Shown here piece by piece: positions 1 to 64,000 of a stretch of 64,000 nucleotides of DNA; position 1 is the stretch's first letter, and the number at the start of each line of letters is the position of its first letter. The notes under the pieces are model-generated. The model was not told the DNA's origin, did no database searches, and was given only the letters and a program-made list of their open reading frames with translations. The stretch spans positions 1,013,501 to 1,077,500 of the forward strand of contig JACVTC010000021.1 of NCBI GenBank assembly GCA_016946835.1. The letters are read 5' to 3'. This DNA comes from Neocallimastix lanati (nom. inval.). Taxonomy: Eukaryota; Neocallimastigomycota; Neocallimastigomycetes; Neocallimastigales; Neocallimastigaceae. Position numbers and translations under genes: made by a program.

Positions 1-37
<37 letters not shown>
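1..37 (+). repeat. poly(A) tract at window edge
   Basis: There are 37 consecutive A residues at the left edge, followed by TCTTAATCACGGG. A second poly(A) tract at 2902-2927 is followed by the similar TCTATAATAAC. The pair brackets the Gag-chromodomain ORF. This one may be the 3' tail of a preceding retrocopy cut off by the window edge, or simply low-complexity DNA. Confidence 0.7.
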
Positions 38-42
<5 letters not shown>

Positions 43-458
43 ATCACGGGATATATCAAAAAAATCAACTCTGAAAATATCCAATCTCAAATCACTCTCA
101 AAATCAATCTGAAATTTTATATCAACTTAATGCAATAAATTTTAAATCTCAATAATCTTTTCTAAATTATTTCCAGCTCTCTATAACTATTAAATTACTA
201 TAATAATATATATACAAATCTACTATACCTAATTTAGTATATTATATAAATTTAAAATTTCAATACCAAACCTTATTTAATTCTAAATAATTCCAGTGGG
301 ATCAATTATTACTATTTATATATTCAAATCCTCCTTAATCAAAAGTATATTATAATTCAATTCCTCTCTATTATACTGAAAAAATCGTTCTTAAATATAT
401 CTTATTCCAACTTATTCAATAATCAACTATAAAAATAACAGTGAAACTTATATTCAAA
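38..458 (+). other. 5' leader of the Gag-chromodomain ORF
   Basis: This is A/C-rich, G-poor plus-strand sequence with no ORF, leading into the ATG at 459. I cannot identify an LTR end (TG...CA) or a primer-binding site in it, which fits an untranslated leader or a degraded 5' LTR. Confidence 0.4.
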
Positions 459-2744
459 ATGGAAGAAAACAATTTTGCCAACGCAACCTATAAGGATGGT
501 TTTGCCGTAGATAGACGCTACCTTAAGGGATTCTTAGCTAAAATGAATTTAATCTTCATGATTCACCCTGATCGATTCAATAATGATGAAACAAAAGTAA
601 TCTACGTTATTTCTAGGTTATATGGTAATGCTATGAATTGGGCAGCATCACTTATGGAGAATCAGGACCCTTGCTTGTTAAATTACGAAGCCTTCGTTGA
701 AAGAATGAAATCTGTATATGGGAGTTATGACTCAACATTTGTTGCAAATCAGAAACTCAGAACTATAAGACAAAAACGGTTAGGCGACATTAGAAGCTAT
801 ATACTCGAATTCAACTCTTATGCCGACGAGTCATCTTGGAACGAAGAAGCGAAAATGGACGCATTTCTTGTTGGTTTAAATGATCAAATCGCTACAAGAA
901 TTCTGAAAATGTTCCCTGGTCCAAGATCTCTTACTGCTATGCAAACTATAGCTTCCAGAATAGATGGCCGTCTATCAGCCCATAGGCAATTTACAAATAA
1001 TCAAAATCGATCAAACAATAACCTTAATAACAACAATTCTAATAAGAAAAGATGGAATTTTTATAAGAAAGGTTCGAATTCTAAACATTATGGACCCCTA
1101 TCCGACGAAGAGAAAGAAAGAAGAAAAAGAGAAAACCTCTGTTTATATTGTGGATCCTCAAATCATACTCTAGGCAATTGTCCACTCAAAAATAAGAAAA
1201 AATCACCCTCAAGCACTTCTCATATTACTAATCCTGAACCAAAGGCCAAAGAAAGAACAAGAATCTCAGATCAACAAAATTTGAGTCTTCCTATATTTGA
1301 ATTCACTCTCAATGTTTTAAAATCATCAGTCAAAACTAAGATTCTTCTAGATTCAGGTTCTCAACTTAATCTTATGGATGTCTACTTTGCCAATGAAAAT
1401 AACATTCCTTATTCATCCGAAACCATTCATCCTGAAGTAGGAGGAATTGGTGGTACTCAGAAAATTCTCGGGGAAACTTTGCCAATTTCGATCAGCTATA
1501 AAAATCACAATTGTAAAACTAAGTTTTATGTCGTCGATTTACCTTCTTATTGTGCTCTTCTTGGCGCTGAATGGCTCTCTACTCATAATCCAACAATAGA
1601 TTTCTCTTCTAAAACACTTCATTTTAATTCAAAATATTGCATTAATAATTGTCTCGTTATTCCAAATACTTATACAACCTTCATTCCTTCATGCAATTTA
1701 ATAAACGAAATTCCAAAAAATTCTGATAATTCGGACAACCAAAAAATTGAAGAAATTAACAATTCAGAAGAAAAAATATCTAATGAAATAATTAATAATA
1801 CTAAGAACCAACACAAGGAACCCAACGAAGATAATAAAAATGTTATCTATCTTTTACCAACTAAATTATCCTCATTTATGGATGTTTTTAGTGAAGTCGC
1901 TGCGAACATGCTACCCCCTCATCGACAATATGATTGTGAAATTAATTTGAAACCAAACACTAATTTATATTACGGCCCAATATATCCATTTCATCACCAA
2001 ATAAATGGTTTAACGGAGAGGGTGAACTCCGTTATCGAACAATACTTAAGATGCTATACAAATTTCAAAGGATCTAATTGGAATGACTTCCTTTACTTAG
2101 CAGAATTTAGCTATAATAACACCATTCAAGAATCCACTAATCATTCACCTTTCTTCGCTAATTATGGATTCAATCCCAGACATTCTCCCGAAGTCCCCAC
2201 AAATGTTGAAGTACCTAGAGCAGAAGAACTTGTTATAAACCTTGCAGAATTAACCAAGGAATTAAAAGAAAATATTAAAATAGCAATTGAAAAACAAGAG
2301 AAATATGCCAATAAGCATCGTATGGAACCACCTGAATTCAAGAAAAATGACAAAGTTTGGATCAATAGTTCTCTAATTATAAAGAATGGTAACAAAAAGC
2401 TTAAACCAAGAAAATTAGGACCTTTTAAAATCCTAAGCAAAATATCTCCTATTTCGTATAAACTTGACTTGCCAAAAAATCTTAGGATTCATCCAATCAT
2501 GCATGTCTCTGACCTTGAACCATACTTTGAAGATAAGTTTGGAAGAAACCAAGAACCACCACCAATTATCATTAACAACGAAGAAGAGTACGAAGTTGAA
2601 CAAATATTAGACAAACGAACTCATTATGGGAAAATCCAATACTTGATAAAATGGAAAGGATATCCGCTTTCAGAAGCTTCTTGGGAACCTGAGGAAAATC
2701 TTAATTGCCCCAAACTCTTGAAAAAATTCAATAAAAATAATTAA
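459..2744 (+). CDS. Ty3/gypsy chromovirus Gag-protease-(RT deleted)-integrase C-terminus-chromodomain polyprotein
   Basis: A 761-residue ORF; the frame is open from 441 but the first ATG is at 459 and is the likely start. Order of parts: Gag domain (about 15-170); CX2CX4HX4C zinc knuckle (228-241); retropepsin-like protease with DSG at 298-300; then at about 510-512 the sequence jumps from the pre-RT stretch (YYGPIYP) straight to the end of the integrase core, keeping the third catalytic Glu of TERVNS (520), then the integrase C-terminal domain and a chromodomain (about 712-757) with the aromatic LIKWKGYP core. Reverse transcriptase, RNase H and two integrase catalytic Asp residues are absent, yet the frame is intact. 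A full-length chromovirus polyprotein is roughly twice as long. It could still make a particle protein tethered to chromatin, but cannot copy itself. Deletion in frame is seen; any function is inferred. Confidence 0.85.
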
Positions 2745-2895
2745 AATAACTTAAACTAGAAAATGAATCTCTAATAAACTTTAAATTTTATAGTATATTA
2801 TATAATTATATGATTAAATTATATTCTTAAATTATTAATATTAAACTTATTATTATTGTTAAAACCTAATTTTTCCTTTATATTATTTTATAACT

Positions 2896-2927
<32 letters not shown>

Positions 2928-3142
2928 TCTATAATAACTATAAACTTTATTAATATCATGTAACAAAAATAATTATTAAATATGTTATTTCATATAATTA
3001 CTTATTAATATCATGTATTATTATTTTTATTATTTCATACTATTAAGCAAAAAAGAAATTCACACTTAAATACTTTATTTATTCATTGTAGTCTAGTTTA
3101 ACTTTAAGATTCGTCTGGTATCCGAATCCTGGAGGAGGACCA
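2745..3142. other. 3' flank with poly(A) tract and hairpin before an LTR
   Basis: AT-rich sequence follows the stop codon. It contains 26 A residues at 2902-2927, about 155 bp after the stop, as a processed transcript would. Near its right end, at about 3109-3130, GATTCG pairs with CGAATC around a 9-nt loop. The purine run GGAGGAGGACCA then abuts the LTR at 3143 and resembles a polypurine tract. No gene seen. Confidence 0.45.
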
Positions 3143-3662
3143 TGTAACGAATCGTAGAGTTAGCAAAATTGTTGTTGTAGTCTGGTGGTAATACACCATG
3201 ACAATGAAGCCGAACTTCTTAGGTTCGACTCACACCCTTTCCCAATCTAAATTATTTTTAGTTAATTAATTAAATTATTGTAGAAAGTTCTAGAGTTTCT
3301 TTGGTTAATATTATATAACTAAATGAAACTAGAAAGTTCTATTTTAATAATTATTTTATCATTTTTTCTATAAGATTCATTTTCTAGAAAGAAAACTTAA
3401 TTTTTCGAACTTTCGTTAATCTTAACTTTTTCCGAAACTGTTTTTCCGAAAAAGTATAAATAAGTGTGAATTTCTCAATAAAAAATAATTTTTCTTTGTG
3501 CTTTTATTAACTAGTTAAAAGTAATTCGAAATATTACAATAACTAATTAATAATAAAAAATAATAATAAATTTTATATTTTAATAAAAAATATTAATAAA
3601 ACAAATTTTTTAAGAAAACGAATTACTTATTAGTGTAGACCTATTGGGTGTAAACCGTTACA
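3143..3662 (+). repeat. LTR, TGTAACG...CGTTACA ends
   Basis: A 520-bp block begins TGTAACG and ends CGTTACA, a perfect 7-bp terminal inverted repeat in TG...CA form. It is preceded by a purine-rich GGAGGAGGACCA, as a 3' LTR would be, and followed immediately by integrase coding sequence. No target-site duplication is visible (GACCA versus GTGCC), so it is not a simple solo LTR. Near 3178 and 3220 it carries sequences resembling pol III A and B boxes (see rejected items). Confidence 0.7.
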
Positions 3663-4997
3663 GTGCCCACAACGTTCAGGAAAACAATTATTCAACTAAA
3701 CCATGACTCGGAGTACGCAGGACACTTAGGAATTGATAAGACTTCGGACCTAGTATCTAGGAATTTCTACTGGCCGAAGATGAGGAAGGATATATCAGGC
3801 TACGTGAAAGCTTGTAGAACCTGCGCTACCAAGAAGGATGATCGCCATAAAGAATATGGTACTGCGGTAAGAGCTCCGGTTGCAGAATTACCCTGGCAAG
3901 AGGTACAATTGGATTTTATAACTGATCTGCCAGTGAAGAGTAGAGTAAGGACAAATAGTGGTTATGTTTGGGAAACGAAAAGAGCAGGTTGTATCTTAGT
4001 ATGCTGCGATAAATTAACCAAGATGATACACCTGATAGGATTTAAACATGTGCCCAACGCTATCGAGACTGCTGACGCATTCCTAAAGGAAATCTATAGG
4101 TTGCATGGATTCCCTAAGGTGGTTACAACTGATAGAGGAGTGCAATTCACTAGTCAGGTATGGAAGGAGCTACTAGAGTTCTTCGGGACCGAAGTAAACC
4201 ATGCTACCACTAGTCACCATGAGACAGTAGGCCAAGTGGAAAGGAACAATGCCTACGTAGAGACTTATTTACAGTGCTTTGTGGGAACCTACGATGATGA
4301 AAGTTGGATGGACTACTTGTTCTTAGCAGAGTTCTGCTATAACAACGCAATCCATGCTTCTACCCAACAATCTTTCCTCACCTTATATAATTACCAGGTA
4401 CACAACTCCCCTAAGACAGCCGATTTAGTGCACTCGTTAGGCGAAGTTAAAATGATCGATAGCTTTGCCCACAACTTGGGAAACCTAAAGCACATCCTAG
4501 AAATTGCCCAAACAAGATACCTGGATAATATGGATAGGACCCGTACAGATAATTACCCTAGGTACAGGTTGTTAGATAAAGTATGGCTAAAGAAACCTGA
4601 AAATTATGACGCGTTGCCATTCTACAAACTTGCAACAAGAAAATTCGGACCATTCAAGGTAGTTGGTGTCGACGAAGAAAAGAAGAATTACAGATTAGAT
4701 ATAAGTCGTTCACCCTTCCCAAATATGTACCCAGTGTTCCATGTAAGTGATTTGGAACCATTCTACAAATTACCTAAAACATTAGTGCCGGCTCCTGCAG
4801 GAAACCAAAAGATAATCCATATCCTTGGATCAAGGAAACACCAAGGACTCTATCAATACCTGGTTGCGTACCAGAATGATAAACAAGAGTGGGTTAACGC
4901 CGACGTGATCGACGACAATCCTCACTACGCTGAGTTGCTGGAGGATTACCAAGATTTTAGCTATAGCCAGTTCATTGCTAGCGTCGTCAACCATTAG
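3663..4997 (+). CDS. Ty3/gypsy integrase, 5'-truncated pol fragment
   Basis: A 444-codon open frame beginning directly at the LTR edge; the first in-frame ATG is only at 3780 (codon 40), so the natural N-terminus is lost. Zinc-binding HHCC motif: H14, H21, C51, C54. Catalytic triad: D84, D157, E193, with the D-35-E spacing expected of retroviral-type integrases. A C-terminal domain follows (KFGPFKV at about 330; MYPVFHVSDLEPF about 355-375) and a weak chromodomain-like tail (about 382-430). G+C is visibly higher than in the other elements, so it is a distinct family. Protease, RT and RNase H are missing upstream. No internal stop in more than 1.3 kb suggests recent capture or selection; expression is unknown. 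Confidence 0.85.
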   Translation: MPTTFRKTIIQLNHDSEYAGHLGIDKTSDLVSRNFYWPKMRKDISGYVKACRTCATKKDDRHKEYGTAVRAPVAELPWQEVQLDFITDLPVKSRVRTNSGYVWETKRAGCILVCCDKLTKMIHLIGFKHVPNAIETADAFLKEIYRLHGFPKVVTTDRGVQFTSQVWKELLEFFGTEVNHATTSHHETVGQVERNNAYVETYLQCFVGTYDDESWMDYLFLAEFCYNNAIHASTQQSFLTLYNYQVHNSPKTADLVHSLGEVKMIDSFAHNLGNLKHILEIAQTRYLDNMDRTRTDNYPRYRLLDKVWLKKPENYDALPFYKLATRKFGPFKVVGVDEEKKNYRLDISRSPFPNMYPVFHVSDLEPFYKLPKTLVPAPAGNQKIIHILGSRKHQGLYQYLVAYQNDKQEWVNADVIDDNPHYAELLEDYQDFSYSQFIASVVNH

Positions 4998-5529
4998 TAG
5001 CTTGCTCCTTGGGAGAGGCCTTGTAACAGATACATGGTAACTTCAAGCCTATCCAATGATAGTCCTTTGGTTACGTAACGTATCTCTAAACAGCTAGCAA
5101 TTTCAGCTAATCAAATAAAATCTTTTGTTAATTTCGTACATTAAATTTTATTATTTTATAATTAATTATATAGTTAAATACTTATTTAAATATATTTTAT
5201 TTAGTGATTAGTAAACTAAGTTAAATAAAATTATTTACCAATCATAATATTATTGACATGTATAAATAATAATTGAACTTGTAACTGTAACGCACTAGCG
5301 TTACTATTAACGTAAATTGTTATTATAAATATTAATATTAATAAATAAAATATAATTATTAAATAAAATATATTACGCAGGGTAAGCCCAGTAACTGATA
5401 ACAAATAGAGTTATAAAGTGCTGCGCTATATTCTAGTGTAATTAAGAAATAATAATTATTGAATTATTTAATTTAGTGTTTATTATTAACAACTCGAATA
5501 GAGAGGTGTTAAGTTATCTTAGCCTTTAG
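4998..5529. other. probable 3' LTR start and AT-rich spacer
   Basis: After the integrase stop a purine-rich GGGAGAGGCCT is followed by TGTAACAG at 5022, the expected polypurine tract/3' LTR boundary. I could not find the other end of this LTR. GTAACG and CGTTAC form a 6-bp hairpin at about 5287-5304. No ORF. Confidence 0.35.
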
Positions 5530-6241
5530 TGTTAAAATTTGGATATAATTTATAGTTTAAATTTAAATAAAATAATATGGTTTATTAAAAATATTTACTA
5601 AGTCGATATGTCTATATAGTAATATACTATATAGATATATAATAAAAATAATAAATATTTAAATGTTTAATTTAATAAAATTTTATTTATAATAAACTTT
5701 GATAATTAGAATTATCAAATTAATTTGATTTTAAATTTGTTTATTTTATTTAATAATAAAATATCTATAATATATTACTATTAAGGTAATTTTAAAATAA
5801 CCTTACAAAGAACATTTAAGATAAATTTTTACATCTTTCTTTTATACTTTGTAAGTTACATAATAATAATATTTAATTATAAGATAGTAATAATATAGTA
5901 ATATAAATAATAATAAAATATAAGGATAAATTTAATTATATAATTAATTTGAATAATTGAATTTAATATAGATATGTTGTAAACATATATAAAAACATAA
6001 TATAAATAAAATACACGTGACGTCAAATGTATCATTGAAATTAATTATTAATATAAACCTTATTTATTAATATTCTCAGAATTATTAGGCCTAAGATGAC
6101 CCTTTAAATATTAAACAAGAATTTATATTAATTATTAATTATTTAAATATATATATTATTTATAATTAAATAAATAATATTTTTAATTATTGAAATGTAA
6201 ATAACTGAAATTGAGATTTCAATTCAGTTATAATTTCAACA
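5530..6241 (-). repeat. solo LTR, family F (TSD TTTAG)
   Basis: On the minus strand it runs TGTTGAAAT...TTTTAACA. It is flanked by perfect 5-bp duplications TTTAG (5525-5529 and 6242-6246), marking a solo LTR. Related copies lie at 38696-39792 and 50447-51135 in the opposite orientation. All three retain the palindrome TGACGTCA (here 6018-6025) overlapping CACGTG (6014-6019). Confidence 0.88.
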
Positions 6242-6246
6242 TTTAG

Positions 6247-7266
6247 ATTTAGTTATTATTCGTTATTTTAGTTAACAATAAACTGTAAAATATTTAATAA
6301 TTTGAATACGTATTTAAATGTAATGTAATGTAAATTATTGTAGATAAAAATGTTTTCCAAATTTTTAATATAAATTTAAATGTATTCCAAATTATTAATT
6401 TAAATAACTTTCTCAAAAATTTATGACTAAATTATTTGGAGAATTTATGTAACAATTACTCAGTTTGAATCACTAAACTTCATAAATTAAAAAATAATTA
6501 GTCATTAATTAGTTAAATTAAAATAATTAAAGGAATATTGCCTTTTCCGTTTGTTTACAAAAACTTGCCGTTTTGTTTACTTGTCTTTTAAATTATAGAA
6601 ATTCTAAAAATAAAAATAGCAAGTTGTGGTTTAGTAAATTGGTTTTCACAACTTGGCAAAATTTAAATTAAATATATGGATAGAATATATTTAATCATAT
6701 AATTAATGAATTAAACTCTAAATTTTCTTCATAGAAAATTTTAGAAAAATTAGATAGTTTTAAATAGGATTTATATTAAAATAATTCATAACATTTCATG
6801 TAATTTATTATATAATGTAATTGATAATATAAAATAATATGTTTATGTAATTTATTAAAATTTATTTTGATTTAAAACTTTATTTTGAAAAAGTATAAAA
6901 AGAGTTAATTTTTCAACTATTGAACGATAGTTGGAAAATCGTATAGTAATAGGAAAATTTAAATTTTATTATTAGTTTCGTAACTATTATTAGAATAGTT
7001 ACTTTCTTATAAAACAATTATATTATAGTTTGTGAAACCTTAACTGCTAGTGGGAACTCCGGAAAGGACCCTGCGTTACCCAGTTAAGTGGTTGTTGAAA
7101 ATTAGTTAATAAATAAAATAAATAAATAAAAGGAATTAAAAAAGAAAATAATTAATTAATTAATAGAGGTTTAGGATATAGTGTTATTAGTGTAGTAAAG
7201 TTAGTATAGAATAGCCACAAACCTAGACTTGATAAGTATTTTATTTTACATAAACGTACCTTTTGC
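6247..7266. other. AT-rich spacer with a GC-richer hairpin
   Basis: No ORF. The only non-AT-rich patch is at about 7030-7085, where TTAACTG pairs with CAGTTAA around an inner GGG/CCC-containing loop. It could be the end of an LTR plus leader from a degraded element; no boundary could be proven. Confidence 0.35.
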
Positions 7267-7973
7267 TGTAATAATTTAATTATAAAATTAATTATAATTA
7301 AATTATTAACTACAACTTAATAATAATTAAATAATAATTATTATTAAATTGAGAGAGCAAAAAAGATAAATATACTTATCTTCTATAGGAAAGAGTTTAT
7401 TATAACTAATTATAATAAACTAATAACACAGAATTGACAAAGGAAAAAGATTATTTTATTTTATTTTATTTTTAAATTTGTTTTATTAAATCTTGCTTTA
7501 TTAAAATAGAAATATAAAATATTTATTAATGTTATTACTATATTTAATCTAATGTAATTGATCGAAAATAAAAGAATAAAATAATAAAAGATATTTCGAT
7601 CATAAAATTATAAATTTACAAATAAGGAAAATAACATAATGATATTAATAAACAAAATACAGAATACATTATTAAAATACATATTAGAATACATAATACA
7701 TTTGTTTACAATTTAATTAAATAAATAAACTAAAACTAATAAATTTAATAATTAAATGTATAATTAAATAAACTATAATTATTAATAAATGTATAAATAA
7801 TAATTAATTAAATAAATTTTGTTGTATTAAATTAATGAATATTTAATATGGGTTAAATAAATTATTAATAATATTTAAATGAATAAATATTATATAATTA
7901 AATAAAGTTATAATTATAACTTTAACTAAGAAAATATAATTATTTTATTTAAAAATAATTATAGATTCTTACA
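7267..7973 (-). repeat. 3' LTR of gypsy element A (LTR4 family, internally deleted)
   Basis: On the minus strand it starts TGTAAGAATC immediately after the pol end and ends AAATTATTACA. It is 707 bp, against 859-1002 bp for relatives at 16332-17190, 17732-18733 and 51870-52852. The missing part covers the TATA box and the conserved leader hairpin those copies keep, so this LTR probably lacks its promoter. Confidence 0.8.
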
Positions 7974-7982
7974 TTGCTCCTT

Positions 7983-8671
7983 TTAAGATGATGGCTCTTT
8001 CAATTCTTTATTCCGCTCTGTATAAGGCTCCAATTGTGAGATATGAAATACCGGATGGAGATGAAGATTTTCTGGTAACTCCAAACGGTAGTTCATTCTT
8101 TCCCTCTTTTCGATAATTTTAAAAGGCCCTAAGTATTGTGAGGCAAGTTTTTTGGCAGGTTCGTTTGTGAAATAGTACCGTTTGAGCCAAACCTTGTCGT
8201 TTACTTGAAGATCGGGTCCAATGGAAGTTCGTTTATCACCATATTTTTTAAAGTCTTCTTTTGCTTTTATTAAATGTTGGCGAAGAGCATCAAAGTGAAA
8301 AGACCAGTCCCTGGATAAAATCGAGGCATTGTCTTGGAGGAGTACTGGAGGAGAGTCTATAGTGCAATTTGGGTGAAAGCCATAGTTTGCCATGAAAGGA
8401 GATTTTCCAATGGATTTATGTATTGAATTATTATAAGCAAATTCACAAAGTGGAAGGTAAAGGCACCATTCACTTTGAGCAGTGGAACAATAGCAACATA
8501 GATATTGTTCAACGACAGAGTTAGTACGTTCGACTTGGCCATTTGACTGTTGATGATGGGCAGTAGCTAGACTTGGTTTAGCATGGATTGCAGAGCAGAG
8601 GGAAGTCCAAAATTCAGAGGAGAACTGAGAACCATGATCAGATACTATGATTTTAGGAAAACCATGGTATC
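7983..8671 (-). pseudogene. gypsy A integrase C-terminal half (frameshifted segment)
   Basis: Continues the integrase in a different frame from the upstream segment. It is open from about 8671 to the stop at 7983 and carries the second catalytic Asp (SDHGSQF), the third catalytic Glu (GQVERTN, about 8535) and the C-terminal GPFKI and HPVFHISQLEPY motifs. A small indel at about 8672 separates it from the previous segment. The stop lies just upstream of the LTR. Confidence 0.85.
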
Positions 8672-9217
8672 GAAAAACATTAGAAGGAGCTTAGCAGTAA
8701 GATCGGCAGTTGGGACATCAGAACAAGGCACAAGATGGATCATTTTAGTTAAATGATCAGACACAACCATTATACAAGTGCAACCTTGCGAAGTTGGCAG
8801 GTAGACGATATAGTCGACCCCTATAATTTCCCAGGGTTTTGTAGGTATGGGAAGCGGCTGTATTTTACCATAGGGTTTATGCCTGCGCGTTTTGCTTCGA
8901 CAACAGGTATCGCACGATATAACATAATTATAGATATCTTTTTTCATGTTGGGCCACCAGTAGTACCTTTTTAATTTTTCATAGGTCCTATCTACCCCCT
9001 GGTGTCCACTAATTGGTGCGTCATGAAAAGTTTTTAAAATTCTTGCCTTGAGAGAGGATGGTACTATAATGCGTTTTTGAAAATGTAAAACGCCATCGAC
9101 GAGGCTAAATAATGAACTTTTAATTTCGTTCGATTTATTACGGATTTTTGATAAGACTTCCTTGCAGTATTTATCTGCATTTTGTGTTTTAATAAGACTT
9201 TGAATATTTATTATCAT
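8645..9217 (-). pseudogene. gypsy A integrase N-terminal half (frameshifted segment)
   Basis: Carries the HHCC zinc-binding domain (APISGHQG...CDTCC) and the first catalytic Asp (GVDYIV). It is joined by a frameshift at about 9200 to the gag-RT-RNase H ORF upstream, and runs out of frame at about 8672. The intact frame order is obvious from the plus-strand relative at 30792-32267. Confidence 0.85.
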
Positions 9218-12056
9218 TTATAGCACAACAAAAAGAATCAGCTTTAATAACTGAATTAATATTAGATGGAAGTTCAATTTTATAATCAGGCCTTCTGGAT
9301 AATGCATCAGGTTTACCACCTTTCGCTCCTGGCCTATAAGAAATCCGAAAATCAAATTTGGAAAGGAATAAGCTCCAACGTATTTGTCTTTGATTTAAGT
9401 GTTGGGGCTTCTTAAAGTATAGTAAATTCTTATGATCGGTTATTACTTGGACTGGATATTTAGCACCTTCGAGATGATGCCTCCAAACATCGAAAGCTGT
9501 AATTATGGCAAGAAGCTCTTTATCATATATTGTATAATTGACTTCTGCCTTATTTAAAGACCTAGAATGAAAGGCCACTGGATGTAATAAATTATCGGTA
9601 CTACTAATTTGTGAGAGTACACAACCAACAGCAAAGTCGCTGGCATCGGTCTCCACAACAAATTCTTTCTCAGAGTCTGGAAAGATAAGTACCTCACCAG
9701 TTGTAAACGATGCTTTTAATTTTATGAAAGCATCTTCAACTTCCGAGTTCCAGTTAAAATTATTTTCCTTTTTAAGGAGAGCGCGAAGAGGTTCCATAAT
9801 TTTAGCAAAGTTCTTAATAAACTTGCGATAAAAATTGCAAAGCCCAAGGAAACTTTGGAGTTCCTTTAAGTTTTTTGGAGTAGGCCATTCTAAGGCCGAT
9901 TTGACCTTGTTTTGGTCCATTGTTAGATCATTAATAGAAACAGTGAAGCCTAGAAAAGTAGTTTCTGTAACATGAAAGTCACACTTTTCTAATTTTACAT
10001 ATAAGCCATTATCAATAAGTAATTTTAATACAATGCGAACATGATTTACATGCTCTGAAATAGTTTTGGAATAGATAATGATGTCGTCAAGATATACTTG
10101 AACATAAGAACCGATGACATTATTAAGCACATCTTGAATAAATCTCTGAAATACCGAAAGGGCATTTCTTAATCCAAAAGGCATTACAAGATATTCGTAA
10201 TGGCCAATTGGAGTCCTGAAAGCAGTTAAGTATTCATGTCCAGCTTTAACTCTAACAAGGTTATAAGCCGAACGCAAATCCAACCTAGTAAATATTTTTG
10301 AATCTTTAAACGATTCTATTAAATCACTTATTCTCGGAATTGGATAGCTATTACGGATTGTAATAGCATTAAGGCGTCGATAATCTACACAGAGCCTTAA
10401 AGAACCATCATGTTTTTTCACAAATAAAACAGGTGCACCCGCTGGTGATTTAAATTTGAGATTGAATTTCTTTTTTAGATTTTCTTTAATATACTCTTTC
10501 AAAGTTTTTAATTCAGTGGTAGTTAAAGAGTATATTGGACCAAAGTATAATTGACCTCCAGGAATGAGATCAATGGAGATATCATATTCTCGATGAGGTG
10601 GGAGTTTCTCTGCATTTTTCTTTTCAAATACGATTATTAGATCATAATAATATTTTTTAATAATTTCTTCCTTGTTAAGTTGTTCTTTATTGTTGGTTAA
10701 TCCAGGTAACATTACGGCACAAATGTCTTCATCAAAGAGTTCATCTTCTGAAATTGATTCAGGAATTATAGTGTCACAATTATTTTCATCATATGAGTTA
10801 TTTGGAGTGATCATGGATGCTGTTACTTCTGATTTTTGATTGAAAAATTTATTCTTCCTTGAGGATGGACAATGTGATCCACAATATTTTCCGATAAAGA
10901 ATATCTTGCTTGCTTGATAATTAATATACGGATTATGTTTTGACAGCCAATCTCTTCCTAAGATTCCATTGATACCATTTAGTTGCAGATTTCCAATACA
11001 GAATTCAAATATTTCGCTATGATCCATGATTTTTAACCTCAATGGTTTTGTTGTTTGCTTAATAGTCATATTTTGACCATTAGGCAATTGGATGTTTATT
11101 GGTGTTGAAAGTCCAGAAGTTGGTATTTTGTTTGCGTTGGTGAAGTTTTTGCATAGATAACTTCTTGCTGAACCTGAATCGATTAAAAAGTTGGTCCTAA
11201 CGTTTCTTCCATTTACCTTAATAAAGAATGTTGTTGTCATTGTAGAATTCCCACTTGGAGTGTAATTAGCAGAGAGTATGTCGCTTTTGAATTTATTTTT
11301 CTTACTTTTATTTCTTTTGAATTGACTTCCTGTTTTATTTAGTTCGTGTCTTCTTTTATTGAAGGTTTTATGGTTCTTGTAGTGATTATTGTTGGATTTG
11401 TGTCTTATACAGCTTTCTAAGTAGCACTTCTTATCTATTCCAATGATAATGTTTGTGGCTTCAAACAAGGTCTTAGGCTTTTGTTGTTTATCGTACTCTT
11501 CGCGAACCCGATCAAGTAATCCTTTTCCAATAATATCTACTAGCACTTCGTCGGGCCATCCTAGACGTCCTGCCAATCTTCGGAATTCAATGGTATAGTC
11601 GGCTACGTTTCCAAGCTGATGTTGTTTTAAGTTCCATAATTGATCCATAATTACGTATTTCTGCTTTCTTTCGTCACCCGCATCAAAGTTTTCTAATAAA
11701 AGTTTCTTGAAATGTTCATATGGAAGTTTTTTAAGAGTTCCATCCGTTAAGAGAGAAAGACCCCATCTTCTTGCTGTTCCACTAAGTTTGTTGAGGACGA
11801 ATGCACTTTTTGATTCATCATCTTGGTAAGCGTTTGGATGATTTTTAAAGAATTCTTCACTTTGGATGATAGCTTCTAAGATATTCGGTTTGTTCTTTTC
11901 TTCGTTTTCTTTTAAGAGAACCCCATTTGGAGAGAAGAATGCGGGAATAAAGTCAGTTATTGCAGAAATTAATCTTGAAGTACTGTTTGTTTGGAACTTT
12001 TGGTGTGTTGAACTTTCAGCTGGATTAGCCTTAATATTTTCTTCATTGAATTCCAT
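9189..12056 (-). CDS. gypsy A Gag-protease-reverse transcriptase-RNase H
   Basis: A 955-residue ORF from ATG 12056. The Gag domain (about 60-220) ends in a basic Asn/Lys-rich tail without a CCHC knuckle. Protease DSG starts at residue 293. Reverse transcriptase has the YLDD active site at 655-658. RNase H has ETDAS with its Asp near 804 and the PDALSRR ending typical of Ty3 RNase H before integrase. Gag and Pol share one frame, as in Tf1/sushi-type elements, so particle stoichiometry would have to be set after translation. The final residues are out of frame owing to an indel near 9200. Length and order are normal for this lineage. Confidence 0.9.
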   Translation of the reverse strand: MEFNEENIKANPAESSTHQKFQTNSTSRLISAITDFIPAFFSPNGVLLKENEEKNKPNILEAIIQSEEFFKNHPNAYQDDESKSAFVLNKLSGTARRWGLSLLTDGTLKKLPYEHFKKLLLENFDAGDERKQKYVIMDQLWNLKQHQLGNVADYTIEFRRLAGRLGWPDEVLVDIIGKGLLDRVREEYDKQQKPKTLFEATNIIIGIDKKCYLESCIRHKSNNNHYKNHKTFNKRRHELNKTGSQFKRNKSKKNKFKSDILSANYTPSGNSTMTTTFFIKVNGRNVRTNFLIDSGSARSYLCKNFTNANKIPTSGLSTPINIQLPNGQNMTIKQTTKPLRLKIMDHSEIFEFCIGNLQLNGINGILGRDWLSKHNPYINYQASKIFFIGKYCGSHCPSSRKNKFFNQKSEVTASMITPNNSYDENNCDTIIPESISEDELFDEDICAVMLPGLTNNKEQLNKEEIIKKYYYDLIIVFEKKNAEKLPPHREYDISIDLIPGGQLYFGPIYSLTTTELKTLKEYIKENLKKKFNLKFKSPAGAPVLFVKKHDGSLRLCVDYRRLNAITIRNSYPIPRISDLIESFKDSKIFTRLDLRSAYNLVRVKAGHEYLTAFRTPIGHYEYLVMPFGLRNALSVFQRFIQDVLNNVIGSYVQVYLDDIIIYSKTISEHVNHVRIVLKLLIDNGLYVKLEKCDFHVTETTFLGFTVSINDLTMDQNKVKSALEWPTPKNLKELQSFLGLCNFYRKFIKNFAKIMEPLRALLKKENNFNWNSEVEDAFIKLKASFTTGEVLIFPDSEKEFVVETDASDFAVGCVLSQISSTDNLLHPVAFHSRSLNKAEVNYTIYDKELLAIITAFDVWRHHLEGAKYPVQVITDHKNLLYFKKPQHLNQRQIRWSLFLSKFDFRISYRPGAKGGKPDALSRRPDYKIELPSNINSVIKADSFCCAINDNKYSKSY

Positions 12057-12439
12057 ATTTACCTAAATTATATAAATTATATAAAAATATAAAAGATCAG
12101 TGTAATATAAAAATATAAAATTCTAAAGGATAAATAACAAATTTAAGTTTTAATAATAGTTAATGATTAATAAGTATTATCTATAATAAAGCTTCTGAAT
12201 TAATAAAAATTTAATTAAAACTTATTTTAATTTTTTCCTTTTCGTGTTGCTGTTCATTCAGTCTATCAACCGAAGAGCTGCAATGTAGGTCTTACGCCTC
12301 TGCCTACAAGCGTGGGTCAACAACGTACTTAGAAATTGATAAATTAAAATAAATTTTAAGGAAATATCTATCAAGACTTTCCTTTATTATAAAATTTTTC
12401 TTATAAAAAATTCACTATTATTAATTACTTAAAATATTA

Positions 12440-12474
<35 letters not shown>

Positions 12475-13270
12475 TTTTTTTTTTTTTTAATTTATTATTA
12501 TTGTTATTACTAACTAGAATATTATTATTTATTTATTTATTATAACTATAACTAAAACTAATTATATTGTTTATAATTTATTTAAATAAAATATTAAATA
12601 AAACCAATATTACTAATATTTCAGCACCGACCTTCCTAATCAACAAAGGAATCAATTGCTCCAATATTTATATTTTGTGTTTACTAATTCTTATGTTTAG
12701 TTTACTTATTCTAAGTGTCCTTTTAGTATTGGAACACCCAGGTTTCCGTTACATAAATACTAAATAATTAAAATTAAATACATTTATTATCTATTTATTA
12801 TTTTAATATTATAAGTAAAGTCTTTATTTATTTTCGATTTAAAAACAATGTTAAAGGAGTCATGATTAAATTTTGAAACTTAATTTTCAAAAAATAAATT
12901 ATTAATTTATTTTGTTTTAAACTTTAATTAATTCATTTAAATTATTTTACAACAATATTTTTTTTTTTTAATTAAATTTTATAAAAATTATTATATTAAA
13001 GATTTATTTTGTGGCTTAAATAATATAATTCAAAAATTTAGTTCATATGATTTATTTACTTTGCTTATTATTTTATAAATCAAAGAATAATTTACATTTT
13101 TGAATTACACAAGAAAAATTTTTAATTTAAAATGTGATTGGGATAATCACATCTTTACAAAAACTAAAATTATTTACATTATCTAATTAATTGAAATTTA
13201 TTAACATATATTAAAGTTTTAAGTAATTTATTAATGATTTAGTATTTTTCTGAATGTAATGGCTCATGAA
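12057..13270. other. AT-rich leader region of gypsy A and low-complexity DNA
   Basis: Upstream of the gag ATG the expected LTR4 5' LTR is missing. A short GC-richer patch at about 12240-12330 is the only candidate structured leader. A TTA microsatellite plus T-run lies at 12441-12489, and a less AT-biased patch at about 12620-12760. No supported gene. Confidence 0.5.
12441..12489. repeat. (TTA)n microsatellite and poly(T)
   Basis: About ten TTA/ATT units run into an uninterrupted T tract. Confidence 0.85.
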
Positions 13271-14188
13271 TGTTGAGGTTCGGGACAGAATAATAATAAA
13301 TATAGAAATAAACACTACAATAAAAAAAAAAATTAAAAATTAAAATATATCTTTTTTAAAATATTTTATTTATTTATCTAATAAAAATTATTCAATTAAA
13401 ACTAAAGATAATTTAATTTCTTGAATAAGATTATATTTTTCAAGATTATTTTTCTCAAATACAATTTTCTCATCTATTTATATTTTTTTTATCGTTAGAA
13501 ATGGTCAAGCTATTTCTTTAGAATATTTTAGAGTTACATGTTTGAATTGTATTTAAATTATAAATTCATAATCTATTCTATGATAATAAATAATTATTAT
13601 ATATTATTAAATTCTAAACTATTTATTATTAATTGTAGTGATAATATATTATAAAAATAATTTTATTACTTTTACAGAACTATTAGTAATAGAGTATTAT
13701 TTAATTTTATTCTATTTTTAAATAAAAGTATTTTAGATTATTATCTATTATTAATCTTATTATAAATAGGGTGTATTTTGGAAGGAAGTATTACTAATTT
13801 TAATGACAAGGATCATGGATTTAAGTAAAATATTTTTAAATCATTATTAATTATGTTAATTTTTATTAATAATAAATAATCTGTATTAGTAATATTTGTA
13901 AAATAAAATTTTCTTTAATAATAAAATATTGATAGAATAAATCATATTAATAAAACTAGATATTGATAATAATATTGATATTAATAATATAGTATTAATT
14001 TTAATAATAAAGTATTGATATTGATAAAGAATTTATATTAATAATAATAATTTTAATATTAGTATTAATTTGGCAGTAATAGAGCATAAGAAAGTTCTCC
14101 AAGTAAGGAAATAAATAATTTAATTTTAGTGGTTAAGTTATTTTTATGAAAAATAATAAAATTAACATTATTTGTTCATTCCTTAACA
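13271..14188. repeat. solo LTR, TGTTGAGG...CCTTAACA
   Basis: A 918-bp block nearly identical to 57587-58511. Ends are TG...CA with an imperfect inverted repeat (TGTTGAGG/TGTTAAGG). No matching flanking duplication was seen, so it may be a remnant of a larger element. Confidence 0.8.
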
Positions 14189-14189
14189 T

Positions 14190-15004
14190 TGTTACGGTTC
14201 GTAACAATTTTTAGATTATAATATTTTAACACTTCAATGAATTAAATAAATAAATAAATATTTGTTTTATATAATTTTTATTAAAATTATTTCAAATTAA
14301 AAAATTAAAAAAAAAATGTTTTATTAATTACTATCTTCTTAAAAAGTTATTTTAGAATTACATGTATTTATATTTTTTTTTACATTTAAAATTTGTTAAG
14401 CCTATCTAAAATATTTTCTAAATATTTCTAACTAATTACTAAAATAATGTTTTAAATTGATTTTAAATTATTAATATAATTATTATTTATTTCTAATAAA
14501 TAATAGTTATATAATTTAATTATAAAATATTTATTATTATTTAAAATATATAAAAGAAAAATATAAAATTTATACAGAATTTTTAAGTGTGGTTTAGTAA
14601 GTTTTTAGTAATTAAAAATTACCAAAAAAATATGTTAAATTATCAATATAAAATTTAGTAATTAATTGAATTGATTTTTAGAAATTATAATAAATAATAT
14701 ATTTTAGAAAATATAAAATATTAATAATATTGATATAACTATATAATTAATATTAATAATAAAGTGATATTGATAATATATTGATATTAATAAAATAATT
14801 GAATATTAATAATAATTTTTCATCTTTAATTTGATATTAATAATATATAAAAATTTAATAATAAAATATTAATAATAAAATTTAATCATAGAATAAAGGA
14901 AAGTTCCAAAGTATTGAAGAATAAAATAATTTATTTAAGTGGTTAGGTAAGAAAATACAATTCGAACTAAAATAATAAGATTATTTGTTCATTCTTTATC
15001 AACA
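14190..15004. repeat. LTR remnant, TGTTACGG...ATCAACA
   Basis: Directly follows the preceding LTR after one base. Its right end (TTATTTGTTCATTCTTTATCAACA-like) resembles the end of the 13271 family, so the two are related. No ORF. Confidence 0.55.
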
Positions 15005-15007
15005 TGT

Positions 15008-16328
15008 TGATACGGGCTGGGGTTGAAACACTAAGATATTCAAAACAAAAAAAAATAAATATTAACACATAACTATAAAAATAAATTTGGAAACAAGAAA
15101 AAAAAATTAAATTTTAAAATATTCTTTATTTAAATTTAAAATTAAAATTATTTGCTCCAAGTATTAAAAAGAAAGAAATTTATTCTTCTTTTTATATTTT
15201 TATTTTAATACATTTTATTTACTATTAATATAATCTTTATAAAAAAAACTATTATAACTATTTTATTTTAATTTTTAACTATTATTTTAAATTATTTTTT
15301 TAAAAAAATAGCATTTATTAAATTAAATATAAAAATTAATTTAGAGATTGTATCACGAAGGGCATTCCGGGCAGTAACTTCTTTTTGATATTGTTTTCAG
15401 AGAGAGAATTATACAGAATTGATATTTTCTGTATTTTAGATCATTTTTATTATTGAAATTCTTCTGTATTTTAGTTCATTTTTATTTTTATAAAGATTTA
15501 ATTTATTTTTGATTTTTGTTTTATTTTTAGTTTATTTCAAAGGTTTAGAAAATATTATACAGAAACTTATAATTCTGTATTTTATATCAAATATTTATTG
15601 AAATAGGTTTTTATTATTCTTAATATAAAAATAAGAATTAGTAATGATTTAAATATTATATAATTTTTAATAAGAATATTTAGTAATAATTTTTATTATA
15701 TTTAATATTAATGAAAGATTTTTATTAGAATATTTAATAATTATTTTTATTATATTTGATATTAATAAAAGATTTTAATAAGAATATTTAATAATAATTT
15801 TTATTAGATTTGATATTAATAAAAGAAATTAATAAGAATATTTAATAATAATTTTTGTTATATTTAATATTAATAAATGTAATTTATAAGAATATTTAAT
15901 AATAATTTTTATTATTTTTGATATTAATAAAAGAAATTAATAAGAATATTTAATAATAATTTTTATTATATTTAATATTAATAAAAGAAATTTATAAGAA
16001 TATTTAATAATAATTTTTATTAAATTTGATATTAATAAAAGAATATTTAATAATAATTTTTATTATATTTAATATTAATAAAAGAAATTTATAAGAATAT
16101 TTAATAATAATTTTTATTAAATTTGATATTAATAAAAGAATATTTAATAATAATTTTTATTATATTTAATATTAATAAAAGAAATTTATAAGAATATTTA
16201 ATAATAATTTTTATTAGATTTGATGTTAATAAAAGATTTTAATAATAAGATTTAATAATAGTTTTTATTTTATTATTATTAAGAGTATTTAATAGGAAAT
16301 ACAAGGTATTAAGTGACACCCCGTATCA
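15008..16328 (-). repeat. solo LTR3, TGATACGG...CCGTATCA (TSD ATGT)
   Basis: A 1321-bp LTR with an 8-bp-class terminal inverted repeat, flanked by the 4-bp duplication ATGT (15004-15007 and 16329-16332). It is the same family as the 3' LTR of gypsy G (58983-60199). About 15650-16270 is an internal minisatellite of roughly 50-bp units containing AAGAATATTTAATAAT. Confidence 0.88.
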
Positions 16329-16331
16329 ATG

Positions 16332-17190
16332 TGTAATAATTCTATTAAGAACTAACTCAAAATAGAATTATTAACTACAACTTAACGACTAATTCATTAA
16401 GTTGAGAAAATAAAATAAAATAAATTTTTTTTACCTTTAGAGTTTATTATAAAATTAATTATAATAATAACACAAATAGTAAAAGAAGAATTGTTTGTAT
16501 AAATTGATTTTAAAAATATGTTTTTGAATAAAATATTTTTATTAATTTATTAAAGTTAAAAATATAAAATTATTACTATTATAACTATGTTTTTTATAAT
16601 AATAACTCTTGATTTCTCAAAGAGAACTCAAGAGCCTTATTTATATTTTTTTATGAAAATAAGGTTAAATAAGAAAGGGTTTTCTAATCTTAACAAATCT
16701 CTTGTCTAGGAAAAGATTAGATAGAAAAACCTAGATAAGTTTTCGATCGATATTCTATCCATATCGATCATCGCATTAATTAAGTAAAACCGATTACTTC
16801 TAAAAAGTAATTGGAAAAAATCTTAATTAACCGATTTTCCAATCTAATCTAATGATCGAAAATAAAAGAATAAAATAATAAAAGATATTTCGATCTTATA
16901 ATTTATCCTTATATTAAAAATATAAAATTAAATAGTTAATAAAATACAGAATACATTATAAAATACAGAATACAATACAATACAGAATACATTAGTTACA
17001 GTAGAGAATTTAACATATTGTAAATATATTGTTTAAAATTAATTAAATAAATTTTGTTAAATTAATGAATATTTAAAATTAAATTAAATAAATTTAATAA
17101 ATGTTATATGTAATTAAATAAAGTTATAGTTATAATAACTTAACTAAGAAAATATAATTATTTGTTAGCAAATAATTATAGATTCTTACA
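16332..17190 (-). repeat. solo LTR4 copy a
   Basis: On the plus strand it reads TGTAATAATTC...GATTCTTACA, the reverse of the 3' LTR of gypsy A. It retains the minus-strand TATA box and the leader hairpin followed by ATCAAGAGTTATTATTATA (near 16600-16650). Confidence 0.8.
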
Positions 17191-17196
17191 CAATTT

Positions 17197-17729
17197 TGGT
17201 ACGTTATTTTTATATATTGTACCTTTTATATGATTTGGGGAAAGCAAGTTGTAAAATTATAAAATAATATATTCTAATAAAAGAAATAAATCAAAATAAT
17301 TATAACACAAAATTAATAATAAATTTTTAATAAATAATAATGTGTTACTTTTAAGTCTTTATTTTATTTATAAGTTTTGTTCTTTAAATAAGTACATATA
17401 ATTTTATTATAACTTTATTATATCTTTAAATTTATATTTTAATAACAATATTAACCAAAATATTTTATAATTCCTATTCTAACTATTATATTCCTTAAAG
17501 ATATTAGATTATTAAGTTCCTCTTTTGTTAATATTTTATCTTTCACTTATTTTTATACTATAATTTATCTTAATTCTTATTGGTTATCTATTAATTAAAA
17601 TTATTTTTATTAATATTATATTTTTATATACTAATTAAACCTTATACCTATTATTATAAAATAACTAAATAATTATTTATTTTCTTATATTTTTAATAAT
17701 TTATTCTATTTTTTGTGAGTAACGTACCA
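17197..17729 (-). repeat. solo LTR5, TGGTACGTTA...TAACGTACCA
   Basis: A 533-bp block with a perfect 10-bp terminal inverted repeat. It shares its TGGTACGTTA end with the LTR of gypsy D at 34344. It sits between two LTR4 copies; the duplication is ambiguous because CAATT/AAT overlap the neighbouring LTR ends. Confidence 0.7.
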
Positions 17730-17731
17730 AT

Positions 17732-18733
17732 TGTAATAATTTAATTAAAAAATTATAATTAAATTATTAATCATTAATATTAGCTCTAACTGCTAATATT
17801 AAAGGTTTAGAAAAGAATCATACTTACCTATGGTTCTTTCTAATTATTGAGTTTATTATAACGAATTATAATAGACGAAACACTGAAATTGATAAAGAAA
17901 AGTTTTAATTATAAAATTTGTTTTTAAAATAATTTGTTTTATTAATTATTAGAAACTTTAAATGTTAAAACTATTTATTATTATTATTATTATTATATTA
18001 TAATTGTTATAATAATAACTCTTGATTTCTCAAAGAGAACTCAAGAGCCTTATTTATACTTTTTTGTCAAAATAAGGTTAAAATCAAAAGGGGTTCTAAT
18101 CTTAACAAATCTCTTATCTAGGAAAAGACTAGAAGAAAAACCTAGATAAGTTTTTGATCGATATTCTATCCATATCGATCATCGCGTTAATTAAGTAAAA
18201 CCGATTACTTTTAAGAAATAATTGGAAAAACCTTAATTAACCGATTACTTAATCTAATATAATGATCGAAAATGAAAGAATAAAATAATGAAAATTATTT
18301 CGATCATAAAATTTAAAATTTAATCTATTTAGTTCTATTTTATAGAACTTTACATAAAAATATAAAACAATACATTAATAATAAAAATACATCATTAATA
18401 AAATACAGAATACATGATAGAATACAGAATACATGATAAAATACAGAATAGTGTTTTAGTTTATGATTTAATAAGTAAGAGAAAACTAAAACTAATAAAT
18501 TTAATAATTAAGTGAATAATTAAATAAATTTAATATTATTTTAAATGTATAAAAATTATTTAATTAAATAAAATTTTAATATTAAACTAAATAAATTTTT
18601 AATATGTAATTAAATAAATTATTAATTATAATTAAGTGTATAAATGAAATATGAATTAAATAAAAGTTATATTAATTATAACTTAACTAAGAGAATATAA
18701 TTATTTTGTTGAAAATAATTATATTTTCTTACA
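17732..18733 (-). repeat. solo LTR4 copy b
   Basis: Plus-strand ends TGTAATAATT...TTTTCTTACA, 1002 bp. It closely matches the inverted copy at 51870-52852, including the AT-rich tail and the hairpin CTCTTGA...TCAAGAG. Confidence 0.8.
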
Positions 18734-19304
18734 TTTGCTATGATAAGAAACGAAATATTTAATTAATAATTAATATAAATAAAGTTAATAAGAAAAATAA
18801 GAAATAAATATATTATAAATATTAAATAGTTAAATAATTTTATAAATAATTGTTTATAAACATAATTTTAAAATGAAGAATTAGTATAAATAGTTATTAG
18901 AAATAATACTTTAATAAATGTTCCTAATTATCCAGTAAAATTAGTATATAATATTTTAATAAAATTAGAATTAATATTGATTAATTTTATATTTTGATTA
19001 TTAGAATTATGTTATAAAATAATTGTATTAAAGGTTTACTAATTACCTATAAATATTAGAATATTAATAAAACAATATTTTATTTAAAAATGAATTAAAT
19101 ATTTTAAGTGTTATTATTTAAATATATAAAGACTTGTTATGGACAAGTATAAAAATTGTCACGAATACTAGTTGATTTGAAGTTAAAATTCACTATTAGA
19201 TCAATTGAAATTTAATTTAGTTATTGACAAAAATTATTTTAATTCGATTTAATTATAAAAATAAATATTAGAAACATTAAATAATTAGAAACCAAAGGGT
19301 TTGT

Positions 19305-19658
19305 TTAAACTTTAAGTTTTGGTTGACCAATTTCATCGACAAGAATGGCCTCAACTCCCTCATCCTTATGCTTTTCATCTCTGGCCCAACAATAGTCGAT
19401 ATTCTGCTGGGCAGATCCATAACATTTTTCAATGTGAGCCCCGTGTAGCTTTCTTCTTGCAATATATTTAGATTGGTTATATTACACAAACATATGGTAA
19501 TGCTTGTTACTACTTCCAACGTGTTCAGTTACCAACATATACGCAAATTCACTTAATTTTAAAAAATACTGTTTTATATCTTCATAAAATTCCAAACTGG
19601 CTTCATTTATTGTTAAAATAAAAGCAGTACCAGTATTTCTTCCTTCAGTGTTTACCAT
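19305..19658 (-). pseudogene. Rep-type HUH endonuclease domain, truncated, one in-frame stop
   Basis: From ATG 19658 the frame runs 117 codons to a stop at 19305-19307, interrupted once by TAA at codon 59 (19482-19484). It shows the three rolling-circle motifs in order and at normal spacing: motif I FILTIN (13-18); motif II, the metal-binding HYH (53-55); motif III around the putative nicking Tyr89 in DYCWARD. The usual motif III Lys three residues after Tyr is Ala here. Only the N-terminal endonuclease domain (about one third of a typical Rep) remains, cut off exactly at the left direct repeat; the superfamily 3 helicase is absent. In life the family nicks the origin nonamer and becomes covalently attached through the Tyr. 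This copy cannot be full-length and is almost certainly inactive. It could descend from a virus or a related plasmid. Confidence 0.78.
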
Positions 19659-19680
19659 TCTCAATAAAAAATCTCAAAAA

Positions 19681-19739
19681 AGCAGTCTGTAAAAAAATAA
19701 AAATTTCTCTAATTTTTATTGTAGTATTACCAGACTGCT
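19681..19739 (+). other. rolling-circle origin stem-loop with TAGTATTAC
   Basis: Outer stem AGCAGTCTG (19681-19689) pairs perfectly with CAGACTGCT (19731-19739). The nonamer TAGTATTAC (19722-19730) directly abuts the right arm. In circo-/cyclovirus-type origins this motif is nicked between its seventh and eighth bases. A second, inner perfect hairpin (19696-19705 with 19711-19720, loop TCTCT) enlarges the loop to 41 nt, longer than usual. The origin starts 22 bp upstream of the rep ATG, with the nonamer on the strand opposite rep. Confidence 0.8.
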
Positions 19740-19743
19740 AAAT

Positions 19744-19777
19744 AAGAGATTTTAACTCTTAAGAGATTTTAACTCTT
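19744..19777 (+). promoter_or_regulatory. two tandem iteron-like repeats
   Basis: Two perfect adjacent copies of the 17-bp AAGAGATTTTAACTCTT (19744-19760, 19761-19777). Each has AAGAG/CTCTT arms, so each is itself dyad-symmetric. Their position beside the stem-loop is where CRESS viruses place Rep-recognition iterons. Confidence 0.65.
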
Positions 19778-19784
19778 ATTTATA
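19777..19784 (-). promoter_or_regulatory. TATA box of the rep remnant
   Basis: Minus-strand TATAAATA lies about 120 bp upstream of the rep ATG, with the iterons and origin between. Binding of Rep to the iterons would sit over the start region, the arrangement that gives rep autoregulation in related viruses. Inference. Confidence 0.5.
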
Positions 19785-21051
19785 CTTTTTTGAAATCTTG
19801 AAAAATTTCAAAAAATTTTTGAAAAAAAATGAGGGAAATCGTCAGATACCCGTAATTTTTTTGAAAACAATAGTAAAAATTAATTTAACACAAAATAAAT
19901 TAAATATGAAACATTAAAGAATTAGAAACCAAAGGGTTTGGACTTATTTATTAAAGATAATTTAATTTAATTTAACCCTTAAGAATTTGATAAAAATAAC
20001 ATGAAGAAAAACAACGATAACTCAACAAATAATGGAAATATTATATTGACATTCCTGCTAAAATTATTTTCATTAGAAAGCTACGGTCGAGAACTACAAC
20101 ATATGTTAAAATCAACCTTATTGGATAACTAGATAACGAGATATTGGACTTTAAAGATATTTAAATATAAAAATATAATTTAATTATTTAATTAAGACCC
20201 TAAATTATTAATTAAGAAATTTATATTAGATAAATCTCTTAACTTGGAAATTATATTATTAATTTTTATTATTAATTAAAAATACAGAATTAGTTATTAG
20301 TAATAGTTTTATAATATTTTAAATAAGTTTTATAAGTTTTATATATTTTATTATTATATATTTTTATTCAATTATTTCTAAAAGATTCTAAGGAATTCTT
20401 TATTATTCTAAAGATTTCCGAAAGAGAATTTTTAATTAGTTTTAATATTTTATTTTATTTTATTTTATATTTTATTATTAAATTAGTTTTATTATTAAAT
20501 TGTATTATGAATAAGTTATATAGTTATTTTATTAAAAGATTCTTATCAATATTATTTTATTATTATATTTTATATAGTTTATATACATGTATGAATATAT
20601 TAAGATTAAAATGTATTAATTAATTATATTGTTAATTATTATTTTAGTTTAGTATAAAAAGGATTTGAAATTCCATATTTTGAATTCTTTGTAAGATTAT
20701 TAACTAACTATTAAATTCTAAAATATTAATATAAAGTTAATGAATTAATTATAACAATAAATAATTTTTTATATTAATCTTAGTTAATTTATTATTAAAA
20801 TATATATTAAATAAAGTTCTAATAAAACATAAATTTTAAATATTGAAATCTTAATTATAAAACTCTATGTGTTTTATTTATTATTTAAATTTAATTGATT
20901 GTTATAATTAATAAGAACATCTTGACCTGACCAATTTAACCCAAACTAGGAAAGATATAGCAAGAATCTTACCTAAACACTCAATCGAAATTTTACAAAA
21001 ATCATAATAGTTATGAAATAGGAAACATGATAAATTCCTATTTCATATTAG

Positions 21052-21603
21052 TATAAGAAACTATAATTATTTGTTAAATAATTATAATTTCTTTATTTGA
21101 TTATTTATCTATTATATAATTTATACATTCATTCATTAAATTAATAATTATTTATCAAGTTAATATGTATTTGTACATTTAATTATAGTTTTAATTTAAT
21201 TAAAAATTTTCTTTAAATTTATTTAGTATACATTTATTTTATTTAATTTATTTAATTAATTATAAAATTTATTAATTTCTATAGTAATAAATTAATTATT
21301 TAATTATTATTTTAAATTAAAATTTGAATTAACTTATTCGGACTTTAAAGTTTTTTTTTTATTTTCTTATTAAAATATAAATTAATTTTATCGGACATTA
21401 AGGTTTTTTCTAATTTATTATATTAATAAATTGGTTTTTCCTTAAAGAACTTATCTAGTTTTTTCTTCTAATCTTTTTCTAGATAAGATCATTGTTAAGA
21501 TTAGAAAACCTTTTAAATTATTATTTTATATAAATTTTTATTATTTAATTTTTCGTATAAATAGCTATTGATTTCTCTAAATTTTTGAGAAATCAAGAGT
21601 TAT
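21052..21603 (+). repeat. gypsy B 5' LTR, left part
   Basis: Homologous to 32703-33138. It includes TATAAATA at 21556-21563 and a perfect hairpin TTGATTTCTC/GAGAAATCAA, followed by AAGAGTTAT just before the copia insertion. The first dinucleotide is TA rather than TG, a G-to-A change. Confidence 0.85.
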
Positions 21604-21875
21604 TGTCAAAAATATTATGTTAAGAAACACTCAAATAAGTTATAATAAACACAATAATAAATATATATGGATTAGTAGTTTTTAGAAAATATTTTATTAT
21701 AATATATTTAAAATAGTATAAAGTATTTTTTATTCTTTTTTTTATAGTATAAGATATATTTTTTATAAAATAATAATTCCATGATTTTTATACTTTTTAT
21801 TTTAAATATTAATACAAGTAATTGGTCATTATTTATATTAAAGATAGATTAATTAAATTAATCATTATTTTGACA
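21604..21875 (-). repeat. copia 3' LTR
   Basis: 272 bp. On the minus strand it is preceded by the polypurine tract GGGGGAA directly before TGTCAAAA, the standard plus-strand primer position. Confidence 0.92.
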
Positions 21876-21955
21876 TTCCCCCAAAAATCTAGCTTCAAAA
21901 AAAAAACTTTTTCTTTTTAAAAGATAAAAAAAAATGAAGATAGATTTTAATATAA

Positions 21956-22840
21956 TTAATTAATTATTTTCGTTAATAAGGTATTTCTAAATTTGTCCAT
22001 TAAAGAGTTATTTAAGTATTTTGTAAAACCATCAGCAAGGTTGTCCTTTGATTTTATGTATTTTAATTTTATAATTTTCTTATTTACTAAATCCCTAATA
22101 TGATGATACCTAATATCAATGTGTTTTGATTTCGGATTTATTGATTGATTTTCACTATTATATATTGTTGCTTTATTGTCTACGAAAATTGTTATTTCTT
22201 TGATATTTATGTTTAATTCGTTTAGTAAATTTTTGTACCATAATGAATGTTTTGCGCATTCACTTAAGCTATAATATTCAGCTTCTGTAGTTGAGGTGGA
22301 GACACAGTGCTGTAATTTGGAATACCAACTTGTTGGAGTGTCCCCCATTAACATGAGAAATCCAGAAGTTGATTTTCTTGTATTCGGATCGCCAGCAAAA
22401 TCGGCATCTACAAATATTTTTAAATTCATTCCCTTTTCTATTTTGATTCCATAATTTTTTGTATATTTGAGATATCTAAAAATTTTTAAAACATTCATCC
22501 AATCTTCTAAGTTGGGATCTGTTGATTTTCTTGAAGCTCTACTAACAGCAAAAAGAATATCAGGACGGGTACAGATAGCTAAATATAGTAAACTTCCTAT
22601 TGCACTTCGGTATTTTGTTTCATTGAATTTCTTGGTTCTTAGATTTGGATTTACTAATGGCATAAGATTTTTTACTGGTGTTAAGTTGTTAATATCGAAT
22701 TTATTTAAAATGTCATTTATATATCTACCTTGATGTAAAATGTAACCATTTAAAGTTTTGGTAAATTTTATTCCAATTACAAATTCAACATCCCCAATAT
22801 CCTTTATATTGAACTTCCTTTGAATAGATTGTTTTACTTT
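21956..22840 (-). pseudogene. copia reverse transcriptase end plus RNase H (frameshifted segment)
   Basis: Open from about 22840 in a frame different from the upstream ORF. It covers the RT thumb and a Ty1/copia RNase H with VDADFAGD, the STSTTEAEYYSL helix, and KHIDIRYHHIRD, ending at 21956. One missing (or two extra) base around 22835, in an A-rich stretch, separates it from the main ORF; an assembly error is possible. Confidence 0.88.
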
Positions 22841-25800
22841 ATTTCTTGATTTGTTCCTGCAATGAGAATGTCATCAACGTATACTGAGAGAATACAAACT
22901 ATTTCCTTCCCATTGTTTAATTTAATATAAACACATGGCTCACTTTTTATTCTGTTGAAACCTATTTTTATCAATTCTTTATTGAGTTTATCATTCCATT
23001 CTTTACCAGCTTGTTTTAAGCCGTAAAGAGCTTTGTGAAGTTCCCAAAAAGATTTTCCGTAAGATGGATGACCCTCTGGTGCTTTCATGTATATATGCTC
23101 ATTTAATGGTGCATTTAAATAAGCTGAATTGATGTCTATTTGAACAATATTGAAATTTTTCTGAACCGCGATAACTGTAATGATTCGAACTGTATCCTGT
23201 TTTAGTGTTGGTGCAAATGTTTCTTTGTAGTCGATACCGTACTGTTGAGTGTATCCTTTTGCAACTAATCTTGCTTTTCTTTTAATAACATTTCCGTTTG
23301 CGTCTCTTTTATACTTAAATACCCATCGTGATGATATTACGTTGGATCCTGATGGTACTGTTTTAACAATTTTATAAACATTAAGATTTTTCATGATTTC
23401 TAATTCTTTCTTGATTGCGTTTAGCCATTCTATTTTATCTTTAAATTTGAATATATCCTTGAAGTTATATGGTTCAATTAATGTATTTTCATTAATTTTT
23501 ATGTCTGATTCATCTGTGTTGTTTATTCTTTTTCTTTTATTTGAATTAATTATAAAATTGTTTAAATTCCTTTTTGAATTTTTAGGATGTTGATAGTTTT
23601 GATTTTTCTCTTTATTTGTGTTATATTTATTATTAATGTTGTTAATTTCTTGTTGGTTTTCTGTTGATATTTTGTTGTTATCATTTTCAGTCGCATTTTT
23701 AATTTCATTATTAATATTGATTGAATTATTATTGAAATTGTGATCATTTGAATTTAACAATTCCTGATTGAAAGTATTGTTACTATTATTGATTGTATTA
23801 TTGTCAATAGTATTGTTGTTATTTTCATTATTATTATTTTGATTACTGTTATTAATGATAATTTTTTCATTATTATTTTGATAATTGGGATAATATTTAC
23901 GACTAATTCTATTTGTTTTAGAAGATTTATTTTTGGATTGATTTTTAATATTTTTATTCTGGTTAATATTTCTATTCTGGTTAATATTTGTTGTAGCATT
24001 TCTTTCATTGATAATATCTGTTATTTTATTATTATAATCATCAATTTCATTACGGTATCTAAGTCGGTTTAGACAGTTGCTCTCCCTGAATTTGTTATTG
24101 GAATGAATACGATTTAAAAAGGAATTTCCTGGTTCATTTTCCATAAATTCTACAGTGCGAGATTGGATGATTTTATTATTGATAACATCAAGAATTTTGT
24201 AAGTGGAAGGATGATCGCAATATCCAAGAAAAATACCAGGATGTGAATTATTGTCAAATTTTGATCTTAGTTCCTTTGGCACAAAGAAATAGACTCTACA
24301 TCCGAATACTCTAAATGTATTGTAATCTACAGGTTTATTATAAAATACTTCAAATGGAATTTTGTTTTGAATGCCTTGATGGGGAAGTCGATTATGAATA
24401 TAGTTTGCAGTATCAACAGCAAACTCCCAAAAATCATGACTGAGTTTAGCGTCGTTAAGAAGTGATTTTGAAGAAGCAATGAGTATACCGTTAAATCTTT
24501 CAGCCCTTCCATTTTGAGAAGGGTTATAAGGAACTGAAAACTGATGATGAATTCCATTTTCTTCACAGAAAATTTGAAATTTACTATTTTGAAATTCCTT
24601 CCCATTATCAGATCGAATTGCTTTGATATTTATATTTAATGAATTATAAATTTTATTATACCAAATGATAAATTTGTTAAATACATCATTTTTATTTTCA
24701 GTGAAGATGACCCACCCATATCTAGAGTAGTCATCTAAAATTGTAAGGAAATACTTATTGTTATTTATTGAAGGATTAACAGGTCCTACAAGATCTAGAT
24801 GTATTAATTCTAAAATTTGTTTAGTCTTATTGATAGATGGTTTAAATGACTTATTTTTTAATTTGGAATTAATACATACTGGGCATTTTAATTTTAGATT
24901 GATATTACTTAATTTATTTTTTATTTTAGAAATATCATAATGACCTAGGCGTCTATGCCAAAGGTCTATTACTTGTTGGTTATTTGATACTGTATAATTG
25001 ATTTCGTTATGTTTTGTTGAATTTAAATTTGTCTGGTGTTTGGAAGTGAAAATTTGATATGTATTTTTATCATTAGATAAAGATTTATAAATTCTATTTC
25101 CATTATTATCATAAATTAATGCTTGTGGGGAGTTGTCATAATTATTGAATATTACTTTATAATTTTGAGAAATTAATTGATTGATTGAAATTAAGTTTCT
25201 CTTAATATATCGTGAATAATAAACATTTTTTAAAATGAATTTGTTGTTGTTAATGAATCCTACAAAATCGCCACAAAATTCAGATAATACTTCTTTACCA
25301 TTCGCTAGTAAAATTTTTGTTTTACATTTTTTAATGTTAGTAAGAAATTTTATGTCATTAATAGTACTGATTGATGCACCTGAATCTAAAATCCAAACAA
25401 TGAAGTTATTATTATATATATTACTATTTTCGTGATTTTTATTATTTATTCTTTCTAAACAATTAATTTCGATTGCATTGTCAGAGTTATAATCTTTAGA
25501 AAAATCTTCTAAGTAGTCGTCTTTATAGTTGTTGTAATTGCTTATTGAATATAAATGCTTGTTATTAATTTTACTTTTATTGTATTTTTTGTTCAATTTT
25601 CTTCGAATTTTCATTGATTTATTTTCATTGTTTTGATTCAAGAGCTTATTTCTTTTATACTTATAACATTCCTTTTTGTAGTGGCCGTATTTTCCACATA
25701 AGAAACATTTTCCATTTTTTCTTCTTCTTATTTTTAAATGCTTATTATTTTGTTTATTTTTGTTTTCAGTTTGTAAATTAAAAATATTTTTTGCGTTTTC

Positions 25801-26550
25801 TTCTTGAAGTTTTCTTTCCTTGATATTCGAGAAAAGAATATCTGGTATTATTCTTTTTACGTAATTGCAACATTTTATCCATTCATTATTGTACTGGAAA
25901 ACATTTATCCACCTTAGATTTTCAGGTAAGGCTCTATTCAGAATCCCTACCTTTACACTATCACTCATGTCTGTATCGATGATTTCCAATTCATCGATCA
26001 TATTTTGAAGTGTTGCAAGGAAGATATGTATGTCATCATCTGTGGTAAATTTCAATCTGTTTAATTTATTTCGTAATAGCATTTTTTGATGCTCTTCTCC
26101 TAAAGTAAAGGAATCTTGAAGGAAGTTCCACATTTCGAAGGCGGTCTTACTATGGCTTTTTATTATTTCTTTCGTTTTCTTTCCCAGGCTATTATTAATT
26201 ATCCATTTGACCATGATGTCATTCTTGATATCTGTTTGGGTTGTCCCAATATCGTAAACAAGAGAATTATTAAATTTATCTTTAATGTACTTATCTAAAT
26301 CTTCTTTAATATCCTTCTTTCTCAATTTTTTTACTTTTGGTAAACTAACGTATTCATCTAGATTATTGATGATTAAGAGGTCCAATACGTTAGTTTTCCA
26401 ATCTTGGAAGTTTTCAACCGTTAATTCGGTAACATGATTGAAATTCTCGGAGTAATTGAAAGAGATTCCTTTAGCGAAGAAATTACTTTCTGATTCGGGA
26501 ATTTCGATGATTTGGTTTCTGGAGTTACTTCTTGAATTGTTTCTGCTCAT
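22834..26550 (-). CDS. copia Gag-protease-integrase-reverse transcriptase polyprotein
   Basis: A 1238-residue ORF from ATG 26550. Gag (about 20-280) ends in a CX2CX4HX4C zinc knuckle (282-295). Protease active site DSG starts at residue 389 (WILDSGAS). Integrase zinc-binding domain starts at H532 (HRRLGH...CPVC), with catalytic D586, D648 and E684, the last two separated by 35 residues as required. A highly Asn-rich linker lies at about 840-1010. Reverse transcriptase (about 1040 onward) contains the YVDD catalytic motif at 1224-1227 and then runs out of frame. With the RNase H segment the total matches a full copia polyprotein. The polyprotein would be cut by its own protease inside Gag particles. 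Confidence 0.93.
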   Translation of the reverse strand: MSRNNSRSNSRNQIIEIPESESNFFAKGISFNYSENFNHVTELTVENFQDWKTNVLDLLIINNLDEYVSLPKVKKLRKKDIKEDLDKYIKDKFNNSLVYDIGTTQTDIKNDIMVKWIINNSLGKKTKEIIKSHSKTAFEMWNFLQDSFTLGEEHQKMLLRNKLNRLKFTTDDDIHIFLATLQNMIDELEIIDTDMSDSVKVGILNRALPENLRWINVFQYNNEWIKCCNYVKRIIPDILFSNIKERKLQEENAKNIFNLQTENKNKQNNKHLKIRRRKNGKCFLCGKYGHYKKECYKYKRNKLLNQNNENKSMKIRRKLNKKYNKSKINNKHLYSISNYNNYKDDYLEDFSKDYNSDNAIEINCLERINNKNHENSNIYNNNFIVWILDSGASISTINDIKFLTNIKKCKTKILLANGKEVLSEFCGDFVGFINNNKFILKNVYYSRYIKRNLISINQLISQNYKVIFNNYDNSPQALIYDNNGNRIYKSLSNDKNTYQIFTSKHQTNLNSTKHNEINYTVSNNQQVIDLWHRRLGHYDISKIKNKLSNINLKLKCPVCINSKLKNKSFKPSINKTKQILELIHLDLVGPVNPSINNNKYFLTILDDYSRYGWVIFTENKNDVFNKFIIWYNKIYNSLNINIKAIRSDNGKEFQNSKFQIFCEENGIHHQFSVPYNPSQNGRAERFNGILIASSKSLLNDAKLSHDFWEFAVDTANYIHNRLPHQGIQNKIPFEVFYNKPVDYNTFRVFGCRVYFFVPKELRSKFDNNSHPGIFLGYCDHPSTYKILDVINNKIIQSRTVEFMENEPGNSFLNRIHSNNKFRESNCLNRLRYRNEIDDYNNKITDIINERNATTNINQNRNINQNKNIKNQSKNKSSKTNRISRKYYPNYQNNNEKIIINNSNQNNNNENNNNTIDNNTINNSNNTFNQELLNSNDHNFNNNSININNEIKNATENDNNKISTENQQEINNINNKYNTNKEKNQNYQHPKNSKRNLNNFIINSNKRKRINNTDESDIKINENTLIEPYNFKDIFKFKDKIEWLNAIKKELEIMKNLNVYKIVKTVPSGSNVISSRWVFKYKRDANGNVIKRKARLVAKGYTQQYGIDYKETFAPTLKQDTVRIITVIAVQKNFNIVQIDINSAYLNAPLNEHIYMKAPEGHPSYGKSFWELHKALYGLKQAGKEWNDKLNKELIKIGFNRIKSEPCVYIKLNNGKEIVCILSVYVDDILIAGTNQEIK

Positions 26551-27172
26551 TTTCTATTTTTTATTTTTACCTTCTTATTTTAATTAAAAGTATTTATGTT
26601 TTATTATTTTCTTAATTTATTTTTTATTGCTTTTCTTTAATTTGTCTTTTATATATTTTTTATTTCTTTAGTTAAATTTTATATTATTAAATTAAATAAT
26701 GTAAATTGTAATTAATTTTGATTGGTTCTATTTTTAGTGACAATTTATTATTAATCTATTTATATAGATTTTTTAATGATTAATATTTAAAAAATTTAAT
26801 TTAAAGATATTAATATACATTTTTTTTAATATTGATGGAGAAATTAGTATAATTTTATTATTACTGAAACCTATCATTTTGATTCTTTTATTAAATAATG
26901 TGAATGTGATTATGTTACTGTTCCTTTTTTAATTAAGAATAAATTATTTTTATTAATGCTTATTATAAAGTATTGTATATATTTATATTACGAACAATAG
27001 TATAAAGAGATTAATTTATTTATATTAAGTGTATTTAAAAATTTTTGTTATTGTTGTGAAAATGATTATATCATTAATTGTTCATATTTAATATATTATT
27101 ATAATTTCATTTTAATTAAAATCTTTATTTTAATTATTTATTATATAATTGAATTTTTTATTATATTTTTCC
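26551..27172 (-). other. copia 5' leader, AT-rich part
   Basis: Untranslated region between gag and the tandem hairpin repeats; pyrimidine/AT-rich, no ORF. Confidence 0.5.
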
Positions 27173-27414
27173 CAGCTTATATAGCATAGCTGACATGTTA
27201 TGTTCTTTTATCCTCAGCTTATATAGCATAGCTGACATGTTATGTTCTTTTATCCTCAGCTTATATAGCATAGCTGACATGTTATGTTCTTTTATCCTCA
27301 GCTTATATAGTATAGCTGACATGTTATGTTCTTTTATTCTCAGCTTATATTCAATAGCTGATCTTTTATTTCATCCTCAGCTTATGTCTAATAGCTGACC
27401 TTTTGTTTATTTTC
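27173..27414 (-). repeat. 42-bp tandem hairpin repeats in the copia leader
   Basis: Six head-to-tail units start at 27173, 27215, 27257, 27299, 27341 and 27378. The first four are almost identical 42-mers; the last two are diverged. Each contains CAGCT...AGCTG arms around a 10-nt AT loop, so RNA would form a row of hairpins. The unit is a multiple of three and stays open on the plus strand, but that frame is probably incidental. Position between LTR and gag suggests RNA packaging, dimerisation or translation control. Confidence 0.85.
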
Positions 27415-27623
27415 AAATTCAATTATATTGATATTGGACTTCTTTGTTCAATTATTTTAAATATTAAAGATTCCACTTTTATTTTAGTTTTATAATTTAT
27501 AAATATTTATATATATATATAAATAATTAAAAATTAATATTTAATAATAAATATATAAATTTCAAATTTATTTAATGTTAAATTTTTATTTTAAAAAAAA
27601 AATACTTAGCTTTTATATAGATT

Positions 27624-27650
27624 AATCGGTTGAGATTGAGACTCTTAATC
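27624..27650 (-). promoter_or_regulatory. copia primer-binding site, half-tRNA-Lys(CUU) type
   Basis: The 27 bases abutting the 5' LTR match, on the plus strand, the D-loop through anticodon-loop portion of a tRNA-Lys: AATCGGTTGAG is D-loop-like, then GACTCTTAATC with anticodon CTT at 27644-27646. The RNA strand is the complement, so a 5' half-tRNA ending in the anticodon stem could prime, as the initiator-tRNA half does for Drosophila copia. Confidence 0.65.
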
Positions 27651-27922
27651 TGTCAAAAATATTATGTTAAGAAACACTCAAATAAGTTATAATAAACACA
27701 ATAATAAATATATATGGATTAGTAGTTTTTAGAAAATATTTTATTATAATATATTTAAAATAGTATAAAGTATTTTTTATTCTTTTTTTTATAGTATAAG
27801 ATATATTTTTTATAAAATAATAATTCCATGATTTTTATACTTTTTATTTTAAATATTAATACAAGTAATTGGTCATTATTTATATTAAAGATAGATTAAT
27901 TAAATTAATCATTATTTTGACA
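27651..27922 (-). repeat. copia 5' LTR
   Basis: 272 bp, reads identical to the 3' LTR, ends TGTCAAAA...TTTTGACA, followed by the target duplication GTTAT. Confidence 0.92.
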
Positions 27923-27927
27923 GTTAT

Positions 27928-28168
27928 TATTATATAACAAATATTACATAAATATATAATAATAATAAATAAAATCTACAACATTTTCAATAAGTGTTCT
28001 TTTTATTTTGTGTTGTTTATTATATTTGTTTATAATAAACTCTTCTTTGTAAAGATAAGTTAAAATTTTCTTTATTTTTTTTTGTTTTCTTATTTTTTCA
28101 ACTTGATGTTAGTATCAGGTTATAGTTAATAATTTTGTTATAATAAATATTATAATGAAATTATTACA
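27928..28168 (+). repeat. gypsy B 5' LTR, right part
   Basis: Resumes after the copia duplication and ends GAAATTATTACA, matching the 3' LTR end at 34337. Confidence 0.85.
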
Positions 28169-28180
28169 ATAATAACTCTT
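28169..28180 (+). promoter_or_regulatory. gypsy B primer-binding site, candidate self-priming type
   Basis: ATAATAACTCTT directly follows the 5' LTR. Its perfect 12-nt complement AAGAGTTATTAT lies in the LTR about 39 bp after the TATA box (21595-21603 plus 27928-27930, now split by copia). No TGG-type tRNA site is present. Complementarity between the transcript start and the PBS is the signature of Tf1-like self-priming. Confidence 0.6.
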
Positions 28181-28632
28181 CTTTTATTTATTTTTTATTT
28201 TAAAGTAATAATAATAATAATTATAGTATAATAATAATAATAATAGTAATAATTATAGTAATAATAATAATTATAATAATAATAATAATAATAGTAATAA
28301 TAATATAAATATTAATAAATTTAAAAATATTCACAATAATACAATAAGTAAAATAAATAAAATAAGTAATATTAATAACACAAGTAATATAAATCATATA
28401 AATTGTAATTTAATCAAAAGATAATACATAGCAAATAATTTATAAAACAAATAGTTTAAATATATAAATAATAACTAATAATATTAAAGAAATAAATATA
28501 AAATTATTTTAAACATATAATACACTAGTAGTAGTAGATAATATTAGATAAAGCTTTGTAATTGGGTCAACTAGAAACATTTTATTTTTTTCTTAAATAT
28601 TACTTTAATTATATTTTTATATATTAACAGAA
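28181..28632 (+). other. gypsy B leader with AAT/TAA microsatellite
   Basis: 28205-28312 is an imperfect (TAA)n array; the rest is AT-rich leader up to the gag ATG at 28633. Confidence 0.6.
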
Positions 28633-30588
28633 ATGGAATCCAAGAAAAATAGTGATGTATTTGAAGTTGAAGAAAATAGTATTTCTGGAAGCAGTAGTGC
28701 AGCTAGATTAATCTCTGCCATTATAGACTTTATTCCAGCATACTTTGCTCCAAATGGGGTATTGCAAAAAGGAGATGATGGGAAAAATAAATTAAGACCT
28801 TTCAAGGTAGTGATTCAAAGTGAAGATTTTTTCACAGAACACCCAAGTACTTTTAAAGATGATGAATCGGAGTGCTCATTTATTATCAATAGACTTACAG
28901 GTCTTGCCAAGAAATGGGGTCTGTCACTACTTACGGATGGAACTCTAAAAACAATAAGTTATGAAGAATTTAAAAGGATACTCTTGGAAAACTTCGATTC
29001 TGGTAAGGAAAGAAAACAAAAATATGTTTTAATTGAGAAGTTGTTTAAACTTAAACAATATCAGCTCGGTAATGCAGCAGAGTATACAATAGAATTTAGA
29101 AGGCTTGCGGGACGCCTAGAGTGGCCAGATGAGGTGTTAAATGATATCATCGGAAGAGGACTCCTTGACTGTGTCCGCGAGGAGTTTGACAAACTGGATA
29201 AACCTACAACTCTGTTCGAGGCAACTAATTTAATTATCAGTATAGATAGGAAACTCTACTTAGAAAGTTGTCTACGTCAAAAAGCCAACAATAAAAACAA
29301 CAAAAGAAAAATCTTCCAGAAACAACGGTTTGAACATAGCCAAGCAGAAAAACGATTCAAGGGGAAAAACTTTAAAAAAGATAAAACAAAAAATGAAAAC
29401 AAGAGTAAAAATGACTTTCTGTCTGCTAATTACACGCCTAACGGAAAGAATACTATTTCTACTACGTTCTATATAAGTGTTAACAATAAAAAAATACCAG
29501 CCAATATATTGATAGACTCAGGTTCAGGAAGAAGTTTCCTTTGTAAGGACTTTGTTACCGCGAAGAAAATCCCTATCACTGGTCTCTCATCTCCAATTAA
29601 TATTCAATTACCCAACAGTAAGACAATGTCAGTTAAACAAACCACTAAGCCTATTAAACTTCAGTTGATGGATCACTCCGAGGTGTTTGAATTTTACATC
29701 GGTAATCTACAACTACAGGGAATTAATGGAATTTTGGGTCGCGATTGGTTGTCTAAGCATAACCCATACATTAACTATTATACTAATAGTATTTTCTTTA
29801 TTGGTAGATATTGCGCTTCACACTGCCCCTCTTCAAAAGGAAACAAGTTTCTCTTTCACTCCGATATAACAGCCCCAATGTTTGAACGAGAAAATGCTGA
29901 CCAAGAAGAAAATGTTTGTCAAGAAAACTCGGATTATATAATTCCAGAAATAATTTCTGATGAAGAATTATACGACACCAATTTATGTGCTGCTATAATA
30001 GAAACGGATAATAAAGAGAAATCAAATAAAGAAATACCCAAAGAAGAAATAATTGGAAAATATTATTCTAAATATAAAATAGTATTTGAGAAAAAGCAAT
30101 CAGAAAAACTACCACCCCACAGGGAATACGATATTGCCATTGAACTCATTCCTGGAGGTCAATTATATTTCGGACCAATATATTCCTTAACTGTAGATGA
30201 AACCAAGGCTCTTAAGGAATATATCCAAGAAAATCTAAAGAAAAACTTTATTAGAAAGTCAAAATCACCAGCCGGAGCCCCTGTATTATTCGTAAGGAAA
30301 CATGATGGAACCTTAAGGCTTTGCGTCGACTATAGGCGCTTAAATGTTATTACTATTCGTAATAGTTATCCAATCCCCAGGTTGAATGATTTAGTTGAAT
30401 CATTCAAAGGTGCAAAAAAATTTACTCGTCTGGATTTGCGGTCGGCCTATAATCTTGTTAGAGTAAAGGAGGGCCATGAATACTTAACCGCTTTCAGAAC
30501 TCCACTTGGTCATTACGAGTATCTCGTAATTCTTTCGGTCTTAGAAATGCACCCTCTGTATTTCAAAGATTTATTCAAGATGTTTTAA
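28633..30588 (+). CDS. gypsy B Gag-protease-reverse transcriptase (N-terminal part)
   Basis: From ATG 28633 the frame codes Gag (about 55-215), a basic linker without zinc knuckle, protease with DSG at 295-297, then the RT fingers (GAPVLFVRKHDG, LRLCVDYRRLN) until an indel near 30530 throws the last ~20 codons out of frame before the YLDD site. It is strongly similar to gypsy A's ORF. The AT-rich leader and the TATA-bearing LTR lie upstream. Confidence 0.9.
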   Translation: MESKKNSDVFEVEENSISGSSSAARLISAIIDFIPAYFAPNGVLQKGDDGKNKLRPFKVVIQSEDFFTEHPSTFKDDESECSFIINRLTGLAKKWGLSLLTDGTLKTISYEEFKRILLENFDSGKERKQKYVLIEKLFKLKQYQLGNAAEYTIEFRRLAGRLEWPDEVLNDIIGRGLLDCVREEFDKLDKPTTLFEATNLIISIDRKLYLESCLRQKANNKNNKRKIFQKQRFEHSQAEKRFKGKNFKKDKTKNENKSKNDFLSANYTPNGKNTISTTFYISVNNKKIPANILIDSGSGRSFLCKDFVTAKKIPITGLSSPINIQLPNSKTMSVKQTTKPIKLQLMDHSEVFEFYIGNLQLQGINGILGRDWLSKHNPYINYYTNSIFFIGRYCASHCPSSKGNKFLFHSDITAPMFERENADQEENVCQENSDYIIPEIISDEELYDTNLCAAIIETDNKEKSNKEIPKEEIIGKYYSKYKIVFEKKQSEKLPPHREYDIAIELIPGGQLYFGPIYSLTVDETKALKEYIQENLKKNFIRKSKSPAGAPVLFVRKHDGTLRLCVDYRRLNVITIRNSYPIPRLNDLVESFKGAKKFTRLDLRSAYNLVRVKEGHEYLTAFRTPLGHYEYLVILSVLEMHPLYFKDLFKMF

Positions 30589-32267
30589 GTGATGTTATCG
30601 GTAAGAATGTTCAAGTATATCTGGATGACATTATCATCTATTCAACTAATCTCCAAGATCATATATCCCATGTAAGTAATGTTCTCAACCTATTAATCAA
30701 GAATGGTCTATTTGTAAAATTAGAAAAATGTGATTTCCATGTCACGAAGACTATCTTTCTTGGTTTCACAGTTTCAATCGATGGTTTAATAATGGATGAA
30801 AACAAAGTGAAGTCGATTTTAGACTGGCTTATACCAAGAAACTTAAAAGAACTTCAAAGTTTTCTTGGCTTATGCAACTTTTACAGAAAGTTCATTAAAA
30901 ATTTTTCTGACAAGACTGAACCACTCCGTAAACTTCTAAAAAAGGATGAAAAATTTGTCTGGGATGCCGAAACTGACAATGCTTTTAAAAAATTGAAATA
31001 TTCATTCACCCTTGGAGAAGTATTAATATATCCTGATCCCGATAAAGAGTTTATAGTTGAAACAGATGCAAGTGATTTTGCTATTGGTTGTGTCTTGTCT
31101 CAACTGGGCGATAATGATAATTTATTACATCCGGTGGCCTTTCATTCAAGGTCATTGAATAAAGCGGAAGTTAATTACACAATATATGGTAAAGAACTTC
31201 TCGCTATAATTACGGCTTTCGACGTATGGAGGCATCATCTTGAAGGTGCCAAGTTTCCAGTCCAAGTCATAACAGATCATAAGAATCTGTTATATCTTAA
31301 AAAGCCTCAACACCTAAATCAACGTCAAATACGTTGGGGTTTATTCTTATCAAAATTTGATTATAGAATTGTTTTCAGGCCTGGTTCTCAAAGCTACAAA
31401 CCCGACGCCTTATCTAGGAGGCACGATTACAAGAATGAATCTCCTCAAGGAAAAGATATTCTTTGCTCAACTTGTGATAATATCAACAGTCTTATCGAAG
31501 CTCAGAAGGCTGATAAGTACTGTAAAGATATTATGGTCAAACTTAAAAGTAATTCAAAGAATATTAAAAGTTCTTTATTTAGTCTTGTGGAAGGTGTTCT
31601 TCACTTTCAAGGATGTATTATAGTCCCTTCCACTTTAAAAGTAAGGATTCTTAAATCCTTCCACGATGCTCCTACCAGTAGTCATCAGGGGGTAGATAAA
31701 ACTTTTGAAAAGCTTAAAAGGTTCTACTGGTGGCCTAACATGAAAAAGGATGTTAATAATTACGTTCTTTCATGTGAGATATGCAGTAAAAATAAATTAA
31801 GAAGACACAAGCCTTACGGGAAAATTCAACCCCTTCCCATTCCTACAAAACCCTGGGAAGTTATAGGCGTTGACTTCATTGTAGCTTTACCCACTTCTCA
31901 AAACTGCACTTGTCTTATGGTAGTAGCAGACCATTTAACTAAAATGGTCCATCTCGTGCCATGCTCTGATGTCCTCACAGCCGAACTAACAGCTAAACTT
32001 CTTTTATTTAATGTTTTTAGGTATCATGGGTTCCCCAAGATTATTGTATCCGACCACGGTTCCCAGTTTTCATCTGAATTCTGGACTTCTTTATGTTACG
32101 CTCTTAATACTAAACCAAGATTAGCGACCGCCCATCATCAACAATCCAACGGTCAGATTGAGCGTACTAACTCAGTAATCGAGCAATATTTACTGTTCAA
32201 AGTGAATGGTGCTACTATATTCCACTTTGTGAGTTTGCATATAATGATTCACTCAACAAATCAATAG
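30531..32267 (+). pseudogene. gypsy B reverse transcriptase (rest), RNase H and integrase
   Basis: Picks up the RT in frame from TTCGGT at 30534, with YLDD at 30618-30629, RNase H (ETDASDFAIG), the integrase HHCC region (SHQG...CEIC), catalytic GVDFIV, SDHGSQF and GQIERTN. It runs out of frame at about 32195 through a 16-bp deletion relative to gypsy A. All catalytic residues inspected are present. Confidence 0.88.
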
Positions 32268-32707
32268 GAATGTCACCGTTCTATGCAAATTATGGATTTA
32301 ATCCCAAGAGTTCTATTGATTCTCCACCTGTGCTTCTTAAAGATAATGCATCCATTCTCACCAAAGACTGGGCTGCTCATTTTGAAGCACTTAAAAAACA
32401 TCTTTTAAAGGCTAAAGAAGACTTTAAAAAATATGGAGACAGTAGAAAATCAATTGGTCCATCCTTTCAGGTCAACGACTTAGTTTGGCTCAAACGCTTC
32501 TATTTCACAAATGAACCGTCTAAGAAGCTCGCATCACAATATTTAGGACCTTTTAAAATTTTAGAAAAGAGGGAAAGAATGAACTACCGTTTGGAGTTGC
32601 CAGAAAACCTACATCTCCATCCAGTATTTCATATCTCTCAATTGGAACCTTATACAAAGAGAAATAAAGACTTAACAGAACCAAATAATTTAGAAGGAGC
32701 AATGTAA
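32198..32707 (+). pseudogene. gypsy B integrase C-terminal segment
   Basis: In-frame continuation after the 16-bp deletion, with NYGFNP, LGPFKI and HPVFHISQLEPY. The stop codon TAA (32705-32707) lies inside the 3' LTR, which begins at 32703, so pol overlaps the LTR by 5 bp. Confidence 0.85.
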
Positions 32708-33138
32708 GAAACTATAATTATTTGTTAAATAATTATAATTTCTTTATTTGATTATTTATCTATTATATAATTTATACATTCATTCATTAAATTAATAATT
32801 ATCTATCAAGTTAATATGTATTTGTACATTTAATTATAGTTTTAATTTAATTAAAAATTTTCTTTAAATTTATTTAGTATACATTTATTTTATTTAATTT
32901 ATTTAATTAATTATAAAATTTATTAATTTCTATATTAATAAATTAATTATTTAATTATTATTTTTAAATTAAAATTTGAATTAACTTATTCGGACTTTAA
33001 AGTTTTTTTTATTTTCTTATTAAAATATAAATTAATTTTATCGGACTTTAAGGTTTTTCTAATTTATTATATTAATAAATTGGTTTTTCCTTAAAGAACT
33101 TATCTAGTTTTTTCTTCTAATCTTTTTCTAGATAAGAT
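32703..33138 (+). repeat. gypsy B 3' LTR, left part
   Basis: Starts TGTAAGAAAC, nearly identical to 21052 onward, and stops matching at GATAAGATCATTG (about 33138), where foreign integrase sequence begins. The LTR tail resumes at about 34262 and ends at 34337. Confidence 0.85.
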
Positions 33139-34262
33139 CATTGGTTGATTTATATGGTTCGTGGATTCAGTTTGTTGCTCCTCACCATCCAGAAGCTAAT
33201 GGACAGGTCGAGAACAGGAACAGAGAAATCATTAAAATATTAAGACATCTCTGTTTTTATCAAGCAAATTGGGATGAATATATTCCAGCTTCCCTATGGG
33301 CACTTCGAACTTCTAGGTCTAGCGTAACCGGTTTCAGTAGTTTTGAACTCCCATATGGTAGGAAAGATCTATGACCATTGAGTGTTGTTATTCCTGACAT
33401 TGCCAAAAATAAAAATGAATCAGATAATGAATATAATTTAAGAAGATTCATTCGTCACCAAAAATGGGTAAAAGAAGCCATGGAAAACATAAAGCAAGCT
33501 CATTCTTACTGGCTTCAAAAAAGCAAAGCAGTTGATAGTATGAACCATACCTATAAACCTGGTGACTTAGTTCTAGTTCGCTACATTGGAAGAAAGAAAT
33601 TAGATCCATTTTTCATTGGACCATTTAAAGTAATTAAGGCTTCTAAATTTAACACACTTGTTTTAGAAACTATAGATACTCACAATATACTAGAAAGAAA
33701 CGTCCATGTTAAGAATGTTAAACCCTACTTAGCTTCAATATAATCGTTTTAATTTTTTTTAAAAAAAAAAAAAGTTATTATTTATATTAATTATTCAGAT
33801 AAAATTTTATCTTAGGGCGAGAAATCTTGATAAATAATAACTGTAATTACGTTTATTTATTAAAAATATATATATATTTATATATATAAAAGATTTTTAA
33901 TTTTATTATAAAATTTATGATATAAATAATAATAGATTATTTTATTAGTATTATATATAAATTATTAATAATTCTTAATATTTTACTATTATTTCTAAAG
34001 AATATTTTATTATAAAATTATAATTATTATTTTATTATTATTACTGATTGGATATTGTTGTTACACCAATTTTAGAATATAAAAATAATAATTTAAAAAA
34101 ATATTTTTAATCTCTCTCTTTTGAATAAAATAAATTTTTAATAATAAATGAATCAATAAATTAATAAAGATTTATATACTTATATATTTATAAAGTATAT
34201 AAAACAATTTTTATAAAATCAAATAATAAAATAAATATCTATTTATAACCAAGATTTATTAT
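33139..34262 (+). mobile_element. gypsy integrase fragment replacing part of an LTR
   Basis: 33141-33743 codes the last part of an integrase of the gypsy D/E/G lineage (WIQFVAPHHPEANGQVENRN with catalytic Glu; later DLVLVRYIGRKKLDPFFIGPF). One in-frame TGA interrupts it at 33372-33374. After the stop at 33743 is an A-run and AT-rich sequence up to the resumed LTR. There is no duplication or element end at the left junction, so recombination or a deletion, not insertion, is likely. Confidence 0.75.
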
Positions 34263-34337
34263 TTTCTCAACTTGATGTTAGTATCAGGTTGTAGTTAATA
34301 ATTTTGTTATAATAAATATTATAATGAAATTATTACA
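34263..34337 (+). repeat. gypsy B 3' LTR, right end
   Basis: Matches 28100-28168 and ends ATTATTACA, followed by the duplication ATTAG. Confidence 0.85.
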
Positions 34338-34343
34338 ATTAGC

Positions 34344-34725
34344 TGGTACGTTACAAAAGAATTTCTCAATTTACAATTAATTTTCTTGATATTAGTAAGA
34401 AATAACAATTTGCAATTTTATAACTATTTAAAACACTAATTTAAAAATCAGATTTATTTTGGTTTCAAATTATCTTTATTAATTTTTAGTAATTTCAATT
34501 TTGAGATCTCATTGATCTCAATTTTACATTTAAATTATTTTTGATCAATTTTTACTATTTAAAAAAAATAAACATTGGTTGTTAAAAAAAAATATTTTTT
34601 TCTATTTCTATTTTAAATTAAATTTTTTAATTTATCTTTTTATGGATTAATGTTGTTTCTATTTCTAAATTTTATTAATTATAATTTATATATTAAATTT
34701 AAATATTTCATTAGGTTTTGTACCA
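34344..34725 (-). repeat. gypsy D 3' LTR
   Basis: A 382-bp LTR, plus-strand ends TGGTACGTTAC...GTTTTGTACCA. On the minus strand it follows the purine tract GAGGGGGAGATCT. It shares its TGGTACGTTA end with the solo LTR at 17197. Confidence 0.8.
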
Positions 34726-34764
34726 AGATCTCCCCCTCGAAATTGGACTTCGTCCCTTGAAGTC

Positions 34765-36324
34765 TTAGGAAAAATAGGGTACAATATTCTTCTTGTGGAT
34801 GTTACGGTCCATCATTTCTCCAGTTTCCGGATCTTCTAAAGATACGGTATAAAATTCTACCTTAACTACTCGCAGTGGGCCCAAGAAAAATGGGTCGAGT
34901 TTACGACGATTCACATAACGAACTAGTACAAGGTCTCCTTTTTTGTAGTTATTCTTCATTCTTTTAGCTTGCTGTCTGCGATCTCTCCATAAAGCATTAG
35001 CTCGTTCAATATTTGCAATTGCTTCTTGTATCCATTTTCTATGTTTAATAAATCGTTGGATTAAATATTCCTCATGTGTCTCTTGTGGTAACTTCCTATC
35101 TATATTTACTAGTAGTTCAAAAGGTTGCTTGTCCCTTCCGCCATACAATAACTCGAAACTAGAAAATCCAGTAACTTCACTTTTAGCAGTCCTCAAAGCC
35201 CATAAAGCGGTTGGTAACAACTCATCCCAGTCTCGTTCATTTTCTGACAATAATCTTAAATATTTACAAATTTCTTTATTACGATTCTCCACCTTACCAT
35301 TTGTTTCAGGATGATAGGTAGTTGCTGGAGATACATAGACATTGTACAGATCCAGGAATCCCAGAGTTTGCATTAAAATTAATTGTGGACCATTATCGGT
35401 TATTACTAATTCCGGAATACCATGTCGACTAAATACGTTTACTAAAAATCTAATAATATCGGAAGATTCCGTTTTTTGTAATGGGCTAGCTTCAACCCAT
35501 CCTGTAAAATAGTCTACTAGTACTACTATAAACCTATTATTTCTTCTAGTAGTGTACAAGGGTCCAACTAGATCGAGTCCTACTCTCACAAAGGGGGCTT
35601 CGACAGGGGTAGGAATACTTTCTGAATCTTTAGGATAAGGTCGAGGTCGAAAAAGTTGGCATTTAGGGCAAGTTCTGACCATACGGTTAACATCACGAGT
35701 CATATTGGTCCAGTAGTAATCTCGTTTTAATCTATTATAGGTTTTTAGAAATCCTTCATGCCCTATTCCATGAGCCTTTTGTAGTAGTTCCAATTTCTCA
35801 TTCTCGTCAGTTATTACCTTCTTAAGGTTTTCTCCTTCCTGGTAGAATTTATCTCGATCGATAGTTATTATTTTCTTATTTATATAATGATCCATTAGGG
35901 AGGTTGCGCTAGCTACTTTAATTTGTTCATTCGTATTCTCGTTGAGATTCAACCTAGACAAGGGATCTGCAATGAAATTCTTTCTTCCTTCTTCGTATAC
36001 AACGTTTACCTTTAACATACTAAATTCTAAGATCCAATTGGTTAGTTGCCTTTCAGTTGGTTCCTTGTTTTTAAACATTCCCACTAATGGTTTGTGGTCA
36101 GTATATAATACTGTTTCAAATACATTACCTGCGATATAGCTTTTAAATTTCATTACACTAAAGTACGCTGCTGCTCCTTCTAGCTTGGTTATGGGATAAT
36201 TTTTCTCTTCTTTTCTTAAAGTTCTACTTACAAAATGGACAGGGAATTCGTTGTTCTCATGTTTCTGCAATAACACTCCTCCAAATCCTTCATAAGAGTC
36301 GTCCGTTCGGATGATGAAGGGTTT
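34765..36324 (-). pseudogene. gypsy D RNase H (end) and integrase
   Basis: Continues from the RT frame after a one-base loss in a T-run at about 36325. RNase H and the HHCC finger (GHEG...CPKC) are followed by integrase GLDLVGP, ITDNGPQ and GKVENRN (catalytic D, D, E). The stretch after DNGPQ (about 35345-35385) differs from relatives as if two compensating indels had shifted it locally. It ends with KLDPFFLGPLRV and NIHKKNIVPYF. Confidence 0.85.
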
Positions 36325-37625
36325 CGAAAAATTAAAACTGGATAGTCTATTATTGCTTGTTTTAATAGGTCAAATCCTTCTTGACATTCGTCATTCCATT
36401 CAAATACTGTGTCTTTCCTCATTAATTTATATAGTCCTTTTGCAATTTTTGAAAAGTTAGCAATGAACTTCCGGTAGTAGCTAACAGTTCCCAGAAAAGA
36501 TCGTAGCTCAGTCAAATTAGTTGGTTGTTTCCATCTTTTAATAGCTTCCACCTTAGCTATCATAGGCTTAATTCCTTCAATTGTTAGTAAATGACCCAAG
36601 ACTTCTACTTCTTCCATGAAAAAATGGCATTTCTCTAAATTAATTTTTAATCCATGCTCTAGAATGATCTTGAATACTTCTTTCAGATCTTGTAGATGTT
36701 GCTCTTTACTGCTTGAAAATATGACTATATCATCTAAATACACAAACATGCATTTACCAATTAATGGGAAGAATATGCGATTCATCTCCCGTTGGAATGT
36801 AGCAGGAGCATTTGTTAGTCCAAAGGGCATGACAACAAAGTTATAATTCCCATACATTGTTGTAAACCCAGTCTTATCTATATCTTCAGGATTCATAGAT
36901 ATCTGATGATACCCGGAGAAAAGGTCTATAGTAGTGATTGCTTTAATATCACCATCAATCGAAAACAATATTTCTTCAATATAAGGTATGGCATAGGCAT
37001 CCTTAAGCGTCATCTCATTCAATTTACGGTAATCGATACATAACCTCCACTTGCCATTCTTTTTAGGTATAAGTATTACGGGAGAAGACCATGGCGAATG
37101 GGAGGGAATTATCAACTTCTTATTTAATAGCTTGGTTAGTTCTTCTTTTAATATATCAGCCTTTGCTTTGGATAATCGATAAGAGCGTTGTTTAATTGGT
37201 CTACTATTTTCCTTAAGTTGTATTGAATGAGGTAGCAATTTGGACTTTCCTAAATCGTCAGAGCTTAGTGCGAGTACATCATACATTTTCAATAACTCCC
37301 GAATTTTCTTAATAATTCTTTTATCACATATTCCAATAGCTTTTCCACATATTCCATCTAATATCACCTCTCTTCTTTTTATTTTTAGATCTTCATCCTT
37401 ATGGTAGTTAAAAATTTTTACTTCATTGACTTCCTTGAAGTTTATTTGCTTAGACTCGTCCTCGCTTACTGATGAATTAGACTGTTCTGTATACAGTAGT
37501 AAATTAACAATTTCTCCTTGTTTTAGCTCCTTTCTTTCGTCTGAACGATCTAATTCTTCCAGCTTCTCAATTACGTCCCACAATTTATATTTCTCTTTGA
37601 CTTCTTTAAATAAATTTAAGTTCAT
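36228..37625 (-). pseudogene. gypsy D reverse transcriptase and RNase H (start)
   Basis: Contains SPVILIPKKNGKWRLCIDYRKLN, FGLTNAPATFQREMN and the YLDD active site in MFVYLDDIVIFS. It leaves frame in RNase H just before the conserved RTD. Its ATG at 37625 overlaps the protease segment in another frame; a frameshift there was probably a mutation, though programmed shifting cannot be excluded. Confidence 0.85.
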
Positions 37626-37993
37626 TTGATTCTAAATTAGAATTTATTGTGCAAAGTTCAAACGTTACAGGATTAATAAAAAGATAATTTTCAATAATAG
37701 TTTCATAACATATAATAATATCAAAAAGTAGATCATTTCTTTCAACCAGTCTAAATTCTGATTCAAAGGTCGTATTTCCTATAGTTAGTGGAAGTTTATA
37801 AATCAATCCAGGGGTCTGATCTACGTCTGATAATACTTGAACAATCGAACTGGTAGCAATACCAATTGGCTCAGGCTTATTTGGTAATTTGTCTAGAAAT
37901 GATTTAGAAATTAAATTAATGCCCGCTCCATAATCTAAGAATACCTTAGATGGTACATCAAAAACCTTGCATTTGGATATGGCTATACTTAAT
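37606..37993 (-). pseudogene. gypsy D protease domain
   Basis: A retropepsin-like segment open from about 37993 to the stop at 37606. The active-site triplet reads Asp-Tyr-Gly (about 37946-37938) where D-S/T-G is required, so catalysis is doubtful. Followed by INLISKSFLDKL and the hydrophobic FDIII flap-region motif. Upstream coding is lost. Confidence 0.75.
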
Positions 37994-38695
37994 TTTATAA
38001 TTATTAATTATTAATAATGTAGCAAATTTTATTAAATTATGTATTAAATTTTACTAAATTTATTTTGTATTTATTTTCTATGTATTTCTATATTCATTTC
38101 TGTATTTAATTCTGTATTTTTCTTAATTTTATTTTATTCGTAAATTAATTCGGTTAAATTGTTAAAGTGTGAATTAATTTATCCGTTTAACTTACGTAAT
38201 TTAGAACATCGGTTATTAATGTTTTTCCATAAAAATGGTTTTACTTAATAATACGATAACCAATAAGTATAGATTATTGGTTGAAATCTTTCCAGGTTTT
38301 TCTACTAATCTTTTCCTGGAAAGTATTTTGTTAATATTAGAAATTTCTTTATTTCTTTATTTTAAAGTATAAAAAGGACTCTTGAGTTTCCTTTCGAAAA
38401 TCAAGAGTTATTATTATAAGAAATTGTAATAATAATAATAATAAATATTTATAATTTTAAATAAAATATTTAAATCTTTAATAAAAATATTATAATAATT
38501 TTTAAAATAAAATTTATAAAAAAAAATATAAAATATCTTAATAATAAAACATTTTTTAATAAATTATCATAAAACATATTTTTTATTTTCCCTTTCACAC
38601 TTTGTATTTCTAAGTTTATTATAGTTTCTTATAATAAACTCTCTCTTAAGATAAGTATTTAAATTATTATTTTATTTTGTTCTAATTAATATTAA
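37994..38695 (+). repeat. LTR4-like remnant
   Basis: AT-rich sequence with TATAAAAAGG at about 38361 and the hairpin CTCTTGAG...ATCAAGAG followed by TTATTATTATAAG (about 38370-38425), the promoter/leader module of LTR4. Exact ends were not found; the left edge truncates gypsy D. Confidence 0.5.
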
Positions 38696-39792
38696 TGTTG
38701 AAATAATAACTGAATTGAAATCTCAATTTCAGTTATTTACATTTCAATAATTAAAAATATTATTTACTTAATTATAAATAATATATATATTTAAATAATT
38801 AATAATTAATATAAATTCTTGTTTAATATTTAAAGGGTTATCTTAGGCCTAATAATTCTGAGAATATTAATAAATAAGGTTTATATTAATAATTAATTTC
38901 AATGATACATTTGATATAAAACAAATATGTGTAGTAACATATTTGTATATTTAATAATAATTATTAAATATTAAATTTATATCTTTTTGATAATAATTAT
39001 TTTATTTTATTTTATTTCAATATGTATTATTATAATTATAATAATTATAATACTTTAATTCATATAAAATTTATATAGTTCTATATATTAGAATATGTAA
39101 TTAATATATTACCTATTTCTTATAAATTAAATTATTTATATTAGAAATAGGGAACTCTCTTGTAAAATTTTAGGAATTAGAATTATTATTTTAATTGTAC
39201 GAATTTATAATTTTATTAATAAAATTTACTAAACTACCATTATTTAAAACCCACTGCTTATAAATTATTGCACATAAAAGTCCCGCATATCACATTTGAC
39301 GTCACGTGTATTTTATTTATATTATGTTTTTATATATGTTTACAACATATCTATATTAAATTCAATTATTCAAATTAATTATATAATTAAATTTATCCTT
39401 ATATTTTATTATTATTTATATTAGTATATTATTACTATCTTATAATTAAATATTATTATTATGTAACTTACAAAGTATAAAAGAAAGATGTAAAAATCTA
39501 TCTTAAATGTTCTTTGTAAGGTTATTGTAAAATTACCTTAATAGTAATATATTATAGATATTTTATTATTAAATAAAATCAATAAATTTAAAATCAAATT
39601 AATTTGATAATTCTAATTATCAAAGTTTATTATAAATAAATTTTTATTAAACTAAACATTTAAATATTTATTATTAATATTATATATCTATATAGTATAT
39701 TACTATATAGACATATCGACTTAGTGAATATTTTTATTAAAACATATTATTTTATTTAAATTTAAATTATAAATTATATCAAAATCTTAACA
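38696..39792 (+). repeat. solo LTR family F with nested solo LTR (TSD ATTAA)
   Basis: TGTTGAAAT...ATCTTAACA flanked by ATTAA (38691-38695, 39793-39797). Its extra length over other F copies is the nested LTR at 38912-39292. It keeps TGACGTCA (39297-39304) and CACGTG (39303-39308). Confidence 0.88.
38912..39292. repeat. nested solo LTR TGATAT...ATATCA (TSD CATT)
   Basis: 381 bp, with a 4-bp duplication CATT at 38908-38911 and 39293-39296. The uninterrupted F copy at 5530-6241 (reverse strand) shows the empty site. Confidence 0.85.
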
Positions 39793-40589
39793 ATTAATAT
39801 GTTAAAAAGTAGACAGATTGAATTTAACGATGGAATCAGGTTGATATATCTATATAATATAACTATATAGATATAAATAAATTACTAAAATAAAAGAGTT
39901 ATAAAGTTAAATTTGTTAATTTAACACTTAATTAAAACTAATAATTGGTTTGATATGATAAAAAAATTTTATTTATTAATAAAAATATATAGTTATATTA
40001 TAATAGGTTAACTATAACCTTACAAAGAACAAAAAGATAAATTTGAATTTTCTTTTTATACTTTGTAGGTTTGAGAATATTGATAATAATAATATAAAGT
40101 TGATAATAATAATATTTAGTATAAGAATATGTTTAATATAAATAAATTATATTTTTTAATCTAATATATTAGCTAATATATATAATATAATATTAAATTT
40201 AATATTTAATATAGTAATTAATAATTAGTAATTAATTAAATCAATATAACATAAATTAATACATAAACATTAATTTATGAATCAAGGATGACATGACCAA
40301 ATGATTCATGTTGAATAAATATTTTATTTATTAATAATATTTAAGTTTAATATGATATCATTAGAATCAGTAGGCCTAAGCTGGTCCTAAGATGATCAAA
40401 TAACTTATAATATTATAAAATAAATAAAATTTAAAGAATAATTAATGAATTATAAATTTTTATTAATTATTTTGTTTTTAATAATTTAATTGAAATTAAT
40501 TGAAATTGAAATTTAATTCAGTTGTAATTTCAATATAGTATTAATAGAGATAATAATTTCTATATTTTTGTAGAAATTATTACATACAT
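39793..40589 (-). repeat. diverged F-related LTR remnant
   Basis: Shares with family F, in the reverse direction, the TAGGCCTAAG block (about 40371), the paired CTTACAAAGAAC/CTTTGTAGG segment and the end TTGTAATTTCAAT. Ends are degraded. Confidence 0.5.
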
Positions 40590-41063
40590 TGTAAGAAATT
40601 ACTTATAAAATTAATTATAAATAATTTCTTAACTACAAATTAACATTAATTATTACTAATTAACATTAATTTGAGAAAATAAAATTAAATATAATTAAAT
40701 AAATATAAAATAATATAAATAAATAATTATACTTAACTTAAATATAAGATAGAGTTTATTATAGAAAGTTTATAATAAACAATAACACAAAAGGAATAAA
40801 AGACACAAATATTTATAAAATATGTTTTATTAAAAATGGGTTTGTTTATTAATTAATTATTTTATTTGAATTATTATTTATTATAAAAATTCTAAAATAA
40901 TAACTCTTGATTTCTCGAAGAGAACTCAAGAGAATCAAATATATTAAAATTAATAATTAAATATTATTGGTTAAAATAAATACAATAATTTAATGTATTA
41001 AATTAATGTATTAAATAAGAAAGATAGATAAATTTTATAATAAATTTATCAAAGTTTCTTACA
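40590..41063 (-). repeat. LTR TGTAAGAAA...TTTCTTACA
   Basis: 474 bp with a 9-bp terminal inverted repeat. Contains the reverse complement of the LTR4 leader hairpin at about 40905-40935. No matching flanking duplication. Confidence 0.6.
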
Positions 41064-42447
41064 ACCATAGTGTTGAGGTTCATATTAGAAAAGGAGTGTG
41101 AACATTAAATAAATAGATAAATTAAATAATTACTAAATTACACTAAAAGAAATTATTATTACACATTATAAATTTTATTTAAAGAACTATTATTAAAAAT
41201 ATTTATTATTTATAAATTATATAATTATTTTATTGTTAAAAATAACTTTATTAATATTAATATTTATTTTAATAACAATATGGGAAACCTTCCAATTATT
41301 ATTCCTATTATCACTACTATTTTTACTATTTCTTTCCTCAGAAAGGTCCCCTTCATAAAATAATATGGATAATACATATTTTATATTATTTAATTACATT
41401 ATTAAAACCAATCATATAAATTAATTAATTACAAAAATTTAATATTTAAAATAATAAAATATAATTAATATAAAAATTATTAATATAAAATATAAGAAAA
41501 TTATTAATAGTAAAGAATATAATAATATATTTTTATATAATAAATTATTAAGAATTTATATTAAAAATATCATTATTATTTCATTCTTTATAAATAGTGT
41601 AAAGAATTATAATTATTATTCAAAATAATTATTATTCTTTATTAAAAAATTAATATTTAAAGTTTATTATTTTATAAAATTTTATGAATAATTTTATTAA
41701 TTATGTCACATAGTAATTATTAATTAATGTTATTGTTTTAAAATTTATTTACATTAAATTAAACTATCAATAATTAATATATTAAATTATAATAATGTAT
41801 TATTGTATTAAAATAATGATAAATTCTATTTAATTAAGAAAAATTAAATTGTATTAAAATGATAATTTTATTTAATCAAGAAATAATTAAATTATATTAT
41901 TTCTTGGACTTTTAATTAAGATAATTAAAAGAATTAATTATTTAATTATACTTGTGATTAAATATTAATAAAATTAATATATAATTAGTTAATAAGTTTT
42001 CTCCCTTATTCGGGTTTTCTTATTAACTAAAGATTGATGTAATTAAACACCAATCGAAATCTATCTAGTTTTTTCTTCTAATCTTTTTCTAGATAGAGAT
42101 AATTTTCCAAGATTAGAAATCAAATTAATATAAATAGGATTCTTGATTCTTCTAAAAATAATCAAGAGTTATTATTATAAGAAATTATAATAATTAACAC
42201 AAATATTTTAAAATTACTTTTAATAAAAAATTTTTATAATAAAATAATTTCTAAAATACTTTTAACCTACTTTTAGTGTTGTTTATTATAATCTTATAAT
42301 AAACTCTAAGTTTTTAAATTTTCGTTTTCAATTTTTATATTATATTTTTTAATTTTATCTCAATTAATAATATTTTTTATTATTAATTGTAGAAAGAATT
42401 AATTATTAATATAATTAAATATTTTTAATTAATTCTTTACAAATAGG
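41064..42447. other. AT-rich LTR remnants
   Basis: TGTTGAGG at 41071 begins like the 13271 LTR family but diverges. 41704-42441 looks like a plus-strand LTR4 relative, with the hairpin near 42140 and the end TTCTTTACA. No genes seen. Confidence 0.4.
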
Positions 42448-42965
42448 TGATACGATATTTTTATTAAACATCAATATTAATACTTATTTTATTTTATTTG
42501 GACGATAACAGTAGGGAATAATTGACAAAATAATATATTCTAATATTATATAGAATAATACACACAATAATAATATTCACACTTTAATATTTAGTTTATT
42601 TATTTTATTTATTTATTATCATTCATCAATAAAAATACATTATTTATTATTCATCAATATAAAATAATTATTAACTAGTTAAAATATAATTAAATCATTC
42701 AATAAAATATAATTAATTACTAAAATCTTTCATATTATTAATGTAAACTAAATATAAAACTACACTATACTATACTAATAAACATGTTTATAGGTTAAAT
42801 TATTAATAAACTAAATTAATATTAATAAAAGAACCATTCTTTAAATTATTATTATTTAATAACTATATATATTATTATTAAATTATTATTAACCAATAAG
42901 ATTTCATCAAATAATTTCTAACCTACATTTCACTAAATTATGGTATTTATGATGGTACCGTATCA
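42448..42965. repeat. solo LTR9 TGATACG...CGTATCA (TSD TAGG)
   Basis: 518 bp with a 7-bp terminal inverted repeat, flanked by TAGG (42444-42447 and 42966-42969). The right duplication is shared with the left duplication of gypsy E. Confidence 0.75.
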
Positions 42966-42969
42966 TAGG

Positions 42970-43795
42970 TGGTACAGAATTGAAGATTATTAAAAAAAAA
43001 TAATATATTCTAATAATTAAAAATTTAATTTTTCACTAACAAAATAAGTATTATTTTAACTATTCTAATATAAATAACTTATATAAATATTTTAATAAAA
43101 TTTATCTCTGAATTATAACTAAATTACCTAACAAATTTAAATATTTAAACTAACCAAAATTATTTTTATCCTTAACTATAATAAAACAAAAAAACAAAAC
43201 TAATCGATTTAACTAGAGAACAATTTAATTTTATTTAATTATTTATTTAATTATTTATTTATACTAATACTAAATATTTACTATTTCATTCTCGAAAAAT
43301 TAAAAGAAAAATATAAAAATAAAGTTGAAAGAAGAGGAAGAACTAAAGTTTTACTTTGTTCTTTTTATATCTTTAAAACATTTATTTGATTGGAGTAAAA
43401 ATAAAAATAAAAATATAAAATATAATAAAAATATAATAACAAAAATATATTAATTTTATAATAATAAAATTTAATAAAATATAATTTTAATATAATATTT
43501 AATATAAGATAATAATAAAAATATAATAAAGTATAATAAAAATTTTATAATAAAAATATAAAATAATAAAATATAATTTTAATTATTTATAATAAAATAT
43601 CTAATTGTTTACTATTACAATATTAAATAAATACAATTAATACATTATTTTAAATAATTTAATTATTTATACATTATTTAATTTCCTTATTATATATTTT
43701 AATACTTTAATATTTATTCTTATTTATTTATTAATTAATCTTAATAGTTTATTTAATTTTTTATTTATTTTTTATTTATTATTTGTATCGTAACA
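42970..43795 (-). repeat. gypsy E 3' LTR
   Basis: On the minus strand TGTTACGATAC...TCTGTACCA, 826 bp, directly after the pol end and a CCACCCCTAAG-complement purine run. Confidence 0.88.
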
Positions 43796-43812
43796 TGATG
43801 CCACCCCTAAGA

Positions 43813-46800
43813 TCAGACTTCGTCCCTTGAAGTCTCAATTTCACATAATCTATACGAAACGATATTCTTTAAATGCACATTTCTTTCGGCTATTTCATTA
43901 GTAACTGGATCACAAAGCGTTACTGTATTAAATTGTTTTTTAACTATTTTCATTGGTCCTAAGAAATAAGGATCAAGTTTTCTTCTGTTTATATATTTAA
44001 CTAATACTAAGTCACCAGGTTTATATTCTGCTTTAAGTCTTTTAACTTGTTTTCTTCTATCTTCCCATATTTTATTGGCAGTTTGAATATTGTTTATGGC
44101 TTCTTTTATCCATTTATAATGAGTAGTAAACCTTCTAATTAAAAATTCATCTTCACTTTCATAATTTTCCTTCTTCTCTAAGTTCAACATTAATTCAAAT
44201 GGCTGAAGATCACGACGACCATACAACAATTCAAAACTTGAAAATTTTGTTGTTTCATTTTTACAAGTACGTAAAGCCCATAACGCACTTGGTAATATTT
44301 CATCCCATATAGAAGTGTTTTTGTTGCATAATAATCTTAAGTATTTTCCAATTTCTTTATTGCGGTTTTCAACTTCACCATTTGACTCAGGATGATAAGT
44401 AGCAACAAATTGAACGAAAACGCCATATAAATCAAGAAATGCTTTTGTTTTATCGGAACAGAATTGTGGACCATTATCAGTTACGATTACTTCAGGTATT
44501 CCAAATCGAGCAAAAATGTCAGATAAAAATTCAATTACATCATCGGATTCAATATTTTGTTTTGGTTTTGCTTCAACCCATTTTGTTAAATAATCAACTA
44601 AGACTAATATATATTTATTTCCTTTCTTTGTTGTTGGGAGTGGGCCTATAATATCTAAACCAACTCTTGAAAACGGTAATCCTGGTTTAGTAGCAATGTC
44701 TTCTGTTTGATAGTTAAATGACCGGGGTCTAAATAATTGGCATCTTTCACAGGTTTTTACAATATACTTAACATCAAGAATCATATTAGTCCAATAATAG
44801 TCACGTTTAAGTCTATTATAGGTTTTAAATACACCTTCGTGACCAATTTTATATGCTTTTAATATTAAATCAACTTTTTCGTCTTGATTCTTAATAACTT
44901 TTCTCAGTTTACCATCATCCTTAAAATATTCTTCATTATTAATTACTATGAATTTGTCTTTATAACAAGAAAGTAAATTATTTGAATTATTTTCACCTAT
45001 TTCACTTGTTATGGTACTTATAATTTTATTATGTTCAGTATGTAGTCTGGATAGTGCATCTGCTATAACATTCTTTTTTCCTGGTTCATATAATACTTTG
45101 ACTTTTAACATCGAAAGAAGTAAAACCCAACGTGTTTGCCTAGAATTATTGGTTTCTTTGTCTTTAAATAATCCTACTAATGGCTTGTGGTCTGTGTAAA
45201 GAAGTGTTTCATACTTATTTCCAGCAATATAAGACTTAAATTTTGTAACACAGTAAGTCGCGGCTGTACCCTCAAGATCTGTTATTGCATAATTCTCCGC
45301 CGGCTTTAAAGAGCGACTTACAAAATGAATAGGTTTTTCAATGTTGTTTTCATCTTTTTGAAGGAGAACTCCTCCAATACCATCATAAGAAGCGTCAGTA
45401 CGGATAATAAATTGTTTATCAAAATTAGGCATAGTTAAAATAGGAGCAGAAGCTAACTTAATTTTTAATTCATTGAAACTATCATCTTGTTTTTTATCCC
45501 ATATAAATTTAACACCTTTCTTACATAATTTGAACAATGGTTTAGCAATATTAGCAAAGTTGAATATAAACTTTCGATAATAGCCGACTGCACCAAGAAA
45601 GGACAGTAATTGAGTGATATTTCTTGGTGGAATCCATTCTAAAATAACTTGAATTTTTTCTTGTATAGGGGAAATTCCATTAATTGATAAAGTATGACCT
45701 AATAAATTGACTTTTTCTTTGAAGAAGTTGCATTTTTCTAAATTAATTTTTAAGTTATTTTCTTTAATGATGTTGAATACTTTATTGAGATCCTCTATAT
45801 GTTGTTCAATAGAAGGAGAGAATACAACTAAATCATCAACGTAGACAAACATACAAATTCCAATAAGTGGTAGGAATATCCTATTCATTTCCCTTTGGAA
45901 GGTTCCGGGAGCATTACATAATCCAAAAAGCATTACTCGAAACTGGTAATTGCCATACATAGCGGTGAAACTTGTTTTAGGTATATCGTCTTTATACATT
46001 GGAATCTGATGAAAACCAGAAAATAAATCGATTGTAGTGAACACTTTAACCTCAGTTCCAATTGAAAATAATATTTCATCGATTAAAGGTAAAGCATAGG
46101 CGTCTTTTATTGTGGCGGTGTTTAATTTCCTAAAGTCCACACACAATCTCCATTTCTTATTCTTTTTTAATACTAATATAACTGGAGAGGACCAGGGAGA
46201 ATTGGAAGGTTCAATTAACTTGTTATTTATAAGTTTTTCTAATTCAACTTTAAGTGCTTTAGCTTGAACCCTAGAAAGCCTATAACATCGTTGTTTTATT
46301 GGTTTGGCATTATCTACTAAATGAATTCTGTGTGGTAATAATTTTGTCGGTTGAAGTTCTTCAATTTTTGTTGCAAAAATAGTGGAAAATTCTTTTAATA
46401 ATTTTCTAACCTTCTTTTTATTTTTATTGGGAATTTCAATTATAATGTTTTGTAGTAAAGTCGCCTTTTTATTTTCATCTTCATCAATTTTATTATTAAC
46501 TTTGCTATCATTATTATTATTTATAGTATTTAATTCTTCATTATGGTTTTCCAACAATTTATTATTATTTTCATCTTTATTTTCATTAATAAAGCAGTAT
46601 AAATAAGAATTGTTATTAATATCAGAATTAGATTTATCATCTGTATTTATTGATTCATCTTCTTCATCATCGTTAATAACATCTTCATTATTTTCTTTTC
46701 CAAGTTTTGTTAAACATTTCCATGAATTATTTTCTTTCATAAGACATAGAGAATTATTTATTTGGTTTATAAATAAATTATTATCTTTAAGTGTTCCATA

Positions 46801-47811
46801 ACCAATTAAAATATCAAATAAATTATGTTTACTATCAATAACTCTAAAAATATCGTGTAAATTTAACTTTCCAATATTAACATTTAATAAATATATCTCT
46901 GTATACACATTTTCTTTTGATAAGACTTGGACAATATTATTTTTTACATATCCCACTGGTTTAATATTTCCTAGCTTGTTTAAGAATTGTTTGGTAACTA
47001 TATTTATACTAGCACCTGTATCTAGAAAAGCGATTCCTTTTACTTTATTAATTCGACATTCCGTTGTTACTACATCATCTCTAGCCATTACTGATAAGAT
47101 GATTTCTTCTGGAGTTTTCTTATTTATTGCAGGGCTTTTTAGCCTCAATGCTTTTATAAATTCCGCTCGTAATTTTGGACTAATATCTAATAATTGTGAA
47201 AATGTAATATTTGCAAATTTATTATTGAGATCATTTGTTATATCATATTTTGGTTGTCCATCCATTATCATAATGTGTTTTTCTATTTTATCAGTATTAT
47301 TATTTTTTGTTTTTCTTTCTTCTAATTGTGTACTTGGTAATTTATTTTGTTTATTAATATTAGTTTCTTGAATAATATTTTCTGATTCTTCAATGATTTC
47401 TTTTTCTTTTTGATTTTTAGCATTTTGTTTCGCTTTGTTGATAGATGGTTGTGCTAAAACTGAAACGTCAATTTCATTAAGTCTTTCAGTTTCAGTTGAA
47501 TGTGTTGTAATAGGTAATATTGAAATATCATTTTCAGTTTGAATTTTATTGCTATTGCTTTTATCGACATCAAAACTAGCATTCGTATTATTGTTTTCAA
47601 TTGTTTGTAATTCATCATTTTCTAATTCCATTTTTTCAACTTCATTATTATGATTATTCTTTGTATTTATAGTTTTATTTGTTTTTGTTTTAGTCTTACT
47701 ATAAGGCTTTTCTTTATTTGTTTTCTTATTATTTCTTACGGCAACAGCAACAACTTCATTTTTGGTTTGATTGTTGGAAGTTTTCCTTCTTCCATTTAAA
47801 AGTTTAAAGAT
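43813..47811 (-). CDS. gypsy E Pol: protease-RT-RNase H-integrase
   Basis: The longest ATG-initiated form is 1272 residues from 47631, but the frame is open upstream to the gag end (at least 47811) and is reached by -1 shifting at 47802-47808. Numbering from 47631: an Asn/Glu-rich N-terminal stretch, protease DTG at 204-206, a variable linker (about 300-390), RT with YVDD at 597-600, RNase H (IIRTDASYDGIGG), integrase HHCC (GHEG...CERC), then GLDIIGP, VTDNGPQF and GEVENRN supplying D, D, E, and the C-terminal RRKLDPYFLGPMKI. No chromodomain. No internal stops in about 4 kb, so Pol may be functional. Confidence 0.92.
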   Translation of the reverse strand: MFKLLNGRRKTSNNQTKNEVVAVAVRNNKKTNKEKPYSKTKTKTNKTINTKNNHNNEVEKMELENDELQTIENNNTNASFDVDKSNSNKIQTENDISILPITTHSTETERLNEIDVSVLAQPSINKAKQNAKNQKEKEIIEESENIIQETNINKQNKLPSTQLEERKTKNNNTDKIEKHIMIMDGQPKYDITNDLNNKFANITFSQLLDISPKLRAEFIKALRLKSPAINKKTPEEIILSVMARDDVVTTECRINKVKGIAFLDTGASINIVTKQFLNKLGNIKPVGYVKNNIVQVLSKENVYTEIYLLNVNIGKLNLHDIFRVIDSKHNLFDILIGYGTLKDNNLFINQINNSLCLMKENNSWKCLTKLGKENNEDVINDDEEDESINTDDKSNSDINNNSYLYCFINENKDENNNKLLENHNEELNTINNNNDSKVNNKIDEDENKKATLLQNIIIEIPNKNKKKVRKLLKEFSTIFATKIEELQPTKLLPHRIHLVDNAKPIKQRCYRLSRVQAKALKVELEKLINNKLIEPSNSPWSSPVILVLKKNKKWRLCVDFRKLNTATIKDAYALPLIDEILFSIGTEVKVFTTIDLFSGFHQIPMYKDDIPKTSFTAMYGNYQFRVMLFGLCNAPGTFQREMNRIFLPLIGICMFVYVDDLVVFSPSIEQHIEDLNKVFNIIKENNLKINLEKCNFFKEKVNLLGHTLSINGISPIQEKIQVILEWIPPRNITQLLSFLGAVGYYRKFIFNFANIAKPLFKLCKKGVKFIWDKKQDDSFNELKIKLASAPILTMPNFDKQFIIRTDASYDGIGGVLLQKDENNIEKPIHFVSRSLKPAENYAITDLEGTAATYCVTKFKSYIAGNKYETLLYTDHKPLVGLFKDKETNNSRQTRWVLLLSMLKVKVLYEPGKKNVIADALSRLHTEHNKIISTITSEIGENNSNNLLSCYKDKFIVINNEEYFKDDGKLRKVIKNQDEKVDLILKAYKIGHEGVFKTYNRLKRDYYWTNMILDVKYIVKTCERCQLFRPRSFNYQTEDIATKPGLPFSRVGLDIIGPLPTTKKGNKYILVLVDYLTKWVEAKPKQNIESDDVIEFLSDIFARFGIPEVIVTDNGPQFCSDKTKAFLDLYGVFVQFVATYHPESNGEVENRNKEIGKYLRLLCNKNTSIWDEILPSALWALRTCKNETTKFSSFELLYGRRDLQPFELMLNLEKKENYESEDEFLIRRFTTHYKWIKEAINNIQTANKIWEDRRKQVKRLKAEYKPGDLVLVKYINRRKLDPYFLGPMKIVKKQFNTVTLCDPVTNEIAERNVHLKNIVSYRLCEIETSRDEV
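47775..47808 (-). promoter_or_regulatory. -1 ribosomal frameshift signal of gypsy E
   Basis: Slippery heptamer TTTAAAC (47802-47808) in the gag frame as T TTA AAC, one codon before the gag stop. A spacer follows, then stem TGGAAG (47789-47794) pairing with CTTCCA (47775-47780) around an 8-nt loop. Shifting back one base enters the Pol frame exactly. Counting the 5-bp GC-richer core stem, the spacer is 8 nt. Confidence 0.75.
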
Positions 47812-48758
47812 TCATTATTATTATTTTCTTCCATTTCTGCAAGTTGTTTGAAAGAGTAAGGACAATGATTGTAATAATGACCCTTTTGACCGCATCTATA
47901 GCATGTTTTTTGATTATTATAAGTTGATTTCGTTTCATTAATATTATTATTATTAGAAAAGTTTGATTCTTTTCTTGTAATTGGATTATTGTTTGTATAA
48001 TTATTGACTTTATCATTATTAAAATGAATTCTATTATAATTATTATGAAAGTCAGCATTTCCTTTGTAATATCTTTGATTAAAATTATTTTTCTTGATGT
48101 AACTTTGTCTTCCGTTAAAAGTGGAATTATAATTTATTGTTTTGGCTTGTCTGTAAGGATTAACTGTGTAATTATTATTGTTGTAATAAAATGGATGATT
48201 ATTATATAATGTTGTCATTATAACTTCGTTATTGTTATTTCTTCTTTCTTCAGCTCTTTAGGCAAGTTCGGCTTCTTCAAATGCATCTTCTAAATCCAAA
48301 CATCTTTGTGTAATTACTTGTGATCTTGCGTAGGGTCTATAAATAATTGATTCTTCATAATCTTCTACTGTAATAAATGTTTGGTAAAACTTTGGGAGGT
48401 TATTATACATTTTTTTATATCTCCAATTGAAATTTCTTATGCTTTCTCCTTTCTGAATTCTTAACTTTTGAAGCCGTTTGCATTTTTCTTGTGGTGTTAT
48501 GTCCAAAGCCTTCTCAATTGCCTCCTTAATTTCTTGAATTGTTGGATAATTTTGAACACCATCTTCAATTGTATATAAGTCTTGTATTATTCCCCTTAAT
48601 TTTCCTTCAACACACTCCATTGCCCAGGAGTGTATACTCATTGGATTGGTGATATTTGCTAAAGACATGATTCTTGTGAATTCGTCACACCAAGAATCAA
48701 TATCTCTATCGTATTCATTAAGACGGGGAAGTAAACTTTCTAATTCTAATATTTTCAT
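47796..48758 (-). pseudogene. gypsy E Gag, one in-frame stop
   Basis: From ATG 48758. The capsid-like Gag domain (about 1-165) is followed by TAA at 48258-48260, then the same frame continues through an Asn/Tyr-rich segment to a CX2CX4HX4C zinc knuckle (CYRCGQKGHYYNHC, at about 47913-47872) and the stop at 47796-47798. The nonsense codon would remove the nucleic-acid-binding part and block access to the frameshift site. It is a single-base change from a sense codon, and reads as a recent lesion or sequencing error. Confidence 0.85.
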
Positions 48759-49664
48759 TTTAATAAGATTGAATATATTGATGGATGGATTGATAAGTGG
48801 ATAAGTTTTTGTTGTTTTGTTAATTATAAGACTATTTTTTATTTCCTATAAATATTTTTTTATTATTTTTTGCCTGAACTTATTGAATTAACTTTTTAAT
48901 GGATGACTAATTAGAAGTATTGATAAATTTTTTTTTTTTTATAAATAATATAAAGTGAAAATTTTTTGATTATGAATTTAAATATAGAATGATGATTATT
49001 TTTAGATTAAACTGATACTGAAGTAAAATTGAATAAATTGAAATTAAAAATGTGTAAGTGAAAAATTTTATTTATTTATTGAATTGATTAATTATTTTGA
49101 TGTATTGATAATAAAAACTTTATTTTTATATTCTTATAAAGATTTGTAAGGTGGACCTTATACCTTCGGTGATATAAGTTCATTATTGTTCCAGTGCTCG
49201 ATCTTGTCCAAAAACTATGACAACACTCGGATAGTTGATAAACTACGGAAAGTGCCGTGGGGAGTATAATTATTACTTTGGGAAGTATTCACGCACTCAC
49301 GAGATCGATTAAAAACCTTAATTAGTAAAAAATTGGAATCACCCTAATTCTTTACTAATTAATTTTCAACCGGTTTACACACTGTATATAAATCTTTATA
49401 ATTTTTGGTTTTAATTTTATAATAAAATTTCCAACTTTAATTTATAATCCAAATTTTTTTATTTTTTTTGTCAATTTTCTAACTATTCTATTGGCTAAAT
49501 TTTAAAAATTTTTTTTTTCAATTTTCTAATTATTCTATTGGCTAAATTTCAAAAATTCTTTTTTTTTTTTTTTTTTCTACAACTTTATTATTTATCTAAT
49601 ATTTTTAATTATTATTTTTATATTATTTTTTATCTTCAAGTCCTGCATAGCTCGCCAAGATTTA
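48759..49664 (-). other. gypsy E 5' leader with hairpin and candidate tRNA primer site
   Basis: A GC-richer patch at about 49150-49390 includes a perfect 12-bp inverted repeat (49318-49329 with 49351-49362). Near the LTR, 49642-49657 reads CCTGCATAGCTCGCCA on the plus strand, like a tRNA 3' end with CCA, so its complement is a plausible primer-binding site. It is offset 7 nt from the LTR edge. The tRNA was not identified. Confidence 0.55.
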
Positions 49665-51185
49665 TGGTACAGAATTGAAGATTATTAAAAAAAATAATAT
49701 GTTCTAATAATTAAAAATTTAATTTTTCACTAACAAAATAAATATTATTTTAACTATTCTAATATAAATAACTTATATAAATATTTTAATAAAATTTATC
49801 TCTAAATTATAACTAAATTACCTAACAAATTTAAATATTTAAACTAACCAAAATTATTTTTATCCTTAACTATAATAAAACAAAAAAACAAAACTAATCG
49901 ATTTAACTAGAGAACAATTTAATTTTATTTAATTATTTATTTAATTATTTATTTATACTAATACTAAATATTTACTATTTCATTCTCGAAAAATTAAAAG
50001 AAAAATATAAAAATAAAGTTGAAAGAAGAGGAAGAACTAAAGTTTTACTTTGTTCTTTTTATATCTTTAAAACATTTATTTGATTGGAGTAAAAATAAAA
50101 ATAAAAATATAAAATATAATAAAAATATAATAACAAAAATATATTAATTTTATAATAATAAAATATAATAAAATATAATTTTAATATAATATTTAATATA
50201 AGATAATAATAAAAATATAATAAAGTATAATAAAAATTTTATAATAAAAATATAAAATAATAATAAATATAATTTTAATTATTTATAATAAAATATCTAA
50301 TTGTTTACTATTACAATATTAAATAAATACAATTAATACATTATTTTAAATAATTTAATTATTTATACATTATTTAATTTCCTTATTATATATTTTAATA
50401 CTTTAGTATTTATTCTTATTTATTTATTAATTAATCTTAATAGTTTTGTTGAAATTATAACTGAATTGAAATCTCAATTTCAGTTATTCACATTTCAATA
50501 TACATTTAATTAATAATTAATATAAATTCTTATTTAATATTTAAAGAATTATCTTAGGCCTAATAATTCTGAAAATATTAATAAATAAGATTTATATTAA
50601 TAATTTCAATTATTTACATATGACGTCACATGTATTTATTTATATTATGTTTATATATATGTTTATATCATATATATTAATTACTATTTTTAATTATTCA
50701 AATTAATTATACAAATTAAATTTATTTAATTATATTAAATATTTTAAACATATCGATATTGTTATTATTTTAATAGTTTATTAATATTCATTTTACTATA
50801 TTATTATTATCTTATAATTAAATACTATTATTATGTAACTTACAAAGTATAAAAGGAAGATGTAAAAATCTATCTTTTATGTTCTTTGTAAGGTTATTGT
50901 ATTTACAATAATTATATACTAATAATTCAATAAATAAATATTTTCATAAATCCTTCAAAGAAATTATTATTTAAAATATTATTAGATATTAAGTGTTTAA
51001 ATAACTTAACTATTTATCTTATATTATTTTTATATTATTATTAATTAATTATTGTTGGATTATTAATATATAATTCAACATATTAACCTAGTAACGTTAT
51101 TAAACATAAAACTATTTTATATCTTAATTTTAACAAGTTTATTTAATTTTTTATTTATTTTTTATTTATTATTTGTATCGTAACA
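49665..51185 (-). repeat. gypsy E 5' LTR, interrupted
   Basis: Same ends as 42970-43795. Minus the 689-bp insertion and its duplicated 5 bp it is about 827 bp. Confidence 0.88.
50447..51135 (+). repeat. solo LTR family F in the gypsy E 5' LTR (TSD AGTTT)
   Basis: TGTTGAAAT...TTTTAACA, flanked by AGTTT (50442-50446, 51136-51140). The 3' LTR at about 43741-43760 shows the empty site. TGACGTCA at 50621-50628. Confidence 0.92.
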
Positions 51186-51869
51186 TAGGTTGGTACAGGA
51201 CTTTTCATTTATTTATTTTCAATAATAATATATTCTAATTAATTCTAATTAAACTTATTTATTTATTCCCGAATATTATCTAAACTAATTAAACTCAACA
51301 TTAATATTCTCACTAATGTTTTTAAATATAAACTAAGCTCTCTTTTATTTTATTTTAAACCCCTTTACTAACTTAATTATTATTTAAACTTAAAACTATT
51401 GTATTAACAACACAGCTTAACACTAAATTAAAATACCCTTAATTTATTTTACCTTATTTCTAAAATTTAATTTATAAAATTTGAGAGAGAGTTTTTAATA
51501 TTTTTTGATTTTACAAGTTATTTATAGAATTTAATGAAGTTTTTTAATTGGTTCAAATAAATTTTTAATTAATTAAAATAAAATAATGTATAAAAAATAA
51601 TAAAATAATATATAAAAATAATAAAAATTAAAATAAAAATAAAAGTAAAAGTAAAAATACAAATAAAAATATAAAATAAAAATAAAATATAAGATAAAAA
51701 TAATATAATAAAAATTAAAATAAAAATAAAGTAAAAGTAAAAATACAAATAAAAATTTAAAATAAAAATAAAGATATAAAATAAAAATAATATAATAAAA
51801 AGAAATAAAAACAAATATAAAATAATAAATTTAATAATATAAGCAATATTAGATTGTTCCGTATCAAGG
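51186..51869. other. AT-rich LTR remnant and A-rich simple sequence
   Basis: Begins TTGGTACAGGAC after the TAGG duplication and ends GTTCCGTATCA before the next solo LTR, so it may be part of a TGATACGG-type LTR. 51580-51840 is AAAATA/AAATA simple sequence; the minus-strand open frame across it is only Phe/Ile low complexity. Confidence 0.5.
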
Positions 51870-52852
51870 TGTAAGAATCTATAATTATTTTTAACAAAAT
51901 AATTATATTTTCTTAGTTAGGTTATAATTAATATAACTTTTACTTAACTCATATTTCATTTATACACTTAATTATAATTAATAATTTATTTAATTATATA
52001 TTAAAATTTTATTTAGTTTAATATTAAAAATTTATTTAATTAAATAATTTTTATACATTTAAAATAATATTAAATTTATTTAATTATTCACTTAATTATT
52101 AAATTTATTAGTTTTAGTTTTCTCTCACTTATTAAATCATAAACTAAAACACTATTCTGTATTCTATCATGTATTCCGTATTGTATTAATCATGTATTTT
52201 ATTATTAATGTATTGTTTTATATTTTTTATGTAAAGTTCTATAAAATAGAACTAAATAGATTAAATTTTAAATTTTATGATCGAAATAATTTTCGTTATT
52301 TCATTCTTTTATTTTCGATCATTATATTAGATTAAGTAATCGGTTAATTAAGGTTTTTCCAATTATTTCTTAAAAGTAATCGGTTTTACTTAATTAACGC
52401 GATGATCGATATGGATAGAATATCGATCAAAAACTTATCTAGGTTTTTCTTCTAGTCTTTTCCTAGATAAGAGATTTGTTAAGATTAGAACCCCTTTTGA
52501 TTTTAACCTTATTTTGACAAAAAAGTATAAATAAGGCTCTTGAGTTCTCTTTGAGAAATCAAGAGTTATTATTATAACAATTATAATATAATAATAATAA
52601 TAATAATAAATAGTTTTAACATTTAAAGTTTCTAATAATTAATAAAACAAATTATTTTAAAAACAAATTTTATAATTAAAACTTTTCTTTATCAATTTCA
52701 GTGTTTCGTCTATTATAATTCGTTATAATAAACTCAATAATTAGAAAGAACCATAGGTAAGTATGATTCTTTTCTAAACCTTTAATATTAGCAGTTAGAG
52801 CTAATATTAATGATTAATAATTTAATTATAATTTTTAAATTAAATTATTACA
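51870..52852 (+). repeat. solo LTR4 copy c, plus orientation (TSD CAAGG)
   Basis: TGTAAGAATC...AAATTATTACA flanked by CAAGG (51865-51869, 52853-52857). Contains TATAAATAAGG at about 52526, then the hairpin CTCTTGAGTTCTC/GAGAAATCAAGAG and TTATTATTATAAC. Inverted relative to the copies at 16332 and 17732. Confidence 0.9.
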
Positions 52853-52857
52853 CAAGG

Positions 52858-54481
52858 TGTTATGGCTCGAGGAATTCAAAAAAAAAATTATATAATATTA
52901 AAACACAAAAAAAATAATTTTATTCTTTCACAATAATTTTTATTTATTTATTATATTTTTATTTTAATTTTTATTTTATTTTTATTATTATTTTTATTTA
53001 TTTATTTTATTTTTGTTTATTTATTTTATTTTTATTTATTTTTATTTATTTTTTTATTTATTTATTTATTTTTTTTTTTATTTCTATTTTTTATTTTCTA
53101 TTTTCTCTCCCCTAAAAAGGGATTCCAAGGTAGTCAATTTATATCTTTTTGAAGATATAAAAGTAGCAAAGCCTCTGGAAGTAGTTGAAGAGATGGAAAA
53201 ACAATAGATTTTTAAATCTTATTGATTATTTCCTTATTGTAATAAATAGAAATTTTATTATTTCCTAATATTCAAATTAACCAAAATAAATCTATAATAT
53301 AAAAGATGCATTATAGATAAGAATTAAACAAAAAAAGAGAAGCAGTATTACAATAAAATTGAATACTTTAACTTAATTTTGATACTAATTTAATATGTAA
53401 TCTTATATATTAATTTGAATGACATAATAGAAAATAAAATACATTTATTAATATATGAAAAATCTTTTACAATTTTAAATACAGAAAATTTTATTTTATT
53501 TATTTCTTTCATTTCAATTATTTCTTAATTCGAAAGACAGAAATATTGATAAAGTTATTTAAGTTGTTTATATACAGGAATTATTCCTTATTTAGAAGAA
53601 TAATACTGAAAGTAATTAGTACTATGTTATTGATAAACTCTTATAAATTTAATTTACCTTTATAAGGAATGAACATAAATTTAAATTAAATTTTATGTAT
53701 AAACTTAAATTTTCAGATCAAATAATATATAGTAAAATTATTAATGTAAAGAATACATAAATTTATTAATATTTTAAAAATCACCTTGACTATATTGTCA
53801 AGGATTTGATACAAATTAATTTATATTTAATACTACAAAAAATAACAATTTAATTATAAATATAATTTGTACTCCTTAAATCCTTGTACCGTTCATAACC
53901 AAATTAATATTGTATTACATATTAATTAATATTATCATTTTTATACATTATTGAACCCCTAATATATTACTTGATTAATATTGTATTACATATTAATTAA
54001 TATTATCCCTTTTTATATTAATTAATAATTAATATAGTTGAATATTATTTATAAAAATTGTTTTTTTATTAATTATATTATTTTATATATTTTTATTATC
54101 TTATATTATATATGTATTATTCTATTACTTTATATATTAAAATTATATTTTATATTGTTATCTTTAAATTAGTATTTATTAAAATATATTATTAAATATT
54201 TTATATTGATTTTCAAAAATATAAAAGAACTAAAAAATAATCTTTTTTAAATCTTTGTAAAGATTATTATTTACAAATAATCTGATAACTTTATAATAAA
54301 ACATATTAAATAAAAATATAGTTAATCAAAAGTTTAATAATAAAATAATATTTTATATTTGAATAAATCAATTTATAAAATAAAATAATATCAAAAGGTT
54401 ATTAGATTAAAGGCTTCCAACCAAGTTTACCCTTTAATCTAAGTACCAACTTAACATATATTAAAAGGTTTTTAATAAGAA
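52858..54481. other. AT-rich region with pyrimidine-rich simple sequence
   Basis: TGTTATGGCTCGAGG at 52858 could start another LTR. 52940-53105 is TTTATTT simple sequence. At 53107-53207 a short plus-strand frame of normal composition ends at TAG (tail VVEEMEKQ); too short to call a gene. A 34-bp direct repeat lies at 53903-53936 and 53974-54007. Nothing else supported. Confidence 0.5.
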
Positions 54482-55138
54482 TCAATTTATTACTTCATTC
54501 TTTAAATTACTACAAGAATCAATCAATGCTTTTCCTTTGACTCCTTCAACAGTAACTTCGACCATGGCTATATCATCTTCTTTGGGTTCTTTGTTTTTAC
54601 TTTTATAAGTGTGATCAAGATTATTAACTATAGTAGTAGTAGCACAAATGTTGTCAACGGCACTGGCTATCTTAATAGAATCTTTTTCTAACTTTAAACC
54701 TTTTGCAACTTGAGATCTGATTTTTGGTGATACTTCAAATAATTCTCCAAAGGTAATATTACATTTAGTAGTATTTAAGTCTTTAATAACATTGTAAGGT
54801 AGATGATCAGCTATCATTTGGATCTTTCTTGGAACTCTAGGAATTTTGTTTCCAGGAAGTTTATTTACTTTTAGTTTATCATTAATGAGTTTATTTAATG
54901 TATTATTTGGAATACTATTTTCATCATTATTAGAAATAATATGATCAGTTTCATCAATATCAACAATTTCAATGGGCGAGGTGGAAGTAGATGCAAGTTC
55001 TGTATCACTAACCTCCTTTCCTTTTTCTTTTTCTTTTCTGCGATTAGATAAATCTATATCAGTAATTTCCATAGGTGATTGGGAAGTACTAGCACGTTCT
55101 TTATCTCGAATTTCTTTTTCTTTTTGCTTTTAGAGATT
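54482..55138 (-). pseudogene. gypsy F pol start: linker and truncated protease
   Basis: A frame with an internal near-duplication (AST-S-SPxEIxDID appears twice, about 55000-55100) leads into a protease start VKGKALIDSCS, where the active-site DSG reads Asp-Ser-Cys. It breaks off at 54482, with no RT beyond. Frames upstream at 55156-55450 are separated by a frameshift. Confidence 0.7.
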
Positions 55139-55155
55139 GATTAAGGGTTGTGACA

Positions 55156-55556
55156 TTATCGAAGGTTGTATCTGACTTGCTTGATGTGAGTTAAATTATC
55201 TTTCAATTCATTTTCTTTCTTCTTTCGCAAAGCTGGAGTAACAATTGGTCGAGGATTATCTCTAAGACTTTTGTGAATTTTCTTTTCTTGATTACCTTTA
55301 TGATCTTTACTAATGTTATCACGCTTTCTTTTAAAAGCAGCAACCAAGTAGTCGTTTTCATCTTGAATTAAGTCAATATCTTCTAAATCATTGATGTCTT
55401 CTTCTTAGATTTCATCCTCAGATAATTCATAACTTTTTTTTTGATCTTCTATTTCTTCATGGAAGTAGTCATTAGCTGAAGATTGTTGATATTTAACGGA
55501 AGCTATTTTATTGACAATGGGAGTGCTTCTTCTCCCTTTTAGTGATTTAAACGTTT
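55156..55556 (-). pseudogene. gypsy F pol N-terminal linker (-1 frame)
   Basis: The frame entered from gag by -1 shifting at 55545-55551. It is charged, Lys/Glu-rich, interrupted by one TAA at about 55409-55407 and ending at 55156. No recognised domain; equivalent to the low-complexity stretch before protease in gypsy E. Confidence 0.6.
55499..55551 (-). promoter_or_regulatory. -1 frameshift signal of gypsy F, with candidate pseudoknot
   Basis: Heptamer TTTAAAT (55545-55551) in the gag frame, then CAC and the gag stop. An 8-nt spacer is followed by stem GGGAG (55532-55536)/CTCCC (55519-55523) with an 8-nt loop. Loop bases GAAGC (55525-55529) can pair with GCTTC at 55499-55503, giving an H-type pseudoknot. 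Same geometry as in gypsy E. Confidence 0.75.
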
Positions 55557-56489
55557 GTTTTCGAAGTATTCCTGACGATTCTTTTTGATAATAGCATTAA
55601 GTTTTGGACATTCGGTTTGAAAATGACCTTCTTCACTACAAAAGAAACAGGTACTAACAGTTAAACCTTTTATTCTTTTAGTTAAGTTATCAACAGTTGA
55701 ATCTTTTTCCTTTATTTTTGAATCATTAAATACTTTTCCTTTAGATTGATTGTTATTAAAATTTGATGATTTATAAGAATTGTTGAAATTTGTTCTAAAA
55801 TTTTCGTTTATTTCTTGGTTAAAGGTAGGCATCAATCTATCTACTTTTTCAGCTATTGCAAATGCTTTCTTTAAAGAAATGTCATCCTTGAGTGAAACCT
55901 TTTTCCAGGCTTCTTTATTATTTTTCAAAGAATCAGCATAATCCAATACACTAATTCTTCTTTTCCTCTTTTTATCGAGTTTTAAATAGAGTGATCGATA
56001 GCGAATGTTAAAATCTTTAACTTTTTCATACTTTTTAATTTTTAAGGAGCGAAGTTCCTTAAGCAAGACGTTTTGATCTTCTTTTTTTCCATAAAATATT
56101 TCTAACTCATTAATAATTTCATCAAGACTTGGATAATGATTATCTTCTTCATCCTCGTTATCATCGTCATCATCGTCATCATCATCATCGTCATCGTCAT
56201 CACTATAGTTTTCGCCATATTCCATATTTTGAATTACTTCTCTTGGTTCACCAGTTGAAGTTAAGATACATGCAGTAAAAATAGTTTCTGGATCATCTCC
56301 ATGTTGATATCTGATCCAAAATTTTAAATCTGAAGCCCAAGATCTAATATCGAGATGTTCTTTGCTTAGTTTTTCTATGTCTTTTAATTCTTTCTTGAGT
56401 TCTCTAAAGCTAATAGCGTGATTTTTGTTTATAACAGTTGGAATTGGAACTGAAGGATTTGAAGTTGATGGAGAAGATCCTGAACTCAT
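55539..56489 (-). CDS. gypsy F Gag with zinc knuckle
   Basis: Start taken as ATG 56489 (Met-Ser-Ser-Gly); the frame is open further upstream but that part is hydrophobic translated leader. 316 residues: N-terminal Ser/Pro region, Gag capsid-like domain interrupted by a run of 15 Asp followed by acidic residues (about 56150-56210), then a basic Asn-rich region and a CX2CX4HX4C knuckle (CFFCSEEGHFQTEC). Ends at 55539-55541 just after the slippery site. Intact, unlike its pol. Confidence 0.88.
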   Translation of the reverse strand: MSSGSSPSTSNPSVPIPTVINKNHAISFRELKKELKDIEKLSKEHLDIRSWASDLKFWIRYQHGDDPETIFTACILTSTGEPREVIQNMEYGENYSDDDDDDDDDDDDDDNEDEEDNHYPSLDEIINELEIFYGKKEDQNVLLKELRSLKIKKYEKVKDFNIRYRSLYLKLDKKRKRRISVLDYADSLKNNKEAWKKVSLKDDISLKKAFAIAEKVDRLMPTFNQEINENFRTNFNNSYKSSNFNNNQSKGKVFNDSKIKEKDSTVDNLTKRIKGLTVSTCFFCSEEGHFQTECPKLNAIIKKNRQEYFENKRLNH

Positions 56490-56645
56490 TTTAACTAATA
56501 TTGAAAGTAACAGAATAAAATTGAGCAAAATAAATGTTTGAAAATAATTAATAAATAATATTGACTGAAGTAATATCAGATTTTTCTTGAAGTTAATAAT
56601 TCTAGTATAAACTAAAGTCCAATGACAACCAAATATACTATTGAA

Positions 56646-56917
56646 GATATAAACTAGTGTTACACTGACCCCCAAATATATCTGAAAAGAATAATATATA
56701 GATATAAACTAGTGTAGTGATAACCCCTAAATATATCGGAATAATAAACAGTATAGATATAAACTAGTGTTACACTGACCCCCAAATATATCTGAAAAGA
56801 ATAATATATAGATATAAACTAGTGTAGTGGTAACCCCTAAATATATCGGAATAATAAATAATATAGATATAAAATAGTGCTTTGTCTTGCCCCTAAATAT
56901 ATCTTGATAATTGTATT
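56646..56917 (-). repeat. 55-bp tandem repeats, five copies, alternating two subtypes
   Basis: Units starting GATATAAACTAGTG at 56646, 56701, 56756, 56811 and 56866 (last one diverged). Units 1 and 3 share TTACACTGACCCCCAAATA; units 2 and 4 share TAGTGxTAACCCCTAAATA, so a 110-bp pair was duplicated. Located 157 bp upstream of the gag ATG. Confidence 0.9.
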
Positions 56918-57155
56918 GTTCTTTACTTTCAAAAAAAAAATTTTTAATGTAATAGACTCTTCGAATTAATGGTGTTGTTGTGTGCTTTTGTTATTATCAA
57001 TTGGCAATGTGGTAGGAAACTTTTTCTGAGTGGACCGTAAGACGACTTTGATATAACTCAAATAAAATTTAAAAATAAAAATATTATTAGTAAACAATTA
57101 AAAAAAAAATAAAATATGATTTATTAGAATAAAAAAAAATTTTATGGAATAATAT

Positions 57156-57414
57156 ACATATAAAAAGAGCATTTCCTGGAATTTTCCATATCCAGTACTA
57201 AAAAGTAGGTATGTAGTGCTTGAATTACCACAGCTTGCCTATTACGGTGTCATGTAGTAATCAAACCAGACGCTTCTGCTTTCAAATAAACAGAACGACC
57301 AGAGCTCAAGAATGACCTTTCAATTCTTGAGATAAATTAATCCGGAAACTACCTACTGTTGGAATTTTAGTACTAGGTATGCTTCTATACCGTACTAAAT
57401 CCCTTTTTATATGT
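57156..57414. repeat. 259-bp foldback block
   Basis: Perfect 12-bp inverted repeat ACATATAAAAAG (57156-57167)/CTTTTTATATGT (57403-57414), and further inward AGTACTAAAA/TTTTAGTACT and AGTAGGTA/TACCTACT in matching order. Higher G+C than the surroundings. Could be a miniature inverted-repeat element or a structured leader RNA. Confidence 0.55.
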
Positions 57415-57586
57415 TTCCAATAAATTTTATTTTATTAAAGCTTCACCGGTAATTGCTTACCTATCACTTTAATATTAAAAAAAAAATTAACAAAAAAAAA
57501 TTGTTTTATTAGAAATATTACTATCCTATTATTGTTTACTCTATATTTACGATTATTAACTTCCCCGATATCTCCACCACTTTTTA

Positions 57587-58511
57587 TGTTGAGGTTCGGG
57601 ACAGAATAATAATAAATATAGAAATAAACACTAAAATAAAAAAAATTAAAAATTAAAATATATCTTTTTTTTAAAATATTTTATTTATTTATTTAATAAA
57701 AATTATTCAATTAAAAACTAAAAATAAATTAATTTCTTTTAATAAGATTATATTTTTTTTTTCAGATTATTTTTCTAAAATACAATTTTCTCATATATTT
57801 ATATTTTTTTTTTATCGTTAGAAATGGTCAAGCCATTTCTTTAGAATATCTTAGAGTTACATGTTTGAATTGTATTTAAATTATAAATTCATAATCTATT
57901 CTATTATAATAAATAATTATTACATATTATTAAATTCTAAACTATTTATTATTAATTGTAGTGATAATATATTTTAAAAATAATTTTATTACTTTTACAG
58001 AACTATTAGTAATAGAGTATTATTTAATTTTATACTATTTTTAAATAAAAGTATTTTAGATTATTATCTATTATTAATCTTATTATAAATAGGGTGTATT
58101 TTGGAAGGAAGTATTACTAATTTTAATGACAAGGATCATGGATTTAAGTAAAATATTTTTAAATCATTATTAATTATATTAATTTTTATTAATAATAAAT
58201 AATCTGTATTAGTAATATTTGTAAAATAAAATTTTCTTTAATAATAAAATATTGATAGAATAAATCATATTAATAAAACTAGATATTGATAATAATATTG
58301 ATATTAATAATATAGTATTAATTTTAATAATAAAGTATTGATATTAATAAAGAATTTATATTAATAATAATAAATTTAATATTAGTAATAATTTGGCAGT
58401 AATAGAACATAAGAAAGTTCCCCAAGTAAGGAAGTAAATAATTTAATTTTAGTGGTTAAGTTATTTTTATGAAAAATAATAAAATTACCATTATTTGTTC
58501 ATTCCTTAACA
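57587..58511. repeat. LTR TGTTGAGG...CCTTAACA, second copy
   Basis: 925 bp, closely similar to 13271-14188 along its whole length. Confidence 0.8.
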
Positions 58512-58515
58512 AAGT

Positions 58516-58980
58516 TGATAAGAAACGAAATATTTAATTAATAATTAATATAAATAAAGTTAATAAGAAAAATAAGAAATAAATATATTATAAATATTAA
58601 ATAGTTAAATAATTTTATAAATAATTGTTTATAAACATAACTTTAAAATGAAGAATTAGTATAAATAGTTATTAGAAATAATATTTTAATAAATGTTCCT
58701 AATTATCCAGTAAAATTAGTATATAATATTTTAATAAAATTAGAATTATTATTAATTATATATTTTGATTATTAGAATTATGTTATAAAAGAATTGTATT
58801 AAAGGTTTACTAATTACCTATAAATATTAGAATATTAATAAAATAATATTTTATTTAAAAATGAATTAAATATTTTTATTTAAGTGTTATTATTTAAATA
58901 TATAAAGACTTGTTATGGACAAGTATAAAAATCATAATAGTTATGAAATGGGAAACAAGATAAATTCCTATTCCATATCA
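58516..58980. repeat. LTR6 intact copy TGATAAG...CATATCA
   Basis: 465 bp, uninterrupted version of 18741-21050; proves the 1841-bp insertion in that copy. Confidence 0.85.
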
Positions 58981-58982
58981 AA

Positions 58983-60199
58983 TGATACGGACTGGGGTTG
59001 AAACACTAAGATATTCAAAACAAAAAAAATAAATATTAACACATAACTATAAAAATAAGTTTGGAAACAAGAAAAAAAAAAAAATTAAATTTTAAAATAT
59101 TCTTTATTTAAATTTAAAATTAAAATTATTTGTTCCAAGTATTAAAAAGAAAGAAATTTATTCTTCTTTTTATACTTTTATTTTAATACATTTTATTTAT
59201 TATTAATATATTCTTTATAAAAAAAACTATTATAACTATTTTATTTTAATTTTTAACTATTATTTTAAATTATTTTTTAAAAAAAAAATAACATTTATTA
59301 AATTAAAATATAAAAAATTAATTTGGAGCTTGTATCACGAAGGGCATTCCGGGCGGTAGCTTCTTCTTGATATTGTTATTCAGAGAGAGAATTATACAGA
59401 ATTGATATTTTCTGTATTTTAGATCATTTTTATTATTGGAATTCTTCTGTATTTTAGTTCATTTTTATTTTAATAAAGATTTAATTTATTTTTAATTTTT
59501 GTTTTATTTTTAGTTTATTTCAAAGGTTTTAGAAAATATTATACAGAAACTTATAATTCTGTATTTTACATCAAATATTTATTGAAATAGGTTTTTATTA
59601 TTCTTAATATAAAAATAAGAATTAATAATGATTTAAATATTATATAATTTTTAATAAGAATATTTAGTAATAATTTTTATTATATTTAATATTAATAAAA
59701 GAATTTTATAAGAATATTTAATAATAATTTTTATTATAAAAGATTTTAATAAGAATATTTAATAATTATTTTTATTAGATTTGATATTAATAAAAGATTT
59801 TAATAAGAATATTTAATAATAATTTTTATTAGATTTGATATTAATAAAAGAATTTTATAAGAATATTTAATAATAATTTTTATTATAAAAGATTTTAATA
59901 AGAATATTTAATAATAATTTTTATTATATTTAATATTAATAAAAGATTTTTATAAGAATATTTAATAATAATTTTTATTATATTTGATATTAATAAAAGA
60001 AATTTATAAGAATATTTAATAATAATTTTTATTATATTTAATATTAATAAAAGAAATTTATAAGAATATTTAATAATAATTTTTATTATATTTGATATTA
60101 ATAAAAGATTTTAATAAGAATATTTAATAATAATTTTATTTTATTATTATTAAGAGTATTTAATAGGAAATACAAGGTATTTAGTGACACCCCGTATCA
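58983..60199 (-). repeat. gypsy G 3' LTR (LTR3 family)
   Basis: TGATACGG...CCGTATCA, 1217 bp; the internal minisatellite (about 59650-60140) has fewer units than the solo copy at 15008-16328. On the minus strand it is preceded by AAGCGGGGAGATTA, the polypurine tract. Confidence 0.85.
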
Positions 60200-60211
60200 T
60201 AATCTCCCCGC

Positions 60212-63200
60212 TTAAGATGAGACTTCGTCCCCTGAAGTCTGATTATACCAAGTATAATAATGAACAAGATTTTTCTGGTGTACATTTCTGTCAGCTAATT
60301 CACCAGTGTAAATATCACAAATACAAGCGGTATTATAATTCATTTGAACAATTCTAAAAGGACCAGTGTAAAAGGGGTCTAACTTTCTTCTTGAAAAATT
60401 TCTAACTAAAACTAAGTCCCCTGGTTCAAAAACAGTATTCATAGATTTTTGTTGTTTTATTCTATTTTCCCATAATTTATTAGCATTATCAATATTAGCA
60501 GTGGCTTCCATAATCCATTTATGATGAGTTGTAAATTTTCTAATTAAATATTCATCAAAGGTTTCATTTATATTTCTATCATTATATGCAATTGTTAATT
60601 CGAATGGTTGTAGATCAGTTCTACCATATAAGAGTTCAAAACTAGAAAATTTTGTAACTTCACTTTTGCAAGTTCTTAAGGCCCATAAAGCAACTGGAAG
60701 AATTTCATCCCAATTCTTTTCTGTTCCTCCAAGTAGTCTAATATATTTTATAATTTCTCTATTTCTATTTTCAACTTGGCCATTACTTTCAGGATGGTAA
60801 GTACTGATGTAATGAACATAAACATTATATAAATCTAAAAATCCTTTTGTAGCATTGGAAGTAAATTGCGGACCATTATCAGTGATTAAAATTTCAGGAA
60901 TGCCATGTCGAGAAAATACATTAGTAAGAAACTTAATAACGTCTTTAGATTCAATTGTAGGAAATGGTTCGGCTTCTACCCATTTTGTAAAATAATCAAC
61001 TAAAACAATTATGTATTTATTATTTGATTTAGTGATAGGTAAGGGTCCTATAATGTCTAAACCAACTCGAGTAAAGGGTAAACTTGGTTTAGTAGCAAAT
61101 GATTCAGTACCTCTATTAATTGGTTGTGGTCTGTTCATTTGACAATCATGGCAAGTTTTAACAAGTAATTCTACATCTTTGGACATGTTTTCCCAATAAT
61201 ATTTCCTTTTAAGTCTATCGTATGTTTTATAATAGCCTTCATGTCCAACACTATGCGCAGCTAATAATAGTTCTATTTTCTCTTCTTTGTTTTCGACAAA
61301 TTTAAGAATATTTTCTCCGTCTTTAAAATATTTAATATTATCTATAATAATTATTTTCTTTTTCAAATATTCTTTAATAGCAATACTATTATTTAATTCT
61401 TCAACTTTAGTATTATTACTGTCATCATTAGTTGTAACAAAAATTATTTCATTTTCATTAAAATTATTTTCAATGGAATCTTTATTTAAAATATAATAAT
61501 TTTCCAAATTATTATTATCTTTACTTTTATTTAAATTAATATTATTTTCATTATAGTTATCATTAATTTTAGAATTACATGTATTAAGATTTTTATTATA
61601 AGAATTTTCAGAGATATTAATTAAAGGATTTTTATCATAATTATTTTCATAAAAATTTTTAATACAATTTTTATTAATATTGTTATAATTAAGTTTTTCA
61701 GAAAAAATTTTAATATTATTTTGATTATGGTTACAAAATTCCTTTGAAAAATTTTTAATATCGTTACTACTATTATTACAATTATTATCAAAATTTTCTA
61801 AATAAAAATTTTTGTCATTATTATTATTATTAAATTTTTCATAATAACTATTAACACTGGAATTATTATTTAAATTTTTAAAAATATAATTATTATTATT
61901 ATTATTTTTTAATTTATTTAAAGAATTAATTATATTATTATCTAAATTATTTTTATTAAAATAAACGTAATTATTTTCTTCAGAAATATTATTTAAAGGA
62001 TAATCATTTTTATTTGTATTATTCATTTTATTTATATTTTCAATAGAATCGTAATTAATATTTTCATTATTATTCAAATGAATAAACAAAGTATTATTTT
62101 TAATTTCTTTATTAATATTTTTAGAGTCAGGAATTAATCGAGAAAGTGCATCAGCAATAACATTTTTCTTTCCTTGTTCATATTTAACTACAATTTTTAA
62201 CATACTAAAAGTTATAACCCATCTAGCTTGACGAGCATTATTTGGTTCTTTATTATTAAATAAGCCTATTAAAGGTTTATGATCAGTATATAAAATAGTA
62301 TCATATTTATTACCACTAAAATATGGTTTAAATTTTAAACAACAATAATAAGCAGCTGTGCCTTCTAAATCAGTAATACTATAATTTATTTCAGTAGGTT
62401 TTAAAGATCTACTAATGTATAGAATTGGATGTTCGATGTTATCTTTATCTTTCTGCATTAATACACCACTTATTCCATCTAATGAAGCATCCGTTCTAAT
62501 AAAAAATTGTTTATCATAATCTGGATATTTAAGAATAGGAGCTTCAATAAGTTTTTCCTTAAGAATTTTAAATCTTTCTTCAGTTATATCATCCCAGATA
62601 TATTTTATATTTTTCTTTAATAGTTTAAATAATGGTTGAGCAATTATAGCAAAATCTTTAATAAATTTTCTATAATATCCAATTGCACCTAAGAAAGATC
62701 TTAATTGAGTAATATTTTTAGGTGATTCCCATTTGGATATTACATCTACCTTTTTGGGTACTGGCTTTATACCTTCTGTGGATAAAATATGGCCTAATAC
62801 TTCAACTTCTTGTTTAATAAAATGGCATTTTGATAAATTAGCCTTTAGACCATTTTCTTTAATAATATCAAAAACTTTTTGTAGATCCAATATGTGTTGT
62901 TCTAAGGTATCAGAAAATATTACTAAATCATCCATATAAATGAACATACATTTACCAATTAAAGGCAAGAATATTCTGTTCATTTCACGTTGGAAAGTTG
63001 CAGGAGCATTACAAAGTCCGAATGGCATAACTTTGTAATTATAATTTCCAAACATTGTTGTAAAGCAAGTTTTATCTCTGTCTTCTTTTTCCATAGAAAT
63101 CTGATGGAAACCAGAAAATAAGTCAAGCGTGGTTAAGTACTTAACTTTAATGCCTATAGAAAATAATATTTCTTCTATATAAGGTAAAGGATATGCGTCT

Positions 63201-64000
63201 TTAATAGTAATATCATTTAATTTTCTATAATCCACTACCATTTTCCATTTACCATTCTTTTTAGGAACGAGAATAACTGGGAACGACCATGATGATTTTG
63301 AAGGTTCTATCAATCCATTTCTTAATAATTTACTTATTTCTTCTCTTAGTATACTCATTTGTTTCTTATTTGCTACTCGATACATTCTTTGTTTAATTGG
63401 CATTCGACCACTTATGATTTTTATTTTATGACTTAGTAATTTCAATTTACCTAAATCATCTGTATCAAGTGCCAATACATTTATATTATTTAATAATAAA
63501 AACTTTAGTTTGTTTCTAATTTTTGTTGGTGCTTTCGCCGCAATTTCATGAATAGTTATTTCCTTTACACTTTTAAAATTCTTATCAGTATTTTCAATAG
63601 AAATATCAATATTTTTGATTACACTGTTTTCATAATTCTTTTTATTATTAATTTCATTTATTTTTGTTAATAAAGAATAATTATTTTGTAAAGAATTTTT
63701 ATTATCTTTTTTGCTACCACTTATAACGAAATCATTAATATCATTAACATGATGATTAATATTGAAAGAATTTTTATTATTAACATCTTCATTAAAAATT
63801 GAGGAAAAATTTTTATTACTAATAGTATTATCAACATCTTTAGAAATTATATTATCATTTTTATCATTACAAAAATTTTTAGAAGGTTTATCAGTATTAA
63901 TATTATTTTTATTAAGGTTTTCAGAAAGATTATTAATATTATTTTTATTTCCAAAAATATTATAAGGATTATTAGTATTATTAATGCTATTTAAGTTTTC
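60212..64000 (-). CDS. gypsy G Pol: RT-RNase H-integrase (5' end outside window)
   Basis: Open from the right window edge to the stop at 60212, at least 1262 codons without a lesion. The rightmost ~450 bp encode an Asn-rich linker; no protease motif is reached. RT: SFPVILVPKKNGKWKMVVDYRKLN, FGLCNAPATFQREMN and the catalytic YMDD (MFIYMDDLVIFS). RNase H: IRTDASLDGISG. An unusual Asn-rich insert of about 240 residues (roughly 61390-62120) separates RNase H from the integrase zinc finger (GHEG...CHDC). Integrase: GLDIIGP, ITDNGPQF and GQVENRN (D, D, E), C-terminal RRKLDPFYTGPFRI. No chromodomain. Neighbouring LTR intact; the element may be active. Confidence 0.92.
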   Translation of the reverse strand, partial: ENLNSINNTNNPYNIFGNKNNINNLSENLNKNNINTDKPSKNFCNDKNDNIISKDVDNTISNKNFSSIFNEDVNNKNSFNINHHVNDINDFVISGSKKDNKNSLQNNYSLLTKINEINNKKNYENSVIKNIDISIENTDKNFKSVKEITIHEIAAKAPTKIRNKLKFLLLNNINVLALDTDDLGKLKLLSHKIKIISGRMPIKQRMYRVANKKQMSILREEISKLLRNGLIEPSKSSWSFPVILVPKKNGKWKMVVDYRKLNDITIKDAYPLPYIEEILFSIGIKVKYLTTLDLFSGFHQISMEKEDRDKTCFTTMFGNYNYKVMPFGLCNAPATFQREMNRIFLPLIGKCMFIYMDDLVIFSDTLEQHILDLQKVFDIIKENGLKANLSKCHFIKQEVEVLGHILSTEGIKPVPKKVDVISKWESPKNITQLRSFLGAIGYYRKFIKDFAIIAQPLFKLLKKNIKYIWDDITEERFKILKEKLIEAPILKYPDYDKQFFIRTDASLDGISGVLMQKDKDNIEHPILYISRSLKPTEINYSITDLEGTAAYYCCLKFKPYFSGNKYDTILYTDHKPLIGLFNNKEPNNARQARWVITFSMLKIVVKYEQGKKNVIADALSRLIPDSKNINKEIKNNTLFIHLNNNENINYDSIENINKMNNTNKNDYPLNNISEENNYVYFNKNNLDNNIINSLNKLKNNNNNNYIFKNLNNNSSVNSYYEKFNNNNNDKNFYLENFDNNCNNSSNDIKNFSKEFCNHNQNNIKIFSEKLNYNNINKNCIKNFYENNYDKNPLINISENSYNKNLNTCNSKINDNYNENNINLNKSKDNNNLENYYILNKDSIENNFNENEIIFVTTNDDSNNTKVEELNNSIAIKEYLKKKIIIIDNIKYFKDGENILKFVENKEEKIELLLAAHSVGHEGYYKTYDRLKRKYYWENMSKDVELLVKTCHDCQMNRPQPINRGTESFATKPSLPFTRVGLDIIGPLPITKSNNKYIIVLVDYFTKWVEAEPFPTIESKDVIKFLTNVFSRHGIPEILITDNGPQFTSNATKGFLDLYNVYVHYISTYHPESNGQVENRNREIIKYIRLLGGTEKNWDEILPVALWALRTCKSEVTKFSSFELLYGRTDLQPFELTIAYNDRNINETFDEYLIRKFTTHHKWIMEATANIDNANKLWENRIKQQKSMNTVFEPGDLVLVRNFSRRKLDPFYTGPFRIVQMNYNTACICDIYTGELADRNVHQKNLVHYYTWYNQTSGDEVSS

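Follow-up and report, generated by a model that had tools for sequence, protein, structure and literature searches.

Truncated rep gene and replication origin

The window analysed in this study, a stretch of 64,000 nucleotides from the genome of the anaerobic gut fungus Neocallimastix lanati, carries on its minus strand a truncated rep gene (19305..19658, 117 codons) that represents the 5' part of the gene, the HUH endonuclease domain, without the helicase. The frame opens with an ATG at 19658-19656, is broken by an internal in-frame TAA at 19484-19482 and ends with a TAA at 19307-19305. Piece A, upstream of the internal stop (19485..19664, minus strand), holds motif I (FILTIN) and motif II (HYH, within HYHMFV), and piece B, downstream of it (19308..19481, minus strand), holds the motif III tyrosine within GSAQQNIDYCWARDEK (NIDYCWARDE). 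The three HUH motifs follow in the expected order across the two pieces, and both histidines and the tyrosine occupy invariant columns in an alignment of 32 chosen Reps. In Pfam, piece A matched REP_ORF2-G2P (E = 0.024) and piece B matched Viral_Rep (E = 0.057), both below the cut-off, neither piece matched PF00799, and a search of solved structures with both pieces and with the ORF of a related locus of the same genome (C15) gave no match. Because the Pfam matches of both pieces are below the cut-off, the assignment to the Rep family rests on the relatives of the frame. Searched separately, pieces A and B matched 83/95 and 87/95 Rep homologues at E <= 1e-3, a set that had itself been collected with the C15 relative as query, and identity was 60-74% in the best eight rows for each piece. 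Rep homology is supported by E-values of 2.2e-47, in a search of the fungus's own genome, and 7e-29, in the search of the pieces against the homologues. The original prediction had described a Rep-type frame with FILTIN, HYH and a motif III tyrosine, fossilized by one internal stop and by truncation before the helicase, and this description is borne out; far from lacking any Rep-family match, the frame has strong Rep relatives.

The ATG of rep lies 22 bp from the origin stem-loop (19681..19739, plus strand), which has a perfect 9-bp stem (arms 19681-19689 and 19731-19739) around a 41-nt loop that is mostly occupied by an inner A/T hairpin. The nonamer TAGTATTAC (19722..19730), exact as had been predicted, is on the plus strand, opposite to rep, and sits immediately before the 3' arm. 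Folded as DNA, the stem-loop has an energy of -13.8 kcal/mol (z = -7.8), and none of 200 shuffled sequences was equally stable. Beside the origin, two head-to-tail copies of a 17-bp repeat, TAAGAGATTTTAACTCT (19743..19776, plus strand), are possible Rep-binding repeats.

The nonamer alone is uninformative, because its count in the window is at background level (2 versus 1.22 expected, with two reached in 30 of 100 shuffles), and this would suit a chance open frame that happens to lie beside a chance stem-loop. The combination with an adjoining 9-bp stem, however, is much less common: when 24 Mb of sequence was simulated, 2 of the 470 nonamers that it contained had such a stem. Rep relatives with the E-values given above refute a chance origin of the frame. 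We therefore regard coincidence as negligibly probable, in agreement with the earlier view that the two parts would hardly occur together by chance, and the rarity in simulated sequence answers the objection that such a stem-loop might be at background frequency. The further statement that a Rep and such an origin define a rolling-circle CRESS-DNA virus holds as to the family, but "define" is slightly strong for a copy without a helicase whose relatives carry the family call.

Insertion into a retrotransposon LTR

The rep fragment and the origin are contained in an inserted viral fragment of 604 bp (19304..19907) that interrupts the LTR of a host retrotransposon (19157..20997, plus strand, TGTCAC...TTTACA). 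The right flank of the insert (19897-19990) has at least 38 other matches in the genome, and all 28 of those that were aligned run uninterrupted across the insertion site, the insert being missing from every one of these LTR copies. The repeat, which we read as an LTR, starts with TGTCAC, and its complete copies, of about 1.22 kb, close with TTTACA or a similar sequence. When the edges were compared by eye, five of the seven complete copies had an exact 5-bp duplication (L005, L012, L014, L020 and L027), and none was seen in the other two as cut (L009 and L028). The LTR in the window is read as a solo LTR, because the 5-bp duplication AAAAT (19152-19156 and 20998-21002) directly adjoins both of its sides. 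The insert is flanked by a 33-bp target-site duplication, with a left copy at 19271..19303 and a right copy at 19908..19940 (both plus strand) that differ by one mismatch (T at 19282, G at 19919). Since the LTR is uninterrupted in the 28 aligned copies and the insert is flanked by this duplication inside the LTR, the LTR insertion came first and the viral capture second. The insert stops at 19304, upstream of the part of rep that encodes the SF3 helicase, which is absent from the window copy, and this copy is a truncated fragment rather than a virus. The part of the insert beyond the stem-loop (19740-19907) we infer to be viral from its position inside the insert. Both ends of the insert lie outside the nonamer, and joining at the Rep nick was for this reason rejected here.

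Other repeats and frames were observed in the window. An exact 18-bp match links a site to the left of the LTR (18049-18066) with the intergenic part of the insert (19775-19792). Two 56-nt inverted repeats (18100-18155 and 21445-21500), 88% complementary and 3.3 kb apart, lie around the LTR and may mark where an older element ended on either side. Of the 20 frames with at least 120 aa (441-63475), most resemble Gypsy/Copia retrotransposon genes by their translation; the one that was scanned in Pfam had no match over the cut-off.

Related loci in the Neocallimastix lanati genome

A search of the genome with two natural Reps (P0002 and P0036) gave nine related Rep loci, the window included: C15, C744, C224, C335, C124 (the window), C124:680k, C412, C699 and the more distant C760 (29-32%). 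These loci span different portions of Rep at differing identities. Searched apart, pieces A and B recovered copies on C412, C15, C124 (680 kb) and C744, and C224 at E = 0.255. A matching Cap-like gene occurs at three genome loci, and it lies beside rep on the opposite strand at two (C124:680k and C744); a second Rep lineage is represented by two loci. The search for copies with the helicase that had been proposed for the rest of the genome thus finds further broken copies, some of them with helicase and Cap-like parts. At the DNA level, the best other copy of the insert is 80% identical over query positions 96-453, and none of the candidates scored, 40 out of 335, was nearly identical in the Rep-origin part.

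The copy on C412, whose alignment with the window at 80% includes the stem-loop, was compared by codon position over 19425-19664, leaving out a gap near 19405-19424. Differences were found at 8/80, 8/79 and 30/80 of the first, second and third codon positions, with one gap, an excess at third positions (30/80 versus 16/159 for the first and second together, P = 1.2e-6). The adjacent noncoding stretch (19665-19742) shows 6/75 differences and seven gap columns. Both the coding and the noncoding stretches look constrained during divergence. Because the differences fall mostly at third codon positions, the two copies appear to have evolved apart while they were still functional and to have been integrated separately afterwards; the pattern fits two integrations of related viruses and does not fit the copying of one fossil. 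The origin of the C412 copy is eroded (TATTATTAC).

These comparisons bear on whether the insert might be a CRESS-derived domesticated transposon whose spread was driven by the Rep that it encodes, a behaviour described for the geminivirus-like elements of truffle (PMC3198968). Such a transposon would account for several Rep loci within one genome and for an insert flanked by a duplication. It would not be expected to leave nine loci with different parts of Rep at differing identities, nor a single 80% relative with no near-identical Rep-origin copy sharing its ends among the candidates scored, and it sits poorly with Cap-like genes beside the Reps at two loci and with a third-position excess that fits virus evolution before insertion. 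We consider a transposon very unlikely.

Several of the related loci have features of their own. The C15 frame, of 286 aa, is 100% identical to a Neocallimastix lanati protein, its match to PF00910 (E = 0.0024) is below the cut-off, and it has GPSAIRKS at Walker A. HYP replaces HYH in C15 (L044:3596-4453, minus strand) and in C744 (L047, about 3846-4055), with different Pro codons; a proline in place of the second histidine was seen in only 2 of the 89 homologues showing the pattern (95 inspected), both from N. lanati, and may be due to chance or to the nuclease having been lost in parallel. The C124:680k Rep (L046:3611-4622) carries a helicase of a different type, 84% identical to P0067 over 120 aa and with a VEEFR motif, an observation suggesting that helicases may be swapped within the group. 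The C744 locus (L047:1699-4696) reads Rep C-terminus, Cap, Rep, exceeds one genome unit and has a repeat distance of about 2.67 kb. Two partial Reps stand head to tail in L049:2945-4193 (minus strand), with an intervening space too small for Cap. In the second lineage, the C643 Rep (L048:3919-4293, minus strand) matches Viral_Rep (E = 5.5e-7) and is followed by a separate helicase frame (PF00910, E = 3.6e-6); the exact TAGTATTAC (L048:4517-4525) stands 223 bp upstream of it in a long imperfect stem (z = -6.4). C24 (L053:3419-3783) is a decayed relative of the C643 Rep, with stops.

Relatives in other genomes and phylogeny

Searched against the protein collection, the C15 frame matches 95 entries at E <= 0.01, one of them being the frame itself. 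Nine of these Reps have an NCBI source, eight of which are Neocallimastix lanati (2), Piromyces finnis (5) and Piromyces sp. E2 (1). For the other 86, the longest contig measures 2.3-3.3 kb in 38 cases (median 2.76 kb), is shorter in 42 and longer in six. The Cap-like gene has 99 relatives by profile search, and the longest contig falls in the same 2.3-3.3 kb range for 66 of 91 Cap relatives. Relatives of Rep or Cap occur in Piromyces and Anaeromyces, and Rep or Cap fossils are present in four named fungal genomes besides the N. lanati genome studied here. No relatives turned up in IMG/VR when it was scanned with the Reps of C15 and C643 and with the alignment of the Reps. Pairing Rep and Cap contigs by equal size was dropped, because by a rough estimate about as many equal sizes could arise by chance. 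For the Reps clustered as P0088 (N. lanati by name, C744 type) and for the P0194 Cap fragment (N. 'constans'), the longest contig measures 940651 bases in each case, a hint that the C744 insertion may be common to the two fungi.

None of 25 Cap sequences matched any Pfam family at E <= 0.01, known circovirus capsid families included. Foldseek listed polyomavirus VP1 for the Cap model at a TMq of 0.08-0.13, a listing to which we give no weight, and VIA-align re-examined Foldseek's own candidates only.

Plasmid HUH Reps are distant kin of CRESS Reps, and a Rep acquired by the fungus from a rolling-circle plasmid of bacteria or archaea, with no virus involved, would agree with the weak match of piece A to REP_ORF2-G2P, a family also matched by 7/32 Rep relatives. 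At E <= 0.01, however, the PF00910 helicase is matched by 27/32 of these relatives, and 17/32 match PF02407 (Viral_Rep). Gemini_AL1 (PF00799), the geminivirus-type Rep catalytic domain, is matched by 1/32. In the PDB, the Rep profile matches 9pqq and 7lar, the latter, which we take to be the PCV2 Rep, at E = 3e-15. Cap-like genes adjoining the Reps likewise speak against a plasmid, which we hold to be very unlikely.

A quick tree built from 104 rows placed each of the two pieces independently with C412 (support 94, not starred), and this group lies within a 33-row clade (100*) composed of 14 rows from fungal genomes and 19 other rows. Because this tree includes short pieces, several of them from one locus, and scatters parts of C124:680k, C744 and C224, the 11 changes that it implies were rejected as inflated by pieces of single loci counted as separate rows. 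A tree restricted to the 95 Reps of the database requires 5 changes for its eight rows from fungal genomes, at least 4 of which are forced by starred branches. Support in these trees is SH-aLRT only, and their rows are without named virus families.

Origin of the fragment and probable hosts of the viruses

We conclude with high confidence that the window contains part of a CRESS-DNA virus, integrated and now dead, and that this virus once infected an ancestor of the present Neocallimastix. Directly observed are the Rep homology, the origin, the insertion into the LTR with its duplication, the missing helicase, the internal stop and the related Rep and Cap-like fossils; for the replication mechanism, circularity and break repair we infer the following. 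In the living virus, as in its family, Rep would have bound beside the stem-loop and nicked the nonamer through the motif III tyrosine, initiating rolling-circle copying during which the Rep helicase would unwind the DNA. Cap, encoded on the other strand, would have packaged a circle of about 2.7 kb, a size for which the C744 locus is the guide. A linear stretch comprising the intergenic region and roughly the first third of rep may then have been captured at a break in the LTR, where repair would have filled a 33-nt stagger and produced the target duplication.

An endogenous CRESS fragment is in itself an already known kind of fossil. In the gut microbes Entamoeba and Giardia, whole or partial integrations of CRESS Rep and Cap, nested among the exogenous viruses of Naryaviridae, Nenyaviridae and Vilyaviridae, helped to name the hosts of these families (PMC7493932); the host here is instead an anaerobic fungus. 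Endogenous CRESS Reps are also known as fragments in the nuclear genomes of ascomycetes and basidiomycetes; as described in PMC3198968, however, these have a geminivirus-like domain and group with SsHADV-1, in contrast to the relatives studied here (Viral_Rep 17/32, Gemini_AL1 1/32). From an anaerobic gut fungus, an ssDNA virus named as a gemycircularvirus comes from the transcriptome of Pecoramyces ruminantium (PMC9501391), and a review table (PMC10224137) lists no other ssDNA entry for this phylum. Gigaspora circovirus A resembles the present case as a circovirus-like Rep in a fungus, but the accounts in PMC9501391 and PMC10224137 give it as a Rep only, from transcriptomes, whereas here Rep and a Cap-like gene occur together in a genome. 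In the open-licence literature searched, we came across no paper on this lineage and no title on the integration of CRESS viruses into anaerobic fungal genomes; prior work may exist elsewhere. An endogenous CRESS virus has reportedly been found in the chytrid Batrachochytrium.

A CRESS lineage tied to anaerobic gut fungi, with a Cap family outside Pfam, seems to be new. The related fragments, together with the virus-sized contigs, suggest that anaerobic gut fungi are infected by such viruses. We think it likely that they form a separate family-level CRESS lineage, with genomes of about 2.7-3.0 kb and a capsid outside Pfam, that infects Neocallimastix, Piromyces and Anaeromyces and is still circulating. 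If so, the anaerobic gut fungi, which break down plant fibre in herbivores, host a diverse group of ssDNA viruses previously without known hosts. The layering of a viral insert upon an earlier LTR offers a means of timing past infections, and fossils in named fungal genomes, combined with virus-sized contigs, give a testable host assignment that may account for some of the CRESS diversity that still lacks a host.
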